Source of the DNA: Mesorhizobium sp. C432A
Lineage (GTDB): Bacteria > Pseudomonadota > Alphaproteobacteria > Rhizobiales > Rhizobiaceae
DNA: 64,000 bases
NCBI RefSeq assembly: GCF_030323145.1
Contig: NZ_CP100470.1
Coordinates: 5,807,001-5,871,000 of the forward strand
Direction: 5' to 3'
Part shown: positions 1 to 64,000 of the stretch, piece by piece
How positions within the stretch are numbered: the stretch's first letter is position 1
Layout: the number at the start of each line of letters is the position of its first letter
The notes under the pieces: generated by a model
Databases searched by the model: none
Seen by the model: the letters and a program-made list of their open reading frames with translations, nothing else
What the model was told of the DNA's origin: nothing
Position numbers and translations under genes: made by a program

Positions 1-740
1 GCTATATCGTCTCGGTGTCGATCGATGACGGGAACCCAGCCTTCGGTGGCCATGGTTCGACGCAACGGCAGATGCCTGGTGCCGGATCCTTTCCAGACCA
101 TGTCGCATCGCCACGGTCACCGACCGCGCCACCCGCTTCGGTCTCCAGCCGGCCGCAGCAAGCCGACGAGATCCTGCGCGCGATTGCCGCCGGCGCCGGC
201 ATTCCGCCAGAGGTGCTTTTGCTGCGCCAACCGCAGGAGGTAGCCGGCGAGATCGGCGCGGTGCTGCGCATCGTCGTCGACGAGCTGGTGTTGCTGTTGA
301 AGGCGCGCGCCGCTGCAAAAGTCCTGGCCAAGACCAGCGATCGAACCATGATCAACGCCGCCGACAACAATCCGCTGAAGTTCGTGCCCGGGACCGACGA
401 AATCCTCGACATCATGTTCGCGCGGCGTAGATCCGGCTATCTTGATGCCCGGCACAGCATCGAAGACGCTTTCCACGACCTCAAGACGCATGAATTCGCA
501 ACCTTCGCCGCCATGCAGGCGGCGCTGTCGCGGTTGCTTGACGATCTGTCGCCCGAGGCGATTGCGAAAAAACTGCCGCCATCCTCCTTTGCCTCGAAGA
601 AAACGCGCGCCTGGGACGCGCTGGTCGCGACCTGGCGGGCCAAGGAGGAAGCGCACGAGAACGGCATGCTGGACATATTCCTCACCTATTTCAGTGAAGC
701 CTATGCCAAGGCCGCCAAACAGAAGACCGGCAAGGGCTAA
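1..740 (+). CDS. tagH: T6SS FHA-domain protein TagH/Fha, C-terminal part (5' end outside window)
   Basis: The frame is open from the window edge, and its first residues (YIVSVSIDDG) look like the last strand of an FHA domain, so the GTG at 15 is probably internal. The conserved C-terminal TagH domain follows: an LLLRQPQEVAGEIG segment, a helix with LLLKARAAAK, the family hallmark DNNPLKF near 370, and an AFHDLKTHEFA helix. In the T6SS of Agrobacterium and Pseudomonas the FHA domain binds phosphothreonine made by PpkA and switches the secretion machine on. The gene lies upstream of tssL on the same strand with a 250-bp gap in which I see no gene. The truncated N-terminus means the phosphothreonine-binding residues cannot be checked here. 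Confidence 0.88.
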   Translation, partial: YIVSVSIDDGNPAFGGHGSTQRQMPGAGSFPDHVASPRSPTAPPASVSSRPQQADEILRAIAAGAGIPPEVLLLRQPQEVAGEIGAVLRIVVDELVLLLKARAAAKVLAKTSDRTMINAADNNPLKFVPGTDEILDIMFARRRSGYLDARHSIEDAFHDLKTHEFATFAAMQAALSRLLDDLSPEAIAKKLPPSSFASKKTRAWDALVATWRAKEEAHENGMLDIFLTYFSEAYAKAAKQKTGKG

Positions 741-990
741 GCCCGCGCACCGCTGAAGACACCGTGAAGGCCGACCTAGGCACCGGCCGGCGACCAAAAT
801 TGCGCCGGGTTTCCATCGCAACCTTCTGAGACTACGATCACATACGGCAATTGAGCACGCGGGTACGGTTGGTCGACCTCGGGGGTCTGCGGCACATGTC
901 ATGTCACGGCGAGAAGCGTCCTGCGGTCCGCGTTCGCGCGGACATGGCGCTGTGCGTCGCGCCGCGCGGGCGTAGAGGCAGGGATCGGCG

Positions 991-2514
991 ATGAGCTCGA
1001 AGGATGATCCTTTCGATCCGACCGGCAAAACCGTCATCCGCCCCAGCCGCCCCAATCCCGGCCGCAAGCAAAAGACGGTTCTCGCCCGCGATGCGCCGGC
1101 CCCCGGCAGTACGGTGATCGCCCCTGCCAGCGTCCCGGAACCCACGATTTTCGATCCCAACGCCGGCCGCCAGCCGCCGTCCGACGTCACGGGGACGGTG
1201 ATCTATCAGGGAACGCCCTTCGCCAACGCGCCGGCCGATCGGCCCGTTCACGGCTCAGCCGGGACGGCGGGGAAAACGCCATGGGATGCGCTGCTCGGCG
1301 CCAGCGATGCCGTCGATTATGGCGCGGCCAACCCGATCGTCGCTGCCGCGGCGCCCTTGCTGATACTGCTTGGGCATCTGCGGCTGATGGCTGTCGAAAG
1401 ACCGGCCGAGCCGCTGGCGCAGCATGTCGCCGGCCTGATCGAGGATTTCGACCGCAAGATCGCCAGGACCGATACCTCGGAAGAGGATGCGCGCATCGCC
1501 AGCTATGTGCTTTGCGAAACCGCCGACGATATCGTCGCCAATCTGCCCGGTTCCAGCCGGGATGCGTGGGCGCAGCACGCCATGCTGCAGCGCTTCTTCC
1601 AGGTCAAACCCACCGGCGCCGGTTTTTTCCAGGCGCTGAACACGGTGCTGGCGACGCCGGAACATCATCGCAATCTCATCGAGCTGATGCATGTCTGCCT
1701 GTCGCTTGGCTTCGAAGGCCAGTATCGCGGCCAGCCGCGCGAGAGCCTCGAACGGGTCCGCCGCGACGTCTACGAGACATCAGCCTATTTCCGCGTCCTC
1801 GGTGACGACGACATCTCGCCGCGCTGGCAAGGCTTGTCGGTCACATCGGCGCAAGGCTCCAGGCGGGTTCCGCTCTGGGGCATAGCCGCTGCAACCGCGG
1901 CGGGCTTGACCGCAGCCTTTTTCACGCTGCGGGTCCTCATCACCAATGATGGCGAGGCTGTTGCCGGCGAGTTGCTGGCGCTCAATCCGGCGACGCCGGT
2001 CACCATCGAGCGCACCGGCTTCGTCCCGCTGACCGAGGAGGTGAAGGTCGCAGCGCCAACGACGATTGCGCAGGTTGATCGCATCCGCACTGCCTTGGCC
2101 AAGGAGATCGAAGCCGGCGGCGTCAGCGTCGGCACCAAGGGTGATTTCATCATCGTTGAAATCAGTAACGCCCTGCTGTTCCAGTCGGGACGAGCCGAGG
2201 TCAAGCCGGAGTTCGAGCCGGTGGCCGCCAGCATCGCGGCGGCTCTCGATGCGGAGCGCGGGCCAATCCGGATCGTCGGCCACACCGACAACGTCAAGCC
2301 GAAGAAGACCAGCGCCTTCAAATCGAATTTCGACCTCTCCGTCGCCCGTGCCCAGTCGGTGGAAAAGATGATCGCAGCGCATTTCAGCGATCCGTCGCGG
2401 ACAAAGGTCGAGGGCAAGGGCGAGGACGAGCCCATCGCCGACAATGCAACGCCGGAGGGCCGCGCCAAAAACCGCCGTGTCGATGTAATGATCCCGCGGG
2501 AGGAGACGCTGTGA
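991..2514 (+). CDS. tssL: T6SS inner-membrane protein TssL, DotU domain plus C-terminal OmpA domain
   Basis: This is a 507-residue long-form TssL. The first ~95 residues are Pro/Thr-rich and disordered-looking. A DotU domain follows (about 110-285, starting NPIVAAAAPLLILLG), then one membrane helix near 295-320 and an OmpA-like peptidoglycan-binding domain (about 385-505) with VGHTDN and AKNRRVDVMI. TssL anchors the T6SS membrane complex with TssM and TssJ; the OmpA module ties it to the cell wall. Thr14 sits in GKTVIRP, the same position as the threonine phosphorylated by PpkA in Agrobacterium TssL, and two more TVI motifs follow at Thr41 and Thr69. The stop codon overlaps the tssM start by 4 nt (GTGA), so the two are translationally coupled. 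Confidence 0.93.
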   Translation: MSSKDDPFDPTGKTVIRPSRPNPGRKQKTVLARDAPAPGSTVIAPASVPEPTIFDPNAGRQPPSDVTGTVIYQGTPFANAPADRPVHGSAGTAGKTPWDALLGASDAVDYGAANPIVAAAAPLLILLGHLRLMAVERPAEPLAQHVAGLIEDFDRKIARTDTSEEDARIASYVLCETADDIVANLPGSSRDAWAQHAMLQRFFQVKPTGAGFFQALNTVLATPEHHRNLIELMHVCLSLGFEGQYRGQPRESLERVRRDVYETSAYFRVLGDDDISPRWQGLSVTSAQGSRRVPLWGIAAATAAGLTAAFFTLRVLITNDGEAVAGELLALNPATPVTIERTGFVPLTEEVKVAAPTTIAQVDRIRTALAKEIEAGGVSVGTKGDFIIVEISNALLFQSGRAEVKPEFEPVAASIAAALDAERGPIRIVGHTDNVKPKKTSAFKSNFDLSVARAQSVEKMIAAHFSDPSRTKVEGKGEDEPIADNATPEGRAKNRRVDVMIPREETL

Positions 2515-5500
2515 CCGGCTGGCTGCTACGCATCTTCAGCGCGCTCGCGCTCGCCGGCTTTGCCGCCGCGGTCTGGTACGCCGGCCCGTTGATCCGCTTT
2601 GCCGGCGCCCGGCCGTTGGATCCCATCTGGCTGCGGGCAGCGATCATCGGCATCGTCGTCGGAACGGTGGCGATCATCTACGCAATCCGGTTCCGGCGCA
2701 GGCGCAAGGCGCAGAAGGCGCTGGAGGCCGCCATGGCCAGCGCCGAGGATGACGGCAGCGATGCAAAGATGCTGGAAGCTCGCATGAACGAAGCGGTCGC
2801 GACGCTCAGGCAGTCGAGCGGCAAGCGCAACTTCCTCTACGACGTCCCCTGGTACATCGTCATCGGCCCGCCGGGCGCCGGCAAGACCACCGCGCTGGTC
2901 AATTCCGGCCTGAACTTTCCGCTGGCCGGGTCGGGCCAGGCGCAGCCGGTGGCGGGTGTCGGCGGTACGCGCAATTGCGACTGGTGGTTCACCGACGAGG
3001 CGGTGCTGATCGACACGGCCGGGCGCTACACGACGCAGGATTCCCATGCACGGACCGACAGCAAAAGCTGGCTGGCGTTCCTGTCGCTGCTCAAGCGGCA
3101 CCGGACGCGCCAGCCGATCAATGGCGTCATCCTGGCCATCAGCCTTTCCGATCTGATGGCGGACAGCGAGCAGGCGGCCCGTGTCGCCGAAATCCGCAGC
3201 CGCCTGCAGGAAATCCACGAGGTCCTGAAGGTCCGCTTTCCCGTCTATGTGCTGTTCACCAAGGCCGACCTAGTCTCCGGATTCATGGAATATTTCGGCG
3301 GTTTCGACGAAGCACGCCGGCGCAAGGTGTGGGGCGCGACCTTCCAGACCGCCGAGCGCGGCCTGAACATGGTCGCAGAAGCGCCAGCCGAATTCGACGC
3401 GCTGGTGAAGCGCCTGACCGAAGAGATGAGCGAGCGGCTGCAGTCGGAGACCGATCCGGTCGCGCGCATCGCCATTTTCGGCTTCGCCGCGCAGCTCGGT
3501 GCGCTGAAAGGCCGGATCGTGAATTTCCTCGAGGGCGTTTTCGAGCCGACGCGCAAGCAGCTGAACGCCCCCCTGCGCGGCCTGTATTTTTCTTCCGGCA
3601 CGCAGGAAGGCACGCCGATCGACCAGTTGCTGGGCAGCATAGGCCGCAGTTTCGGCAGGAATGCCCAGGCGCATCTTTCCGGCACCGGCAAAAGCTTCTT
3701 CCTGCACGATCTGTTGAGCCGCGTCATTTTCGCCGAGTCCGGCTGGGTGTCCTATGACAGGGCGGCCGACAGGCGCGTTGCGATCGCCCGCTACGCCGGC
3801 CTGACAGCGATCGCGGCCATAGCGATCGCCGCGCTTGGCGTTCTCGGCCTGAGCTTTACGACCAACAAATCGCTGGTCGCCGCGACCGGCCAGGCGGCAG
3901 GCCAATACCGCGCGACAGCCGCGCCGCTGCTGGCCAGCACGACGGTGTTGGATGCCGACCTCGAAACCGTCATCGGCGCGCTCGATGCGCTGCGCGGCCT
4001 GCCGGCCGGCTACGATACGAGAGACCAGCCCACCCCGGCCACGGCGACGTTCGGCCTCAGCCAGCGTGAGCGTATCCTTTCGGCCTCCGAGACCGCCTAT
4101 CGGCAGGGGCTGGAGCGGATGTTCCGCTCGCGCCTGCTGTTCCAGCTCGAACGCACGATCGAGGCCAGGATGGCCGATCCGATGGCGCTGTACGAGCCGT
4201 TGAAGATTTACCTGATGCTGGGCGGCAAGGCGCCGAAAGTGGATGACGAGCTGGTCGTCACCTGGCTGAAGCGGGACTGGGAACAGAACCGCTATCCCGG
4301 CGCCCACAATCGCGACGGCCGGGCGCAACTGGAGAAGCATTTGCGCGCCATGCTGGCGCTCGACGATGACCAGGATCCCTCGTTCGAACTCAACCGCGCG
4401 CTGGTCGAATCCGCCCAGCGCTCGCTCGGCCGCATGAGCCTTGCCGATCGCGCCACCGCGCTCATCCAGTCGGCCACCTATGCGGCGGCGCTGGACGATT
4501 TTTCGGTGTCATCGCAAGCCGGCGCGGAGGCGCCGATGCTGTTCGAGCGCAATGACGGAAACGATCTCGCCGGCCTTCGCGTCCCCGGTCTCTACACCCA
4601 TGCCGGCTTCGACTTCTATCTGGCGCAACTTGCCAGGAGCGCGCAGGCGCTGGTCGACGATCAATGGGTGATCGGCTCGAGCGGCGAGCAAGGCGGTTTC
4701 GACCAGGAATTGCTCAAGCTCGGCCCGGAGCTGCTCGATCGCTATGGCAAGGGCTTTGCGGCGGCGTGGAACGAGGTGCTCGACAGGTTGAAGTTCAAGG
4801 CAATGGCCGCCGACAAACCGCAATATCTGGCGCTGTCCGCAGCGGGATCACCGAGTTCGCCGCTGATGCAGCTGTTCGAGGCGATCGCGCGCGAAACAGC
4901 TTTGACGCAAGAGCGCAATCCGGCTGCGCCGTCTCAAGACAGCGGCCAGGAAATCGCGGCACGCGCCAAGGGCCTCGCCCGCATCGGCATCGAGCTTGCA
5001 GCGCGCAAATCGCAGAGCAGGGCCGGGACCGCCTTTGTCAGTACGCAGAACCAGGATCCCGGCGCCAACATCGAAGCCCAGTTCCGGTCTTTCCAGGCTT
5101 TGGTGGCCGGGGCGCCGGGGCAGCGGCCGCTCGACGCCCTGACCCAGAATTTCCGCGAAATCTATCAGAGCGTGCGGCTGGCCGCCGATGTCCCCGCCCA
5201 GACGGACCAGGCCAACGCCAATCTGCAGCTGCAGATATCGACTCTACGCGCCAACGCCTCGCGGCTGCCGAAGGCGCTGGCCAGGATGGTGAGCGCGGCG
5301 GCGGACGATTTCGAGGGCACCGTCGCCGAAACATCGACCACGCATCTCAACGAGATGCTGGAGGAGACCGTCGGCCGTCCGTGCGAAGAGATGATTGCCG
5401 GGCGCTTTCCATTCGCCCCCGCCGGTACCGACGATGTCGCCATGGCGGATTTTGCCAGGTTGTTTTCTCCGGGCGGGGTTCTCGACCGGTTTTTCGCGCA

Positions 5501-6032
5501 GAACCTGGCGTCGCTGGTCGACATGAGCGGCCAGGACTGGGACTGGAAACAGGACACCAGGTTCGGCCGCAATCTGGCGAAATCGACGCTGAAGAACTTT
5601 CAGCTCGCGGCACAAATCCGCGCGGCTTTCTTTCCGCTCGGCGGGCCGGTGCCGTCGATCAACATCACCTTCACGCCGCTGTCGCTGCATGGCGATGCCG
5701 ACATGGCGCTGCTCAATATCGACGGCCAGGTGCTGCAGGCCACCCAAGCCGGCAACACGCCGGGCCTGATTCCGTGGCCGGGCAAGACCGGTTCGGCCAG
5801 TCTCAGCCTGACGCCGGAGCTGCCCGGCCGCGAGTCCGCAATCAAGTTCGACGGTCCCTGGGCGTTGAAACGATTGCTGGACAAGGGGCAGGTCACCGCC
5901 AATGGCGACAGTCTCGAAGCGCATTTCCTCATCGGCGGGCGCGATGTCGCCTACACGATCAAGACCGGGGAGGACGGTAATCCGTTCACGCTGCCGGCGC
6001 TCTCCGCGTTCAGCTGTCCGAAGGCTTTCTGA
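2511..6032 (+). CDS. tssM: T6SS membrane-core protein TssM (IcmF family)
   Basis: A 1173-residue protein, normal for TssM. It has two N-terminal transmembrane helices (about 5-25 and 43-59), a cytoplasmic NTPase-like domain with an intact Walker A motif GPPGAGKTT at 119-127, a third membrane helix near 425-450, and a long periplasmic part ending in the IcmF C-terminal beta domain. TssM spans the inner membrane and periplasm and links TssL to the outer-membrane lipoprotein TssJ. The GTG start at 2511 overlaps the tssL stop and is preceded by GGGAGGAGA. The stop TGA at 6030-6032 shares its A with the ATG of the next small ORF. The intact Walker motif matters because some TssM lineages have lost it. 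Confidence 0.95.
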   Translation: MTGWLLRIFSALALAGFAAAVWYAGPLIRFAGARPLDPIWLRAAIIGIVVGTVAIIYAIRFRRRRKAQKALEAAMASAEDDGSDAKMLEARMNEAVATLRQSSGKRNFLYDVPWYIVIGPPGAGKTTALVNSGLNFPLAGSGQAQPVAGVGGTRNCDWWFTDEAVLIDTAGRYTTQDSHARTDSKSWLAFLSLLKRHRTRQPINGVILAISLSDLMADSEQAARVAEIRSRLQEIHEVLKVRFPVYVLFTKADLVSGFMEYFGGFDEARRRKVWGATFQTAERGLNMVAEAPAEFDALVKRLTEEMSERLQSETDPVARIAIFGFAAQLGALKGRIVNFLEGVFEPTRKQLNAPLRGLYFSSGTQEGTPIDQLLGSIGRSFGRNAQAHLSGTGKSFFLHDLLSRVIFAESGWVSYDRAADRRVAIARYAGLTAIAAIAIAALGVLGLSFTTNKSLVAATGQAAGQYRATAAPLLASTTVLDADLETVIGALDALRGLPAGYDTRDQPTPATATFGLSQRERILSASETAYRQGLERMFRSRLLFQLERTIEARMADPMALYEPLKIYLMLGGKAPKVDDELVVTWLKRDWEQNRYPGAHNRDGRAQLEKHLRAMLALDDDQDPSFELNRALVESAQRSLGRMSLADRATALIQSATYAAALDDFSVSSQAGAEAPMLFERNDGNDLAGLRVPGLYTHAGFDFYLAQLARSAQALVDDQWVIGSSGEQGGFDQELLKLGPELLDRYGKGFAAAWNEVLDRLKFKAMAADKPQYLALSAAGSPSSPLMQLFEAIARETALTQERNPAAPSQDSGQEIAARAKGLARIGIELAARKSQSRAGTAFVSTQNQDPGANIEAQFRSFQALVAGAPGQRPLDALTQNFREIYQSVRLAADVPAQTDQANANLQLQISTLRANASRLPKALARMVSAAADDFEGTVAETSTTHLNEMLEETVGRPCEEMIAGRFPFAPAGTDDVAMADFARLFSPGGVLDRFFAQNLASLVDMSGQDWDWKQDTRFGRNLAKSTLKNFQLAAQIRAAFFPLGGPVPSINITFTPLSLHGDADMALLNIDGQVLQATQAGNTPGLIPWPGKTGSASLSLTPELPGRESAIKFDGPWALKRLLDKGQVTANGDSLEAHFLIGGRDVAYTIKTGEDGNPFTLPALSAFSCPKAF

Positions 6033-6193
6033 TGGGGAATTGCATGGCAGGACCAGCGATTGCAGGACGCAGAGACAGCGGCGGCACCACACCGTCCGTC
6101 ATCAGCGGCTTAGATTTCGATACTCTAATGAATGGGGCTGTGGCAGACTGGCCAGGCACGTCAGCCAAGGCGTTGCGGAGCGTAGGCAAGTGA
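6032..6193 (+). CDS. small coupled ORF between tssM and pppA (53 aa), possible TagF remnant
   Basis: A 53-codon frame fills the space between tssM and pppA. Its ATG overlaps the tssM stop by 1 nt (TGATG) with GAAGG 8 nt upstream, and its stop overlaps the GTG of pppA by 4 nt, so it is coupled on both sides. The peptide starts MGNCMAGPAIAG and has a FDTLMNGAVADWP segment. In Agrobacterium this slot holds TagF, fused to PppA. TagF/ImpM proteins end in a segment resembling GLP..FA.LL.G.W, and I see a loose similarity to GLDFDTLMNG here, so it may be a leftover TagF C-terminus. That identity is only a guess; that it is translated is well supported by the overlaps. Confidence 0.5.
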   Translation: MGNCMAGPAIAGRRDSGGTTPSVISGLDFDTLMNGAVADWPGTSAKALRSVGK

Positions 6194-6948
6194 ACGATGC
6201 CGCCTTTGAGAGCTACGGCGTGAGCCACAAGGGCTGCGTGCGCGACCACAATGAGGACAGCTTTCTGGTCGAGCCGCGGATCGGCCTCTGGGTGGTGGCC
6301 GACGGCATGGGCGGGCACGAGGCCGGAGAAGTCGCTTCGGCAAGCATTGTCGAGCATCTGGCGACGATCGGCATCGCCAGTTCGGCGCCGGATCTGCGCG
6401 CCCGCTTTGAGGATCGGCTGAACCGGGCGCATGCCGAGATCCGCCGGATTTCGCGCTCACGCGGCGTGACCATCGGCTCCACCGTTGCCGCACTGCTGGC
6501 CATGGACGGCAGGTTCGCCTGCCTGTGGTCGGGCGACAGCCGCGTCTATCTCGTGCGCAACGCCGCGATCTCGCAGATTTCGCGCGACCACACCGAGGTC
6601 CAGGAACTGCTCGACAGCGGCGCGATCAGCGCGGCCGAAGCGGAGAACTGGCCGCGCCGCAACGTCATCACCCGCGCCATCGGCGTCAACGACGAAATCG
6701 CCATCGACTTCCAGCAGGGAGAGACCCTTGCCGGCGACATTTTCATCCTCAGCACGGACGGCCTGACGGCGCATGTCAGTGACGCGGAGATTGCGGCTGC
6801 AGTGCTCTCGGCAGCGCCGCAGGCTGCCTGCGAAAAGCTGCTTTCCATGGTGCTTGAGCGCGGCGGCACGGACAACGTCACCATCGTTCTGGTCAAGATC
6901 AGAGACAAAGGCAATGGCCTGTCCCGAGCAGAAGGCCGTGACCGATGA
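6190..6948 (+). CDS. pppA: T6SS-associated PP2C-type protein phosphatase PppA
   Basis: I use the GTG at 6190 (GGAG 9 nt upstream), giving 252 residues. Longer in-frame starts would run through low-quality Arg-rich sequence that overlaps tssM in another frame. PP2C metal-binding motifs are intact: RDHNEDSF (18-25), VADGMGGHE (36-44), SGDSRVYL in the middle and DNVTIVLV at the end. PP2C enzymes are Mg/Mn-dependent Ser/Thr phosphatases. In T6SS loci PppA reverses PpkA phosphorylation and resets the apparatus. Its stop overlaps the ppkA start (ATGA), so antagonistic phosphatase and kinase are made from one message. Unlike Agrobacterium, there is no full TagF domain fused at the N-terminus. Confidence 0.93.
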
Positions 6949-9398
6949 GCTCCGACGACAAGACCCGGCTATTGCCCAACATGGCGGATACCAGCGTCGG
7001 CACGCAGCTCAGCGGCATCTACGAGCTCGACGAACGCATCGCGTCGGGCGGCATGGGCGAAGTCTATCGCGGCCACAACATCCAGACCGGCGATCATGTC
7101 GCGATCAAGATCGTGCTGCCGGAATTCGCCCGCGATCAGACGATCCTGTCGCTGTTTCGCAAGGAAGCCTCGATCCTCAACCATCTGTCGCATGACGCGG
7201 TCGTGCGCTACCACGTCTTCACCATAGATCCCGGCATCGGGCGGCCCTATCTGGCGATGGAATTCGTCGACGGCCAGTCGCTGTACGACGTCATGCGCGG
7301 CGGGGCGATGGCGACTCCGGATGTGCGCAAACTGTGCCACCGGCTGGCCTCGGGCCTGAGCGCCGTGCACCAGGCCGGCGCCATCCACCGCGATCTGTCG
7401 CCCGACAACATCATCCTGCCGGGCGGCCGGGTCGAGCGGGCAAAGATCATCGATTTCGGCATTGCGCGATCGGCCGCGGTCGGTGGCGAGACGCTGATCG
7501 GCGGCAAGTTTGCCGGAAAATACAATTACGTCTCCCCCGAGCAGCTCGGGCTCTATGGCGGCGAGGTCAGCGAACAGTCCGACATCTACAGCCTGGGGCT
7601 GGTGCTGGCGGCGGCGCTGCGCGGCAAGCCGATCGATATGGGCGGCTCGCAATACGAGATCGTCGAAAAACGGCGGACCGTCCCTGATCTCTCCGGCATC
7701 GATGCCGATTTCAGGGACATTGTCGAAGCGATGCTGCAGCCTGACCCGGATGATCGACCGGCCAGCATGGCCGAAATCGCCCGGTTGACGCGCGACGACA
7801 GCGACGCAACCTTGCCGCCGGCATCGCTCGCGCCCCGGCCCGGTCTGCCGCGAACCGGGCAGACCGCAGGGCCTGTCTCGAAGGTCGGGGACTCGCCGGC
7901 CCAAGGCTTCGGTTCGGCCCCGCCAAGCGGCACGGCGGAGCCGTCTTTCGTGCCGCACGTGCGCCCGGCGCACCTGTCGCAGCCGAAACCGGCTGCTGAA
8001 ACTCCCAGACGAGCAAGCACACCGCCGAAGCGTGCTACTACAGGCAGAAATCTGACGATCGCGGTGCTGTCGGCGGTGGCCGTGGTATCGCTTGGAGGGC
8101 TCTATGCATCGGGTATCGTGGGATTCGGAGACCGGCCTCGCGTCACCGACACCGGCAAGCCGCTCCAACCCGAACTGACAAAGCCGATCGTCGCTGACAA
8201 GCCCGTTCCGGACACTGCGCCGGTCGAGAAGACGGTGCCAAAGCTGCAACCAGCGGAGACTGCGGCTGAAGATCAGGCCAAAGCGCCGGTCGAGCCGCAG
8301 CCGACGCCACCAGTCGCGTCGAGCGCTACGGCCCCGCTGCCGGCCGCACCAATCGACAAGACCGTCGCGCTGCAACCGCCATCCGGCCCGTCACAGTCCG
8401 ATGCCGCGAAGAACCCCGAGCCTGTCAGTCCGCCGGTAGAGCCCAAGGCGACAGCGCCGGCCACGCAAACACCTGAACCAACGGCCGAGGCACCCACGCC
8501 CACAGCACCGGCGCCGCAACCCACCGCTCAACCGCCCGAGCCCAAGGCGCAGGCGCCTGAACCGACCGCGCAGGCGCCCAAGCCGGACACGCAGGCGCCC
8601 AAGCCGGACACGCTGGCCCCCAAGCCGGACACGCAGGCGCCTGAAACGACCGCAGAGCCCAACCCAAGCCGGCCCAACATCGCCAGCGGCGAGCAGGCCG
8701 ACAAGTCCGCAGAGCCCGACATTGCCATGAACGTGCCCAAGCCGGAGGTGCCGCCACCGGCCGATGCGGCCGCGGAGCGGGTCACCTGGGTACGCGCCTT
8801 CAATGGTGGTGATTGTTTTTTTGCGACGGTGACGTCGGCCGCCGACAAGGGCGTCGCGATCGAGGGCTTCGGCACGTCGGTGCCACCCTTCGAACAGTTG
8901 CTTGGGGAATTCCAGGCGAAGTTCCATGTCGAGCCGGATATCAGCGTCCGCCTTATCCAGCCCCCGCAATGCGGGATCACCGGCTTCCTGCGTTTCATGG
9001 GCGCGAGCACGGCCGACAGGCCGCAGCTTGTCCTCGACCAGACATCGGTGCCGGACGGCTCGCCGATCGACGGCACGCTGATGACGCATGGCGGGCTGGT
9101 GTCGAGCGTGTTCCTGATCGACCACAGGGGCATCGCCTTCAACCTCGACGATCATGTTGTCGTACAAGCCGACAAGGCGACCTTCTCGATCCCGATCGGG
9201 CTCGGCGCCGCCGACAAGGCGGCAGGCAAGGCGTTGCCGCAGATCATCATGGTGATCACCGGGCCGCAGGACATTAAGGCGGCGGACTTCACAACGCCGA
9301 CGCCGGCCTCGGTGCTGTTGCCCAGGATACTCGACGAGATCGGCGCCAGGAGTTCGGCATTTTCGGCGACCGCCAAATATTTCCGCCTCGGCGGCTAG
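6945..9398 (+). CDS. ppkA: T6SS-associated Ser/Thr protein kinase PpkA
   Basis: An 817-residue transmembrane kinase. The N-terminal Hanks-type domain (about 25-290) has the Gly-rich loop IASGGMGEVYRG (32-43), catalytic Lys55 in AIKI, HRDLSPDN (148-155) and DFG (170-172), so it should be active. A Pro-rich linker leads to one membrane helix near 365-385. A periplasmic Pro/Thr/Lys region with nine heptapeptide repeats follows, then a globular C-terminal domain of about 200 residues (from WVRAFNGGDCFFATV) that I do not recognise. In Agrobacterium and Pseudomonas, PpkA phosphorylates TssL or Fha in response to a periplasmic cue, and PppA reverses this. The gene overlaps pppA by 4 nt and is followed 11 nt later by a DUF1036 gene. 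Confidence 0.92.
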   Translation: MSSDDKTRLLPNMADTSVGTQLSGIYELDERIASGGMGEVYRGHNIQTGDHVAIKIVLPEFARDQTILSLFRKEASILNHLSHDAVVRYHVFTIDPGIGRPYLAMEFVDGQSLYDVMRGGAMATPDVRKLCHRLASGLSAVHQAGAIHRDLSPDNIILPGGRVERAKIIDFGIARSAAVGGETLIGGKFAGKYNYVSPEQLGLYGGEVSEQSDIYSLGLVLAAALRGKPIDMGGSQYEIVEKRRTVPDLSGIDADFRDIVEAMLQPDPDDRPASMAEIARLTRDDSDATLPPASLAPRPGLPRTGQTAGPVSKVGDSPAQGFGSAPPSGTAEPSFVPHVRPAHLSQPKPAAETPRRASTPPKRATTGRNLTIAVLSAVAVVSLGGLYASGIVGFGDRPRVTDTGKPLQPELTKPIVADKPVPDTAPVEKTVPKLQPAETAAEDQAKAPVEPQPTPPVASSATAPLPAAPIDKTVALQPPSGPSQSDAAKNPEPVSPPVEPKATAPATQTPEPTAEAPTPTAPAPQPTAQPPEPKAQAPEPTAQAPKPDTQAPKPDTLAPKPDTQAPETTAEPNPSRPNIASGEQADKSAEPDIAMNVPKPEVPPPADAAAERVTWVRAFNGGDCFFATVTSAADKGVAIEGFGTSVPPFEQLLGEFQAKFHVEPDISVRLIQPPQCGITGFLRFMGASTADRPQLVLDQTSVPDGSPIDGTLMTHGGLVSSVFLIDHRGIAFNLDDHVVVQADKATFSIPIGLGAADKAAGKALPQIIMVITGPQDIKAADFTTPTPASVLLPRILDEIGARSSAFSATAKYFRLGG
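8466..8654 (+). repeat. nine tandem 21-bp units encoding Pro-rich heptapeptides in PpkA
   Basis: Nine consecutive in-frame 21-nt units encode heptapeptides of the form xxPxPxx. The units at 8571 and 8592 are identical at the DNA level (QAPKPDT) and the one at 8613 is nearly so, which shows recent unit duplication. Older units upstream are diverged. The repeats form the periplasmic stalk between the membrane helix and the C-terminal sensor-like domain. Confidence 0.85.
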
Positions 9399-9409
9399 CA
9401 CCGACGCCG

Positions 9410-9871
9410 ATGCAACGTCGTCGCCGAGATCCCGTCCTGCTTGCCCGGAACGTGCGGGTGAAGCTCGCCGCGAGCGCGGTCGCGACGCTGTTGCTGGCGC
9501 TTCTTTCCACCGGGCAAGCGCGCGCCGAATTCACCGTCTGCAACCAGACGCTCGATGTCGTCAATCTTGCCGTCGGCCAAAAGGTCGACGATGCCGACCA
9601 GACCGATGGCTGGTGGACCATCGGCGCCAATCAATGCGTCAACGTCATCCGCGAGGAGCTGACCAACCGCTACATCTACATCTACGCGACGGATGTGTTC
9701 GGCCACGCCATTCTGGCAGGCTCCACCGACATGTGCATCGAGCGGCGGCGGTTCTCGATCCGCGGCATCGATGAATGCTGGCAGCGCGGCCATATCGCGG
9801 CGAAGTTTCTCGAAGTCGACACCCAGGAACAGGTGCGCTGGACCTTCTTCCTGACCGGAAGCGCGCCGTGA
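9410..9871 (+). CDS. exported DUF1036 protein
   Basis: A 153-residue protein with a basic N-terminus and a hydrophobic signal segment ending ARA near residue 39. The mature part matches the DUF1036 pattern: CNQT near its start, GWW with a following NQC, then a Tyr-rich strand YIYIYATD and several Cys. DUF1036 proteins are small secreted or periplasmic proteins of unknown function found in many alphaproteobacteria. The gene sits directly between ppkA and the peptidoglycan hydrolase gene, and its stop overlaps the GTG of that gene by 4 nt, so it belongs to the T6SS operon. The start could also be at the Val/Met region nearer the signal peptide. Confidence 0.75.
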   Translation: MQRRRRDPVLLARNVRVKLAASAVATLLLALLSTGQARAEFTVCNQTLDVVNLAVGQKVDDADQTDGWWTIGANQCVNVIREELTNRYIYIYATDVFGHAILAGSTDMCIERRRFSIRGIDECWQRGHIAAKFLEVDTQEQVRWTFFLTGSAP

Positions 9872-12264
9872 CGCACAGCATCGACACCAGCTTCAAAGCA
9901 AAGAAGCAGGCGCGCGCCGCGCTGCGCAGGCGCAGGATCTGGCTCGGGCTGGCGGCTGGCCTGGCGACAATCGTCCTCGCCGCGATTGCCACCGGCTTCT
10001 ATCTTACCGCCGACTACTGGTCGTTCGGCGACGAGGACGAGGAACTGCATGCCGTCGAAGGCTCGGACGACGTGCCGGCCGACGCATCGGTCTACGTGCC
10101 GGCCATCATCGACCTTGCCGGCGACCCGATGTGGATCACACTGGCGCCGGAGGCCGGCGCCGCGAAGAGCAGCGGGATGCCGCGCCCGGCGGAGCTCGAC
10201 CAGGCCGGTATCTCCCCTCAGATCATGGTTCTCTCCGACGTGATGCTGAGCGCCAGCGAAAAATTCATGACGACGATCCCCTCGACGCAAGAGGATTTCG
10301 CTTTCTTTCAGGCGCAGCGGAAGACCGCGGTCGCGCCACCCGCCGAACCCAGCGATCCGCAGAATGACCTGCAGAACGATCTTCAACCATCGCCCGGCGC
10401 GGACGGGGCTCCGGCGGCCTCCGGCCCAGCTCCTGACCCGCAAGCCGCTCCGGGTGCATCGGCGGCGGCCGATGACCCCGAGGCCGGCTGGGGCGAGACC
10501 ATCGATGAGGGCGAAGCAGCACTCCCCGCCTTTCAGAAGACACCGGTCGAAAACAACACCAGCGTTGCCACCGTCAGCTCGGAATACCAGCGCTTCGAGG
10601 CGACCCAGGACATTTTCGTGAAAATCCTCAACGACCGCAGCCTGGACAGCGTGGCGCTCGATGCGCATTTTTCCGCCGACGACGCAAAGCTTGCCGGCGA
10701 GGCGCTGAAGGCGCTGTTCGACAAGGACGGCCTGCAGCCTGGTTATGTCGTGGCGATGCGCGGCTTCAGGCCGACGCGCGAGACCACGACGATGTCGCTG
10801 ATGCAGGTCTCGATCTATGCCAGGAACGTCTTTGTCGGCACGCTGACACGCAACGCGGCCGGTGCCTTCGTGTCGGGCGTCGACCCGTGGGTGCGCGAGG
10901 ACCTGTTCAATTATTCGGGCGCCGAGACCGAAGGCACGCAGAAACGGCAATACCGCCTGCTCGACGCGATCTATTCGACGGCGGCCCGCAACAATGTGCC
11001 GAGCGGCATCATCGGCGAAGCCATCATGTATCTGTCGCGGGGACAGGATCTGGATGCTTTCGCCAGCGAGGACCAGCGTCTTGTGCTGATCTATTCGCAG
11101 ACGCCGCGCGGCAAGAACGAGACCGACGGACGGGTGCTCTATGTCGGTATCCAAGGCACGCAAAAGAGCTTGGATTGTTTCGTTTTCCAGCAGAGCGACG
11201 GCCAGTTTTCCTGCGTCTCGGGCGATGACCAGGTGCGCTCGCTGACGGTGGCCAACGGCATGGTGACGCCGGTCAACGGTGTCATGACGTCGACCTTCGG
11301 GCCGCGCAAGCATCCGATCCTGGGCGTTGTTCGCATCCACAAGGGCGTCGACTGGGCAGCACCCGTGGGGACCCCGATCGCAGCAGCCTTCGACGGCGAG
11401 ATCATCTTCCAGGGCGACGGCGGCGGCTACGGCAATGTGGTCAAGATCGCCCATGGCGGCGGCCGCGAGACGCGCTACGCGCATATGTCGAAATTCGCCA
11501 TTGCCAGCGGTGTCGGCACCAAGGTGAAGGCCGGCGACATTATCGGCTATATCGGCACCACCGGCCTGTCGACCGGGCCACATTTGCATTTCGAACTCTA
11601 TCAGAGCGGTCAGGCGATCGATCCGCTCGGAACAGTGACCGCTGCAATCGCCGTCACTTCCAGCGATCCCGCCGTCGAAACGCTGACCGACCGTATCGTC
11701 CACGTCGAATCGGGCGGTAGCGCGCGGGCCAAGAACCCGCTGTCTTCGGCGACAGGCGCCGGCCAGTTCATATCCAAGACCTGGATCCGGATGATGAACA
11801 CCTATCGTCCCGAACTGGCGCGCTCGCTGTCGACCGCAGACCTGCTCGCTTTGCGCTACGACGCCACCATCTCGCGTGAGATGGTGCGCAATCTGGCGCG
11901 CGAGGGCGAAGCCTATCTCAAGGCGCGTGGCCACCAGATCACCGCCGGCCGGCTCTATCTCTGCCATTTCCTCGGTATGGAAGGCGCCCATCAGGTGCTG
12001 GCGTCGCCGGGATCGGCGCAGTTGAGCGCCGTGCTCGGCTCGTCCGTTATCCAGGCCAACCCGTTTCTTGCCGGCAAGACCGCCAGCTACGTCGTCGACT
12101 GGGCGGAACGGAAGATGGGCCGCAAATTGCCGACGCCCGCCACCACCGATGCGGGCCAGCAGACGACGACGGAAGTCCGCCAGACATCGCCGGAGTTCGA
12201 AAAATACAAGCAGGCGATAACGGCACTGGTCGGCTCGATCCAAAATACTCTTGAGCCGGGCTAG
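9868..12264 (+). CDS. membrane-anchored M23 endopeptidase fused to a lytic-transglycosylase-like domain
   Basis: I choose the GTG at 9868 (overlap GTGA with the previous stop, GGAAG upstream), giving 798 residues. A basic N-terminus precedes one membrane helix (about 30-50), then a long acidic/Pro-rich spacer and an uncharacterised domain. The LytM/M23 zinc-peptidase domain has HKGVD (His491, Asp495), YAHMSKF and GPHLHFE (572-576), so all ligands are present. After it lies a second domain starting RIVHVESGGSARAKNP (Glu614), with GAGQFISKTW, which resembles SLT-type transglycosylases with their catalytic Glu. The protein could therefore cut both peptide cross-links and glycan strands, as would be needed to let a T6SS complex through the wall. 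The fusion and its place in the T6SS operon support that inference. Confidence 0.82.
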   Translation: MTHSIDTSFKAKKQARAALRRRRIWLGLAAGLATIVLAAIATGFYLTADYWSFGDEDEELHAVEGSDDVPADASVYVPAIIDLAGDPMWITLAPEAGAAKSSGMPRPAELDQAGISPQIMVLSDVMLSASEKFMTTIPSTQEDFAFFQAQRKTAVAPPAEPSDPQNDLQNDLQPSPGADGAPAASGPAPDPQAAPGASAAADDPEAGWGETIDEGEAALPAFQKTPVENNTSVATVSSEYQRFEATQDIFVKILNDRSLDSVALDAHFSADDAKLAGEALKALFDKDGLQPGYVVAMRGFRPTRETTTMSLMQVSIYARNVFVGTLTRNAAGAFVSGVDPWVREDLFNYSGAETEGTQKRQYRLLDAIYSTAARNNVPSGIIGEAIMYLSRGQDLDAFASEDQRLVLIYSQTPRGKNETDGRVLYVGIQGTQKSLDCFVFQQSDGQFSCVSGDDQVRSLTVANGMVTPVNGVMTSTFGPRKHPILGVVRIHKGVDWAAPVGTPIAAAFDGEIIFQGDGGGYGNVVKIAHGGGRETRYAHMSKFAIASGVGTKVKAGDIIGYIGTTGLSTGPHLHFELYQSGQAIDPLGTVTAAIAVTSSDPAVETLTDRIVHVESGGSARAKNPLSSATGAGQFISKTWIRMMNTYRPELARSLSTADLLALRYDATISREMVRNLAREGEAYLKARGHQITAGRLYLCHFLGMEGAHQVLASPGSAQLSAVLGSSVIQANPFLAGKTASYVVDWAERKMGRKLPTPATTDAGQQTTTEVRQTSPEFEKYKQAITALVGSIQNTLEPG

Positions 12265-12487
12265 AGCTGGCAGTTCGCCCCGGCTTTCGCCAAGCCGATT
12301 GGTTCTGAGGCCGGCGAATGGTATGTTTGCGGATATTTGGGAAGGTTTTTGGGTCCTTGTGAACCAAAACTGTGGCTGGGATCACATACGCCCAACAGCC
12401 ATTTTGGCAGAAGCGATACAGTCGCTGGTGAAATTTAGCATGCACAGCCATCAATAACGCGCCCCATTGGGGCGGAAGGCCGATCCC

Positions 12488-14143
12488 ATGAAAGCGTTTG
12501 CCGTCCTTTTGAGCGGATTTTTTCTGTTAATGCTGACCGCGCTTGGCACCGTCCAGGCGGCGGCGCCGGATGCCGGTGGCGTCAAACGCGTCGCGCTGGT
12601 CATCGGCAACAGCAAATACGTCCATGCCGTCGAATTGCCCAATCCGGCCAATGACGCGCATCTCATCGCATCGACGCTGCGCAATGCCGGCTTCGAGGTG
12701 ATCGAGGGCGTCGACCAGGACAATGCCGGCATGCACAGCCTGATCAGCAAATTCACCGAGCAGTCCTACGATGCCGACCTCGCCGTCATCTTCTATGCCG
12801 GCCACGGCATGCAAGTCGACGGCAAGAACTTTTTGATCCCGGTCGACGCCGAACTGACGTCACCTGCCTATCTCAAGACCCGCACCGTCCAGATCGACGA
12901 CTTCATGGCCGCACTGCCGCCCGACCCGGCGGTCGGCGTCATCATCCTTGATGCCTGCCGCGACAATCCGCTGGCACGGACACTGGCGGCCTCGATGCCG
13001 AAGACCCGCTCCACCGCGCTGGGCACCGGCCTGGCGCCGATCGACCCTAAATCAGAGGGCGTCGGCACCGGCGGCATCCTGATTGCCTATGCCACCGACC
13101 CGGGCGCCATCGCCTTTGACGGCAACGGCGTCGACAGCCCCTACTCGACCGCGCTCGCCAGGCACCTGACCGAACCCGGCGTCGAGATCCAGAGCGCGCT
13201 GACGCGGGTGCGCGGCGAAGTGGCCGAGACCACGCAAGGCCGCCAGCGGCCATGGCACAACGCATCGCTGGGCCGCGAGGTCTTCCTTGGCAAACCGGCC
13301 GCCGAAGCCGCACCGATGGTAAAACCGGCCGCCGATGACGCGAACGCCGTGGCAGCGCCCGCTCCTGCTCTCGTCACCAGCGAACCGCCTTCGTGGGAAG
13401 TCGAGCAGCGGCTTTGGGACGAGGCCTCGAAGCGCAACACCGCGCCATTCTACGAAGCCTATCTCGAACAGTTCCCGAATGGCCGCTTCGCCACGGTGGC
13501 GCAGCTCAACATCGATGCGCTGAACGATCCGAAAGCCCAGGAACGGCAGGTGGCAGCGCTCGATGCCGACGAAGCGAACTCGGGTTCTGCCGTGCGCACC
13601 TCGGTCGGCATTTCGGACGACATGAAGAAGGTGCTGGGCACCGAGGCGACGGAGAACGCGATCGGTCTCGATCGCCAGGGCCGCATCGACCTGCAATTGC
13701 GCGTCGAGGCGCTGGGCAACGAGCTTGGCCGCGTCGACGGCAATATTGGCGCCAAGACCCGGCAAGCGATCGGCGACTGGCAAGAGGGGAACGGGCTGCC
13801 TCCGACCACCTTCCTGACGCGCGAGCAACTGGCGTTCCTGGTTATCCAGACGGACCCGATGATGGAGGCCGTTCGTGCCAAGCACGAGGCCGACCAGGCC
13901 GGAGTGGACAAGCAGAAGAAACAGGTGGTGCAGAAGGCCCGCACGCTGAAGCCGGTGGCGGAAAAGCCACGCAAGAAGCAGTACGCCCAGAAGCCGCGCC
14001 GACAACAGCAGTTCGTGCAGAAAAGGCGCAACCGAGAGGTCGTGCGCGAGGATGAACCGCCACCGCGGGACAACAATGATTTCCTGACCAAGGCGCTGAT
14101 CTTCGGCACCGGCGTAGCAGTCGGCGGCGTGCTCAAGAACTGA
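12488..14143 (+). CDS. exported caspase-like (peptidase C14) protein with peptidoglycan-binding-like C-terminus
   Basis: The ATG at 12488 follows GGAAGG by 8 nt and begins a clear signal peptide (to VQA, residue 24), giving 551 residues. The caspase fold is at about 32-270, with catalytic His106 in FYAGHG and Cys157 in LDACRDN. The middle has a Trp-containing segment resembling an SEL1/TPR-like linker (LWDEASKRNTAPFYEAYL). Residues around 395-455 resemble a peptidoglycan-binding helical module (GNIGAKTRQAIGDWQ). The tail is very rich in Lys/Arg/Gln and ends with a short hydrophobic stretch. Bacterial exported caspase-like proteins are common in rhizobia, but few have known targets. It lies just after the T6SS operon with a 223-bp gap, so it may have its own promoter. 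Confidence 0.83.
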   Translation: MKAFAVLLSGFFLLMLTALGTVQAAAPDAGGVKRVALVIGNSKYVHAVELPNPANDAHLIASTLRNAGFEVIEGVDQDNAGMHSLISKFTEQSYDADLAVIFYAGHGMQVDGKNFLIPVDAELTSPAYLKTRTVQIDDFMAALPPDPAVGVIILDACRDNPLARTLAASMPKTRSTALGTGLAPIDPKSEGVGTGGILIAYATDPGAIAFDGNGVDSPYSTALARHLTEPGVEIQSALTRVRGEVAETTQGRQRPWHNASLGREVFLGKPAAEAAPMVKPAADDANAVAAPAPALVTSEPPSWEVEQRLWDEASKRNTAPFYEAYLEQFPNGRFATVAQLNIDALNDPKAQERQVAALDADEANSGSAVRTSVGISDDMKKVLGTEATENAIGLDRQGRIDLQLRVEALGNELGRVDGNIGAKTRQAIGDWQEGNGLPPTTFLTREQLAFLVIQTDPMMEAVRAKHEADQAGVDKQKKQVVQKARTLKPVAEKPRKKQYAQKPRRQQQFVQKRRNREVVREDEPPPRDNNDFLTKALIFGTGVAVGGVLKN

Positions 14144-14164
14144 TCGATCACATCGAACGACAAA

Positions 14165-14195
14165 AACGCCGCGTGTCCGTTGGACGCGCGGCGTT
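14165..14195 (-). terminator. intrinsic terminator of the ompA-like gene
   Basis: A 14-bp stem (AACGCCGCG plus GTCC, one G-T wobble) with a 3-nt loop lies between two convergent genes. On the minus strand it is followed directly by TTTTTG, the classic form for the leftward OmpA-like gene. On the plus strand it lacks a U-tract but could still help end the caspase transcript. Confidence 0.75.
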
Positions 14196-14222
14196 GATGG
14201 CCGGAAGACGCAGCCGGCGAAG

Positions 14223-14759
14223 CTACTGCGCCTTAATCCGCATCTCGACCCGGCGATTGACAGGATCGTAGGGGTCGGGGTTGCGTGGATTGGCCTCGCC
14301 GAGACCGACCGCCTTGATGCGGTTGGATTCGATGCCGTTGGATTCGAGGAAGGCCGTCACCGACTGCGCCCTGCGCTGCGACAGCCCCTCATTGTAGGTC
14401 GCCGAGCCGGATGCGTCGGTATAGCCTTCGACGACGAAGGACAGCTTGCTCAGCCGATCGTCCTTCAGCGCCTTGGCGAATTCGTCGAGTTCGCTGCGCG
14501 CCTTGGCGTCGAGCTCGGACGAATCCAGGCTGAAATTGATCAGCATATCGAGGCCGGTCTTCTCCGGAGGCTTTTCTTTCTGGCTGGTCTTGCTCTTGCA
14601 CTCGTCCTCGGTGCCGACACAAATCCCGCGTGCCGCGCCGTGATCGATAGCGCCGGCAAAGAACTTCACAATGTCTTCCGATTTCTGAAGTGGGTCGGCA
14701 TAGACGTGCGTCGAGAAAAGCACGGTCGCCAATGCCAAGACTGAAATGTGCCGCTGCAT
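14223..14759 (-). CDS. exported OmpA-domain protein
   Basis: A 178-residue protein from the ATG at 14759, preceded by GGGAG 9 nt upstream; the first 20 residues are a signal peptide (ending VYA). After a short spacer with two Cys, the OmpA-like peptidoglycan-binding domain covers about 65-178: NFSLDSSELD, VEGYTDASG, NEGLSQRRA and PVNRRVEMRI. It has no beta barrel, so it is a soluble periplasmic wall-binding protein rather than a porin. It is divergent from the DUF6931-like gene across a 229-bp promoter region and convergent with the first caspase gene. Confidence 0.85.
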   Translation of the reverse strand: MQRHISVLALATVLFSTHVYADPLQKSEDIVKFFAGAIDHGAARGICVGTEDECKSKTSQKEKPPEKTGLDMLINFSLDSSELDAKARSELDEFAKALKDDRLSKLSFVVEGYTDASGSATYNEGLSQRRAQSVTAFLESNGIESNRIKAVGLGEANPRNPDPYDPVNRRVEMRIKAQ

Positions 14760-14988
14760 AACGGTTACTCCCGTTTCGAGCATCCGATTTTCACTCAGGC
14801 CCGATCCATGGATCCGGGCCAACTCTTCCTGTTCGACAATGATCTGTCGAGATCACGGTCGGCTGTGGAATATACCAAACCGTGAGGCGTTTGTCTGTGA
14901 ACAACGTCATGGACATGTGGTGGTCGACAGACTTGACCCGCGCCTCGCAGGCGGGTTGAGTGAGGGCTGGGGGAGGATAACAGCAGCG

Positions 14989-15552
14989 ATGGTCAACGGG
15001 CTTCGATTCCAGACCGCACGCGATCTCTTCGCCGCGAACACGGCTGTCGCCCGGGACATGACGGCCGTTCCGACCGACCAGCCCTCGCTCGAGTTCTGCC
15101 GCCGGCTGATGGCCGGGCGCATCCCCGAGGAAGCGATTACCTTTTGCGCCTATCTCCTGCCTGACCGGGCCGCAATCTGGTGGGGGCATGAGTGCCTTGG
15201 GCATCTGACCGAGCTGCTCGAAGAGCAGGATCTCGCAACGCTGGCCCTGATCCAGGACTGGGTCGGCGACCCCAACAATGCAAGCCGCCGGGAGGCTGTC
15301 GCCGGGGCGGCGATGACGCAGCAGCACACGCCTGCCGGCTGGATCGCGCTAGCGGCGCAACGGCACATCAATGGCCTGACGCCGCAGACCAACGGGTCGA
15401 GGCTGCGGCCGCTGCCGGCTGCGCATGCCGTCAATGCCGGCATACTGGCCGGACTGGCGCGGGTTGCGGTGGCGGACCGTTTCTCCGTGCTCACCGCCTT
15501 TGTCGAGATGGGCATCCAGCTGGCCGAAACCGAGGCGCTGCGCCGAGCCTGA
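14989..15552 (+). CDS. cytosolic DUF6931-like protein
   Basis: From the ATG at 14989 (GGGAGG 12 nt upstream, rather long spacing) it encodes 187 residues with no signal peptide or membrane helix. It is mostly helical, with WWGHECLGHL, AVAGAAMTQQHTPAGWIALAA and a C-terminal AVNAGILAGLARVAV segment. The overall pattern matches, from memory, the family catalogued as DUF6931; its function is unknown. Longer in-frame starts reach back into the divergent ompA-like gene and are unlikely. It sits among exported caspase and OmpA-domain genes, and is the only cytosolic product of this cassette. Confidence 0.65.
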   Translation: MVNGLRFQTARDLFAANTAVARDMTAVPTDQPSLEFCRRLMAGRIPEEAITFCAYLLPDRAAIWWGHECLGHLTELLEEQDLATLALIQDWVGDPNNASRREAVAGAAMTQQHTPAGWIALAAQRHINGLTPQTNGSRLRPLPAAHAVNAGILAGLARVAVADRFSVLTAFVEMGIQLAETEALRRA

Positions 15553-15610
15553 TTGCTCTGGATCGTGATGAGATTTCATTGAAATCTGATCCAACCCATT
15601 GTTGGCGGTC

Positions 15611-16855
15611 TCATTTGCAGCCGTTTTGCGCCCATTTGCCGAGTGCCACCTTGAAGCGCGTGCCCAGCGGGTGTTGCAGGCGCAACACGGAGACATCATT
15701 GGTGACGTAGGTCTTGGCCTGGTCGCACAGCCGCTCCTCGGTCCATTGATGACAGTTGCTGCACTGGTTGTCCCAGACGGACTTTTCCAGGCCCTCGACC
15801 GGACTGAAGTGCGGCTTGCCCTGGATGAGTTGGGCGATGCTCTTGCCGTCGATCGCCGGGTCGCCGAAATTGACCGGAACGTCGAAAAGGACTGGCGCGT
15901 CCGAGCCCAGCTTCGGAATTTCCTCACGCAGCTGTTCCAGCGCCTGCTCGCCGGCGTCCGTACCCGGCGGATTGGCGGCCGCGCCGGTGCGCGCCTGCGT
16001 ATCGCCTTCGGGCGCAGCCGCGCCGGAATCGCCGACGATCAGCGGCGCCTTGAGATCGACCTTGTGAAGCACGACATCGGTGGTCAGCGAAACGTTGATC
16101 CAGGGCCGCTGGCGTCCGGCTGTGGCCTTGAACACATCCGACGTAACCCGGTTCATCGCTTCGGTGATCGAGACGTTGACCTCGCCGATATGGGCAAGCA
16201 GCGCCGCCGAAAATGGCGAGTGCTCGCCCGGTCCGTCATAGGCGAGCTGGTTGGGACTGGCAGCGAAGGCGACCAGCGTGCCGGCGCCGCCATTCTCGAT
16301 CGGTATTTCGGCAAGGCCGCTGCTTGCCGTGCTGTCGCCGCCAGTCTCCTTGGCAAGCACATCGGCGAGCGGGTTGTCGCGGCAGGCGTCGAGGAACACC
16401 AGCCTGATGCTGGTCTCGCGCGACATCTGCCGCAGGATGAAGTCCACCTGCACGGCTTCGAAGTCGAGCGAGGTCTCGTCCTCCAGCGCCGCATCGACAG
16501 GCAGCAGGTAATTCCTGCCCGAGACCTGCAGGCCATGACCGGCATAGAAGAACAGCGCGATATCGGCGCCACGCACCTGCCGCGCGAATTGCGCGATCTT
16601 TTCCTGCGTCTGCGCCTTGGTGAGATCGAGGCCGGAGACGATTTCGAAGCCCAGCCCCTTCAGGCGATCGGACATTGCCTGCGCATCGTTCACCGGATTG
16701 GGCAGCACCGGCGCGTTCCGGTAATGGGAATTGCCGAGCACCAGGGCGATGCGGCGTTCGGCACTGGCCGCGGTCATGGTAATGGTCATGGTCAACGCAA
16801 GCGCCAGCACGGCGAGGCCGACGCCGCGCATGAAGTTGCCGCAACTTGCAATCAT
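15611..16855 (-). CDS. exported caspase-like protein with C-terminal CxxCH motif
   Basis: The ATG at 16855 gives 414 residues (16831 is an alternative); a signal peptide ends near TAASA (32). The caspase domain (about 34-260) carries His107 in FYAGHG and Cys158 in LDACRDN, and is clearly related to the caspase gene at 12488. The linker is Ala/Gly-rich. The last ~85 residues form a different module with CSNCH at 365-369, another Cys at 377 and a final NGC at 413. CxxCH in an exported protein is the attachment site of c-type heme, though Cys could instead form disulfides or bind metal. The gene follows the YceI-OmpA gene on the minus strand after 56 nt, so the two are probably one transcript. 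Confidence 0.82.
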   Translation of the reverse strand: MIASCGNFMRGVGLAVLALALTMTITMTAASAERRIALVLGNSHYRNAPVLPNPVNDAQAMSDRLKGLGFEIVSGLDLTKAQTQEKIAQFARQVRGADIALFFYAGHGLQVSGRNYLLPVDAALEDETSLDFEAVQVDFILRQMSRETSIRLVFLDACRDNPLADVLAKETGGDSTASSGLAEIPIENGGAGTLVAFAASPNQLAYDGPGEHSPFSAALLAHIGEVNVSITEAMNRVTSDVFKATAGRQRPWINVSLTTDVVLHKVDLKAPLIVGDSGAAAPEGDTQARTGAAANPPGTDAGEQALEQLREEIPKLGSDAPVLFDVPVNFGDPAIDGKSIAQLIQGKPHFSPVEGLEKSVWDNQCSNCHQWTEERLCDQAKTYVTNDVSVLRLQHPLGTRFKVALGKWAQNGCK

Positions 16856-16911
16856 GTCCAAACGCACCGGATTCCTTTTCGGTTGACGGGCCTTCTCAGT
16901 TAAGGACCGGC

Positions 16912-18018
16912 TCAGTTGGAGAGCGGCGTGGCGGAGAACTCGATCCGCCGGTTCAGCGCCTTGTTCTTCGGCGTATCGTTCGGCGCCACCGGCTTTTCCT
17001 CGCCATAGCCGGAAGCCGTGATCTGCGCCGATGGAATGCCCGCAGCGATGATCGCGTCGGCGACCGCCTTGGCGCGTCGTTCCGACAGGTTCTTGTTGGC
17101 CGTCGGCGAGCCGTCGGAATCGGTATGGCCCGAAACCTCGACCTTCAGTTTCGGACATTTGCCGACGACGCCGACCACCTCGGCCAGCAGCGGGCGGCTC
17201 TTTTCATCGAGCCGAGCGCTGGCTGGGCGAAAATAGACGGCGCCGGTGCGCGACAGCACCTCGAACCTGTTCAGGCATTCATCGTCGCTGAAGGACGTCT
17301 TGCCTGCATCTGTGGCGACCGGCCCGGCATCGGCTGGGGCTGCGGCCGCGACGGCAGGCGCCGCCGCCGGCTTGGCCCCATCAGCGGTGAAGACGAAGTC
17401 GAACGACACCGAAGCCGTCGGGACGATGCTGCTGACATTGGCCGCCTGCTGGAGTTTTTCGATGTTGGGCAACAGGCCGAAATCCTCGACATGCACGGCG
17501 ACCGGCGCCTCCGAGGCGATCGACGCCATGCTGTCGGTGATCATGGTGACCACGACATTGGCCTCAAGGTCCTTGTCGACGCCGTGCAGGCTCAGGCGAA
17601 ACGGGATATGCGCGCTCATGCGCCGTTTGGTGGCGAGATCGGCAAAAGCGGCGGGATCGACTTTCGCCGTCACTTCCGCCGTCGGGAATTTGAAGGTTTC
17701 GAAGAACAGGAAGCGCATGCGGACATTGCGAAGGTCGATACCGGTGTCGACCGAGTTGAGGTCGAACGTGACCTTGGCGGCGCCATCCGATGTCAGCGTG
17801 CCCGAGAGGTTCCTGATCTTGTTGGTTTCGACAATGGTGTTCTTCTTCACCGATTGATAGGTGAGTGTCGAATTCGCCGGATCGAGCGTCCAGTGCGGCT
17901 GCGCGTTGGCCACCTGCGGCGCAAGCAGCAACAGACCGAACACCACGACCACCAGAGCCGGCGGACGCCAGCGCTGCGACGGCTTTCCATGCCTTACTAA
18001 TCCGACGACCCCGAACAT
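16912..18018 (-). CDS. exported YceI-OmpA fusion protein
   Basis: From the ATG at 18018 it encodes 368 residues (a GTG at 18039 is also possible). A signal segment (VVVVFGLLLLAPQVANA) is followed by a YceI-like lipocalin domain (about 38-210: WTLDPANSTLTY, FKFPTAEVTAKV, LHGVDKDLEA), an Ala/Pro linker, and an OmpA-like domain (about 240-368: VYFRPASARLD, VSGHTDSDG, NLSERRAKAV, NKALNRRIEF). YceI folds bind isoprenoid or other lipids in a cavity; the OmpA part binds peptidoglycan. The combination suggests a wall-anchored lipid carrier or sensor, which is inference. It is the first gene of a leftward pair with the CxxCH caspase. Confidence 0.85.
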   Translation of the reverse strand: MFGVVGLVRHGKPSQRWRPPALVVVVFGLLLLAPQVANAQPHWTLDPANSTLTYQSVKKNTIVETNKIRNLSGTLTSDGAAKVTFDLNSVDTGIDLRNVRMRFLFFETFKFPTAEVTAKVDPAAFADLATKRRMSAHIPFRLSLHGVDKDLEANVVVTMITDSMASIASEAPVAVHVEDFGLLPNIEKLQQAANVSSIVPTASVSFDFVFTADGAKPAAAPAVAAAAPADAGPVATDAGKTSFSDDECLNRFEVLSRTGAVYFRPASARLDEKSRPLLAEVVGVVGKCPKLKVEVSGHTDSDGSPTANKNLSERRAKAVADAIIAAGIPSAQITASGYGEEKPVAPNDTPKNKALNRRIEFSATPLSN

Positions 18019-18157
18019 ACATGCCCCCCGTGACAACACATTTCAGTTGCGATGACGGCGGTCGAATGCCGTGACCTCAGTCAGCATAGTGCGTTAGCCG
18101 GGGCTTAGCGAGTAGCGGAGGCGTAATATCGCCGTTGCTTGCTTGGACAGGCCCCGG

Positions 18158-18799
18158 TTACCGGCTGGCCCACAGCACCCCACGCTCGAAGATGGTGCGC
18201 ATTTGCGGCACGGAAAACTCATCCGCGGTGTGGCCGAGCGCGCTGAAGAAGACGCGGCCCTTGCCGTAGCGGCGCTTCCAGACCACGGGCATGACGACGC
18301 CGTCGATGAAATCGAGATGCCCACCGCTGAACGTCGTCGTCGCCAGCACCTCGTTGCTCGGGTCGACATGCATGTAATACTGCTCGGAATGGTAGGCGAA
18401 ACCCTCGATACCCCTGACGATCGGATCGTCGCTGATGATGTCGACACGGTAGTCGATGATGTCGCCGGGGTGCGCGACCCATTGGCCGCCGGTCATGAAC
18501 TGATAGGCCGGTTCGTTGCGAAAACTGTCGCCCATGGTGCCATGGAAGCCGGCAAGGCCGGTCCCGCCGCTGACGGCGGCGGTGAGGTTTTGCAGCTCCG
18601 GTTTATCGATCGTCGACATGGTGATCACCGGCACGATCAGATCGATGGCCGGGAGCTGCGGATCGGCAAGCGCCGATGTGCCCTCTTCTGTCCGCACCTC
18701 GAAGCCATGCCCGGTCAATATCTCGCTGACGACAGCGGCGCTGCGGGCCGGCGTGTGACCCTCCCATCCGCCCCAGCAAATCAGTGCCGTCTTGCTCAT
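18158..18799 (-). CDS. ThuA-like domain protein
   Basis: The ATG at 18799 (GGAGAG upstream) gives 213 residues. The sequence has the ThuA/glutamine-amidotransferase-like fold: ALICWGGWEGH at the start, GGTGLAGFHG in the middle, YHSEQYYMHVDPS and GKGRVFFSALGHTADEF near the end. ThuA proteins act in trehalose/sucrose-type carbohydrate degradation, first described in Sinorhizobium. It stands alone on the minus strand, divergent from the TerC-family gene over 257 bp, so neighbours say little about its substrate. Confidence 0.85.
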   Translation of the reverse strand: MSKTALICWGGWEGHTPARSAAVVSEILTGHGFEVRTEEGTSALADPQLPAIDLIVPVITMSTIDKPELQNLTAAVSGGTGLAGFHGTMGDSFRNEPAYQFMTGGQWVAHPGDIIDYRVDIISDDPIVRGIEGFAYHSEQYYMHVDPSNEVLATTTFSGGHLDFIDGVVMPVVWKRRYGKGRVFFSALGHTADEFSVPQMRTIFERGVLWASR

Positions 18800-19056
18800 G
18801 CTCGTCTCTCCTTTGGTCGGCAATATTGATAGGCAAGCGGAACGCTTTTGTCTTCCCTTCCATGATGGGCATTCTGGGACGGGCATTTCTGGTCGGAAAT
18901 CACGACCCGGCGATGAATTCCGTGGATGAGGACCGATTGGCCGCGCTGGCGTCTTGTTTCAATGCCGGGCTGCACTCAAATCAGCTGTCTTCGCGTTTGC
19001 GCAGACATCGGTCCGATCCGCCGCAACCAGCCGGAGCCTTCCGGGGAGACCGCTCT

Positions 19057-19701
19057 ATGAGTTTCGACCAGACGACTGTCGCCGCCTATCTGGAAGTCAT
19101 CACCATCAACCTTGTGCTGTCCGGCGACAATGTCGTGGTGATCGGCATGGCGGCCGCAGGCCTCGCCAAGGCGTTGCGGCAGAAGGCGATCATCGCCGGC
19201 ATTGCCGCGGCGGCGGTGATCCGCATTGTCTTTGCGGTGATCGCGGTGCAGCTGCTGGAAATTCCGGGGATCATGCTGGTCGGCGGCATGCTTTTGTTCT
19301 GGGTGTGCTGGAACATGTTCCAGGAGTTGCGCTCGGCCGGCGACGGCGAGGACGTCGACACTGAAGCCGTAGCACTTGCGACGGCGCGGCCGGCCAAGGC
19401 GCTGCGCACCGCGATCCTGCAGATCGTCGTCGCCGATGTCTCGATGTCGCTGGACAATGTGCTGGCCGTGGCGGGCGCCGCCGCCCACGACATGAATGCG
19501 CTGGTGTTCGGTCTCATCCTGTCGGTGGTTCTGATGGCGGTCGCCTCGACGCTGGTGGCGGCGCTGCTTGCCAGGTATCGCTGGATCGGCTGGCTCGGTC
19601 TGGCAATCATCGTCTATGTCGCGGGAAATATGACTCTGGACGGCGTCGAGCAGATGAGAACGGTCGACTTACACGCGCTGCTCTCGCCAGTTGCAAGCTA
19701 G
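19057..19701 (+). CDS. TerC/YjbE family integral membrane protein
   Basis: The ATG at 19057 follows GGGGAG and gives 214 residues; a longer frame upstream lacks the family signature. The protein is almost all membrane helices, with the two TerC-type acidic signatures NLVLSGDNVVVIG and VVADVSMSLDNVLAVAG, whose Asp residues are thought to line a metal-ion path. Family members act in tellurite resistance or Mn/Ca homeostasis and in supplying metal to exported proteins. It is monocistronic; its end is 13 nt from the convergent FAD-oxidase gene. Confidence 0.88.
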   Translation: MSFDQTTVAAYLEVITINLVLSGDNVVVIGMAAAGLAKALRQKAIIAGIAAAAVIRIVFAVIAVQLLEIPGIMLVGGMLLFWVCWNMFQELRSAGDGEDVDTEAVALATARPAKALRTAILQIVVADVSMSLDNVLAVAGAAAHDMNALVFGLILSVVLMAVASTLVAALLARYRWIGWLGLAIIVYVAGNMTLDGVEQMRTVDLHALLSPVAS

Positions 19702-19714
19702 ATTCTCCTGGCGA

Positions 19715-21100
19715 TCAAATGATATCGAAAATCCGCCCTGGGTTGAGAATGTTGTGCGGATCGAACGCCACCTTCAGCCGGCGCATGGCTGATATTTCGG
19801 CGTCGCAGCGCACGAGGTTCAGCCATTTCTTCTTGTCGAGGCCGATGCCGTGCTCGGCCGAGACGGCGCCACCGCATGCCGCCACGCCGCGATAGATGAT
19901 CTCATAGGCGGCCGCCGGTTCCGTGGTGTCGACCTGATAGTGCAGATTGCCGTCGCCGAGATGGCCGAAGACGTAGATCTCGGCGCGGTTGTCGACGGCG
20001 TGGATCGCGGCTTCGGCGTTGCGCAGGAAACCCGCCATGGTCGCCAACGGGATGCTGATGTCGACGCCGATCATGCCCTCGATCGCAAACAGGAAGCGGT
20101 TGGCCTCTTCGCGCACATCCCATAGCGCACGGAATTCGCGCGGCGACTGCGAGACGACCACGTCGGCGACGATGCCGTCCTCGACCGCCTGCATCAGCAC
20201 CGAAGCGAAACGCTCGCCGTCCAGCTCGGCCTGGTTGCCCTGGATCTCGGCCAAAACATAAACCGGCGCGCCGGCAGGCAGCGGCGCCGGCGCGGCCATG
20301 CCGGCAATCATGGCGCCGTAGAGCGGCGAGAAGTTTACCTCATAGGCCGAAAGCAAGGGCCCGAGCCGCTGCTTGAGCAACCCCAGCAACGCAATCGCCG
20401 CCTCCAGCGAGCCAAGTGCGCAAAAGGCGGCAACCTCGGTGGCGGGCTTGGGATGCAGCCGCAGGCAGGCGCGAGTAACCACGCCCAGCGTGCCTTCGCT
20501 GCCAATGAAAAGCTGGTTGAGATCGTATCCCGAATTGTCCTTGGCCAGGCCACGCAACGAAGTCAGGATCGAGCCGTCGGCAAGCACGGCCTCCAGCCCC
20601 AGCACCTGGGCGCGGTACATGCCGTAGCGCAGCACGCGAATGCCGCCAGCATTGGTGGCGATGTTGCCGCCGACCGTCGCCGTGCCGCGCGCGCCGATAT
20701 CGACGCCGAACATCAGGCCGGACGCATCGGCCGCTTCCTGCACCATTTGCAGCGGCGCGCCGGCTTCCGCGATGATGGTTGCCGCGGCGCCGTCGGGCGC
20801 TTCGACCGCGGTCATGCGCTCCAGCGACAGCACCGCTTCGCCCGGCTGCACGCGCGCGCCGCCGGCCAGCCCGGTGCGGCCGCCATGGACGACCAGCTTC
20901 TGGCCGATACCACTGCATAGGCGCAGGATTTCGGCGACGTCGGCGGCGTTGCGCGGACGCAAGACCAGTTCGGGCTGGCCGCCGCCCTTGCCGGAGAGGT
21001 CGTCGCTGTAGCGCGGATCGATAGCATCGCCGATCACAACCGCGGCGGCATCGAGCCGACGATAAAGCTGGGAAAGAAGCCGATCGATCTGTTGTGTCAT
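19715..21100 (-). CDS. FAD-binding oxidase of the GlcD/D-lactate dehydrogenase family
   Basis: A 461-residue flavoprotein, normal for the family. The N-terminal PCMH-type FAD domain has VVHGGRTGLAGG and GGNIATNAGG; the C-terminal FAD-oxidase domain has HLGDGNLHYQV and SAEHGIGLDKK, with the conserved His residues. Such enzymes oxidise 2-hydroxyacids (glycolate, D-lactate, D-2-hydroxyglutarate) to keto acids, passing electrons to the respiratory chain. Without partners such as GlcE/GlcF nearby the substrate is open. It is divergent from the LacI-type regulator gene over 226 bp that contain candidate operators, so that regulator may control it. Confidence 0.85.
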   Translation of the reverse strand: MTQQIDRLLSQLYRRLDAAAVVIGDAIDPRYSDDLSGKGGGQPELVLRPRNAADVAEILRLCSGIGQKLVVHGGRTGLAGGARVQPGEAVLSLERMTAVEAPDGAAATIIAEAGAPLQMVQEAADASGLMFGVDIGARGTATVGGNIATNAGGIRVLRYGMYRAQVLGLEAVLADGSILTSLRGLAKDNSGYDLNQLFIGSEGTLGVVTRACLRLHPKPATEVAAFCALGSLEAAIALLGLLKQRLGPLLSAYEVNFSPLYGAMIAGMAAPAPLPAGAPVYVLAEIQGNQAELDGERFASVLMQAVEDGIVADVVVSQSPREFRALWDVREEANRFLFAIEGMIGVDISIPLATMAGFLRNAEAAIHAVDNRAEIYVFGHLGDGNLHYQVDTTEPAAAYEIIYRGVAACGGAVSAEHGIGLDKKKWLNLVRCDAEISAMRRLKVAFDPHNILNPGRIFDII

Positions 21101-21139
21101 GGTGCCTGGACTGTTTCAGCGCTCTTTGTAACCGAGACT

Positions 21140-21153
21140 TTGATGCGCGACAA
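21140..21153. promoter_or_regulatory. candidate LacI-family operator between FAD oxidase and lacI-type gene
   Basis: TTGATGCGCGACAA is an imperfect palindrome centred on CpG-rich GCGC, the usual form of LacI-family sites. A further half site TTTACGC lies at 21175, and TTGACGCG occurs on the minus strand near 21165. The same half site recurs at 24634, upstream of the oxidoreductase-esterase operon. The match is by eye only. Confidence 0.4.
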
Positions 21154-21326
21154 TTTTCGCGTCAATTGAACAAATTTACGCACGGTATAATCTGTCATTG
21201 CGCGTTGAACCCACTGACGTTTCCTGTAAATTTCGTCTGCCGTTGCGTGGCAGACGCGCCGGCTGCAGGACCGTGGGCAGCGTCAAGGGATGACCGAGGT
21301 TCTGGCGCGTGCCAGACGAGGATTGA

Positions 21327-22412
21327 ATGCCAATGACGCACAAGACGATGGAGGATTTCGCCCGCTCCTGCGGCGTCTCCAGGCCGACGCTGTCGAAATA
21401 TTTCGACGATCCGACCAGCGTCAAGCCGGCAACGCGCAAGCGCATCGAAGAGGCGTTGCGGTCGTCCGACTACCAGCCCAATCTGTTTGCCCGCAACCTC
21501 AACCGCAAGCGCACCCGCGCCATCGGCATTGTCGTACCGACGGTCACCGATCCCTTCTATTCCGAAATGGTCAGCCGCATCGAGCTCAGGCTGCGCGACG
21601 AGGGCTACTGGCCGATCGTCATCTCCTCGCATGGCTCAACCGAGCTCGAAATGGAGGCGACACGTACCATCCTGTCGCTGAAAGTTTCGGGCGCGCTGAT
21701 CGCGCCGCTCGGCTTGCGCTCGGACCGGCGCACGCTGGAGAAGCTGACTCAGACAATGCCGGTCGTCTATTTCGATACCTATCTCGAAGGCGGCACGCCC
21801 TTTGTCGGCAACAACAATGCCCAGAGTGTCTCGACCATCGTCGACTATCTCTGCCGCTCCGGCGACGCCCCGATCTATTTCGACATCCCGCATGTCAATC
21901 ACAATTCGCCGGAGCGCCTGAACAGTTACGTCGCCGCGATGCGTCAGCTTGGCCAGGAGCCGGTGGTTATCGGCAACACCCGAGACTACACATGGGATTT
22001 CGAGCGCATCGGCTACGAGCAGATGGAACAGATGCTCGGGGCCAGCGGCCTGCCGGGCAAGACCAGAGGTCTGCCCGGCAAGACCGGGGGTCTGCCCGGC
22101 AAGACCGGGGGTCTGCCCGGCAAGACCATACTGTGTGCGAATGACCGCCTGGCCTTCGGCGTGATGGCGGCAGCCTTCGCGAAAGGGCTGAAGATCGGCC
22201 GCAAGGCCGATTGCGACCTGCGTATCGCCGCCCATGACGACCATCCGCTGAGCCGCTACACCTGCCCCGCACTGACCACCATCGCGCAGGATTTTGCCGC
22301 CATGGCGGGGCGCAGCGTCGAGACACTGCTCGCTTTGCTCAACGAGGATAGGGCAAACGTCGCGCCGAAGGTCAGCCTCGACGCCGCCCTGGTGATGCGT
22401 CAGTCCGCTTGA
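21327..22412 (+). CDS. LacI-family transcriptional regulator with in-frame repeat expansion
   Basis: A 361-residue regulator from ATG 21327 (GAGGA just upstream; ATG 21333 also possible). The N-terminal LacI helix-turn-helix reads MEDFARSCGVSRPTLSKYFDD, followed by the hinge and a periplasmic-binding-protein-like effector domain (IGIVVPTVTDPFYSEM, CANDRLAFGVMAA). Between these, residues 241-267 hold four tandem copies of GLPGKT, where the family normally has about one. The repeat lies on the approach to the conserved CANDRLAFG strand, so it extends a surface loop and keeps the frame. It sits between the FAD-oxidase gene (divergent) and the esterase/oxidoreductase operon (convergent, ends overlap by 13 nt) and probably regulates one or both. 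Confidence 0.88.
   Translation: MPMTHKTMEDFARSCGVSRPTLSKYFDDPTSVKPATRKRIEEALRSSDYQPNLFARNLNRKRTRAIGIVVPTVTDPFYSEMVSRIELRLRDEGYWPIVISSHGSTELEMEATRTILSLKVSGALIAPLGLRSDRRTLEKLTQTMPVVYFDTYLEGGTPFVGNNNAQSVSTIVDYLCRSGDAPIYFDIPHVNHNSPERLNSYVAAMRQLGQEPVVIGNTRDYTWDFERIGYEQMEQMLGASGLPGKTRGLPGKTGGLPGKTGGLPGKTILCANDRLAFGVMAAAFAKGLKIGRKADCDLRIAAHDDHPLSRYTCPALTTIAQDFAAMAGRSVETLLALLNEDRANVAPKVSLDAALVMRQSA
22047..22127 (+). repeat. 21-bp in-frame tandem repeat (3.9 copies) inside the LacI-type gene
   Basis: Units start at 22047, 22068, 22089 and 22110 (the last is 18 nt). The second and third are identical and the first differs at few positions, so the array expanded recently. Each unit encodes Gly-Leu-Pro-Gly-Lys-Thr plus Gly or Arg. 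Gain or loss of a unit keeps the frame. Confidence 0.95.
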
Positions 22413-23380
22413 GCCTTTCCAAAGGCAGGATCGAAGCTTCGCCACGCGGCAATGGCGGCGGCAACCGCCTGTCTCGCTGCCGGGCCGTGACGGCCCATCG
22501 AGACGAAGCCGTGGATCTGACCGGGCCAGTGTTCCAGCACGACCGGCACGCCGGCCTGCTGCAGACGCCTGGCATAGGCCTCGCCTTCGTCGGCGAGGAT
22601 GTCGTGACCGGCGATGGCGATGAAGGTGGGCGGCGCACCGGCGAGGCTTTCCGCCTTCAGCGGTGAGGTACGCCAGTCGCCGATGTCGGCGGCATTGCGG
22701 ACATAATGGTCGCGGAACCAGGCCATGGTCGAGGCGGTCAGGCCAAAGCCTATGGCGAAGCGGCGATAGCTGTCCGTCGTCTGCCCGGCATCGGTGTTGG
22801 GATAAAACAGCAGCTGCGCTGCCGGCGGATTTTTGTCCCCCCGCGTGAGCAGGCCGAGCACCGTGGCGAGATTGCCGCCCGCGCTGTCGCCGGCAACCGC
22901 GATGCGGGCAGCGTCGATGCCGAGTTCGTCCGCGGCGCTTTGCATGAAGGCAAGTGCCGATCGGCAATCCTCTATTGCCGCCGGGAATTTGTGTTCCGGC
23001 GCCAGCCGGTAGTCGACGGAAACGACGACAGCGCCTGCCTCGTTGGCGAACCAGCGGCAGATCTCGTCATGCGAGTCGAGATTGCCGATCACCCAGCCGC
23101 CGCCATGGAGATAGAGCAGCGCCGGAGCGCCTGCCGAAGGCGCGCCCTGCCCGCGATAGATCCTGAGCCTCAGCGGATCGCCGGGTCCGGCGATGATGCG
23201 CTCGCTGAGTGCTGCGACCGGTTCACGCTCGCCTTGCAGGTTTGGGAAGCCTTCATTGTAGGCACGGCGCGCCTGTTCTGGCGTTCCCGTTTCGAACGGC
23301 GGCGCACCGGCTTGGCTGCCGAGCTCGAGCACATGCCGGGCCTCCGGATCGAGTGTCGGCAGGGACGGTGGCGATGTCAC
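22400..23380 (-). CDS. alpha/beta-hydrolase esterase, hormone-sensitive-lipase family
   Basis: A 326-residue esterase. It has the oxyanion-hole motif YLHGGGW, the nucleophile elbow GDSAGGN, a following Asp in GHDILADEG and the catalytic His in QIHGFVSMG, so the triad is complete. HSL-family (family IV) enzymes hydrolyse short-chain esters and lactone-like compounds. It starts 14 nt after the end of the Gfo/Idh/MocA oxidoreductase gene on the same strand, making a two-gene operon. The pairing suggests removal of acyl groups from a sugar derivative that the oxidoreductase then handles; this is inference. Confidence 0.88.
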   Translation of the reverse strand: MTSPPSLPTLDPEARHVLELGSQAGAPPFETGTPEQARRAYNEGFPNLQGEREPVAALSERIIAGPGDPLRLRIYRGQGAPSAGAPALLYLHGGGWVIGNLDSHDEICRWFANEAGAVVVSVDYRLAPEHKFPAAIEDCRSALAFMQSAADELGIDAARIAVAGDSAGGNLATVLGLLTRGDKNPPAAQLLFYPNTDAGQTTDSYRRFAIGFGLTASTMAWFRDHYVRNAADIGDWRTSPLKAESLAGAPPTFIAIAGHDILADEGEAYARRLQQAGVPVVLEHWPGQIHGFVSMGRHGPAARQAVAAAIAAWRSFDPAFGKAQAD

Positions 23381-23394
23381 GGACGAACCTCCCG

Positions 23395-24543
23395 TCAGGC
23401 AAGCAGGGTTGCCGCTTCCTCTTCGCCAAGCAGCGGCGGCTGGTCGACCGTGCCGTTGACGGCAACCGAGCCACGGCTTTCGCCCGAAGCCAGGATCGCC
23501 TCCATGATCTCAAGCACATGCAGCGCCAGCTCACCGGAGGCGCGCGGCTTTCTGCCCGTGGCCAGCGCGCCCGCCAGATCGGCGACGCCGAGCATGCGGT
23601 AATTGGCGCGGTCGGGCGCGGAATAGGGCCAGTTGCGGGCGCCGTAGAGTTCGCTGTCGCTGGCGAAATCGACCCAGTCGGCGCCACGCTCCGACAGCGA
23701 AACGGTGCCGCCGAACGTGTCGGGGTCGGGCAGCCTGAGCGAGCCTTCGGTGCCGTGCAGTTCGATCGGATGGTTGGAGTGTTTGAACACGTCCCAGGAG
23801 GCGCCGAAGGTGACGGTGGCGCCGGAACGGAATTCGAGCAGCGACACTATGTTGGTCGGCGTGCCGACCTTGAGTGTCGTGTTCTTGAACGGCCCGTCGG
23901 CCGTGATCAGCCTCTCCTCCTGGCCGCGCGTCGCCATCGCCATGACGCGCTCGACCGGTCCGAGCAGGTTGACCAGCATGGTCAGGTAGTAGGGACCCAT
24001 GTCGAACACCGGACCGCCGCCGGGCTGATAATAGAATTGCGGATTGGGATGCCAGTGCTCCATGCCCCGTCCCATCATGAAAGCGGTGCCGGTCACCGGC
24101 TTGCCGATCGCGCCGTCATCCATCAACCGGCGCGCGCGGCGGCCGGCTGCACCCAGGAATGTGTCCGGCGCCGAGCCGATCAGCAGGCCGCGCTTCGCGG
24201 CCTCGGCGACAAGGCGGCGGCCGTCGGCGGCAGAGGTTGCCAGCGGCTTTTCGGTGAAGACATGCTTGCCCGCCGAGAGCGCTGACAACGAAATGTCGAA
24301 ATGCGCCGCCGGGATGGTCAGGTTCAGCACGAGGTCGATGTCGGGGTCGGCGAGCAGCGTGTCGACGCCAATCGCTCGGATGCCGTATTCGCTGGCGCGC
24401 AGCTCGGCCATGTCAGCGGAAATGTCGGCGCAGGCGCGTAGCTCGACACCACCGAAGAGCGCTGCATTGCGCAGATAGGTCATCGAGATGTTGCCGCAGC
24501 CGATGACACCGATGCCGAGCTTTGTCTCTGACTTTCCGTGCAT
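23395..24543 (-). CDS. Gfo/Idh/MocA family NAD(P)-dependent oxidoreductase
   Basis: The ATG at 24543 with GGAGGA upstream gives 382 residues. A Rossmann fold opens with IGVIGCGNIS; the family signature EKPLATS (the Lys of EKP is catalytic) lies near residue 95, and the C-terminal substrate domain contains GGGPVFDMGPYYLTML. Members oxidise or epimerise sugars, inositols and sugar acids. It is the first gene of the operon with the HSL esterase. A LacI-type operator candidate lies about 90 bp upstream at 24634, so it is likely regulated by the LacI gene at 21327. Confidence 0.9.
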   Translation of the reverse strand: MHGKSETKLGIGVIGCGNISMTYLRNAALFGGVELRACADISADMAELRASEYGIRAIGVDTLLADPDIDLVLNLTIPAAHFDISLSALSAGKHVFTEKPLATSAADGRRLVAEAAKRGLLIGSAPDTFLGAAGRRARRLMDDGAIGKPVTGTAFMMGRGMEHWHPNPQFYYQPGGGPVFDMGPYYLTMLVNLLGPVERVMAMATRGQEERLITADGPFKNTTLKVGTPTNIVSLLEFRSGATVTFGASWDVFKHSNHPIELHGTEGSLRLPDPDTFGGTVSLSERGADWVDFASDSELYGARNWPYSAPDRANYRMLGVADLAGALATGRKPRASGELALHVLEIMEAILASGESRGSVAVNGTVDQPPLLGEEEAATLLA

Positions 24544-24633
24544 TTCCAGCTTTCCTCCGAAGCCAAGGGCATGCTGCACGAACCGTTGCAGTTCCCACGC
24601 CCCCCCGCAATCCGCTATACAGGATTTTAAATG

Positions 24634-24647
24634 TTGACGCGCGTAAA
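24634..24647. promoter_or_regulatory. candidate LacI-family operator upstream of oxidoreductase-esterase operon
   Basis: TTGACGCGCGTAAA is a near-perfect palindrome around GCGC (6 of 7 half-site positions match). It lies in the AT-rich 255-bp region upstream of the oxidoreductase and shares the TTGAYGC half site with the region in front of the LacI-type gene. Confidence 0.5.
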
Positions 24648-24798
24648 ATTTTTATAGAGCTTATGAGAATTCTGGCGCAGGATTGGGGGGCCGCCAGCGT
24701 GAGGAGGAGAACATGACCGGCATGAAAAACGGCCGACGGCCGCTGCGAAGCCCGTGGGTCATGCGCGTCTTCCGTCGCGCATCAGAGACCGGACGGCT

Positions 24799-25560
24799 TC
24801 AGGCATAGATCACCTTGGCCCCGACCCTATCAAGCTCGCTGCGTATTGGACCGGGCAGGCCATCGTCGGTGATCACCACGTCAACGGCCGACAGCGAAAA
24901 TGCCTTGGACGTCCCGCTGACGCCCCATTTGCTCGAATCGGCGAGTAGGACAACGCGCCGGGCCATGCGAACGAGGTTTCGCTTCGTCCGCGCCATGTCT
25001 TCGTTCACGTCGACCACATCCAGTGACGAGTCTATCGCATGCGCCCCAACAAAGACCTGATGCGCTACCAGGCCGCCGAGAGCCGTATCGGCATCGGTGA
25101 TCAGCGTGCTCACCGTGTCGGGATAGACCCGGCCGCCGATCATATGAACGTCGAGCCCGGGACGATGCATAAGATGCTGCACGATATTCATGGCCGTGGC
25201 CGCGACCACGACATTGCTGAGCGGCGGTAACTGCATGGCAAGCTGCATCAAGGTCGAGCCGCCGTCGAAGATAACCGATTGGTTGTCCTCGAACAGGTCC
25301 AGCGCCGCCCGGGCGATGCGCTTCTTTGCGTCGAGGTTCGTTTGCATCCGCCGGGCGAACGCGGCCGTCGTCGAATCGGTGGTCCGGGTCACCGCCCCTC
25401 CACGGGTCTTGGTCAGCAGTCCCTTGCGGTCCAGTATTTCGAGGTCGGAGCGCACCGTGACCTCCGACACGCCAAACCCGTCCGACAGGTCCTTGATGCG
25501 AACCTGTCCGCTGCGTTGCACCTCGCCCAGGATCGATTGGCGTCTCTGCTCCGACAACAT
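24799..25560 (-). CDS. DeoR/GlpR-family transcriptional repressor
   Basis: The start at 25560 gives 253 residues, the normal length; the longer frame to 25677 would cover the promoter region. The N-terminal DeoR winged helix reads MLSEQRRQSILGEVQRSG with VSEVTVRSDLEIL as recognition helix. The C-terminal sensor domain (isomerase-like fold) has FDGGSTLMQLA and ADSSKWG. Such repressors sense phosphorylated sugars. The gene is divergent from the nine-gene sugar operon, and a 16-bp palindrome with TTTCG half sites lies between them, so this is almost certainly the local regulator. Confidence 0.92.
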   Translation of the reverse strand: MLSEQRRQSILGEVQRSGQVRIKDLSDGFGVSEVTVRSDLEILDRKGLLTKTRGGAVTRTTDSTTAAFARRMQTNLDAKKRIARAALDLFEDNQSVIFDGGSTLMQLAMQLPPLSNVVVAATAMNIVQHLMHRPGLDVHMIGGRVYPDTVSTLITDADTALGGLVAHQVFVGAHAIDSSLDVVDVNEDMARTKRNLVRMARRVVLLADSSKWGVSGTSKAFSLSAVDVVITDDGLPGPIRSELDRVGAKVIYA

Positions 25561-25630
25561 TGCCCGGCCCTTGCCTGCCTGCGCCGAGCAATCGCGCCGG
25601 CCTCGGCTCACCTTACCGGAAATATGCAGA

Positions 25631-25646
25631 TTCGAAAGCTTTCGAA
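25631..25646. promoter_or_regulatory. candidate DeoR-family operator
   Basis: TTCGAAAGCTTTCGAA is a perfect 16-bp palindrome, and CTTTCGGAAAC follows at about 25665. DeoR/GlpR-type repressors commonly recognise repeated TTCG-containing half sites. It lies between the divergent repressor and the aldolase gene and could serve both. Confidence 0.65.
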
Positions 25647-25722
25647 AGATTGTTTTTCCTTTTTCTTTCGGAAACACTGGATCGAGCTTTTTTAAATCAA
25701 CCGATCAGGGAATTTTGGACTC

Positions 25723-26523
25723 ATGAGCCTAGGAACCAAGGTGCGTCTCGCGCGCCTCTTCTCGCATCCATCGGGGAACCTTTTTGGCGGCGCGGTCGAC
25801 CACTTCGTCGGCTATGGCGACGTGCGCAAAGGCGGCCTTGCCGACCTGCCGGGTGCGCTCGCACGCGTCATGGCGGGCAAACCCGACTACGTCAGCATCC
25901 AGCCTGGCACCGCGCGCCATCTGTGGCCGCAATATGCGGGCAAAGCTTCCCTGGTGATTCAGGCGGGCTGCTTCACTGCGGACGATCGCATCAGCGAGTT
26001 GATCGCGACGCCCGAGGATGCGGTGCGCGCCGGGGCCGATGCGTTGGCCGTGGCCATTCCGGTGCGCGGCGCGACCGAGGGCAAATACATACGCTGGCTG
26101 ACCGATTCGGTGAATGCAGCAGCCCGCTACGGCATGCCCGTGGTGGCGCATATCTACCCTCGCGATTTCACCGACGGAGCAAAGATCGTCTTCACCCCCG
26201 ACGAGATCGCCTATGCGGCGCGCATCGGTTACGAGTCCGGCGTCGACGTGATCAAAATCGGCTACACCGGCGATTTCGAGTCGTTCCGGGAGACCGTCCG
26301 GACCTGCCCGGTGCCGGTTGTCATCGCGGGCGGTCCAAAGACCGATACGCTGCTCGGCGCGCTTCAGCAGACGGCGGACGCCATCCGTGCCGGCGCGCAC
26401 GGCGCCGTGGTCGGCCGCAATCTCTGGGGGCACGGCGATCCGGAGAAGGCAGCGCTTGCCTTTCGCGGCGTCATCCATGACGGCCTTTCGGCGCAAGACG
26501 CCCTGGCGAAGGCGGGTGCCTGA
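25723..26523 (+). CDS. class I (DhnA/FbaB-like) aldolase
   Basis: A 266-residue TIM-barrel aldolase of the DhnA/FbaB/LsrF group. It has the AVDHFVGYG start strand, VVAHIYPRDF, the Schiff-base strand VDVIKIGYTG (Lys), VPVVIAGGPK and the phosphate-binding GAHGAVVGRNLWG. These enzymes cleave fructose-1,6-bisphosphate or related ketose phosphates to triose phosphates. It is the first gene of a rightward operon; a PfkB kinase gene follows after 3 nt, so the pair probably phosphorylates and then splits a sugar phosphate. I cannot tell fructose bisphosphate from tagatose or other bisphosphates by sequence. Confidence 0.82.
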   Translation: MSLGTKVRLARLFSHPSGNLFGGAVDHFVGYGDVRKGGLADLPGALARVMAGKPDYVSIQPGTARHLWPQYAGKASLVIQAGCFTADDRISELIATPEDAVRAGADALAVAIPVRGATEGKYIRWLTDSVNAAARYGMPVVAHIYPRDFTDGAKIVFTPDEIAYAARIGYESGVDVIKIGYTGDFESFRETVRTCPVPVVIAGGPKTDTLLGALQQTADAIRAGAHGAVVGRNLWGHGDPEKAALAFRGVIHDGLSAQDALAKAGA

Positions 26524-26526
26524 ACG

Positions 26527-27477
26527 ATGCCCACCATCCCCTCGATCCTCGGCTTCGGCGCTATTGCGATCGACGACATCGTCTACGTCGATCAGCCATT
26601 GTCGGCGGGCAAGGGTAAGGTTCTGCAAAGTACCCGCGCCTTCGGGGGAAATGTCGCGACGGCGCTGGCCGCCGTCGCGCGGCTCGGCGGAACCGCCGGG
26701 TTCGTCGGATGGCTGGCCAGTGCCGCGGACGACGCGGTGCAACTCGATCTCGTGGCGAGCGGTATTGAAACCGCATTCGCGCCGCGCCATCCCGACGCGC
26801 GCCCGGTGCACTCGCGGATCACCGTCGGCTCGGACGGGGAAAGGTTCATCGCGTATGACGACGATGCGATGCTGGGCACCGCTCCGGACTTTCCGGACGA
26901 TATCCTCAGCCGCGCGACCGTCCTGATCGTCGATAGCTATGCGACCGGGTCGCTGGATGTCGTGGCTCGGGCTCGCGATCTCGGCCTTGCGATCCTCGGC
27001 GATATCGAATGGAGCAGCGGCCCCGCCACGGAGCGGCTGATCGCGCTCTGCGACCATCTCATTCTTCCACTTAGCTTTGCACGGACTGCCACGGGGCGCC
27101 GATCGCCTGCCGAGATGCTCGATGCCTTGTGGTTGTCATCGCGATCCGCCGTGGTTCTGACCGATGGAGGCAGGGGTGTGTACTATCGCGGCCGTGAACA
27201 GACAGGTCTCTGGCACCTGCCCCCGCACCGGGTTGCGGTCGTCGACTCCACAGGCGCGGGTGACTGCTTTCATGGCGCCTATGCCCATGCGTTGACGCGC
27301 GGAGCCGACACCGCGGGCCGGATCGCATTCGCGGCCGCGGCGGCGGCCGTTTCGATAACGGGGCGTGGCGGGCGCGAGGCGCTTCCGACCGAGGACCAGG
27401 TCACGCAACTCCTGGCATCGGCGAACGCGCCGTCAGCAGTCGACCTGAAAAATGCGCATGTGGATGCTGGAGCATGA
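26527..27477 (+). CDS. PfkB-family sugar or sugar-phosphate kinase
   Basis: A 316-residue ribokinase-fold kinase. The N-terminal GFGAIAIDDIVYVD and the GG-containing segment FGGNVATALAAVARLGG bind the substrate. The C-terminal signature DSTGAGDCFHGAYAHAL holds the catalytic Asp and anion hole. The gene lies 3 nt after the aldolase gene. In context it most likely adds the second phosphate to a ketohexose phosphate, or phosphorylates the free sugar; the ROK kinase at the operon end could do the other step. Confidence 0.88.
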   Translation: MPTIPSILGFGAIAIDDIVYVDQPLSAGKGKVLQSTRAFGGNVATALAAVARLGGTAGFVGWLASAADDAVQLDLVASGIETAFAPRHPDARPVHSRITVGSDGERFIAYDDDAMLGTAPDFPDDILSRATVLIVDSYATGSLDVVARARDLGLAILGDIEWSSGPATERLIALCDHLILPLSFARTATGRRSPAEMLDALWLSSRSAVVLTDGGRGVYYRGREQTGLWHLPPHRVAVVDSTGAGDCFHGAYAHALTRGADTAGRIAFAAAAAAVSITGRGGREALPTEDQVTQLLASANAPSAVDLKNAHVDAGA

Positions 27478-27492
27478 CCTGAAACGATCCGA

Positions 27493-27504
27493 CGAAACAT
27501 TTCG
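27493..27504. promoter_or_regulatory. possible secondary DeoR operator before the ABC importer genes
   Basis: CGAAACATTTCG is a short palindrome with the same TTTCG half site as the site at 25631. It lies in the 89-bp gap between the kinase and ATPase genes, the largest gap at this end of the operon, and could mark an internal promoter. Confidence 0.35.
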
Positions 27505-27566
27505 CAGGCGAACACAAGCCCAGGAGAATCATAAAAATCAGGGCTTATACTTGTGGAGGGAGGAAT

Positions 27567-28712
27567 ATGGCAGAAGTCATTCTTGAGAAGATCTGCAAAA
27601 CCTACGGCAACAGTTTTCGCGCAATCGACCAGTTGAACCTGTCGGTCAAGGACGGCGAGTTCTTGATCCTCGTCGGGCCTTCCGGCTGCGGCAAATCCAC
27701 GGCGTTGCGAATGATCGCGGGGTTGGAAGACATCACCAGCGGCAGCCTTCGGATCGGCGGGGTCGACGTCGTCGACATGCCGCCCAAGGACCGCGACATC
27801 GCGATGGTGTTCCAGAGCTACGCGCTCTACCCGCATATGACGGTATCCGAAAACATCGCCTTTTCGATGCGGCTGGCAGGCAAGCCGAAGGCCGAGCGCA
27901 AGAAGCGCGTGGACGAGATCGCCAAAACTCTTCAGCTGACGTCTTTGCTGGACAGCAAACCCGCGAACCTGTCAGGCGGGCAGCGTCAACGGGTTGCCAT
28001 GGGCCGCGCCATGGTGCGCGAGCCGGCCGCCTTTCTCATGGACGAGCCGCTTTCCAATCTGGATGCGAAACTGCGTGTGCAAATGCGCGCCGAAATCACC
28101 AGCCTGCAAAAGCAGCTCGGCGTCACGACCATTTACGTGACCCACGATCAGATCGAAGCGATGACGATGGGCGACAGGGTCGCGGTGCTGAAAGGCGGTG
28201 TGCTGCAGCAGGTCGACACACCCAAGAGGCTCTATGAATCGCCGGTTAACGCCTTCGTTGCCGGCTTCATCGGCTCTCCTTCGATGAACCTTTTCGAGGC
28301 GACCCTGAAGGGCGGCGAGCTCGCTTTTCGCGACTTCGCCGTCCGGCTGCAGGATGCAGCCTTCGTGCGCAGGCCGGCCTTGAGGTCGTATGCGGGGCGC
28401 AAGGTCGTGTTCGGGATCAGACCGGAGGATCTTTATGACAGCAGCCTTGAATCCGGTCGCAAGTATCAGACGATACCGGCCAGGGTGACCTCGATCGAGG
28501 AACTCGGCTCCGAACAGATCGTCCACATGAACATCGACGCGGTCCGGGTGGACTCCGGCGATCCGGATGCGGTGGACGATTTCGGCCTGGCATCGAACGC
28601 GGTGGCGAGGTTCGAGCCGATCAGCGCCGTCCGCTCCGGCTCGGAAATCCGGTTAGCCGTGGATGATGCCAAGTTCCATTTCTTCGATCCCGAAACGCAT
28701 CTGGCGATCTGA
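27567..28712 (+). CDS. CUT1-family sugar ABC transporter ATP-binding protein (MalK/UgpC type)
   Basis: A 381-residue ATPase from an ATG with GGAGGGAGGA upstream. Walker A is GPSGCGKST (about 37-45), the signature is LSGGQRQR and Walker B with the catalytic Glu is FLMDEPLSNLD, followed by a His switch in YVTHDQIEAM. The C-terminal TOBE domain typical of MalK/UgpC (IGSPSMNLFEA, FGIRPEDLY) is present. It powers the importer encoded by the next three genes. The ATPase precedes the binding protein here, an order common in rhizobial polyol/sugar operons. Confidence 0.95.
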   Translation: MAEVILEKICKTYGNSFRAIDQLNLSVKDGEFLILVGPSGCGKSTALRMIAGLEDITSGSLRIGGVDVVDMPPKDRDIAMVFQSYALYPHMTVSENIAFSMRLAGKPKAERKKRVDEIAKTLQLTSLLDSKPANLSGGQRQRVAMGRAMVREPAAFLMDEPLSNLDAKLRVQMRAEITSLQKQLGVTTIYVTHDQIEAMTMGDRVAVLKGGVLQQVDTPKRLYESPVNAFVAGFIGSPSMNLFEATLKGGELAFRDFAVRLQDAAFVRRPALRSYAGRKVVFGIRPEDLYDSSLESGRKYQTIPARVTSIEELGSEQIVHMNIDAVRVDSGDPDAVDDFGLASNAVARFEPISAVRSGSEIRLAVDDAKFHFFDPETHLAI

Positions 28713-28827
28713 AGATCTGCGGAAGACCGCGGGCGGGAGCGAGGTGCCTGCGGAAGATACAAGAAGGCTTCTGAATGAACAGACGACCGTCCGCATTGTG
28801 CGGCCGATCTTGAAGAAGGAGGAGAAA

Positions 28828-30075
28828 ATGATGTTTCGGATACGACCCGCGATGCTGAAAATAGCCGCGGCCGCATGGTTGCTTGGTGCAACCGGCGCCA
28901 TGGCGGACACGACGCTGGAATTCACCCAATGGTGGGAGCCCGAATTGCCGGCGGGATCGCTCAGGGCAATCATGAACGACTTCGAGGCTGCAAACCCCGG
29001 CATCAAGGTGACGCTGGTCAGCGGTCCCTATGCGACCACGCGAGACCAGATCTCGGTCGGCGCCGCAACCGGAACGCTCAGCGACGTCGTCGGTCTCGAC
29101 GGCGCCTGGGTGAACAATCTGAACGCGCAGGGTGCGCTGGCCGACATGAACCCGATGATGGATGCGAGCGGGTTCGACAAGACCCAGGTCGCGGATATCA
29201 TCAAGGTGGACGGCAAGGCGGTGATGTTTCCCGTGGCTTCGTTCGTCTATCCGGTCTTCGTCAATCTGGACCTCGCCGCCCAGGCAGGCGTGACCAAGCT
29301 GCCGTCGACCCGCGCGGAGTTTCTCGAAGCCGCCAAGAAGATGACCCATGCCGACAAGAACCAGTATGGCTGGGTGCTGCCGCTGTCGCTGCAAACGCCG
29401 TCCGGTGTCCAGAACGACCTGATGTCGTGGGTCTGGGCCTCGGGTCAATCGATGATGGTTGAGGGCAAGCCGGCTCTCGAGGGCAAGCCGGTCGTCGATA
29501 TGCTCACCTTCGTCAAATCGCTGAACGACGCCGGCGTCATCTCGCCCGGCATTGCCACCAAGACCGAGCAGGAAAAGGTCGAGGAATTCGTCAACGATCG
29601 GGTCGGAATGATGATCGACTCGCTCGCGCATGTGAATCTCATCCGCAAACGCAATCCCAAGCTGAACTTCGACCTCATCCCGGTCCCAGTCGTGGCGGAC
29701 TACAACGGCAAGCGCGGCCTTCCCTATGCCTCCTGGGGCATCGGCATCTCTGCCGCCTCGAAACATCAGGATGAAGCCTGGAAGCTCGTCCAATATCTGA
29801 TGAGCGAGAAGGTGAATGCCAAGCTCGTGTCGCTTGCAAATGCCTTCCCGGGCAACGTCAACGCCAAGCCCGATTTCGTGACCTCGGACAAGGCTTTCGC
29901 CAAGGCTTTCGAAATCTTCAAGACCGGCTATCTCGCCAACGAGTTCACGGGCCTGCCGGTGGCTGAAGACCTGATGACCCAGTTCGACGTGGAGGCTCAG
30001 AAGATGCTTGCCGGCGAGCAGTCTCCGGAACAAGCCGCAACCAACGCTCAAAAGGGCTGGACGGCGAAATTCTGA
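28828..30075 (+). CDS. CUT1-family extracellular sugar-binding protein
   Basis: The ATG at 28828 is preceded by a very strong AAGGAGGAG site and begins a signal peptide (LLGATGAMA), giving 415 residues. The mature start TTLEFTQWWEPE is typical of binding-protein cluster 1 (MalE/UgpB-like), and YASWGIGISAASKHQDEAW matches the conserved C-terminal part. It delivers a sugar or polyol to the two permeases. The 140-bp gap to the first permease gene contains a GC-rich stem-loop, as often seen where the binding protein must be made in excess. Confidence 0.93.
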   Translation: MMFRIRPAMLKIAAAAWLLGATGAMADTTLEFTQWWEPELPAGSLRAIMNDFEAANPGIKVTLVSGPYATTRDQISVGAATGTLSDVVGLDGAWVNNLNAQGALADMNPMMDASGFDKTQVADIIKVDGKAVMFPVASFVYPVFVNLDLAAQAGVTKLPSTRAEFLEAAKKMTHADKNQYGWVLPLSLQTPSGVQNDLMSWVWASGQSMMVEGKPALEGKPVVDMLTFVKSLNDAGVISPGIATKTEQEKVEEFVNDRVGMMIDSLAHVNLIRKRNPKLNFDLIPVPVVADYNGKRGLPYASWGIGISAASKHQDEAWKLVQYLMSEKVNAKLVSLANAFPGNVNAKPDFVTSDKAFAKAFEIFKTGYLANEFTGLPVAEDLMTQFDVEAQKMLAGEQSPEQAATNAQKGWTAKF

Positions 30076-30105
30076 GCGGCCCATTGCTCGTTTGCTATCT
30101 TCCAC

Positions 30106-30135
30106 CGGGTGGCCCGGCCTCGGCCAGGCCACCCG
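30106..30135 (+). promoter_or_regulatory. intercistronic stem-loop after the sugar-binding-protein gene
   Basis: CGGGTGGCC and GGCCACCCG form a 9-bp stem around a 12-nt loop that can itself pair (GGCC/GGCC). No U-tract follows, so it is more likely an mRNA-stabilising or partly attenuating element than a full terminator. A 19-codon frame at 30160-30219 overlaps the permease start (ATGA) and may aid coupling. Confidence 0.6.
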
Positions 30136-30215
30136 TCAACAACGGATCGGCAATTTGAGATGGACCTGTTTTTGAAGCGCACCTTCCTCTTGAAGGCACA
30201 TCCCAGGGGTCGCAC

Positions 30216-31112
30216 ATGACCGGGCAGAAGCGCTCCCACCATCGACTGAAACGAGCGGTCGCACCCTATCTCTATCTGTCACCCTCGCTCCTCATAATCG
30301 GCCTTTTGATGCTGCTGCCAATGGTGACGGTGATTGGCTATTCGTTCCAGAACAGCGCGGTGCTGCGTCGAGACCCGTCCTTTGCCGGATTGAAACACTA
30401 CCAGGCGATCTTTGCCGATCCGGTGTTCTGGGCCTCGCTGTGGCACACACTCTACTTCACCTGCATGAGCGTCGTCTTCCATATGACCATCGGCATGCTC
30501 TTCGCACTCATGCTGAACAGCGACCGCATCAATCCTACGCTGCGCAACATTCTGCGCGTGCTGTACATACTGCCCTGGCTGTTCACCGCGGTGATTATCG
30601 CGGTGATCTGGCGCCTTCTGCTCGAGCCGAATGGTGTCGTGAACAGTGTTCTCATGCAGATGGGCATCATCGGTTCCAAGGTCGAGTGGTTTTCCTCGCC
30701 CGCGACCGCGCTGCACGCCGTCACCTTCGCCAACATCTGGGCGGGCTACCCGCTTTTCATGGTCAGCCTGCTCGCAGGCTTGCAGGGCATTCCCAAGGAT
30801 TTCTACGAGGCCGCCGATATCGACGGCGCGAAGGCCTACCAGAAGCTGATCTTCATCACCATTCCGCAGCTGATGCCGATCATCATCAGCATCTCGCTGC
30901 TCGACTTCATCTGGACCATGCAGGTCTTTCCATTGATCTGGATAACGACGGGTGGCGGTCCGATCTACTCGACCGAGGTCCTCAGCACCTACACGTACAA
31001 GCTGGCGTTTTCGAGCTACAACCTATCGCAGGCCTCGGCTAGCGCCGTGGTCATCCTGCTGATCTCTCTCGGCCTGACGCTGTTCTACATCCGCTATCAA
31101 AAGGCTCGGTAG
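30216..31112 (+). CDS. sugar ABC transporter permease (MalF/UgpA type)
   Basis: A 298-residue permease with about six membrane helices. It begins MTGQKRSHHRLKRAVAPYLYLSPSLL, shown here as family-like up to YLSPS, and has the EAA loop YEAADIDGAKAYQKL that contacts the ATPase. It forms the channel with the permease encoded 4 nt downstream. Nothing in the sequence fixes the substrate. Confidence 0.93.
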   Translation: MTGQKRSHHRLKRAVAPYLYLSPSLLIIGLLMLLPMVTVIGYSFQNSAVLRRDPSFAGLKHYQAIFADPVFWASLWHTLYFTCMSVVFHMTIGMLFALMLNSDRINPTLRNILRVLYILPWLFTAVIIAVIWRLLLEPNGVVNSVLMQMGIIGSKVEWFSSPATALHAVTFANIWAGYPLFMVSLLAGLQGIPKDFYEAADIDGAKAYQKLIFITIPQLMPIIISISLLDFIWTMQVFPLIWITTGGGPIYSTEVLSTYTYKLAFSSYNLSQASASAVVILLISLGLTLFYIRYQKAR

Positions 31113-31116
31113 TCAC

Positions 31117-31959
31117 ATGAGGAAAGGGCACACGCCGAAAGACAGGCTGATCACCGCCGCGCTCCATGTCGCGCTTGCCGCAGGGCTCTTTTTCGCGGCC
31201 TTCCCGATCTACTGGATGCTGAGCAGCTCGTTCAAGTCGAATACCGAAATCTTCGCCCTGCCGCCAACCGTCCTGCCGAAGGCCTTCACGCTGGAAGCGT
31301 ATGCGGCCATTCTGGGCGACCCGGTAAAGCTGCGCTTCTTCTTCAACAGCTACTTCGTGGCCGGAGCGGTGACCGTGCTGACGGTGCTGATCGCCTTGCT
31401 GGCGGCCTACGGGTTCAGCCGTTTCAATTTCCGCGGCAAGGGCAGCCTCAACACGCTCATCATCAGCACGCAGACGATCCCGCCGATCACGCTTTTGATC
31501 CCCTTCTTCGGGCTTGTCGTCTCGTATGGCATCTTCGACACCTATGTCGCGCTGATCCTGACCTATCTGGTGTTCACGCTGCCCTATGCGATCCTGCTGA
31601 TGACGGGATATCTGAACACCTTGCCCCGCGACCTCGATGAAGCGGTGGCTGTCGACGGCGGCACCAGTTGGACCGCACTGTGGCGGGTGATCGTCCCGAT
31701 TTCACTGCCTGGTATCGTGGCGACGTCGGTCTACACCTTCCTGTTGTGCTGGAACGAATTTCTCTTTGCGCTGACACTGACGAAGTCGACGTCCATGCGC
31801 ACCGTCCCGATCGGCATCCAGTTGTTGATGGGGCAACACGCATTCGAATGGAACCAGATGATGGCGATGAGCGTGCTCGGCTCGCTGCCGCTCCTGGTCA
31901 TCTACCTGGTTGCCCAGAGGTTCTTCCTCGCCGGCATGACCGCAGGCTCGGTCAAGTAG
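31117..31959 (+). CDS. sugar ABC transporter permease (MalG/UgpE type)
   Basis: A 280-residue permease with six predicted helices, the usual length for the second CUT1 permease. It has FPIYWMLSSSFK near the start, and the EAA loop LDEAVAVDGGTSWTALW, followed by LPGIVATSVYTFLLCWNEF. It starts 4 nt after the first permease gene, so the pair is co-translated. The isomerase gene follows after 38 nt. Confidence 0.93.
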   Translation: MRKGHTPKDRLITAALHVALAAGLFFAAFPIYWMLSSSFKSNTEIFALPPTVLPKAFTLEAYAAILGDPVKLRFFFNSYFVAGAVTVLTVLIALLAAYGFSRFNFRGKGSLNTLIISTQTIPPITLLIPFFGLVVSYGIFDTYVALILTYLVFTLPYAILLMTGYLNTLPRDLDEAVAVDGGTSWTALWRVIVPISLPGIVATSVYTFLLCWNEFLFALTLTKSTSMRTVPIGIQLLMGQHAFEWNQMMAMSVLGSLPLLVIYLVAQRFFLAGMTAGSVK

Positions 31960-31997
31960 GGTATCCCTCCAACGGAGGTGGATCAAGGAATGAAAGG

Positions 31998-32819
31998 ATG
32001 ACCGTGAAAGACCTGAAAGTCGGCTGCCAGACCTTTACCTGGGAAATGCTCGGGGACCGCTTCGCCGGCGGCCCGGACGATCTGCTCAAGGCGATTGCCG
32101 ATGGCGGCTATGCCGGCATCGAGATCACCGACACGATGATCGGCCGCTATGCCGGCAAGCCGGCGGAGTTCGCGGCCGCGCTGAAATCATCCGGACTGAC
32201 GCTCGTCTCCTTCGCCTTCGGCTCGAAGAGCGGTTTCACGCTCAGGGATGAGATCGGCGCCGACCTCGAGACCGCCAAACGCTGGATCGACTTCGCCGCC
32301 GCCTTTCCCGGCGCGCTGGTGTCGATGGGCTCGGCCACGATCGTTTCCGACGGGCCGCGCGACGGCAAGTTTGCCACCGCCGCCGAGGTCTACAACAAAG
32401 CCGGCGAACTCGGGCGCGAGGCCGGCGTCCAGGTCGCGGTGCATCCAAGCTCGCATCACAACACGCTGCTGTTCGACCGCGCCGACTACGACCGCATCTT
32501 CGGGCTGCTCGACGCCTCGCTGGTGGGCTGGGTGCCCGACACCGGCCACATCTTGCGCGGTGGCCAGGACATGGCGGATACGCTCACCACTTATCGCGAC
32601 CGCATCCGCTATGTGCATCTGAAGGATGTCGACGCGAATGGAACCTGGGCGATGCTGGGCAAGGGCGTCTGTGACACGGCGAAGGTGATCGAGATCGCTG
32701 GTGCTGCACCCAATTTCAACGGCTGGCTGGTGCTGGAGGAAGAGTCCGAAACGGCCGCCGCCGACCCTGCCGGCGCCGTCAAAACCAACCGCCAGACAAT
32801 GCGCGGCTACGGAGCCTGA
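31998..32819 (+). CDS. TIM-barrel sugar-phosphate isomerase/epimerase-like protein
   Basis: The ATG at 31998 (AAGGA upstream) gives 273 residues; the longer frame upstream overlaps the permease gene. The AP-endonuclease-2-like barrel has VGCQTFTWEM at the start, GYAGIEITDT, VAVHPSSHHN, VGWVPDTGHI, YVHLKDVD and VLEEESE, which give the usual Glu/His/Asp metal ligands. Relatives include IolE/IolH-like inositol enzymes, hydroxypyruvate isomerase and ketose 3-epimerases. The next gene, an RPE-family epimerase, starts 4 nt later. In context a 3-epimerase or isomerase acting on the imported sugar is likely. Confidence 0.82.
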   Translation: MTVKDLKVGCQTFTWEMLGDRFAGGPDDLLKAIADGGYAGIEITDTMIGRYAGKPAEFAAALKSSGLTLVSFAFGSKSGFTLRDEIGADLETAKRWIDFAAAFPGALVSMGSATIVSDGPRDGKFATAAEVYNKAGELGREAGVQVAVHPSSHHNTLLFDRADYDRIFGLLDASLVGWVPDTGHILRGGQDMADTLTTYRDRIRYVHLKDVDANGTWAMLGKGVCDTAKVIEIAGAAPNFNGWLVLEEESETAAADPAGAVKTNRQTMRGYGA

Positions 32820-32823
32820 GACG

Positions 32824-33549
32824 ATGACGACGAACAAGCCCCTGTCCGGCCCCGCCGCATTTGCCGCCCTGCCGCGCAACCGGCTTATCGGCGAGTTTTC
32901 GCTGTGGTCGGCCGACCTCGCCAATATGGAGCGCGATTTGAAGCGCATCGAGACCCATGCCGATGTCCATCATATCGACGTCGCCGATGCCCGCTTCACC
33001 CCTGGCTTCCTGTTCTTCCCGGACCTGGTGGCGCACATCGCCAAGCTCACCGCAAAGCCTATCCATGTCCATTTGATGGTCGAAGCCGAGATCGTCGAGG
33101 AACAGACGCGCCAGTTCATCGAGGCCGGCGCCGACCTGATCAGTGTGCACGCCGAAAACGGCGAGACCGGTCTGCGCGCCGTGAAACTGGCGCGTGAACT
33201 CGGGGCCGAGGCCGGCGTGGTGCTGCGGCTGGAAACACCGGTCGCGGCCGTCACGCCCTTCCTGCCGGAAGTGGCATTCGTGACGCTGCTCGGCACTTCC
33301 ATCGGCGTCAAGGGCCAGAGCCTGTCGGAGCAGGCGTGTCCGCGCCTGATCGAGGCGCGCGCGCTGATGCGCAAAGCCGGCCGCGAGGCCGACATCGTGC
33401 TCGCCGCCGATGGCGGCATCCGCCACGAGACCGTGCCCTTACTGCGCGCCGCAGGTGCGGAGACCGTGGTGCTGGGCTCGCTGGCCTTCGGCGATCCCGA
33501 CCTTGCCCGGCGCATGGCCTGGCTGCACGGGCTGGAGGTCGCCGCCTGA
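32824..33549 (+). CDS. divergent ribulose-phosphate 3-epimerase family protein
   Basis: A 241-residue barrel related to ribulose-5-phosphate and allulose-6-phosphate 3-epimerases. Metal/catalytic positions are kept: HHIDVAD, HVHLMVE and LAADGGI. The usual PGFGGQ loop is replaced by GVKGQ, and the substrate loop after HID differs (DARFTPG instead of DGxFVPN), so the substrate is probably not plain ribulose-5-phosphate. E. coli AlsE of the allose operon is the best-known relative with another substrate and also sits beside an ROK kinase. The stop shares one base with the start of the ROK gene (TGATG). Confidence 0.8.
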   Translation: MTTNKPLSGPAAFAALPRNRLIGEFSLWSADLANMERDLKRIETHADVHHIDVADARFTPGFLFFPDLVAHIAKLTAKPIHVHLMVEAEIVEEQTRQFIEAGADLISVHAENGETGLRAVKLARELGAEAGVVLRLETPVAAVTPFLPEVAFVTLLGTSIGVKGQSLSEQACPRLIEARALMRKAGREADIVLAADGGIRHETVPLLRAAGAETVVLGSLAFGDPDLARRMAWLHGLEVAA

Positions 33550-34577
33550 TGACCAAGCTTGCGCTGGCCTTCGATCTCGGCGGCACGGCGCTGCGCGGTG
33601 CGCTGGTCGAAAGCGATGGCCGCATCGTCGCTCATGCTTCAGCGCCGACGCTTGCCGGTGCGGGATCGGAGGCGGTGATCGGCCAGATCGTCGCTCTGGC
33701 AGGCACGCTGCTTAGGGAACACCCGCAGGCAAACGTCGCCGGCATCGGCGTCGGCGCGCCGGGACCGCTCGACCCCAAGGCGGGCATCGTGATCGCGCCG
33801 CCGACGCTGGCCGGCTGGCACGACGTGCCGCTGATCGACATTCTGGGGCAGCATTTCGGCCTGCCGGTGCGGCTGGAAAACGACGCCAATGCGGCGGCGC
33901 TCGGCGAATGGCGTTTTGGCGCCGGACGCGGCAGCGGATCGCTGGTGTTCGTGACCGTATCGACCGGCATTGGCGGCGGCGTTGTCGCCGATGGCCACAT
34001 CTATCACGGCAGGCGCGGACTGGCGGCTGAGATCGGCCACATGACCATCACCGGCGAAGGCGACCGCTGCTTCTGCGGCGCCATCGGCTGCTTCGAGGCT
34101 GTCGCATCGGGAACCGCGCTTGGCCGCCGCGCGACGCGATTGACCGCGCCCGGCGACGGCTCGCTCTTACGACGGCTGTCAAATGATGGCGACGTCTCGG
34201 CCAGGCATGTCGTAGAGGCTGCCAAGGCCGGCGACGCCAACGCTCTCGACCTGATCGAGGCGGAAGCACAATGGCTGGGCATCGGCTTCACCAATCTCTT
34301 GCATCTCTATTCGCCCGATCTGATTGTCATGGGTGGCGGCCTTTCCAACGGGTTCGACCTTCTGGCACCGTCGATCAGAGCGGTCATCCAGCAGCGAGCG
34401 ATGCCGGCCTATCGCGACGTGCCGGTCGTGCAGGCTGAACTCGGCGACCGCGCCGGTCTGATCGGCGCCGCGAGCCTGATCCTGCGGGAAGGCGAACCGG
34501 GTGCGCCGCTGGCGATGGCGCAGGACGACAAGGACAGAGGCGCGACCGCCGATGCCACGGAGGCACGCCATGGCTGA
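33549..34577 (+). CDS. ROK-family sugar kinase
   Basis: The ATG at 33549 overlaps the previous stop and gives 342 residues. The ATP-binding start reads LAFDLGGTALRGALVE, the catalytic LENDANAAALGEW follows, and the ROK zinc site is CFCGAIGCFEA. Such kinases phosphorylate glucose, allose, fructose, N-acetylmannosamine and similar sugars. As the last gene of the operon beside an AlsE-like epimerase, an allose or allulose kinase (AlsK-like) role is plausible. No terminator is obvious in the 77 bp before the convergent gene. Confidence 0.9.
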   Translation: MTKLALAFDLGGTALRGALVESDGRIVAHASAPTLAGAGSEAVIGQIVALAGTLLREHPQANVAGIGVGAPGPLDPKAGIVIAPPTLAGWHDVPLIDILGQHFGLPVRLENDANAAALGEWRFGAGRGSGSLVFVTVSTGIGGGVVADGHIYHGRRGLAAEIGHMTITGEGDRCFCGAIGCFEAVASGTALGRRATRLTAPGDGSLLRRLSNDGDVSARHVVEAAKAGDANALDLIEAEAQWLGIGFTNLLHLYSPDLIVMGGGLSNGFDLLAPSIRAVIQQRAMPAYRDVPVVQAELGDRAGLIGAASLILREGEPGAPLAMAQDDKDRGATADATEARHG

Positions 34578-34654
34578 ACTCGAGCTGCGCGGCGCGCGCG
34601 AAGATGGTGAATGGTCCAGTTTGAATGCAGCGCCAAGGTCCCCGAAGAGGACCC

Positions 34655-34990
34655 CTACCCTTCGCGATTCCAGCTGGCGTATTTTCGGATCGTTTGCCGC
34701 TTGTCTTCCGACAAGCCAACAAGGAGATTCTCCTCGAGATAGCCTTGCCGGATGAGATTGGCGAAGACCTGTATTAGCTGTGAATAGCGATAGTCGAACA
34801 TCTGGTCGATCTTCCGTCGCTGCTGCCGCAGAAAGTCTTCGACATCCCATATTTCGGAAGGGGTTGCCGCAACGTGGGCCCTGCTCTTGAGTTCAGCCAA
34901 CGTCTTGTCGAGCGCCACTTTCAGCGCTGCGTCATAGGCAGTGCGGGCGACTTTCTTTTCGGACGGAGACCATTTCTCACCAGCGGTCAT
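34655..34990 (-). CDS. fluorescence-recovery-protein-like (FRP-like) small helical protein
   Basis: A 111-residue, highly charged, all-helical protein without signal peptide. The pattern WS.sE...A..A with IWDVEDFLRQQRRKID, DYRYSQLIQVFANLI and LVGLSEDKRQTI matches what I remember of cyanobacterial FRP (WSxAE, DLWKLHDFLSAKRHEID, yDxRxSVIIFVFAQLVqeG, LxxDKqsKI). FRP detaches the orange carotenoid protein from phycobilisomes; homologues are known in non-photosynthetic bacteria, with no settled role. No carotenoid-protein gene is visible here. It is convergent with the ROK gene and has its own leftward transcription. Confidence 0.65.
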   Translation of the reverse strand: MTAGEKWSPSEKKVARTAYDAALKVALDKTLAELKSRAHVAATPSEIWDVEDFLRQQRRKIDQMFDYRYSQLIQVFANLIRQGYLEENLLVGLSEDKRQTIRKYASWNREG

Positions 34991-35065
34991 CGACTGTCTC
35001 TATCGTGTTCGCGGCGGCCGTCATCCGGTAACCCTGGGACGCAGGACCCCGCCTTTGGGACCAAT

Positions 35066-35341
35066 CTACTTTCCGCAATGGTGATCGTTGACCTTGTTCA
35101 GCGCATTCGCGTCCGGCCCGACCCGGTCGTAAGAGCACGGGCCGGCCGCCGTGGTGATCAGCATTTTGTCATAGTAGCGCGGGCCGCCGAACAGGGCGTA
35201 GATGAGGTCGCGATGGGCGGGGACGTAGCGTTCGGGTTCTGGCTGACGATGGCGATGCTTGTCCTTGGCGACAGCCGCTGTGGACAGGCTGCAGCCGACA
35301 GCGAGAGCGAGCATGCAGGTCACAAAGATCTTGGTGGTCAT
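35066..35341 (-). CDS. small exported protein of unknown function
   Basis: From the ATG at 35341 (AAGGG 9 nt upstream) it encodes 91 residues. Residues 1-25 form a signal peptide ending TAAVA with a Cys at 17; the mature part is His/Arg-rich (KDKHRHRQPEPER) and has RDLIYALFGGPRYYD and two further Cys near GPCSYD and HHCGK. I do not recognise the family. A longer frame that reads on upstream overlaps the LysR gene and is not credible. It lies between the FRP-like and LysR genes, all on the minus strand. Confidence 0.65.
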   Translation of the reverse strand: MTTKIFVTCMLALAVGCSLSTAAVAKDKHRHRQPEPERYVPAHRDLIYALFGGPRYYDKMLITTAAGPCSYDRVGPDANALNKVNDHHCGK

Positions 35342-35436
35342 CGGCAGTACCCTTCTGACGGTTCGGAATCGCAGCATATCCAAAAGCGCCTGCCGAACAA
35401 AGGTTCCCTCGCCGGCATTGCCGGCCGGTGCCGAAA

Positions 35437-36348
35437 TCAGCCCGCACTGCGCGCGCGCCGCCGTTCGGCTGCAACCAGGAGGTCGACGAAAGCGCGCACC
35501 TTGGCCGGCCTGAAGCGCGCCGGCGGGAAGACGGCATGGATGCCACCGGACGGCAAGGTCCAGTCCGCGAACACCCGCACCAGCCGGCCGCGCGCAATGT
35601 CGTCGGCGACACTGTAATCCGGAAAGATGCCGAGGCCGATGCCGGCCAGCACGCAGGACAGAACGCCCGGTGTCTTGTCGCAACTGACGACAGGATTGAG
35701 TTCGGCCAGCACCGTTTCCGTGCCCCTCGAGAACAGCCATTGGCCCACCCCGCGCAACTGGGCGTTGCCGACCCAGGGCAGCGACTTCGCCTGCCTGGGC
35801 CCGGCATTCCCAGGCAGCATCTCGGCCAGTTCCGGGCTGGCGACAACGAATTGCTGCAGGCTGCCCAGCCGCCGTGCCAGATTGCTGGAATCGGCCAGCC
35901 AGCCGACGCGGATGCCAAGATCGATCTGCTCGTCGACCAGGTTGCTGACCGCATCGTCGAAGATCGTCTCGACCCGCATTTTCGGGTATTTTCTGATGTA
36001 GGCGGCGATGGTCGGCGCCACCACCTTCTCGCCATAATCGAGCGGCGCCGTCAGCCGCAGCGTCCCCGTCGGCTGCGCCGCTCGCTGCGAAATGTCGCCA
36101 TAGGCTGCCTCCGCCTCGCGCAGGATGATCGCGGTCCGGTCATAGAACAGACGACCCTCTTCGGTCGCCGTCACGCGCCGGGTCGTGCGCCGCAGCAGCG
36201 TTGCACCGAGCTCTTCTTCGAGCTTGCCGACCTGATGGCTGACCACAGCCTTGGCAACGTCGAGACGGTCGGCAGCGGCCGTGAACGAGCCGGTCTCCAC
36301 CACCGTGGCGAAGTAGACAAGCCGATTGAGATTGAGGAGTTCGGTCAC
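35437..36348 (-). CDS. LysR-family transcriptional regulator
   Basis: I choose the GTG at 36348 (protein MTELLNLNRLVYFATV), giving 303 residues. The longer ATG at 36399 would put a palindromic operator candidate inside the gene. The N-terminal helix-turn-helix reads ETGSFTAAADRLDVAKAVVSHQVGKLEEELG; the effector domain follows with PTGTLRLTAP. It is divergent from the DsbA-like gene, so it likely controls that gene and perhaps the reductase downstream. LysR proteins of this CrgA-like subgroup often regulate oxidative or aromatic stress genes; the signal is unknown here. Confidence 0.88.
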   Translation of the reverse strand: MTELLNLNRLVYFATVVETGSFTAAADRLDVAKAVVSHQVGKLEEELGATLLRRTTRRVTATEEGRLFYDRTAIILREAEAAYGDISQRAAQPTGTLRLTAPLDYGEKVVAPTIAAYIRKYPKMRVETIFDDAVSNLVDEQIDLGIRVGWLADSSNLARRLGSLQQFVVASPELAEMLPGNAGPRQAKSLPWVGNAQLRGVGQWLFSRGTETVLAELNPVVSCDKTPGVLSCVLAGIGLGIFPDYSVADDIARGRLVRVFADWTLPSGGIHAVFPPARFRPAKVRAFVDLLVAAERRRARSAG

Positions 36349-36359
36349 AGGCCGCTCAT

Positions 36360-36378
36360 TGTCTGATTTTATCGGACA
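36360..36378. promoter_or_regulatory. candidate LysR operator between divergent genes
   Basis: TGTCTGAT-TTT-ATCGGACA is an inverted repeat with 7 of 8 arm positions matching, of the T-N11-A type bound by LysR proteins. It lies in the 102-bp space between the LysR GTG start and the DsbA-like ATG. Confidence 0.6.
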
Positions 36379-36450
36379 GTTTGTATGATTGATCGCCATT
36401 TTTCGCAAGCGGTCCAGCTGTCATCTATCGGGCAACAGAATGAGGCCGCC

Positions 36451-37089
36451 ATGACCAATGCAACCCTAACCTATCTTTTCGACCCGCTCTGCGGCTGGTG
36501 CTATGGCGCCACGCCGATGCTGGATCGACTGGCCGCCGGCGGGACCGCGCTCCAACTGCTGCCGGTGGGGCTTTTCTCCGGTGCCGGCGCGCGGCCGCTG
36601 GATGCAGGTTTTGCCGCCCACGCCTGGGACAATGACCAGCGCATCGCGCGGCTGAGCGGACAGCGCTTCAGCCAGGCCTATCTCGACAATGTGCTCAATG
36701 TCAGCGGCACCTTGCTCGATTCTTCCGCTGCCGCCATGGGCATCAACGCCGCCGGGCTGGACGACTGGCGCCAGGAACTTGCGGCACTGAAGGCGATCCA
36801 GCATGCGCGCTATGTCGACGGCCGCGATATTGTGACGGTTGACGGCGTCGCCGCGGTACTGACCGACGCCGGCATGAGCGACGCGGCAAAGCTCTTGAAA
36901 GCGCCGACGCAGCCGTTTCTGGCGAAGCATCACGACCTGGTCAGCCGCGGGCGGATGTTGTTCCAGCGGCTGCATGCCAATGGCGTTCCCGCGCTGGCGG
37001 TGATCGGCCAAACGGCGCCGCGCCTGATCGGCGCCAACGCGCTGTTCGGCAGCTACGACAATCTCGTCGCTCACATCGAGGCGGCGTAG
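36451..37089 (+). CDS. DsbA-family thioredoxin-fold protein
   Basis: The ATG at 36451 with GAGG upstream gives 212 residues and no signal peptide. The thioredoxin-fold active site is CGWC in FDPLCGWCYGATPM, and the C-terminal cis-Pro segment is GVPALAVIG. Cytosolic DsbA/FrnE-like proteins act as thiol oxidoreductases or glutathione-dependent isomerases. The gene is divergent from the LysR gene, and an NAD(P)-binding reductase follows 52 nt downstream, suggesting a small redox-response operon. Confidence 0.85.
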   Translation: MTNATLTYLFDPLCGWCYGATPMLDRLAAGGTALQLLPVGLFSGAGARPLDAGFAAHAWDNDQRIARLSGQRFSQAYLDNVLNVSGTLLDSSAAAMGINAAGLDDWRQELAALKAIQHARYVDGRDIVTVDGVAAVLTDAGMSDAAKLLKAPTQPFLAKHHDLVSRGRMLFQRLHANGVPALAVIGQTAPRLIGANALFGSYDNLVAHIEAA

Positions 37090-37094
37090 TCCCA

Positions 37095-37125
37095 GAAATT
37101 CTCCCCAGATGAAATTCTCCCCAGA
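37095..37125 (+). repeat. 15-bp direct repeat before the reductase gene
   Basis: GAAATTCTCCCCAGA occurs twice with a 16-bp period, ending just before the AAAGGGA ribosome-binding site of the next gene. It looks like a small recent duplication in the leader. Confidence 0.9.
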
Positions 37126-37141
37126 CGAAAGGGACATCCCC

Positions 37142-37750
37142 ATGAAAATCGCACTTATCGGCGCGTCCGGCCAGGTCGGCTCCCGCCTGCTTAAGGAACT
37201 CTCCGATCGCGGGCACAGCATCACCGCCATTGCCCGGCATCCAGACAAGATCGCGGCACTTCCGGGCGTGACTGCCAAGAAGGGCGACCTCTTCGACAAG
37301 GATGGCCTTGCCGCCCTGATCAAGGGTCATGACGCGGTGATCTCCTCGGTTCATTTCCTCGACAGCGATCCCGATACGCTTATCGCAGCCGTGCGTGCTT
37401 CCGGCGTCAAACGCTACCTCGTCGTCGGCGGCGCCGGCAGCCTTGAGGTTGCGCCCGGCAAGCGCCTGGTCGACACGCCGACCTTCCCTGATATCTACAA
37501 GGCCGAGGCGCAGAAGGGCGCCGACTTCCTCGACACGCTGCGGACGGTCGACGATCTCGACTGGACCTTGCTGTCGCCTTCGGCGCTGTTCGTCGCCGGC
37601 GAGCGGACCGGCAAATACCGCATCGGCAAGGACACGCTGCTGACGTCCGACAAGGGCAGCAGCATTTCCTTCGAGGACTACGCCATCGTCATGGCCGACG
37701 AGATCGAAAAGCCGGCGCATATCAAGCAGCGCTTTACGGTCGGCTATTGA
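37142..37750 (+). CDS. NAD(P)-binding atypical SDR-family reductase
   Basis: From the ATG at 37142 (AAAGGGA upstream) it encodes 202 residues. The Rossmann motif IALIGASGQVGSRL is of the atypical SDR/NmrA-like kind, and VVGGAGSLEVAPG is typical of the YwnB-like subgroup. It lacks a classical YxxxK. Relatives reduce flavins or quinones or act as redox sensors. It follows the DsbA-like gene by 52 nt on the same strand and is probably co-transcribed. A stem-loop at 37771 follows it. Confidence 0.85.
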   Translation: MKIALIGASGQVGSRLLKELSDRGHSITAIARHPDKIAALPGVTAKKGDLFDKDGLAALIKGHDAVISSVHFLDSDPDTLIAAVRASGVKRYLVVGGAGSLEVAPGKRLVDTPTFPDIYKAEAQKGADFLDTLRTVDDLDWTLLSPSALFVAGERTGKYRIGKDTLLTSDKGSSISFEDYAIVMADEIEKPAHIKQRFTVGY

Positions 37751-37770
37751 GCGCACTTCTATTGACAGGT

Positions 37771-37792
37771 GGGCCACTCGACGGAGTGGCCC
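37771..37792 (+). terminator. terminator-like hairpin after the reductase gene
   Basis: GGGCCACTC and GAGTGGCCC make a 9-bp perfect stem with a 4-nt loop, 20 nt after the stop. There is no strong U-tract, so termination may be partial. Confidence 0.5.
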
Positions 37793-37810
37793 GCGTCGGT
37801 TCCTATCGAC

Positions 37811-37843
37811 GATAATGCCATCGGAGTCTCCGATGGCACTATC
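37811..37843. promoter_or_regulatory. inverted repeat upstream of the SDR gene
   Basis: TGCCATCGG and CCGATGGCA form 9-bp arms around AGTCT, extended after one mismatch by GATA/TATC. It lies about 75 bp before the SDR start and could be an operator or a second hairpin. Confidence 0.45.
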
Positions 37844-37917
37844 GCTTTCTTCCGTTTCCACGCCTGCCGCCGGCCTGCGAACTCTCGCCCGGAGCGGTTC
37901 AGGACAGGAACGGAAAC

Positions 37918-38655
37918 ATGGCAGACACAGACATCTCAAAATCGAAAATCGCTATCGTCGGCGGCAGCTCCGGAATGGGGCTCGCGTTGGCAAGGCGGTG
38001 CCTGGACTCAGGCGCCGAAGTCATCATCGTCGGCCGCAGTGAAGCCAGGCTCAAGCGTGCCGGCGAGGCGCTGCGGAACCATGCCGGTCTGAGCGCCATC
38101 GCGGCCGATATCGCCAGGGAGGATCAGGTCGCTGACCTGTTCAAGCGAATTGGCCGGCTCGACCATATCGTCAGCACCGCCGCCGATATCGAAGGCGCCT
38201 ATGAGTTATTGCCTGCGATCGACCTGAAGGCGGCGCAGAGAGTCGTCGAAAGCAAATTCTACGGGCCGCTGCTGCTCGCCAAGCATGGCGCGCCGCAGCT
38301 TTCGGCCAACGGCTCCATCACCTTCACCTCAGGCATTGCCGCCTACCGGCCGGCGGCGCGCGGCTCGGTCGTTGCCGCCGTCAACGCTGCGCTGGAAGGG
38401 TTGGTGCGGGCGCTGGCGGTCGAGCTGGCGCCGGTCCGTGTCAACGCCGTCTCGCCGGGCTGGGTCGACACGCCGATCTGGAGTTTTGTGGCCGGCGACA
38501 AGAAGGACGAGACGCTCGATGCAATGGCCAGGCGCCTGCCGGTCGGCCGCGTCGGACAGCCGGACGACATTGCCGATGCCGTCGCCTTTCTGATGGGCAA
38601 CGGTTTTACGACAGGGACGGTTCTGCATGTCGAGGGCGGTCACCGGCTGATCTGA
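37918..38655 (+). CDS. SDR-fold protein lacking the catalytic Tyr-Lys pair
   Basis: A 245-residue classical-SDR fold: cofactor loop VGGSSGMGLAL (14-24), VGRS, and NAVSPGWVDTP near 180. The active-site Ser is in FTSGIAAY (Ser138), but the positions 13 and 17 residues later that should be Tyr and Lys are Val151 and Val155 (GSVVAAVNAALEG). The usual hydride-transfer chemistry is therefore doubtful. The rest, including the C-terminal TGTVLHVEGGHRLI, is well conserved, so it is not decayed. Its 3' end overlaps the convergent LysR gene by 50 nt. Confidence 0.85.
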   Translation: MADTDISKSKIAIVGGSSGMGLALARRCLDSGAEVIIVGRSEARLKRAGEALRNHAGLSAIAADIAREDQVADLFKRIGRLDHIVSTAADIEGAYELLPAIDLKAAQRVVESKFYGPLLLAKHGAPQLSANGSITFTSGIAAYRPAARGSVVAAVNAALEGLVRALAVELAPVRVNAVSPGWVDTPIWSFVAGDKKDETLDAMARRLPVGRVGQPDDIADAVAFLMGNGFTTGTVLHVEGGHRLI

Positions 38656-39538
38656 GCGCAGCGAAATTCCTGGCCGCGGCCGCCAGCAGCAGTTTCGGCG
38701 CCGGCGGCTGAACCCGCCGGCGGCGCCAGATCAGGACCAGCGACGCCGTGCGGGCCGACCCCGGCCACGGCAATTCGACGATCTCGCCGCGATCGAGCGC
38801 GTCGGCAACGGCCAGCCGCTGCACCAGGCCCATGCCGACACCAGTCGCCACCAGGCCCGCAATGGCGCCGATGCTGCCGACTTCGGCGGCAAGTTCTGGC
38901 GCTGCCATCTCGGCAAAGGCAGTGTCGAACAGATGCCGGTAGACGCATCCGGTTTCCGTCACTACGAAACGCATCGCGGCGAGCGCGGCCAGGTCGCTCT
39001 GCCCCGATGCGGGCGCATGTTCGGGTGAGGCGACAAGGACCAGCGGCTCGGCCGATATCGTGCGCCGGGCCAGACGTTCGTCCAGACCGCCTTTGTCGAA
39101 ACAGAAGGCGACGTCGATCTCGCCTTCTTCGAGCTGCCGCAGCAGGGCATCGCTGCCGGCGATTTTGAGCCGCAGACCGATCTCCGGGTGGTCGCCTCGA
39201 AAGGCCGCCAGCCATTGCGGAAGTTTGACAGTGGCAATCGTCTCCAGCGCGCCGACCGTAACTGTTCCGGCGGTCATTCCCGTCGTTGCCTCGACGGCAA
39301 TACGCGCCTCCTCCGCCAGTTGCAGAATCTCTTCCGCATAGGGTTTCAGCGCGTCGCCGGCCGTCGTCAGGTCGAGGCCGTGGCGCGAGCGGATGAAGAG
39401 GACGACGCCAAGTTCGCTTTCCAGCGACTGGATCTGGTCGCTGACGCTCGACTGCGCCAGATGAACCTCCCGCGCTGCACGGGTGATATTACGGTGCCGC
39501 GCCACGGCGAGGAAGGTCTTGAGCAATCGTGGGTGCAT
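38606..39538 (-). CDS. LysR-family transcriptional regulator
   Basis: The ATG at 39538 (GGAA upstream) gives 310 residues; the frame before it runs through the promoter repeats. The helix-turn-helix region reads RNITRAAREVHLAQSSVSDQIQSLE and the effector domain starts GTVTVGALETIA. It is divergent from the DapA-family gene and separated by a 265-bp region with three 17-bp direct repeats. It probably controls that gene; its end overlaps the SDR gene on the other strand. Confidence 0.9.
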   Translation of the reverse strand: MHPRLLKTFLAVARHRNITRAAREVHLAQSSVSDQIQSLESELGVVLFIRSRHGLDLTTAGDALKPYAEEILQLAEEARIAVEATTGMTAGTVTVGALETIATVKLPQWLAAFRGDHPEIGLRLKIAGSDALLRQLEEGEIDVAFCFDKGGLDERLARRTISAEPLVLVASPEHAPASGQSDLAALAAMRFVVTETGCVYRHLFDTAFAEMAAPELAAEVGSIGAIAGLVATGVGMGLVQRLAVADALDRGEIVELPWPGSARTASLVLIWRRRRVQPPAPKLLLAAAARNFAALRSAGDRPRHAEPSLS

Positions 39539-39580
39539 GCCGTTTCCGGATCTGTCTCTGTTCGAAATTTCGGGCTTGGC

Positions 39581-39631
39581 TGGTCCACTTGCAACCCTGG
39601 TCCATTTGCAACCCCGGTCCATTTGCAACCC
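39581..39631. repeat. three tandem 17-bp repeats in the LysR/DapA promoter region
   Basis: TGGTCCATTTGCAACCC and two one-base variants lie head to tail at 39581, 39598 and 39615. Each contains the palindrome core TTGCAA. Position between divergent genes suggests a multi-site operator, for the LysR protein or another regulator. Confidence 0.85.
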
Positions 39632-39803
39632 ATTGACGCCGGCGTCATCTGGTTGCGGCAGACCGAAGGGCCAGAATTTCGCGGCAATGACCCGCAAGTT
39701 TTCCCACGGCCGGCGCGGTGGCCCAAGAGATCCGCCTCTGGCAGATCGCATCGTACGTATGCTCTATGCCAAGCTGATTTCCAGCACCGATGGAAGGACC
39801 GAC

Positions 39804-40718
39804 ATGACCCGCCCGCAAGGAACCATCGCCCCGATCCTGACACCGTTCGAAAATGACGGTCGGATTGCTCGTGACTTGTGGATCTCACACGCCAAATGGG
39901 TGCTGGGCCAGGGCGCGCATTTCCTGTCGCCGTTCGGCACCACGGGCGAGGCACTGTCGCTCTCACTCAATGAGCGCATGCAGGCGCTGGAATGGCTGAT
40001 CGAGGCCGGCATTTCGCCGGCGCGCATGATGCCCGGCACCGGCGTCACCGCACTCCCCGAAACCGTCGAACTGTCGAAGCACGCGGTCGGCCTCGGCTGC
40101 GCCGGCGTGATGGTGCTGCCATCATTCTTCTACACGGCCGCCGGGGATGAAGGCCAAGCACGCTACTACAGCGAGCTGATCGAACGGGTGGCCAACCCGG
40201 CGCTGAAGATGATTCTCTACCACATCCCGCAGAACTCCGGCGTGCCGGTAAGCCCTGCCCTGACCGCCCGGTTGAGCGCGGCGTTTCCAGAGACGGTCGT
40301 CGCCTACAAGGATAGCGCCGGCGACTGGAACAACACGGCGGCGGTGATTGCCGCCGCACCCGACGTCGCGGTGTTCCCCAGCTCGGAGGCGCAACTGACC
40401 AAGGGGCTCGCCAGTGGTGCTGCGGGCTGTATCTCCGCGACCGTCAATCTCAACGCTGCGGCCATCCGCGCCCTCTACGACGCGACGATCGCTGGCCAAG
40501 ACGTCACGGAAGCGGACGCCGCGATCAGGGCGTTCCGCAAGGTGATCCAGGATGCCGGCCTGATCCCGGCGATGAAGGCAGTGCTGGCGGTGCGCTCCGG
40601 CGACAAACGCTGGCTGAACCTGCGCGCCCCGCACCAGAATGCAACGCTGGAAAGCGGCAAGGCGCTGCTCACGGCGCTCGGTCCCGCAGCCGATCATATT
40701 GGCCGAGGTCACGCATGA
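39804..40718 (+). CDS. dihydrodipicolinate synthase (DapA) family protein
   Basis: The ATG at 39804 after GGAAGG gives 304 residues. The class I aldolase/lyase barrel has SPFGTTGEALSL, YHIPQNSGV (Tyr of the proton relay) and the Schiff-base Lys in VVAYKDSAGDW. The family includes DapA, N-acetylneuraminate lyase, and keto-deoxy sugar-acid dehydratases and aldolases. The SPFGTTGE variant and absence of other lysine genes point to a catabolic member rather than DapA. It is divergent from the LysR gene and appears monocistronic. Confidence 0.87.
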   Translation: MTRPQGTIAPILTPFENDGRIARDLWISHAKWVLGQGAHFLSPFGTTGEALSLSLNERMQALEWLIEAGISPARMMPGTGVTALPETVELSKHAVGLGCAGVMVLPSFFYTAAGDEGQARYYSELIERVANPALKMILYHIPQNSGVPVSPALTARLSAAFPETVVAYKDSAGDWNNTAAVIAAAPDVAVFPSSEAQLTKGLASGAAGCISATVNLNAAAIRALYDATIAGQDVTEADAAIRAFRKVIQDAGLIPAMKAVLAVRSGDKRWLNLRAPHQNATLESGKALLTALGPAADHIGRGHA

Positions 40719-40852
40719 TGGCGGTTGGCGCAACCCGCATGCTCGCATCTTTTCAATCGGCCTAAAGTGACGAGCCTGCCGCCTCTAACGCCGACACGGG
40801 CTTAGGCAGCCGCGGACGATCAGCCCCTTCCAGGCACAGTGCGATACCGCCA

Positions 40853-42817
40853 TTGGCCCTTGAACGGTCAAAATGGAGGCGTACCATCGCGGCATCTGAA
40901 ACTGAGTCTTCTTCATTCGTCTGGGCTAATGTCCGGACCGGATTGGATATTTCCTTGGCAAGGGACGCAACCAGCGGCGCGGCGAAGCGCGGCAAATCGT
41001 TTGCCCATGTGGCGGAGGCGTCCTGGGGCAAGGGCCTCAGCACGCTGCTGCGCATCGTGCGCATGACGCTGCGCCATCCCTGGCAGGTTGCGATCACCAT
41101 CGCCTCGACTTTCATCGCCGCGACGCTGCAGCTGTTCATCCCGCGCCTGCTGGGCCACGCCATCGACCAGGCGCAAGGCGTGATGGCTGGAGGCGGCGGC
41201 GCGGCGGCTGAGCAGGCGCTGTGGACGACGGCGATCACCTTGCTCGTCGTCAGCATCCTGCGCGGCCTCTTCACGATGGCGCAGAATTATTACGGCGAGG
41301 CCGTCGGCCACCGCACCGGCTATGAGCTGCGCCTAGCTTCCTACGAAAAGATCCAGCGGCTGAGCTTTTCCTTCCATGACCGGGTGCATACCGGCGACCT
41401 GATCACGCTTGGCCTGCTCGACCTCGACGGCGTGCGCATGTTCTTTTCCACCGGCATATTGCGCGTGGTGGTGCTCGGCGTGCTGATCGGCGTCGGCTCC
41501 TATCTCCTGATCAGCACCGATCTCGAGCTCGGGCTGCTCAGTCTGAGTTTCGTGCCGTTCGTCGCCTGGCGCTCCTCGGTCACACAGCTCAGGCTGCGCA
41601 GCACCTGGCTGACGCTGCAGGAGCGGCTGTCGGTGCTGAGCCGGGTGATGGACGAGAACCTCGGCGGAATCCGCGCCGTGCGCGCCTTTGCGGCGCAGCG
41701 GCATGAGCTGGAAAAATTCGACCGCGCCAAGAAGTCGGCGCTGGAGCTTGCCGACCAGCGCGTCGACATCCGCGTCTCCAACACCAGCGCCATGAATTTT
41801 TCCTTCCTGGCGGCCATGGGCCTGGTGCTGTGGTTCGGTGGCCAGAAGGTGATCGCGGGCCAGATCAGCGTCGGCACGCTGGCGCAGTTCCTCACCTTCA
41901 TGACCATCCTGCAGATGCCGGTGCGCCAGCTCGGGCTGATGGTCAACTCGTTCGCCCGCGCCTCGACCTGCGGCACAAGGCTGTTCGAGCTGCTCGACGC
42001 CGAACTTGACATCGAGGATGCGCCCGATGCCAAGGATCTCGTGGTCAGCGAAGGCGTGCTGCGCTTCGACAATGTCGGCTTCCGCTACGCGGGCGCCGGC
42101 GGCCGGCCGGCGCTGTCGGGCATTTCCTTCGAGGCCAGGTCCGGCGAGACCGTCGGCATTGTCGGCCCGCCGGGCAGCGGCAAGTCGACCATCGCGCATC
42201 TGATCCCGCGCTTCTACGATGTGAGGTCAGGCGCGATCACCATCGACGGGCAGGATATACGCGAGGTCACGCTGCAATCGCTGCGCAAGGCGGTCGGCGT
42301 CGTGCAGCAGGACGCTTTCCTGTTCACCACCTCGATCGAAAACAACATCGCCTATGGCAATCCGTGGGCGCGCGAGACCCGCATCGGGCAGGCGGCTGAA
42401 TACGCCCAGCTGCACAATTACATCATCGGGCTTCCGGCCGGCTACACCACGGTCGTGGGCGAGCGCGGGTCATCGCTTTCCGGGGGCCAGCGGCAGCGCC
42501 TGACCATCGCCCGCACCCTGATGCTGCGGCCTTCGGTGCTGGTCTTCGACGATTCCACCGCGGCTGTCGACGCCGGCACCGAGCAGCGAATCCGCACCGC
42601 GATGAAGCGCTTCGCCAAGGACCGCGTGACGCTGATCATCTCGCACCGGCTGAGTTCGCTGATGCATGCCGACCAGATCCTGTTCATCGAGAATGGCCGC
42701 ATCGCCGAGCGCGGCACGCACCAGGAATTGCTGGCGCTGGGTGGTCGCTACCGCGCGCTTTACGACCTGCAGCTGCGGCCGGACGACGATTTGCCGGTGG
42801 CGGTGGGAGCCGCATAA
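40853..42817 (+). CDS. ABC exporter half-transporter with degenerate ATPase site
   Basis: The frame reaches back to a TTG at 40853 (654 residues), but the true start is unclear: no good ribosome-binding site is visible, and TTG 40955 or GTG 41009 would fit as well. Six membrane helices (from WQVAITIASTFIAATLQLF) precede the nucleotide-binding domain with Walker A GPPGSGKST and a canonical LSGGQRQR signature. Walker B is VLVFDDSTAAVD: the catalytic Glu is replaced by Asp. That pattern marks the degenerate half of heterodimeric exporters. Its stop overlaps the ATG of the partner gene (TAATG). The substrate, perhaps a drug or lipid, is unknown. Confidence 0.88.
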   Translation: MALERSKWRRTIAASETESSSFVWANVRTGLDISLARDATSGAAKRGKSFAHVAEASWGKGLSTLLRIVRMTLRHPWQVAITIASTFIAATLQLFIPRLLGHAIDQAQGVMAGGGGAAAEQALWTTAITLLVVSILRGLFTMAQNYYGEAVGHRTGYELRLASYEKIQRLSFSFHDRVHTGDLITLGLLDLDGVRMFFSTGILRVVVLGVLIGVGSYLLISTDLELGLLSLSFVPFVAWRSSVTQLRLRSTWLTLQERLSVLSRVMDENLGGIRAVRAFAAQRHELEKFDRAKKSALELADQRVDIRVSNTSAMNFSFLAAMGLVLWFGGQKVIAGQISVGTLAQFLTFMTILQMPVRQLGLMVNSFARASTCGTRLFELLDAELDIEDAPDAKDLVVSEGVLRFDNVGFRYAGAGGRPALSGISFEARSGETVGIVGPPGSGKSTIAHLIPRFYDVRSGAITIDGQDIREVTLQSLRKAVGVVQQDAFLFTTSIENNIAYGNPWARETRIGQAAEYAQLHNYIIGLPAGYTTVVGERGSSLSGGQRQRLTIARTLMLRPSVLVFDDSTAAVDAGTEQRIRTAMKRFAKDRVTLIISHRLSSLMHADQILFIENGRIAERGTHQELLALGGRYRALYDLQLRPDDDLPVAVGAA

Positions 42818-44703
42818 TGTCGACACCGGGTCACGACGAAAAAGAAGACACCAGCCGGCGGCCCACCAGGGCCGTCGTCGGTTCGCACCGCGACGAGGAA
42901 GAGGTCTTCGGCAAGGTCTACGATCCGCGCATCGTGCGCCGCATCTGGAGCTTCGTGAGACCGTATCAGGGCCGGATCTTCATCTCGGTGGCCGCCGTTT
43001 TGGTGTTCACTCTGACGCAATTGGCGATCCCGCTGGTCATCCGTTACGCCATCGACCACGGCATGGCGGCGGGCAAGGCCGACAGCTCCGTCATGAACTG
43101 GGCGATCGGTGCCTTCGCCCTGATCATCCTGATCAACTATGCCGCCAGCTATGTCCAGGAAAGCGTCGTCGGCAAGGTGGCCGAGAATGTGCTGTCGGAT
43201 TTGCGCCGCGCCATGTTCAGCCATCTGCAGCGCGTCTCGCTGGGCTTCATGGACAAGACCGAGGTGGGCCGGCTGATGTCGCGCCTGCAGGGCGACGTCA
43301 ATTCCATGCAGGAATTCCTCGAGACCTCGGTGATGTCGGTGGGCGACATCGTGCTGCTGTTCGGCATCGTCAGCGTTCTGTTGTGGCTCGATTTCCGGCT
43401 CGGTCTGCTGACGCTGTCGACCATGCCGGCGTTGTTCATCGTGCGCCTGTTCTGGCTGCCGCGCGCCAAGATCGCCTTCATGGCCGCGCATGAGACCAAC
43501 TCGATCGCCAATGGCGCGCTGGCCGAAGGCATCCATGGCGTTCGCACGGTGCAGAGCCTGGAGCGCCAGCACGTCAATTTCGACCTTTATGACGAGAAGG
43601 TGCTGGCCAATCTCAGGGCTCACCTGACCTCGGCCAAATATGCGCAGGTGATGGTGCCGATCGTCGACACGCTGACCGGCATTGCGATGGCAACCGTGAT
43701 CGTCGTCGGCGGCTCGATGGTGCTGTCGCACAGCCTCGACATCGGCGTCATGGTGGCGTTCCTGTTCTATATCCAGCGCTTCTTCGACCCGATCCGCTCG
43801 CTCACCATGCAGTACTCGGTCATGCAGCGCGCCATGGCGTCGGGCCAACGCATCTCCGAAGTGCTCGACGTACCGGTCGACGTCAGCGACAGACAGGGCG
43901 CGGTGACGCTGACGCGCGACATGGACGGTTCGGTCGAGTTCAGGAACGTCACCTTCGGCTACCGGCAGAACCAGCCGGTGCTGAAAAACATCTCCTTCCG
44001 CGTCAATCCGGGCGAGACGGTTGCGCTTGTCGGCCCCACCGGTTCGGGCAAGTCGAGCTGCATGGCGCTGGTGCACCGCTTCTACGACGTCTGGTCGGGC
44101 GAGGTGCGGGTCGGCGGCCACGATGTGCGCGACGTGACGCAGGATTCGCTCGGCGATCAGGTGGCGATGGTGCTGCAGGAGCCGTTCCTGTTTTCCGGCA
44201 CGGTGCTGGAGAACATCCGCTACCACAAGACATCGGCTACCAGCGAAGAGGTTGTGCGCGCCGCGCAAGCCGTCGGCGCGCACGACTTCATCGAGCATTT
44301 GCCTGACGGCTACGACACCGAGCTCGAACAGCGCGGCGGCAATCTCTCGCTCGGCCAGCGTCAGCTGATCAGTTTTGCACGCGCACTGGTCGCCGATGCG
44401 AAAATCCTGGTGCTCGACGAGGCCACGGCGAGCATCGATTCCTACACCGAGATGCTGATCCAGAAAGCGCTGGTCACGCTGCTGGAAGGCCGCACCGGGC
44501 TGGTCATCGCGCACCGGCTGGCGACCATACGCGGCGCCGATCGCATCATCGTTCTACAGAACGGCGAGATCGTCGAAAGCGGCAACCACGAGCAGCTGAT
44601 GGCGGCCAAGGGCCTCTATGCCAGGCTCTACAACATGAACTACGCATCGTTCGACGATATTGCCGAGGAAGACATAGGCGCGCCGGCCGGCAAGGCGACG
44701 TGA
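42817..44703 (+). CDS. ABC exporter half-transporter, partner with catalytic Glu
   Basis: A 628-residue type IV ABC exporter half. An N-terminal charged tail of about 50 residues precedes six helices. The nucleotide-binding domain has Walker A GPTGSGKSS, an altered signature LSLGQRQL and a proper Walker B LVLDEATASID. In a heterodimer with the preceding protein, one ATP site would pair a degenerate Walker B with a changed signature, while the other is fully canonical. Start overlaps the previous stop by one base, consistent with a 1:1 complex. Confidence 0.92.
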   Translation: MSTPGHDEKEDTSRRPTRAVVGSHRDEEEVFGKVYDPRIVRRIWSFVRPYQGRIFISVAAVLVFTLTQLAIPLVIRYAIDHGMAAGKADSSVMNWAIGAFALIILINYAASYVQESVVGKVAENVLSDLRRAMFSHLQRVSLGFMDKTEVGRLMSRLQGDVNSMQEFLETSVMSVGDIVLLFGIVSVLLWLDFRLGLLTLSTMPALFIVRLFWLPRAKIAFMAAHETNSIANGALAEGIHGVRTVQSLERQHVNFDLYDEKVLANLRAHLTSAKYAQVMVPIVDTLTGIAMATVIVVGGSMVLSHSLDIGVMVAFLFYIQRFFDPIRSLTMQYSVMQRAMASGQRISEVLDVPVDVSDRQGAVTLTRDMDGSVEFRNVTFGYRQNQPVLKNISFRVNPGETVALVGPTGSGKSSCMALVHRFYDVWSGEVRVGGHDVRDVTQDSLGDQVAMVLQEPFLFSGTVLENIRYHKTSATSEEVVRAAQAVGAHDFIEHLPDGYDTELEQRGGNLSLGQRQLISFARALVADAKILVLDEATASIDSYTEMLIQKALVTLLEGRTGLVIAHRLATIRGADRIIVLQNGEIVESGNHEQLMAAKGLYARLYNMNYASFDDIAEEDIGAPAGKAT

Positions 44704-45071
44704 GCTGCTGCCGGTTCGGCTCGACTGGAAATGGTGCGGGGCCAAAACTCGTCGTCGACCAATTCGGCTTTCAGATGCCGACACGTTTCATCTCGCCTTC
44801 CAGCGTAAGCCCGGCGTCACGCCTGCCGGCGCGTTCGGGTGGACGAGCCGCCGGTCGCCTTGAGGGCGATCCCGCCTAAATTCTGAATTCTACGCGCCGC
44901 CCAGCGCGCGCGATGGCACGCGCAGCTTGCGCCTGAACCTCAGCAAACGCCGTCATGATGGCTTTCGTTCCTTAGCCGTCGGATGAAAATCGCCGGGGAA
45001 CAGGAAGGCTTGCTGGGAGTTTAGTTCTTCGAGCCGCGCCGTGAACGGCGCGGCAGCGAAGGAGACGGCAT
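44704..45071. other. intergenic, no gene recognised
   Basis: This 368-bp space between the exporter operon and the DUF3309 gene has stop codons in all frames I could follow and no clear terminator or RNA. A GGAGA ribosome-binding site for the small gene lies at its right end. Confidence 0.6.
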
Positions 45072-45236
45072 ATGGGCCTGGGTACCATTCTTATTATCAT
45101 CCTGATCATCGCGTTGCTCGGCGGCTTCAGCGGCCTCGGCGGCGGCCCGTTCTACGGCACTGGTTACTATGGCGGCGGTGGCCTCGGGCTGGTGCTGATC
45201 ATCGTGATCATTCTGGTTGTTCTCGGGCGAATATAG
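45072..45236 (+). CDS. DUF3309-type small hydrophobic protein (54 aa)
   Basis: A strong AAGGAGA site 7 nt upstream of ATG 45072 starts a 54-residue peptide. Two hydrophobic helices (TILIIILIIALLGG and LVLIIVIILVVLG) flank a Gly/Tyr-rich middle (GGGPFYGTGYYGGG) and it ends in GRI. This is the layout of DUF3309 proteins, tiny membrane proteins common in rhizobia and often stress-induced. A clear terminator follows 11 nt after the stop, so it is a monocistronic unit. Confidence 0.85.
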   Translation: MGLGTILIIILIIALLGGFSGLGGGPFYGTGYYGGGGLGLVLIIVIILVVLGRI

Positions 45237-45247
45237 CGTCGCCATTG

Positions 45248-45280
45248 GCGGCCGCCGAGTTTCTACGGCGGCCGCGTTTT
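45248..45280 (+). terminator. intrinsic terminator of the DUF3309 gene
   Basis: GCGGCCGCCG and CGGCGGCCGC form a perfect 10-bp stem with an 8-nt loop, followed by GTTTT. Confidence 0.85.
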
Positions 45281-45304
45281 CGCCTGACATCGAGGTTTGA
45301 AGAC

Positions 45305-45583
45305 ATGGCAGCTGAAGACATTGCTGGTCCGGACTGGGCCGGCGTCGGCGCGAGCGAGAGCGAACGCGACGAGCTGGGATATCCTAATGGTGGCACTATC
45401 CGAAGGCGGCGGGCGTAAGCTGCAGACCCCGACACCCGCCTGGCGGCCGTGGCGTTCATCGAGGCGGATCGGACGCTTCGAGAAACCCAGGACGGCGACG
45501 AGGCGGGTCCGGCCTTTCTCGCTATTGTCGACAAGGGCAGCATCGGCCTGAAGGCCGCAATGGCAGGCACGCCTTACGCCTGA
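45305..45583 (+). pseudogene. interrupted small open frame (possible broken gene)
   Basis: An ATG at 45305 opens a 37-codon peptide (MAAEDIAGPDWAGVG) that stops at 45416-45418. The same frame then stays open for another 54 codons with protein-like composition (LAAVAFIEADRTLRET, GPAFLAIVDKG) to 45583. One in-frame stop may have split a gene of about 92 codons, or these may be two unrelated stretches. I do not recognise either half. The end overlaps the convergent MFS gene by 10 nt. Confidence 0.35.
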
Positions 45584-46755
45584 ACGCGGTCAACCCGCCG
45601 TAACTCCGCCAGCAGAAACACCACCAGCACGCAGCACAGCAGGCCAAGCGACAATGGCAGTCCCTGATGTCCGGTCAGTTGCATCGCCAGCCCGGCCACG
45701 GGTGAGCCGACGATGCCGCCTACCCCCCATACGAACGCGAAGGCGGCATTGCCGGCGATCAAGGCTTGACCGGTGAAACGCTCGCCGAGCTGGATCAGCG
45801 ACAGCGTGTAGATCCCGAACGAGACCCCGCCCCAGACGAAGAAGAGCGGCCAGACAAGCCATGTAGCGAAGAGCAACGGCAACAGCAAACAACCGGCCAG
45901 GCAAGCCAGGACACAGAACAGCATCATCGGCTTCGAGCCAAACCGTTCGGCGGCGCGCCCAAGCACGACCTGCAGCACGGCATTGCCGGCGATGAAACAG
46001 GTGATGAGCGAAGCGATGCGCTGCTCAGTGCTGCCGAGCGCGGCACCATAGACCGCGAACAGCGAAAGCAGGACTTGCTCGAAGGCGGCAGCCGTGAAGA
46101 CTGCGAACAAGAGCAGCGGCGCCAGCGCGAAGAAGCCGCCGACCGACACCGCTTCGCCCTCACGCGGCATGTCGGGCAGGCGTGGCGCGACGGCAAGCAC
46201 GATCAGGCCGCAGACAAGGAAGGCCGCGCTGCCGATGATGAAGGGTGGCCATCCTTGCGTGCCGACCAAGCCTAGCGACAGCGGGCCGAGGCCAAAGCCG
46301 GCGGAAACGATGGAGGAGTATAGGCCCATGATGCGGCCTCGGCGTGCGGCGGGTGTGATCGAGACCAGCCAGGTTTCACTGATCACGTAAAGCGGATTGG
46401 CAAAGAAGCCGAGCAGGAAGCGCAACGGCATCCAGGCCCATACATCCTGCGTCCAGGCAATCGCGATCAGGACGGTTGCTGCCAGGATCGAACACACAAC
46501 CGCAAAGCGCGCCGCGCCCACCCGCCGGACCAGCGCCGGCGTGAAGAGCGACGATATAATGAAACCCAGAGGCGTCATCGCGGCCGAGAGGCCGATGAGG
46601 CCCGGTGTCGTCCCTTGCCGTTCCAGGATGAAGCTGAGCAGCGGATACGTCAGCCCCTGTGCTATGGCGAACACCGTAACTGTCGCGATGATGCCGGCCA
46701 TCGCGGCCCATGCGATGTGGTTCTCCGGCGGTGACGTCGCGTCTTCGGCGCTCAT
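45574..46755 (-). CDS. MFS transporter
   Basis: The ATG at 46755 gives 393 residues with about twelve hydrophobic helices. Motif A-like loops are visible (LVRRVGAARFA between helices 2 and 3; AERFGSKPM in the second half), as is PAARRGRIMGLYSS. It resembles the YcaD-type family of proton-coupled exporters. It has no regulator beside it and its substrate cannot be predicted. Confidence 0.87.
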   Translation of the reverse strand: MSAEDATSPPENHIAWAAMAGIIATVTVFAIAQGLTYPLLSFILERQGTTPGLIGLSAAMTPLGFIISSLFTPALVRRVGAARFAVVCSILAATVLIAIAWTQDVWAWMPLRFLLGFFANPLYVISETWLVSITPAARRGRIMGLYSSIVSAGFGLGPLSLGLVGTQGWPPFIIGSAAFLVCGLIVLAVAPRLPDMPREGEAVSVGGFFALAPLLLFAVFTAAAFEQVLLSLFAVYGAALGSTEQRIASLITCFIAGNAVLQVVLGRAAERFGSKPMMLFCVLACLAGCLLLPLLFATWLVWPLFFVWGGVSFGIYTLSLIQLGERFTGQALIAGNAAFAFVWGVGGIVGSPVAGLAMQLTGHQGLPLSLGLLCCVLVVFLLAELRRVDRVQA

Positions 46756-46857
46756 GCCGACTTCGAAGCAGGATCGGCACGTTCCGGCAAGTGCAAATGC
46801 CGGCAAAACGCCGCGGTACGCCCAAACAGGCGGGCGGGTCTTATCCGCGACATCAGC

Positions 46858-47085
46858 TCACACTTGCCAGAAGCGTTTGACGATTTCGGCCTCGAGCTGG
46901 CGTCTGGTCAGACCGATATCGTCGATCAGGTGCGGATTGGCCTCCGCCATCTGCTTGAGGTCCCAGCGAAAGCGTATCCGCTCGCGCCAGGCCGCGATCA
47001 TGCCCCGCGGGCCCGTCGGACGCCGGCCCGATGACACCGCCTTTTCCGGCAAGGCTGCACGAGCAGAAGCAAGGGTATCGTTCAT
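46858..47085 (-). CDS. DUF1127 small protein
   Basis: The ATG at 47085 with GGAGG 5 nt upstream gives 75 residues; the longer frame lacks a site. The C-terminal half has the DUF1127 pattern WRERIRFRWDLKQM, then PHLIDDIGLTRRQLEAEI. DUF1127 proteins in rhizobia are small Arg-rich proteins, some RNA-binding and linked to phosphate, carbon or stress responses. It is probably monocistronic. Confidence 0.85.
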   Translation of the reverse strand: MNDTLASARAALPEKAVSSGRRPTGPRGMIAAWRERIRFRWDLKQMAEANPHLIDDIGLTRRQLEAEIVKRFWQV

Positions 47086-47206
47086 GGCAACCTCCATTCG
47101 GTTTGAGGAGCGACAGCCCTCGGCTTGCAAGAGGTTGAACTCTGCCGCATGCGGACGGCGCCGTAATTAAGCCCGGCCAAATAGTTCTCAAAAGTTCCAA
47201 ACCGGC

Positions 47207-47340
47207 TAGAGCACCTCGCCGTTTCATGGAAACGGCGAGGTGCTCAACTCTTTGTTTTGACGCCATACGTCCGTGAAGCGCTCCGCCGCGCTTTCCCGTG
47301 GGAAAACCGCCTTCACACCTTTCCTGGAATTGCTCTATAG
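47207..47340. repeat. rhizobial intergenic mosaic element next to the winged-helix regulator
   Basis: A perfect 17-bp stem (47209-47225 with 47229-47245, loop ATG) is followed by CTTTGTTTTGACG and, to the right, a segment ending GGAATTGCTCTATAG. Read on the other strand it begins CTATAGAGCAATTCC and contains CAAAACAAAGAG, motifs I recall from repeated elements in Mesorhizobium and Rhizobium intergenic DNA. It ends at the base before the ATG of the regulator gene and so forms its leader. Confidence 0.75.
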
Positions 47341-48858
47341 ATGCGCGTTATGCAGGGATCGCGCTTTGCCTTTGGTCCGTTCGTGCTTGATCCGGGTGCG
47401 GGAACGCTCCTTCGGGACCAAGTTCCCGTAGCCGCCGGCCACCGCGGACTGCAGCTGCTGGCGGCGCTCGTCGCCCGGCCCGGCGAGATCGTGGCCAAGG
47501 CCGAGTTGATGGATGCGGCATGGCCAGGCACCGCCGTTGAGGAAGGCAACCTCACCGTCCAGATTGCGCAATTGCGCAAGCTGCTGGGTCCGGCCACGAA
47601 CGGCGGAGAATGGATATCGACCGTTCCGCGCGTCGGCTATCGCTTCACCGGCGCCATCGAACAGCTCGGCGACGAGAAGCGACAGGCTTTGCCGCTGCCT
47701 GCCAAACCGTCGATAGCCGTGCTGCCCTTTGCCAATTTCAGCAACGACCCCGAGCAGGAAGCCTTCGCCGACGGGTTGACCGAAGACCTGATCACCGACC
47801 TGTCGAGGATCGGCGGCCTGTTCGTCATCGCGCGCAACTCGACCTTTGCCTACAAGGGCAAGGCGGTGGATGTGCGCGAGGTCGCCAGGGAACTTGGCGT
47901 GCGCTATCTCTTGGAGGGCAGCGCCAGACGCGCCGCCGGGCGCGTGCGCATCAACGCCCAGCTGGTCGACGCGCTGAGCGGCGAGCATTTATGGGCAGAC
48001 CGCTTCGATCGCGGCCTGGAAGATATCTTTGCCGTTCAGGACGAGGTGACGGCCAAGATCGTCGAGGCGCTGCTTGGCCGGCTGCGCGCGCCGCTGCCGC
48101 GCAATCGGCCCCGAAATCTCGAGGCCTACGATCTGTGCGTGCGGGCCCGCAACCTGATCGACGTCTCGCCGGAGACGGCGCGCGAAGCGCATCTGTTGCT
48201 GACGCGCGCGCTTGCGCTCGATCCGGACTATGCCGAAGCCTATCGCTGGCTTGCCATGAACCACTGGATGGGATGGGTGCATTGGGGAGAGCCCATTGAG
48301 CCTGCCCGCGGCCTTGCCCTGGAACTGGCGCGCAAGGCTGTGGCGATCGATCCCAACGATGCCGGCTGCCACTGGGTGCTTGCCAACCTGCTTGCCTATG
48401 AGCGCAGATTCGACGAAGCGGATGTGGGATTTGCCAAGGCGTTCGAGCTCGACCCGAACGAGGCCGATGCCTGGGCGACATTGTCCGACATCGCGGTCCT
48501 GGCCGGGCGCGTCGAGGAGGGCCTCGACTATATCAGCAAGGCGTTCCGGCTGAACCCGTTTCCGGCAAGCTGGTACTATCTGACGCTCGGCCAGGCGCAA
48601 TATGCGGCGCGCGACTATGAAGCCGCCGTCGAGACGACGCGCCGGGACGAGACGTATCGGACAAGCTCGCGCCGTTTCCTTGCGGCAAGCCTTGCGCAAC
48701 TCGGCCGGATCGACGAGGCGCGCGCCGAGGTCGACCTGTTCCTCGTCGCGAACCCACATTTCACCACCCGTCACTGGGTCGAGACGGAGCCGTTCCGCGA
48801 CACTGCCACGCTCGACCATTTCGTCGATGGCTTCCGAAAGGCCGGCCTTCCGGAGTGA
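47341..48858 (+). CDS. winged-helix (OmpR/CadC-type) regulator with TPR domain
   Basis: A 505-residue protein from ATG 47341 (ATG 47350 is an alternative; neither has a good ribosome-binding site). Residues 1-100 form a PhoB/CadC-type winged helix (VPVAAGHRGLQLLAALVARPGEIV). Next comes a FlgO/adenylate-cyclase-associated-like domain (KPSIAVLPFANFSNDP, GLTEDLITDLSRIGGLFVIARNS, GVRYLLEGSARR), then TPR helices (ALDPDYAEAYRWLA, FELDPNEADAWATL) to the end. There is no transmembrane helix. This architecture is abundant in Mesorhizobium; targets are unknown. A mosaic repeat sits directly at its 5' end. Confidence 0.85.
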   Translation: MRVMQGSRFAFGPFVLDPGAGTLLRDQVPVAAGHRGLQLLAALVARPGEIVAKAELMDAAWPGTAVEEGNLTVQIAQLRKLLGPATNGGEWISTVPRVGYRFTGAIEQLGDEKRQALPLPAKPSIAVLPFANFSNDPEQEAFADGLTEDLITDLSRIGGLFVIARNSTFAYKGKAVDVREVARELGVRYLLEGSARRAAGRVRINAQLVDALSGEHLWADRFDRGLEDIFAVQDEVTAKIVEALLGRLRAPLPRNRPRNLEAYDLCVRARNLIDVSPETAREAHLLLTRALALDPDYAEAYRWLAMNHWMGWVHWGEPIEPARGLALELARKAVAIDPNDAGCHWVLANLLAYERRFDEADVGFAKAFELDPNEADAWATLSDIAVLAGRVEEGLDYISKAFRLNPFPASWYYLTLGQAQYAARDYEAAVETTRRDETYRTSSRRFLAASLAQLGRIDEARAEVDLFLVANPHFTTRHWVETEPFRDTATLDHFVDGFRKAGLPE

Positions 48859-49390
48859 CGGACCGGCGTGCTCGATCGATGCCAGGCACCGTCGGTTGCG
48901 GATCAATCCTGCCAATGTTTGCACGTCGCGAGGCCGCTCGACCGATCTTGCTTCCGCGAGCAGTCATCCAACAGCGATTGCAGCGAAGCGGCGCGCGAAA
49001 CCTCTGTCACGGTGAAGCCGGCTGGAACGGCCACGATCGATCCGGCCACGGGTGAGCGCTGGGTGGCGGCTGGCGACTGCCTGTTGCGCTCTCGTCTGCA
49101 ATGCCGGCATCACGGTCGCCGTGGGCAATGATCGGCTTGCCTCATTGAGCTTTTAGCGACGCGCTCCGACAACTCGCGATGATTTTTCTAGATGCCATTT
49201 GTCGAAGCACAATCTTTTCCGAAAGCCGGTTTCCACTTTTCGGGACCATGCTCTAGCGGCTGTCTGTTTCTTGTTGCTGGCGCGATCGGAAGTCACCCGC
49301 ACAACCTGGTTATCTGAGCGCCCTTTAGCTTTCCTTGTTTGAGGTCGGCGGCGGGAGTAATAGTCGCCAAGGAATTGCGAGGAGGAAGAG
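48859..49390. other. intergenic region with one mosaic repeat
   Basis: 532 bp between the TPR regulator and the aldehyde dehydrogenase gene. The only recognisable item is the mosaic repeat at 49205-49256. Short frames here have no ribosome-binding site or protein-like composition. The AGGAGGAAGAG site of the next gene is at the right end. Confidence 0.6.
49205..49256. repeat. rhizobial intergenic repeat (RIME-like)
   Basis: Read leftward, CTAGAGCATGGTCCCGAAA followed by AGTGGAAACCGG and TTTCGGAAAAGAT is the imperfect palindrome I know as a very frequent intergenic element of rhizobial genomes. It lies alone in a gene-free stretch. Confidence 0.8.
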
Positions 49391-50887
49391 ATGACGCTGA
49401 ACTTCGACCCGAAGGCGAAGGCCACGGCGTTGTACCATGGCGAATTCCGACCGATGTTCATTGGCGGCAAGTGGGTCGCCGCGCAGTCCGGCCAGGGCAT
49501 GCAGGCACTCAATCCGGCAACAGGCGAGGTGCTGGCGACAGTGCCGCGCGGCGGGGCTGCCGATATCGACTCGGCGGTGGCCGCCGCGCGCGCGGCCTTC
49601 GAAGGCCCATGGTCCAAATTCTCGCCCTACGAGCGGCAGTGCGTGCTGCTCAGGATCGCCGATCTGTTCGAGACGCATTGGGAAGAGCTCAGCGTTTCCG
49701 ACACGCTCGATATGGGACTGCCGATCACGCGCACGCTCTCCAACCGGCGCCGCGTCATCGGCATGCTGCGCTTCTATGCCGGCATGGCGACGGCGCTGCA
49801 TGGCGAGGCGATCGACAATTCGATTCCCGGCGAGATCGTCACCTTCACCCGGCGCGAGCCGGTGGGCGTCGTTGGTGCGATCATTCCCTGGAACGCGCCG
49901 ACCGCCGCCTCGATCTGGAAGATCGCGCCGGCGCTGGCGACAGGCTGCACCATCGTGCTGAAACCGTCCGAGGATGCGTCGCTGACGCCGCTGCTGATCG
50001 CGCAACTGATGCAGGAAGCCGGCGTGCCCGACGGCGTCGTCAACGTCGTCACCGGCACCGGGGCCGAAGCCGGTGCGCGGCTCGCCGAACATCCAGACGT
50101 CAACAAGATCGTTTTCACCGGATCGACGCTGACCGGCCAGGCCATCGCGCGGGCAGCCGTGGCCAACCTCAAACGCGTTTCACTGGAGCTCGGCGGCAAG
50201 TCGCCGATCATCGTCTGCCGCGACGCCGACATCGACAAGGCTGTTCCGATCGCGGCGATGGCGGTGTTCGTGCATTCGGGCCAGATCTGCATTGCCGGCT
50301 CGCGGCTGTTCGTGGCGCGCGAAATCCATGACGAGTTCGTCCGCCGGCTCGCCGATTTCGCCGGCAGACTGCGGATCGGCCATGGCATCGAGGCAGAGAC
50401 GGAAATCGGACCGCTCATCAATGCCAAGCAGGCAGCCAAGGTGGAGGGCTATATCAGGGCCGGCAGCGACGAAGGCGCCGAACTGGTCGCCGGCGGCTCG
50501 CGGCTGACCGGCGAGCTCTACGATGGCGGCAACTTCATTGCGCCGACGGTCTTCGGCGCCGTGTCGGACCAGATGACCATCGCGCGCGAGGAGATTTTCG
50601 GCCCGGTCATTTCGGCGATGCCCTTCGACTCGCTCGACGAAGCGGTGGCGCGTGCCAATGCGACGCCCTATGGCCTGGCCGCCGGCATCTTCACGACACA
50701 TCTGGGCACCGCGCACAAGCTTGCGCGCCGCGTCAAGGCCGGCTCGGTCTGGGTCAACATGTACCATGCCATCGACCCGGCGGTGCCGTTCGGCGGCACG
50801 AAGATGTCGGGTTATGGCCGCGAGGGCGGCATCGAGCATCTGCACGAGTATCTGGAGACCAAGTCGGTCTGGATCCAGACCGACTGA
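49391..50887 (+). CDS. doeC: NAD(P)-dependent aldehyde dehydrogenase, probable aspartate-semialdehyde dehydrogenase DoeC
   Basis: A 498-residue aldehyde dehydrogenase after AGGAGGAAGAG. Catalytic elements are intact: VGAIIPWNAPT, the general-base Glu in SLELGGKSP and the nucleophile Cys in SGQICIAGSR. In ectoine degradation DoeC oxidises aspartate semialdehyde, made by transamination of diaminobutyrate, to aspartate. The name rests on position: it is 25 bp from the convergent doeB gene. A second dehydrogenase of the same superfamily at 61575 could do the same reaction, so which one acts is open. Confidence 0.75.
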   Translation: MTLNFDPKAKATALYHGEFRPMFIGGKWVAAQSGQGMQALNPATGEVLATVPRGGAADIDSAVAAARAAFEGPWSKFSPYERQCVLLRIADLFETHWEELSVSDTLDMGLPITRTLSNRRRVIGMLRFYAGMATALHGEAIDNSIPGEIVTFTRREPVGVVGAIIPWNAPTAASIWKIAPALATGCTIVLKPSEDASLTPLLIAQLMQEAGVPDGVVNVVTGTGAEAGARLAEHPDVNKIVFTGSTLTGQAIARAAVANLKRVSLELGGKSPIIVCRDADIDKAVPIAAMAVFVHSGQICIAGSRLFVAREIHDEFVRRLADFAGRLRIGHGIEAETEIGPLINAKQAAKVEGYIRAGSDEGAELVAGGSRLTGELYDGGNFIAPTVFGAVSDQMTIAREEIFGPVISAMPFDSLDEAVARANATPYGLAAGIFTTHLGTAHKLARRVKAGSVWVNMYHAIDPAVPFGGTKMSGYGREGGIEHLHEYLETKSVWIQTD

Positions 50888-50912
50888 TATTCGCGCGGCG
50901 TACTCTGCGAAA

Positions 50913-51917
50913 TCACGATGAAACCACAAGGGCCAGGACGGCGGCGCAGTCACCGGCTTTGACCAGGCCGGGGAAATGCCGCGCCGCCAGAATGCCGGAC
51001 ATTTTTGCCTTGATCTCCTGCGGAGCGATGCCGGTGCGGCCGGTGGAATGGATGCGCGCCAGCACCGAGCCTTCTTTCACAGGCTCGCCGAGATCGACCA
51101 TGGTCTCGATCATGCCGTCGTCCTCGGCGAAGGAGAAACAATCGCCTGACGGCATGTCGAGCCACTGAGTTCTGCCCTTCTCGACCGCACCATCAACAAT
51201 ACCGGCATGGCGCAGCACATTGCTGATGCCGCGCCGCGCGATCCGCACGGTCTGGGCACGCGAGGTGCCGCCGCCGCCAAGCTCGGTGCTGACGAAGACC
51301 TTGCCCATTTCCTCGGCCGCCGTGTCATACATGCCGACGGAGTCAATCTCGATCATGCGCATCGAGAACGGGGCCGAGAACGCGGCGACCGCGTCGAAGG
51401 CTTTCTGCTCCAGCGCCTTGTCGGGCACCGTGTGGGCGGCACAGAAGGGCACGAAATCCAGCGTCCTGCCGCCGGAGTGGAAATCGAAGACGAGGTCGGC
51501 GCGCGGCAGCAGTTCGCGTTGAAAGTAGTCGGCGATCTTCTCGGTCACCGTGCCGTCGGGACGGCCGGGAAAGCTGCGGTTCATATTGCCCTTGTCGATC
51601 GGCGACGTCCGCGTGCCGGCGCGGAAGGCCGGATAGTTCATCGCCGGCACGATGATCACCGTGCCGCTGACCTGTTTGGGATCGAGCGTGCGGGCGAGAT
51701 CGTAGAGCGCCAGCGGCCCCTCATACTCGTCGCCATGATTGCCGCCGGTGAGCAGCGCGGCCTGTCCCTTGCCGTTGCGGATGACGCAGATCGGGATCAT
51801 CACCGAACCCCAGGCCGAGTCGTCGCGGCTGTAGGGCAGGCGCAGGAAACCATGTTGCACGCCGTCCTTGTCGAAATCGACGGTCGGCGCGATCGGAGAT
51901 GGGCGGAGGCTAGGCAT
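50913..51917 (-). CDS. doeB: N-acetyl-diaminobutyrate deacetylase DoeB
   Basis: The ATG at 51917 gives 334 residues; a longer frame overlaps doeA. It belongs to the succinylglutamate desuccinylase/aspartoacylase zinc-peptidase family: GGNHGDEYEG gives His and Glu ligands, DFHSGG the second His, and MNRSFPG the substrate loop. DoeB removes the acetyl group from N2-acetyl-diaminobutyrate formed by DoeA. It follows doeA by 5 nt and is the last gene of the leftward ectoine operon. Confidence 0.9.
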   Translation of the reverse strand: MPSLRPSPIAPTVDFDKDGVQHGFLRLPYSRDDSAWGSVMIPICVIRNGKGQAALLTGGNHGDEYEGPLALYDLARTLDPKQVSGTVIIVPAMNYPAFRAGTRTSPIDKGNMNRSFPGRPDGTVTEKIADYFQRELLPRADLVFDFHSGGRTLDFVPFCAAHTVPDKALEQKAFDAVAAFSAPFSMRMIEIDSVGMYDTAAEEMGKVFVSTELGGGGTSRAQTVRIARRGISNVLRHAGIVDGAVEKGRTQWLDMPSGDCFSFAEDDGMIETMVDLGEPVKEGSVLARIHSTGRTGIAPQEIKAKMSGILAARHFPGLVKAGDCAAVLALVVSS

Positions 51918-51922
51918 CGGGC

Positions 51923-53101
51923 TCAATTCTTCACCACCAGTTTGCGCGGTACATTGGCGAGGCACTCTACACCGGTTTCGGTGATCAGGATGGATTCGGT
52001 GATTTCCAGTCCCATCGTCTCCAGCCACAGGCCGGTCATGAAATGGAAGGTCATGCCGGGCTTGAGTTCGGTGCGGTCGCCGGGGCGCAGGCTCATGGTG
52101 CGCTCGCCCCAATCCGGCGGATAGGACAGGCCGATCGAGTAGCCTGTGCGGTTGTCCTTGACGATGCCGTATTTCTTCAACACGGCGAAAAAGGCGTTGG
52201 CGATGTCCTCACAGGCATTGCCGGGCTTTGCCGCCGCAAGCCCCGCCTCCATGCCTTCCAGCGTCGCCTTCTCGGCATCTAGGAATTCCTGCGTCGGCTT
52301 GCCGAGAAAGACGGTGCGCGACAGCGGGCAATGGTAGCGGCTGTAGCAGCCGGCGATCTCGAAGAAGGTGCCCTCGCCCGACTTCATCGGCTGGTCGTCC
52401 CAGGTGAGATGCGGCGCCGAGGCGTCGGCGCCCGACGGCAGCAGCGGCACGATCGCCGGATAGTCGCCGCCGATGCCGTCGACGCCGCGCGTGCCGGCAT
52501 CGTAGATCTCGGCGACCAGATCGCATTTGCGCATGCCGACCTGGATCTTGTCGACGATGCGCTGGTGCATGGCTTCGACGATGCGGGCCGCCTTGCGCAT
52601 ATAGTCGATTTCAGTCGGGCTCTTCACCGCGCGCTGCCAGTTGACCAGCGCTGTCGCGTCGACGAAGCGGGCGTTGGGCAGGTGCTTCTGCAACGCGGCG
52701 AAGGCGGCAGCCGAGAACCAGTAATTGTCCATCTCGACGCCGATGGTCAGCTTGCCCCAGCCGCGATCACTAAGCACGCTGGCCAAAAAATCCATCGGGT
52801 GGCGCTCGGTCGACTGCACGTAGTGGTCGGCATAGCCGACGATGTTGTCATGCGCGAGATAGGCGGTGCGCTTGGCGCCATTGGCATCCTGGCCGCGGCC
52901 GTACCAGACCGGCTCGCCCGATGGGGGCACAATCACTGCTTGGTGCACATAGAACGACCAGCCATCGTAGCCGGTCAGCCAGGCCATGTTGGAGGGGTCG
53001 CTGACAACCAGGAGATCGACGCCCTTCACCTCCATGGCTTTCCGCGTCTTGGCGAGGCGATCCGCAAATTCGGCGCGCGAGAATTTCAGGTTCGGTTGCA
53101 T
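51923..53101 (-). CDS. doeA: ectoine hydrolase DoeA
   Basis: The ATG at 53101 (GAGGA 9 nt upstream) gives 392 residues. It is a creatinase/prolidase-fold (M24) protein: an N-terminal domain with DLLVVSDPSNMAWLTGYDGWS, and a pita-bread domain with FFEIAGCYSRYHCPLSR and GLEITESILIT. DoeA (EutD in Sinorhizobium) opens the ectoine ring to N-acetyl-diaminobutyrate. Neighbours eutC and doeB fix the assignment. The gap to eutC is 38 nt. Confidence 0.92.
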   Translation of the reverse strand: MQPNLKFSRAEFADRLAKTRKAMEVKGVDLLVVSDPSNMAWLTGYDGWSFYVHQAVIVPPSGEPVWYGRGQDANGAKRTAYLAHDNIVGYADHYVQSTERHPMDFLASVLSDRGWGKLTIGVEMDNYWFSAAAFAALQKHLPNARFVDATALVNWQRAVKSPTEIDYMRKAARIVEAMHQRIVDKIQVGMRKCDLVAEIYDAGTRGVDGIGGDYPAIVPLLPSGADASAPHLTWDDQPMKSGEGTFFEIAGCYSRYHCPLSRTVFLGKPTQEFLDAEKATLEGMEAGLAAAKPGNACEDIANAFFAVLKKYGIVKDNRTGYSIGLSYPPDWGERTMSLRPGDRTELKPGMTFHFMTGLWLETMGLEITESILITETGVECLANVPRKLVVKN

Positions 53102-53139
53102 TGTTCTTGGTCCTCGTTTGTTGGGCCTTGCGGCCAGCA

Positions 53140-54132
53140 TCAGCTTTCAAAAATGGTTCCGGCATTGGCCGCCCGCGCCCGGTCGCGAGCGAGCGTGGCG
53201 ATCGCCGTATCCTGCACGCCGGTGCCGGTGAGGTCGGCAATGGTGATATCGCTGGGTGAGCGCCTTCCGTGCCGTTCGCCGGCGATGATCTGGCCGAGTT
53301 CGGTGACCGCGGCATCGGCTCCCATCACGCCCGATGCGATGGCGTGATGCAGTTCTCCCAGACGCCGTGTCTGCTTGGCGCTGTCGGCGACATAGAGATC
53401 GGCCATGCGCAGGATCGCCGGCGCGATCTCGTTCTTGTGTTCGGCATCCGAGCCCATGGCGGTGATGTGCTGCCCGGCAACGACAAAGCCGGCCTTGATC
53501 AGCGGCTCGGTCGACGGCGTGGTGGTGACGATGATGTCGGCGCCGATGGTTGCTTTGGCTGCATCCGGCTCGGCGCGCACGAGAATGCCGAGCTTTTCGC
53601 GCAGCGCGCCTGCGGCCGTCTGCGCCTTGACCGCATCGCGCGCCCAGATACGTGCCTCGGCGATCGGCCGCACCAACATGAGTGCTTCGAGTTGCAGCCC
53701 GGCTTGCACGCCGGCGCCGAAGATTGCGGCGACGGACGAATCCGGCCGCGACAGATGCTTCGCCGCGACGGCGCCGGCAGCAGCGGTGCGGACATCTGTG
53801 AGATAGCCATTGTCCAGCAGCAGCGCCTCGACCACACCGGTTCTTGCCGAGAGCAACACCATCATGCCGCCCCCGCTGGGCAGACCGAGCTTCGGATTAT
53901 CGAAGAAGCCGGAGCTTATCTTGACGGCGAAACCGTCTATTCCAGGCACATAGGCGGACTTCACATCCACCTCGCCGCGCTGCTCGTGAATGTCCAACCG
54001 CAGAATCGGCGGCATCGCCACCGGCAATGTGGCGAGCGCGCGGAAAGCGTTTTCGACGCAGGCGACCGCGTCGAGATCGAGCGTCACGATTGTGCGCAGT
54101 TCCTTCTCGGTGAGGATCGTCATCCGGCTCAT
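53140..54132 (-). CDS. eutC: ornithine-cyclodeaminase-like protein EutC
   Basis: A 330-residue protein of the ornithine cyclodeaminase/mu-crystallin family (start at 54132, or 54123). The NAD-binding part reads VAAIFGAGVQAGLQ, and DVRTAAAGAVAAKHL and GSDAEHKNEI are family hallmarks. In ectoine loci EutABC occur with hydroxyectoine use, where they are thought to convert hydroxyectoine into ectoine. A palindromic element separates it from eutB upstream. Confidence 0.9.
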   Translation of the reverse strand: MSRMTILTEKELRTIVTLDLDAVACVENAFRALATLPVAMPPILRLDIHEQRGEVDVKSAYVPGIDGFAVKISSGFFDNPKLGLPSGGGMMVLLSARTGVVEALLLDNGYLTDVRTAAAGAVAAKHLSRPDSSVAAIFGAGVQAGLQLEALMLVRPIAEARIWARDAVKAQTAAGALREKLGILVRAEPDAAKATIGADIIVTTTPSTEPLIKAGFVVAGQHITAMGSDAEHKNEIAPAILRMADLYVADSAKQTRRLGELHHAIASGVMGADAAVTELGQIIAGERHGRRSPSDITIADLTGTGVQDTAIATLARDRARAANAGTIFES

Positions 54133-54182
54133 GCGACGCGCTCCGCGAAGGCGCGCACTGCGAAGGATAGTGTTCCGTCACC

Positions 54183-54335
54183 CCCCCCTCTGGCCTGCCG
54201 GCCATCTCCCCCGCAAGGGGGAGATTGGACTGCACTCCTGCCTTCGCCAATCTCCAGCGCAGCAAGAACAGCGACCGCATCGAAGCTGCCGATCTCCCCC
54301 CTTGCGGGGGAGATGTCCGGCAGGACAGAGGGGGG
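54183..54335. repeat. 153-bp palindromic mosaic element between eutB and eutC
   Basis: Outer 21-bp arms at 54183-54203 and 54315-54335 are inverted copies with few mismatches. Inside each is a hairpin: ATCTCCCCC-GCAA-GGGGGAGAT (54204-54225), and a copy at 54292-54314. Such C-rich/G-rich twin hairpins are typical REP-like intergenic elements of Mesorhizobium. Confidence 0.88.
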
Positions 54336-54363
54336 TGGGCGGGAATTCGGCGTGGGAGAGTTT

Positions 54364-55350
54364 TCATGCCGCGCGCTCCGCGATTGCGTCACCCCAGACG
54401 ATCTTGCGATGCGTGTTCATGTCGATATTGCGGCCCGAGAGAAGAACGACCACCGGCCCGGTCGCCTTGACCTTCCCGGCAAGCAGCGCGGCGATGCCGA
54501 CCGCGCCGGCGCCTTCGACGATCTCGCGCTCCTGTTCATAGGCATGGCGGATGCCGGCGGCGATCTCGTCCTCGCTGAGCAGGATGACGTCGTCGAGCAG
54601 ATCGCGGCACATGGCGAAGGTCAGCCGGTTGCCGAGACCGATGCCGCCGCCGAGCGAATCCGCCAGCGTCGGCAGTTCTTCCACCTCGACCGGGCGACCG
54701 GCATCCAGGCTCGCCTTCATCGCAGCACCACGCGCCATCGAAACGCCGATGATTTTTGTCCCGGGGCTGACGCCCTTGACGGCGGCGGCGATGCCCGAGG
54801 CGAGTCCACCACCGGAGAGTTGCACCAGGACGAGAGCGGCATCCGGGACCTGCTCGATCATCTCCAGTCCGAGCGTGCCTTGCCCTGCGATGATGGCCGG
54901 GTGGTCGAAGGGCGGCAGCATCACCAGTCCCTCCTGCGCCACCAGCCGTTCGACCTCCTGCTGCGCCTCGTCCTGACTGTTGCCGATGATGCGGACATCC
55001 GCGCCAAGCCGACGGATTTCGTCGAGCTTGTTGCCCGGCACCAGTCGCGACATGCAGATCACCGCACGCATGCCTTCGAGCTTCGCGGCATGGGCCAGCG
55101 CACGGCCATGATTGCCGGTCGACGCCGCGACCACGCCGCGCGCCTTCTCCTCGGCGCTCAGCGAAGCAATGGCATTCGAGGCGCCGCGCAGCTTGAAGCT
55201 GCCGGTGGTCTGGCGGTGTTCAAGCTTGAGGTGGACGGGGATGCCCAGTCGTTCGGAAAGGCTGTGAGATAACCCTGTCGGCGTGCGTTCGATTTTGCCG
55301 GCAATTCGCTCCCGGGCGGCACGAATATCGTTAAGGGTGACTGTCGTCAT
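54364..55350 (-). CDS. eutB: PLP-dependent threonine-dehydratase-like protein EutB
   Basis: The ATG at 55350 gives 328 residues; the longer frame overlaps eutA. It is a fold-type II PLP enzyme: Schiff-base Lys in TTGSFKLRGA, phosphate loop in LVQLSGGGLASG, STGNHGRA as the asparagine loop. In hydroxyectoine utilisation EutB acts as a dehydratase with EutA and EutC. It starts 5 nt after eutA, showing coupling. Confidence 0.9.
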   Translation of the reverse strand: MTTVTLNDIRAARERIAGKIERTPTGLSHSLSERLGIPVHLKLEHRQTTGSFKLRGASNAIASLSAEEKARGVVAASTGNHGRALAHAAKLEGMRAVICMSRLVPGNKLDEIRRLGADVRIIGNSQDEAQQEVERLVAQEGLVMLPPFDHPAIIAGQGTLGLEMIEQVPDAALVLVQLSGGGLASGIAAAVKGVSPGTKIIGVSMARGAAMKASLDAGRPVEVEELPTLADSLGGGIGLGNRLTFAMCRDLLDDVILLSEDEIAAGIRHAYEQEREIVEGAGAVGIAALLAGKVKATGPVVVLLSGRNIDMNTHRKIVWGDAIAERAA

Positions 55351-55355
55351 GATCG

Positions 55356-56135
55356 TCAATCGCGCGGCAAAGGCAGCGTCATCAGACGGCCAAATTCGGG
55401 ATGCGACGTCCCGTCGCCACACAACCGCAAACAATTCCAGGCGCTGGCCTGATTGCTGGTGACGACCGGGCGGTCGATCGCCTGTTCCATCCCGGGAACC
55501 GCGAGCGCTCCGCGCAATGCGGTGCAGGACACGAACAGTGCATCGGCCTGCGCATTCGTCGCCTCACGAGCCAGGTCGGCGATCGCTGCCGGCGCAATGC
55601 GCGCCATCTCGCGATCGTCCTCGAAGCCGAGGCAGGTGAAGCTGACGATCTCAAAGCCGCGCTCGGCGAAATACGTCGCCATCGGTCTGGAGGTTTCTAC
55701 GGTGTAAGGGGTGAGGATGCTGATCTTCTTGGCACCCAGCGCCTTCAGCCCGCGCACGCCTGCCATGGGCGGCGTGACCACAGGAACACCCGGCTTGGCA
55801 GACTGGATCGCCGCCTCGATCTCGGCGTCGCCAATCACCACCGAGGCCGAGGTGCAGGAGTAGCAGATCGCGTCGAGCGGCTCGTCTGGCAGGATCAGCG
55901 CGGCGCCCGCCGCCAGCTCCGGCTGCATCTTGCGAAGGTTTTCCGGCGTCGTCGGATTCTTGTAGGGAATGCGCGCGACATAGACGCCGATGCGCTCGCT
56001 CGCCACCATGCGGCGGAAATCCGGTTCGCTGGTGTGGTCGGTGGCAAGGATGATCAGGCCGACGCGCTTTTCCAGCGGGCGCGCATCGAGCGCCGGCCTT
56101 GTCGGCATCAGCCTGATTTCGGGCAGCGGTTTCAT
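55356..56135 (-). CDS. eutA: Asp/Glu-racemase-family protein EutA
   Basis: A 259-residue protein of the Asp/Glu racemase and maleate isomerase fold. The two catalytic Cys are in CYSCTSASV and FVSCTALRG, the first followed by the family Thr. EutA is the first enzyme of the hydroxyectoine branch, presumed to change the stereochemistry of the substrate. It follows ehuD by 8 nt. Confidence 0.9.
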   Translation of the reverse strand: MKPLPEIRLMPTRPALDARPLEKRVGLIILATDHTSEPDFRRMVASERIGVYVARIPYKNPTTPENLRKMQPELAAGAALILPDEPLDAICYSCTSASVVIGDAEIEAAIQSAKPGVPVVTPPMAGVRGLKALGAKKISILTPYTVETSRPMATYFAERGFEIVSFTCLGFEDDREMARIAPAAIADLAREATNAQADALFVSCTALRGALAVPGMEQAIDRPVVTSNQASAWNCLRLCGDGTSHPEFGRLMTLPLPRD

Positions 56136-56143
56136 CTTGAGAA

Positions 56144-56803
56144 TTACCTTTCGATCTTGCCGTAGCGATGTTCCAGCCAGCGCAGCAGCACGACCGAGAA
56201 GAGGCTGATGACGAGGAAGAAAGCGCCGACCAGCGTGATCGGCTCAATGTAGCGATAGTAGGTGTTGGCGACGCTCTTTGCCTGGTTCATCAGCTCCAGC
56301 ACGGTGATTGCCGATAGCAGCGGTGTCTCCTTGAACATCGCGATGAAATAATTGGCCAGCGCCGGGATCATCGGTGGGATCGCTTGCGGAATGATGATGT
56401 TGGTCCAGGTCTGCGTGGCGCTCAGATTGCAGGCCTTGGCCGCCTCCCACTGGCCGCGCGGCACGTTGTCGATGCCGGCGCGATAGACTTCCGCCGTGTA
56501 GGTGCCGTAGTGCAGGCCGAGCCCGATGACGCCGGCGACCAGCGGCGGCAACAGGATGCCGAAATCCGGCAGCACGTAGAAGATGAAATAGAGCTGCACC
56601 AGAAGCGGCGTGCCGCGGATGAATTCGGCCGCCCAACCAACGGTGCGCGACAGCGCCTTGTTGGGCGAGCGTCGTGCTAGCGCGATGCCCAGACCCACGA
56701 CAGCGGCCAGCACGGAGCCGAGCAGCGTTGCCAGGATGGTGATCTTCACGCCCTGGATCAGCGTCGGCAGGATCTCCCAGACGAAGTTCCAGTCCCAATC
56801 CAT
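56144..56803 (-). CDS. ehuD: ectoine/hydroxyectoine ABC transporter permease EhuD
   Basis: A 219-residue amino-acid-type (HisM-like) permease with about five helices. It has GTPLLVQLYFIFYVLPDFG, HYGTYTAEVYRAGIDNVPRG near the EAA loop and GQWEAAKACNLSATQT. It pairs with EhuC, whose stop shares one base with this start (TGATG). Confidence 0.92.
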   Translation of the reverse strand: MDWDWNFVWEILPTLIQGVKITILATLLGSVLAAVVGLGIALARRSPNKALSRTVGWAAEFIRGTPLLVQLYFIFYVLPDFGILLPPLVAGVIGLGLHYGTYTAEVYRAGIDNVPRGQWEAAKACNLSATQTWTNIIIPQAIPPMIPALANYFIAMFKETPLLSAITVLELMNQAKSVANTYYRYIEPITLVGAFFLVISLFSVVLLRWLEHRYGKIER

Positions 56804-57462
56804 CAGACGCGCACCCCGTCGAGGCCGCGCGCCATGCGGCGTTCCAATGAACGCACGCCCCAGGAGATGATCAGCGCCAGGGCGAAATAGATGATCAGGA
56901 TGGTGGTGAACGGCGCCAGCGTGTTACCGGTCTGCGAGCGCACGACCTGCGCCTGAAAGGTGAGATCGGCGAGCGAGATCAGCGACACCACGGAGGTCGC
57001 CTTGAGCAGTTCGATGGCATTGTTGCCGAAGGTCGGCAGCATGACCAGCAGCGCCTGCGGCAGGATGACATGGCGCTTGCCTTGCCAGCGGCCGAGGTTG
57101 AGCGCGATGCAGGCCTCATATTGTTCGCGGCCGACCGACTGGATGGCGCCGCGTACCACCTCGGCCGCATAGGCGCCGACATTGAGGCCCAGCGCCAGCA
57201 CACCCGCCTGCAGGGGGGTCAGTTCGAGGCCGATCAACGGCAACACGAAATAGGCAAAGAACAGCTGCACGAAGATCGAGGTGCCGCGGAAGAATTCTAT
57301 ATAGGCGGTGGCCAGCCAGCGCAGCGCAAAGAAGCGCGACACGCGGCCCATGCCGGCGAGGAAGGCCATGATCAGGGCGAGCACCGACCCCATCAGCGTC
57401 AGCTCGATGGTGACAAGCGCTCCCTGCAATATCAGGCCGAGGTAGCCGGACCACTGGGTCAT
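56803..57462 (-). CDS. ehuC: ectoine/hydroxyectoine ABC transporter permease EhuC
   Basis: A 219-residue permease homologous to EhuD: GTSIFVQLFFAYFVLP, GAYAAEVVRGAIQSV and GREQYEACIALNLG (EAA loop). EhuC and EhuD make the channel for ectoine and hydroxyectoine import. The 201-bp gap to ehuB upstream holds palindromic repeats that may lower permease expression relative to the binding protein. Confidence 0.92.
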   Translation of the reverse strand: MTQWSGYLGLILQGALVTIELTLMGSVLALIMAFLAGMGRVSRFFALRWLATAYIEFFRGTSIFVQLFFAYFVLPLIGLELTPLQAGVLALGLNVGAYAAEVVRGAIQSVGREQYEACIALNLGRWQGKRHVILPQALLVMLPTFGNNAIELLKATSVVSLISLADLTFQAQVVRSQTGNTLAPFTTILIIYFALALIISWGVRSLERRMARGLDGVRV

Positions 57463-57489
57463 TCGGGTTCCAACGTTGGCGGTTAGCTT

Positions 57490-57658
57490 CCTTCTCCCCG
57501 TTCACGGAGAGAAGATGCCAGTCCACCCTCCGAAGCTGCAGCGCAGCTGCTGCGGAGGACGGGCAGGCAGATGAGGGGCAGCGCTAAATTCTCAGAACCT
57601 GGCGCCGCCCCTCATCCGGCCCTTCGGGCCACCTTCTCCCCGTTGAACGGGGAGAAGG
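57490..57658. repeat. palindromic mosaic element between ehuB and ehuC
   Basis: CCTTCTCCCCGTT and AACGGGGAGAAGG (57632-57658) form a 13-bp palindrome; GGCCC-TTC-GGGCC lies next to it (57618-57630), and a decayed copy of the first is at 57490-57514. CCCCTCATCCGG is a typical flank of Mesorhizobium intergenic repeats. On the transcript it lies just after the ehuB stop. Confidence 0.85.
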
Positions 57659-57663
57659 AAAAA

Positions 57664-58515
57664 TCACTTCGCCGCGCAGAGCTTGTCCCGCGTGGTCGAC
57701 ATCGCGGCTGCGGCCGAGAAGCCGTAGGGCTCGACGATCTTGGCGAACTCGCCGGATTTCTTCAGCTTGGCGAGCTCGACATCGAAGGCGTCGCGCAGGG
57801 CCTCATCGCCTTTCTTGAAGGCGGCGCCGTCGCAATAGACCGGCGCGCCGACCACCGGGGCGATGACTTCGAGGTTCGGATCGTTGGCTTTCTTGACGAG
57901 GTCGTTGATCGACAGGACGGGAAGCGAATAGGCATCGATGCGACCGTCCTGCAGCATCTTCAGGCCGCTCTGGCCGTCCGGCACGACGATGACGCGCTCG
58001 CGCGGCACGCCGGCGTTGAGCGCCAGCTTCTCCTCCGTGCCGCCACCGGGCGCGCCAATGGTGGCTGACGTGTCCTTGGCGACGTCCTCGTAGCTCTTGA
58101 AGCCCTTCGGATTGCCCTTCTTCACCAGCATCGCCTCGGCGTCGCACAGCACCGGCTCGGAATAGACGACCGCCGCGCAACGCTCCGGCTTCATGAACAG
58201 GCCGGCGGTGACGACGTCGAAGCGGCCGGCCTGCAGGCCGGGGATCATCGCGCCATATTCGGAGATCGAAGCGACGATGTCGGCAACACCGAGACGCTTG
58301 AAGACCTCGCGCGCCACGTCGGGCGCCGCACCCGAAACTTTGCCGTCGGCGGCGACCGCCGTATAGGGCGGCTCGTTGGCGATCGCGACGCGGGCAAAGC
58401 CCTGCGCCTTCAATTGCTCGAGCTTGCTGTCATCGGCCGAACCGGTGCTCGACGCGGCGAGCACCGCCGTCAGTGCGAGACCGGCGACGCCGGCCAGAAT
58501 GCCAAGTTTCTTCAT
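57664..58515 (-). CDS. ehuB: ectoine/hydroxyectoine-binding protein EhuB
   Basis: The ATG at 58515 (AAGGAG 10 nt upstream) gives 283 residues with a signal peptide (GVAGLALTAVLAASS). The mature protein is a family-3 solute-binding protein: ARVAIANEPPYTAVAADG, VVTAGLFMKPERCA and a C-terminal GEFAKIVEPYGF. In Sinorhizobium EhuB binds ectoine and hydroxyectoine in an aromatic cage. Gene order ehuA-ehuB-ehuC-ehuD supports the name. Confidence 0.92.
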   Translation of the reverse strand: MKKLGILAGVAGLALTAVLAASSTGSADDSKLEQLKAQGFARVAIANEPPYTAVAADGKVSGAAPDVAREVFKRLGVADIVASISEYGAMIPGLQAGRFDVVTAGLFMKPERCAAVVYSEPVLCDAEAMLVKKGNPKGFKSYEDVAKDTSATIGAPGGGTEEKLALNAGVPRERVIVVPDGQSGLKMLQDGRIDAYSLPVLSINDLVKKANDPNLEVIAPVVGAPVYCDGAAFKKGDEALRDAFDVELAKLKKSGEFAKIVEPYGFSAAAAMSTTRDKLCAAK

Positions 58516-58578
58516 TGTTCCCAACTCCTTGTTGTCTTCTTGGTTTTGTCTGGGGCGGTCTTCCGCCCCGCAAAGCGG

Positions 58579-59364
58579 TCAGACACGATGTCCGGCTGCG
58601 ATGATCTTCTTCAGGAAGCCTTGCGTGCGCTCCTGCTTTGGATGGCGGAAAATCTCGTCTGGTTTGCCCTCTTCGACGATCTTGCCGCGGTCGAAGAACA
58701 GCACGCGGTCGGCGAAGTCGTGGGCAAAGCCCATCTCGTGGGTGACCAGCAGCATGGTCATGTCGGTCTCTGCGGCGAGCTTGCGCATGACATTCATCAC
58801 CTCCTCGACCAGCTCCGGATCGAGGGCCGACGTCACCTCGTCGAACAGCATGATCTTCGGCGACAATGCCAGCGCACGGGCAATCGCCACGCGCTGCTTC
58901 TGGCCGCCGGACAGCTGCGCCGGCATCGACTTCGCCTTGTCGGCCATGCCGACCATGTCGAGCAGTTCCATGGCCCGCTTTTCAGCGGCGGCGCGAGGCG
59001 TGCCCTTGGTCAGCATCGGCGCCAGCGTGACGTTATCCATGACGCATTTGTGCGGAAACAGATTGAACAGCTGGAAGACCATGCCGATCTTCTGCCGCAT
59101 CTTGGTCAGGTGCCGCTCGTCGGCGGGCAGCAGCTGGCCGTTGCGCTCCATGTGATAGAGCTGCTCGCCATCGATCTGGATATGGCCGCCGTCGATCTTC
59201 TCCAGCGTCATCAGGATTCGCAGGATCGTCGTCTTGCCCGAGCCGGACGGGCCGATCAGCGCCAGCTTCTCGCCGGGCATGACCTGCATCGACAGGCCGT
59301 CCAGTACCTTGAACGAGCCGAAGCTCTTCGAAATGGCGTCGACCTTGATGATGGGTGAGGACAA
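58579..59364 (-). CDS. ehuA: ectoine/hydroxyectoine ABC transporter ATP-binding protein EhuA (TTG start)
   Basis: I place the start at TTG 59364, preceded by AGGGGAA at 6 nt; no ATG fits. This gives 261 residues. Walker A is GPSGSGKTT, signature LSGGQKQR, Walker B MLFDEVTSALD and His switch VTHEMG, all of the polar-amino-acid (GlnQ-like) group. It drives the EhuBCD importer. It is the first transporter gene of the leftward operon, 124 nt after enuR, and that space has direct repeats that may bind EnuR. Confidence 0.9.
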   Translation of the reverse strand: MSSPIIKVDAISKSFGSFKVLDGLSMQVMPGEKLALIGPSGSGKTTILRILMTLEKIDGGHIQIDGEQLYHMERNGQLLPADERHLTKMRQKIGMVFQLFNLFPHKCVMDNVTLAPMLTKGTPRAAAEKRAMELLDMVGMADKAKSMPAQLSGGQKQRVAIARALALSPKIMLFDEVTSALDPELVEEVMNVMRKLAAETDMTMLLVTHEMGFAHDFADRVLFFDRGKIVEEGKPDEIFRHPKQERTQGFLKKIIAAGHRV

Positions 59365-59417
59365 ATGAATTTCCCCTGCTGGAGAAGCCTGTGCCCTTAA
59401 CGATGCGGAACGCGCCA

Positions 59418-59452
59418 AATCATGTCAATTGGGAAAATAAAATCATGACAAT
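59418..59452. promoter_or_regulatory. candidate EnuR operator upstream of ehuA
   Basis: AATCATGTCAAT (59418) and AATCATGACAAT (59441) are direct repeats 23 bp apart in an AT-rich stretch. MocR-type regulators often bind such direct repeats. A related TCATGAC lies at the enuR start (60871). Confidence 0.5.
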
Positions 59453-59488
59453 ATTTCCGGCACTGCATGATTCCAGAGCAATTCCCGC

Positions 59489-60874
59489 TTAGATTGCGAG
59501 CAGCAGATGCTCCGGATCGCCAAGCAGCAACTTGGTGACAACGCCGAGGCCGGCGCGCAGTTCCCCCTCGGTGGTCGAGCCGAGCGAGATGCGCACCGCC
59601 GGATGCCAGGGCGCATCCGAGATGCGGAAGGAGGTGCCGGGCGCGATCGCCACGCCTTGCAGGCGGGCCTGGGCGACGAAGCTTTCCTCGGCACGGTCCG
59701 CGGGCAGTTGCAACCAGACATGCAGCCCGTCGCGCCTGGCGCGATAACCAACCCCGCCCAGCACCTCGGCTGCGATGTCCTGGCGGCGGCGCAATGCCGC
59801 GCGCTGCCAGCGAACGAGTTCCATCGCCGTGCCGTCGGTCACCCATTTGGTGGCGATCTCGGCCACCAGCGGCGTCGCCATCCAGTTCGACACCAGATGC
59901 CGGTTGGCAACGGCGGCGACGTAGCGGTCGGGCGCCGCGAGATAGCCGATGCGCAGGCCAGGTACGGTGATCTTGGTGAAGGAAGTGACGTAGAGCGTGC
60001 GCTCCGGCGCAAAGGCGGCGACCGGCGGCGGCCGGTCCTCGATCAGCGGACCCAGCACATCGTTCTCGATGATGGCGATGTCGTGCTTGCGCGCGACCGC
60101 GGCGATCTCTTCGCGCCGCCGAGCGTCCATCAGCGTCGCCGTCGGGTTGATCACCGACGGTTGCACGAATACCGCGCGAATGTCGGTGAGCCGGCAGACC
60201 TCGTCCAACGCCTCCGGGATCAGGCCATTGCCGTCGATCGGCAGGCCTTCCAGGTTGAAGCCGAGATAGCGCGCCAGCGGCACCAGCGTGTGGTGGCCGA
60301 TGGCCTCGGTGGCGACAGTCGATCCCGGCGGCGCAACGCTCATCAGCGCCACGGTCATCCCGGCGGTCGCGCCATTGGTCAGGCTGATATTCTGTGCGGA
60401 GGTGTCGAGCCCACACAGTTTCAGCCATTCGACAGCCACCGCGCGGTGACGCGGGAACACCATGTTGGGCCGGAACGACAACGCCGAACTGGATGGCAGG
60501 TTTTCGGCCAGCCAGCCCAGCGCCTGCTTCAGCCGCTCCAAATGCATCGGCTCGCAGACCGGCTTCAGGATTGACAGATCGATGACCTCGCCGAGGCGCT
60601 CCGGCAGATAGGGCGGCTCCGGGTCGCGGCGCTGCGTCTGGACAAAGCTGCCACGGCCGATCTCGCCCGAAATCAGGCCGCGCCGGATCAGTTCTTCGTA
60701 GGCGCGGCTGACCGTCTGCACCGACAGTTTTAAATCGTCTGCCAGCCTTCGATGCGTTGGAAGCCGCGCGCCGTTGGCCAGCCGCCCGTCATGAATGGCG
60801 CGGGCGAACTGGTCGGCCAGCGTTTGATAGGCTGGCCGGCGGATGAGCGCAGGGTCGGGTTGCCATGATGTCAT
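59489..60874 (-). CDS. enuR: MocR-type GntR/aminotransferase regulator EnuR
   Basis: A 461-residue fusion of a GntR winged helix (about 1-80: ADQFARAIHDGRLANGARLPT, LKLSVQTVSRAYEEL) with a fold-type I aminotransferase domain (about 110-461). The PLP Lys is 301 in TSFTKITVPG, almost the same position as in the studied EnuR of Ruegeria. EnuR represses ectoine genes and is relieved by diaminobutyrate-type intermediates that react with its PLP. It is transcribed with the leftward genes and is divergent from the AsnC-type gene. Confidence 0.92.
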   Translation of the reverse strand: MTSWQPDPALIRRPAYQTLADQFARAIHDGRLANGARLPTHRRLADDLKLSVQTVSRAYEELIRRGLISGEIGRGSFVQTQRRDPEPPYLPERLGEVIDLSILKPVCEPMHLERLKQALGWLAENLPSSSALSFRPNMVFPRHRAVAVEWLKLCGLDTSAQNISLTNGATAGMTVALMSVAPPGSTVATEAIGHHTLVPLARYLGFNLEGLPIDGNGLIPEALDEVCRLTDIRAVFVQPSVINPTATLMDARRREEIAAVARKHDIAIIENDVLGPLIEDRPPPVAAFAPERTLYVTSFTKITVPGLRIGYLAAPDRYVAAVANRHLVSNWMATPLVAEIATKWVTDGTAMELVRWQRAALRRRQDIAAEVLGGVGYRARRDGLHVWLQLPADRAEESFVAQARLQGVAIAPGTSFRISDAPWHPAVRISLGSTTEGELRAGLGVVTKLLLGDPEHLLLAI

Positions 60875-60886
60875 GACTTAATAGAG

Positions 60887-60916
60887 ATCGAAATCAGTGC
60901 AATTGACAATCGAAAT
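60887..60916. promoter_or_regulatory. direct repeats in the enuR/asnC intergenic region
   Basis: ATCGAAAT occurs at 60887 and 60909, 22 bp apart (two helical turns), around TTGACA at 60903. The 82-bp region must hold divergent promoters for enuR and the AsnC gene. The repeat could bind either regulator. Confidence 0.4.
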
Positions 60917-60956
60917 AATGCGCCGTCATGGTGATGCCGACAAAAAGCGGACGCCG

Positions 60957-61445
60957 ATGACATCGAAACTCGACGCGGTCGACCTCAGGATACTCGACGC
61001 CATCCAGCGCGACGGGCGCATCACCAAGCTGGCGCTGGCCGAACAGGTCGGGCTGTCGCCGACGCCGTGCTGGATGCGGCTGCGCAAGCTGGAGAAGGCA
61101 GGCATCGTCTCGGGCTACCACGCCAGGATCGCCATGCGCGTGGTGGCGCCGGTCGCCACCGTGTTGATGGAGGTGACGCTGGCCAGCCATCGCCAGGCCG
61201 ATTTCGACCGCTTCGAACGCGTCATCCGCGACATCCCCGAAATCGTCGCCTGCTGGTCGGTGGGCGGCGGCGTCGACTATGTGGTCAAGGTGATGACGCG
61301 CGACATCGACGCCTATCAGCGGCTGGTCGACGACCTGCTGGAGCGCGAGATCGGCATCGACCGCTACTTCACCTACATCGTCACCAAGACGGTGAAGGAC
61401 GAAATCGTGCTGCCGATAGCCGACCTGCTGCCGGCGTCGGCATAA
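60957..61445 (+). CDS. doeX: AsnC/Lrp-family regulator (DoeX-like)
   Basis: The ATG at 60957 gives 162 residues, starting MTSKLDAVDLRILDAIQ. The Lrp helix-turn-helix (KLALAEQVGLSPTPCWMRLRKLE) is followed by the RAM ligand-binding domain (VACWSVGGGVDYVVKVMTRD). An AsnC/Lrp gene is a regular part of ectoine degradation loci (DoeX in Halomonas), where it senses pathway intermediates. A dehydrogenase and an aminotransferase follow on the same strand. Confidence 0.9.
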   Translation: MTSKLDAVDLRILDAIQRDGRITKLALAEQVGLSPTPCWMRLRKLEKAGIVSGYHARIAMRVVAPVATVLMEVTLASHRQADFDRFERVIRDIPEIVACWSVGGGVDYVVKVMTRDIDAYQRLVDDLLEREIGIDRYFTYIVTKTVKDEIVLPIADLLPASA

Positions 61446-61574
61446 GCCCGGAGAGAATGTCTGTCGGGACGGCACAATAGAGAGAGTCTCTCTCCTTCAG
61501 GGCGTCGAAACAGTCTCTCTGTCTGCATGTGACGGATAGTCTTCCCGCATCGTCCGAACCGGGAGGCCTCGACC

Positions 61575-63068
61575 ATGTCCGCGCATTTTGCCCGCTCGCA
61601 TCGCCATGAGGCGCTCGACCGCCTCTCCGACCGCCGGCTGCTGCGCGAGCTTGCCTATGTCGATGGGCATTGGACCGCGAGCGAAGCGGCCGAAAGCTTT
61701 GAAGTCACCGATCCGGCCACAGGCGCGACGGTCGCGTTTGTCGCCGCGCTCGATGCGCAGCAAACGACAAGGGCAATCGGTGCCGCCGCGCGTGCCTTCC
61801 CGGCTTGGCGGTCACTGCTGCCGCAGGAGCGGTCGAGAATTCTGCGAAAATGGTTCGAGCTGATCATCGCGGCGAAAGACGACCTTGCCCTGCTGATGAC
61901 TTTGGAACAAGGCAAGCCGCTGCAGGAATCGCTCGGCGAAATCGACTATGCCGCCTCTTTCGTCGAATGGTATGCCGAAGAGGCAAAGCGCCTCAACGCC
62001 GAGAGCGTCACCAGCCATCTGCCGAATGCCGAGATGATGGTGAGGCGCGAGCCGCTCGGCGTTGTCGGCGTCGTCACGCCCTGGAATTTTCCGGCGGCGA
62101 TGCTGACCCGCAAGGCGGCCGCCGCACTCGCCGCCGGCTGCACCATCGTCGCACACCCGTCCTCGGAGACGCCGCTGTCGGCGCTGGCGCTGGCTGAACT
62201 CGGCGAGCGCGCCGGCCTGCCCGCCGGTGTCTTCAACGTCATCACCGGCAAGGCAGCGACGATCGTCGGGCGCATGTGCGAAGACCCGCGCGTCCGCGCC
62301 ATGAGTTTTACCGGCTCGACGGAGATCGGCCGGTTGATCGCCGCACAGTGTGCTCCGACGATGAAGCGGCTGGTGATGGAGCTTGGCGGCCATGCGCCGC
62401 TGATCGTCTTTGCCGACGCCGATGTCGACAACGCAGTGAGCATTGCCATCGATGCCAAGTTTGCAACGTCAGGCCAGGACTGCCTTGCCGCCAACCGCAT
62501 CTATGTCCAGCGCCCGATCTACGATCGCTTCTGCGCCGCCTTTGCCGAGCGCATCGAGGCGCTGCGGACCGGCAATGGGCTTGTCGAAAAGATCGATATC
62601 GGACCGCTGATGCATGAGCGCGCCGTGACCAAGGTCGAGGAACAGGTCGCCGATGCCGTCGCCCATGGCGCGCGCTGCCTCACCGGCGGCAAGCGACATC
62701 AGGCCGGGCCGCTGTTCTATCAGCCGACGTTGCTGGTCGATGTCACTGATGAGGCGCTGATCATGCGCGAGGAGACTTTCGGGCCGGTCGCCGCCGTCAC
62801 GCCGTTCGACAGTGAGGACGAAGTGACCGCCCGCGCCAACGCCACCGAATACGGCCTCGTCGCCTATGTCGTTACCGAGAACGGCGCCCGCCAGCAGCGC
62901 CTGGGCCGCGCGCTCGACTACGGCATGGTCGCCATCAACCGCGTCAAGATCACCGGCGCGCCGATCCCCTTCGGCGGCGTCAAGCAGTCCGGCATCGGGC
63001 GCGAAGGCTCGCGCCACGGGCTCGAAGCTTTCACCGATCTCAAATATCTCTGTTTAGATGTGGCTTAG
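61575..63068 (+). CDS. NAD-dependent (succinate-)semialdehyde dehydrogenase of the ectoine locus
   Basis: A 497-residue aldehyde dehydrogenase. VTPWNFPAAMLTRK, the Glu in MELGGHAP and the Cys in SGQDCLAANR are intact. The LEQGKPLQESLGEI and SSDH-like cofactor region place it with succinate-semialdehyde dehydrogenases (Ssd in Ruegeria-type ectoine clusters). It probably oxidises aspartate semialdehyde or a related product. It sits between the AsnC gene and the aminotransferase; the 129-bp gap before it contains a GAGAGAG/CTCTCTC palindrome. Confidence 0.85.
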   Translation: MSAHFARSHRHEALDRLSDRRLLRELAYVDGHWTASEAAESFEVTDPATGATVAFVAALDAQQTTRAIGAAARAFPAWRSLLPQERSRILRKWFELIIAAKDDLALLMTLEQGKPLQESLGEIDYAASFVEWYAEEAKRLNAESVTSHLPNAEMMVRREPLGVVGVVTPWNFPAAMLTRKAAAALAAGCTIVAHPSSETPLSALALAELGERAGLPAGVFNVITGKAATIVGRMCEDPRVRAMSFTGSTEIGRLIAAQCAPTMKRLVMELGGHAPLIVFADADVDNAVSIAIDAKFATSGQDCLAANRIYVQRPIYDRFCAAFAERIEALRTGNGLVEKIDIGPLMHERAVTKVEEQVADAVAHGARCLTGGKRHQAGPLFYQPTLLVDVTDEALIMREETFGPVAAVTPFDSEDEVTARANATEYGLVAYVVTENGARQQRLGRALDYGMVAINRVKITGAPIPFGGVKQSGIGREGSRHGLEAFTDLKYLCLDVA

Positions 63069-63098
63069 GCCTCACCCGGATTTCTCAAGGAGTCAAAA

Positions 63099-64000
63099 AT
63101 GCTCGACCAATCCAACGAACTCAACGCTTGGGATCGCGACCATTTCTTCCATCCCTCGACCCATATGGGCACACACGCACGCGGAGAATCGCCCACGCGT
63201 ATCATGGCCGGCGGTGAAGGCGTCACCGTCTGGGACAACAATGGCAAGAAGAGTATCGATGCCTTTGCCGGGCTCTATTGCGTCAATGTCGGCTATGGCC
63301 GCCAGAAGATCGCTGACGCCATCGCCACCCAGGCGAAGAACCTCGCCTACTATCACGCCTATGTCGGCCACGGCACCGAGGCGTCGATCACGCTGGCCAA
63401 GATGATCATCGACCGCGCGCCGAAGGGCATGTCGAGGGTCTATTTCGGCCTCTCCGGTTCCGACGCTAACGAAACCAACATCAAGCTGATCTGGTACTAC
63501 AACAATGTGCTGGGCCGGCCGGAGAAGAAGAAGATCATCTCGCGCTGGCGCGGCTATCACGGCTCGGGCGTGATGACGGGATCACTGACCGGGCTCGACC
63601 TGTTCCACAATGCCTTCGACCTGCCGCGCGCACCGGTCCTGCACACCGAGGCGCCCTATTATTTCCGCCGCGCCGACCGCTCGATGAGCGAGGAGCAGTT
63701 CTCGCAGCATTGCGCCGACAAGCTTGAGGAGATGATCCTGGCAGAAGGTCCCGAAACCGTCGCCGCTTTCATCGGCGAGCCGATTCTCGGCACTGGCGGC
63801 ATCGTGCCGCCGCCGGCCGGCTACTGGGAGAAGATCCAGGCGGTGCTGAAGAAGTATGACGTGCTGCTGGTCGCCGACGAGGTGGTGACGGGCTTCGGCC
63901 GTCTGGGCACCATGTTCGGCTCCGACCATTACGGCATCAAGCCAGACCTCATCACCATCGCCAAGGGGCTGACCTCGGCCTATGCGCCGCTGTCGGGCGT
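63099..64000 (+). CDS. doeD: class III aminotransferase, diaminobutyrate transaminase DoeD (3' end outside window)
   Basis: An ATG after AAGGAG starts a frame that stays open to the window end (300 codons). FGLSGSDANETNIKLI, RWRGYHGSG, IGEPILGTGG, VADEVVTGFGR and IAKGLTSAYAPLSG (the PLP Lys in AKG) are class III transaminase signatures. In ectoine degradation DoeD transaminates diaminobutyrate to aspartate semialdehyde. The gene follows the dehydrogenase by 30 nt. About a third of the protein is missing from the window. Confidence 0.88.
   Translation, partial: MLDQSNELNAWDRDHFFHPSTHMGTHARGESPTRIMAGGEGVTVWDNNGKKSIDAFAGLYCVNVGYGRQKIADAIATQAKNLAYYHAYVGHGTEASITLAKMIIDRAPKGMSRVYFGLSGSDANETNIKLIWYYNNVLGRPEKKKIISRWRGYHGSGVMTGSLTGLDLFHNAFDLPRAPVLHTEAPYYFRRADRSMSEEQFSQHCADKLEEMILAEGPETVAAFIGEPILGTGGIVPPPAGYWEKIQAVLKKYDVLLVADEVVTGFGRLGTMFGSDHYGIKPDLITIAKGLTSAYAPLSG

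Follow-up and report, generated by a model that had tools for sequence, protein, structure and literature searches.

The window, the whole stretch of 64,000 nucleotides that was analysed, corresponds to bases 5807001-5871000 of a single-contig Mesorhizobium genome of 6.02 Mb, and its features are collected in Table 1. Five genes at 12488-18018, encoding two orthocaspases (casp1 and casp2), an OmpA-domain protein, a DUF6931 protein and a YceI-OmpA fusion, were all open and all in place, and their Pfam families matched the layout described in the earlier note, in which they come after tssL-tssM-pppA-ppkA and a wall-cutting enzyme. TssL-OmpA, TssM, PppA, PpkA and the M23 endopeptidase were confirmed as the upstream neighbours, to which a DUF1036 gene lying between, left unnamed in that description, has to be added. 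Wall-binding domains were identified by Pfam in three of the five proteins (PG_binding_1 in casp1, OmpA in the OmpA protein and in YceI-OmpA), as had been claimed, and the predicted export and wall binding look right, the signal peptides of casp1, OmpA, casp2 and YceI-OmpA having been judged by eye.

Table 1. Features of the second T6SS envelope arm and the adjoining genes, in window coordinates
Feature	Position	Strand	Evidence or remark
TagH/Fha C-terminal domain protein	15..740	+	PF20232 E=3.6e-46; opens second T6SS envelope arm
TssL, second copy, with OmpA domain	991..2514	+	PF09850 1.2e-48; OmpA 1.3e-14
TssM, second copy	2511..6032	+	PF14331 3e-84 and further IcmF domains
PppA phosphatase	5902..6948	+	PP2C 1e-9
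PpkA kinase	6945..9398	+	Pkinase 8e-41
DUF1036 small protein	9410..9871	+	PF06282 1e-32; accompanies M23 gene
M23 wall endopeptidase, N-terminal membrane segment	9865..12264	+	PF01551 2.5e-33
casp1, predicted exported orthocaspase with C-terminal peptidoglycan-binding domain	12488..14143	+	PF00656 8e-43; PF01471 (PG_binding_1) 1e-7
OmpA-domain protein, predicted periplasmic, divergent from DUF6931	14223..14759	-	PF00691 3e-22
DUF6931 protein	14989..15552	+	PF22011 2.5e-32
casp2, predicted exported orthocaspase with C-terminal CxxCH domain	15611..16855	-	PF00656 2e-43
casp2 C-terminal domain, residues 313-414	15614..15919	-	invariant C, C, H, C, H, C
CxxCHxW motif codons in casp2, putative haem c site	15743..15763	-	sequence motif
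YceI-OmpA fusion, upstream partner of casp2	16912..18018	-	PF04264 2e-14; PF00691 1e-23

The likely starts are 14989 for DUF6931 (187 aa), 16855 for casp2 and 14759 for OmpA. The true start of PppA probably lies within its ORF, past the TssM stop, and that of the M23 gene is uncertain, its ORF opening at 9775; the C-terminal part of the M23 protein was lysozyme-like by eye and gave a weak NCBIfam match. Gene order suggests as units M23-casp1 (+), OmpA (-)/DUF6931 (+), which diverge from a 229-base gap, and YceI-casp2 (-). A ThuA-domain gene comes after YceI-OmpA.

The 40 kb to the left encoded TssA, TssB, TssC, Hcp, TssE, TssF, TssG, Fha, TssJ and TssK, as well as another TssL-OmpA, a ClpV-like AAA protein, VgrG, a PAAR-like protein and a DUF2169 protein, and an IcmF search of the genome returned two TssM genes 15 kb apart, the first at 5795043. 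From the gene content of the window and its left flank, therefore, the core T6SS genes are complete, with two TssL-TssM pairs in place of one. Gene order was kept in most of 68 loci (L029-L096), 65 of them titled Mesorhizobium; these loci were picked by their DUF6931 and their content is conditioned on it, unlike the genus, family and order counts given below. DUF1036 and M23 were each matched in 66/68 of them and were also seen in other genera. The two genes came after TssM and PppA, in most cases together with PpkA, at loci L139-L141, L162, L166, L167, L170 and L172, and were absent from that place in L168, L174, L175 and L177. A genome of another family (G678) had the order TssL-TssM-PpkA-DUF1036-M23-DUF6931-casp2-YceI.

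Caspase orthologue sets were limited to near full-length matches of >68% identity. The His and Cys motifs were present in the window copies and in 41/41 full-length orthologues extracted for casp1 and likewise 41/41 for casp2, which agrees with the earlier statement that both dyads are intact. With a predicted p20 fold and a His-Cys dyad, casp1 and casp2 would both be orthocaspases (C14); the closest solved fold to casp2 was MALT1 (Foldseek E 7e-17). Assignment to the EACC1-type caspases was rejected, with scores for casp1 and casp2 of 38.9 and 56.4 bits against profile NF047832, far below its cut-off of 140. The peptidoglycan-binding motif NxxLSxxRAxxV was found in 67/67 OmpA orthologues and was intact in 40/41 YceI-OmpA orthologues, and the two proteins are predicted to be periplasmic peptidoglycan anchors of the OmpA type.

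The DUF6931 protein is predicted to be cytosolic and all-helical (structure model pLDDT 88.8). Among 119 genomes of the genus, TssM was found in 103 and DUF6931 in 100, and all 100 carriers were TssM-positive (Fisher p 4e-17, kinship ignored). Among 101 genomes of the family, DUF6931 was found in 9 and TssM in 22, with 9/9 carriers TssM-positive, and among 347 genomes of the order DUF6931 was above cut-off in 42, TssM present in 57 and both in 41 (p 6e-39), a further 2 DUF6931 matches falling below cut-off. The pair lay on one contig in 35 of these 41 genomes, in 35/35 within 26.6 kb, and on different contigs in the other 6. The sole carrier in the order without TssM (G719) had a TssG-like match within the same 20 kb, where a ClpV-like gene was also recognised by eye; 16 TssM-positive genomes of the order were without DUF6931. 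At loci outside the genus, the arrangement VgrG-DUF6931-TagH was found in 12 of 18, an OmpA match lay nearby in 3, with two more OmpA cases seen, and no good casp1 match occurred near DUF6931 in the loci examined. Occurring as it does with and beside core genes, DUF6931 is best described as a candidate T6SS accessory family, and its frequent position beside TagH suggests a place in the PpkA-PppA-Fha pathway. DUF6931 and OmpA are candidate T6SS accessories common to other genera. An unnamed domain family gains in this way a putative T6SS role open to immediate testing. DUF6931 was not mentioned in the open-access full texts searched.

In the genus, casp1 orthologues (at least 70% identity) were found in 66/119 genomes and casp2 orthologues in 62/119, all carriers (66/66 and 62/62) being TssM-positive, and the 16 TssM-less genomes contained neither (association with TssM, Fisher p 6e-7 for casp1 and 2e-6 for casp2). 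Because the genus genomes are related, these p-values overstate independence; together with those for DUF6931 in the genus and the order, they refute chance-level co-occurrence, so that the neighbourhood survey proposed in the earlier note, once run, placed these families with the T6SS far more often than chance. Casp2 lay beside DUF6931 in 62/62 carriers and casp1 in 63/66, the exceptions being genome G107, with DUF6931 on another contig, genome G167, in which DUF6931 was not matched, and genome G115, with it 318 kb off. Casp1 matches were partial or stop-containing in 10/66 genomes. As casp1 was missing from 37 and casp2 from 41 of the 103 TssM-positive genomes, the machine does not require either caspase. 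Few candidates were scored per genome (11 in the casp1 genus search, 15 in the casp2 genus search, 6 in the family search), so that misses may account for some of the absences. A casp1 paralogue, 60% identical, was found in 12 genomes and lay away from the T6SS in the 5 loci inspected.

Outside the genus, full-length casp2 was found in 6/292 family genomes, each time paired with YceI-OmpA. These six genomes, from four genera, were all TssM-positive, compared with 20/99 family genomes outside the genus. In 3 of the 6, from two genera, casp2-YceI was unlinked, with no T6SS gene within the 20 kb fetched, and TssM was present in 3/3; given so few genera, four in all and two for the unlinked copies, this co-occurrence is suggestive, not strong. 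A genome congeneric with two of the unlinked ones (G386) had TssM and no full-length casp2. Genome G678 was left out of the family count because it had been found via a T6SS locus. By their distribution, casp1 and casp2-YceI are both families that occur with T6SS core genes.

The set is nevertheless not one cassette. Among the 103 TssM-positive genomes, 42 had both caspases, 24 casp1 only, 20 casp2 only and 17 neither (p=0.40), and the two are gained and lost independently, whereas YceI-OmpA accompanied casp2 in 40/40 casp2-holding loci of L029-L096 and in 7/7 loci outside the genus. The idea of a single five-gene cassette recurring across Rhizobiales therefore does not hold: the caspases are mutually independent, all five genes occurred together only in Mesorhizobium among the loci examined, and DUF6931 outside the genus usually sits between VgrG and TagH. 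From the distribution across loci, the set is layered instead, with T6SS core, envelope arm, DUF6931/OmpA and optional caspase modules.

The last ~100 residues of casp2, overlooked in the earlier description, form a separate domain with a CxxCHxW motif, two more Cys and a second His. This domain matched no PDB sequence at E<=1, nor did any Pfam family score above its cut-off. A search with it returned 147 proteins at E<=0.001, of which 120 were listed, and reaches only close relatives; the organism-named proteins among those listed were from Mesorhizobium except for one from Rhizobiaceae. CxxCHxW was present in 120/120 of the matches listed, with 14 different xx pairs, and the six C/H positions (C, C, H, C, H, C) were invariant in the same 120. 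CxxCH in an exported protein is the attachment motif of haem c, and the haem attachment machinery acts on the CxxCH of exported proteins. The domain is thus possibly a covalent-haem site, in which the second His, likewise invariant, might serve as the other haem ligand. Because the structure model was poor in this domain (block pLDDT 38-75, no cytochrome-like fold seen), the haem site is a prediction, not a finding.

For this domain, and compatibly with any view of the set as a whole, a structural metal site or disulphide knot without haem, formed by CxxCH...C...H...C, is a serious contender, to which we give somewhat under an even chance. The four invariant Cys and two His would suit it, as would the best Pfam hint, a sub-threshold match to a zinc-finger fragment (E=0.004), and the poor structure model, made without ligand. 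It fits less well with an exact CxxCH in a predicted exported protein, with the variety of xx pairs, with the known action of the haem attachment machinery on such motifs, and with one protein (P0113) that has the CxxCH domain, no caspase match and a weak Cytochrom_C match at the same place (E=0.49).

Outside the genus, four T6SS-linked copies of casp2 were found (G030, G246, G356 and G678), and in all of them the catalytic Cys was replaced by S or A, G678 having also lost the catalytic His, to Tyr; the dyad was intact in the three unlinked copies (G272, G333 and G080). Two selections of relatives were made by hand: set A1 comprised 48 of the 120 listed CxxCH relatives, 13 of these 48 without the catalytic Cys, and set A2 comprised 38 relatives. 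A tree of 46 rows was made from every third extracted casp2, 23 selected relatives, the copies of 7 outside loci, the window copy and one outgroup, with some rows near duplicates. The dyad was lost in 17/45 rows and CxxCH kept in 45/45, and by parsimony one change explains the loss, on a quick tree in which 12/43 inner branches were open. Mean identity in the dead branch was 0.675 for p20 and 0.793 for the CxxCH domain, and in the active group 0.780 and 0.731, respectively, all from small, uneven samples containing near duplicates. Since the CxxCH domain was kept in a T6SS-linked sister clade whose catalytic Cys is gone, proteolysis is not the whole function of casp2, and the earlier notion of a proteolytic module, taken as purely proteolytic, is not supported by the four T6SS-linked copies.

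A modular envelope set that follows the T6SS is thus real. What it does is best explained, with what we judge to be an even chance of being right, as a regulatory or protective addition to the T6SS in the envelope, in which casp2-YceI is a redox/haem-linked unit. The five genes would belong, as an outer accessory arm, to a T6SS with a second envelope module, TssL2-TssM2-PppA-PpkA-DUF1036-M23. The first layer of this arm would be cytosolic DUF6931 and the periplasmic wall anchor OmpA, as old T6SS accessory proteins; its second, casp1, an optional exported caspase that may dock on the wall and is encoded beside the M23 hydrolase; and its third, casp2 and YceI-OmpA, an optional two-gene unit. The YceI fold is a lipid/quinone-type carrier fold, which YceI-OmpA would tie to the wall, and in casp2 a caspase core is coupled with a C-terminal domain in which haem may be covalently bound. 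We infer that these proteins, exported to where the T6SS crosses the wall, sense or limit envelope disturbance from assembly and firing. Casp1 might trim wall enzymes or T6SS parts, and casp2-YceI might act as a redox/haem-linked switch or scaffold, the protease activity of casp2 being presumably used in Mesorhizobium and dispensable in the sister clade. On this account exported caspases, whose bacterial functions are mostly obscure, become tied to a defined machine. Of what is new here, the greatest value lies in DUF6931 being a T6SS family and in a CxxCH caspase whose partner is anchored to the wall.

A bolder version, which we put forward tentatively and hold to be rather doubtful, makes casp2 the founder of a periplasmic haem-c caspase family, in which YceI-OmpA on the wall and the covalent haem would form a redox switch gating the caspase core at the T6SS passage, one lineage having lost the protease and kept the haem switch. 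If true, caspase and cytochrome-like domain would have been assembled in one bacterial protein that is linked to a secretion machine. Co-mention of 'caspase domain', CXXCH and bacteria was not found in the open-access full texts searched, and if the domain holds haem, the architecture is one absent from the caspase papers searched.

The caspases might instead have no T6SS function and be passengers, Mesorhizobium being a caspase-rich genus whose T6SS island would provide a landing site on its right flank. This genome has eight C14 genes; a third caspase with Sel1/TPR repeats was found downstream in 43/57 T6SS loci with enough flank, its orthologue here lying about 0.7 Mb away; and the independent coming and going of casp1 and casp2 and the existence of partial casp1 copies point the same way. 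We nonetheless consider the passenger explanation unlikely, as it accounts poorly for gene order and catalytic motifs conserved over the genus, for the copies linked to a T6SS elsewhere, both in further genera and in a different family, and, suggestively only, for TssM in all three genomes with unlinked casp2-YceI. Least probable is a retaliation or self-damage response, in which peptidoglycan damage from incoming attack triggers the wall-bound caspases and the cell is protected or sacrificed: it would fit the predicted export, the wall-binding domains and the ties of prokaryotic caspases to peptidoglycan binding and OmpA described in passages of PMC3501461, but the five genes included neither an obvious cytosolic killing partner nor one that was immunity-like, both caspases fell below the EACC1 NCBIfam cut-off, the PADLOC caspase match was weak only, and the pseudo-caspase clade persists, although dead caspases, according to passages of PMC7159879, are common in conflict systems.

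The T6SS add-on has likenesses to several known systems. TagL, TagP and TagN are T6SS envelope accessories, and TagX is a peptidoglycan hydrolase. They share with this locus OmpA-type peptidoglycan binding and a wall-cutting enzyme in a T6SS locus, whereas here OmpA and YceI-OmpA are separate proteins, caspases are present as well, and M23 and DUF1036 stand behind the second TssM. TagL and TagP are treated as T6SS envelope accessories in passages of PMC5813230. Control of the T6SS by PpkA-PppA-Fha threonine phosphorylation has been described in Agrobacterium (PMC3953482); a kinase, a PP2C phosphatase and Fha-type proteins are likewise present here, but they belong to a doubled envelope arm. 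The exported YceI domain is that of the YceI family (PF04264), but in the present protein it is joined to an OmpA domain, and the protein's partner is a CxxCH caspase. A caspase core, variable C-terminal fusions and many dead members are also features of EACC1 and related caspase conflict systems (NF047832), but the partners here differ; 'Mesorhizobium' was absent from the text of PMC7159879, and 'type VI secretion' appeared there only in a reference.

Orthocaspases and pseudo-orthocaspases (PF00656) are similar in their p20 fold, His-Cys dyad and lack of a recognised p10 domain. In 2012, wall-binding caspases were already on record, as was the presence of OmpA in caspase operons (passages of PMC3501461). 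A word search found no 'cytochrome' in the main texts of PMC6426788 and PMC3501461, and 'secretion' stood outside any T6SS context in the passages of the two. Pseudo-orthocaspases with a lost dyad are common in Rhizobiales, which account for 561/582 alphaproteobacterial ones (passages of PMC6426788). Compared with the known orthocaspases, the T6SS-linked branch with the CxxCH domain lost the dyad and kept the domain, and active and dead caspases with the same CxxCH domain and partner provide a natural contrast from which the part of the protein that matters can be read.

The TssL-TssM pair occurs twice in the T6SS at a spacing of ~15 kb, once in the 20 kb directly left of the window (L009, 5787001-5807000) and once in the window itself (991-6032). 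Within the genus sample, nearly every TssM-positive genome gave at least two TssM matches, and several other genera likewise have two or more. The L009 gene group listed in the table, in which the ketoacyl-synthase-like match was below the cut-off, is probably a T6SS cargo module.

Gene group and third caspase at T6SS loci
Feature	Locus	Coordinates	Remarks
PAAR-like gene, two small genes, DUF2169 gene and ketoacyl-synthase-like gene	L009	11527-15472	Near VgrG
Sel1/TPR caspase	L035	11197-13794	Example; also at 42 other T6SS loci

A third caspase, with Sel1/TPR repeats and an apparent signal peptide, was located downstream of the T6SS arm in 43/57 eligible loci; the C432A copy lies near 5114051, ~0.7 Mb from the arm. 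A paralogue of casp1, the exported orthocaspase with a peptidoglycan-binding domain, was present at ~60% identity in 12 genomes of the genus (n = 119) and lay apart from T6SS genes in all five loci inspected (L145-L149). Ten genomes gave only partial casp1 matches (G170, G149, G128, G204, G212, G181, G195, G173, G115 and G167); seven of these matches stop short of the wall-binding part, and the G170 copy contains two stops.

The CxxCH domain of casp2, the second exported orthocaspase, was also present in P0113, a 514-residue relative with no caspase domain, which, as judged by eye, has a transmembrane segment and a long low-complexity stretch.
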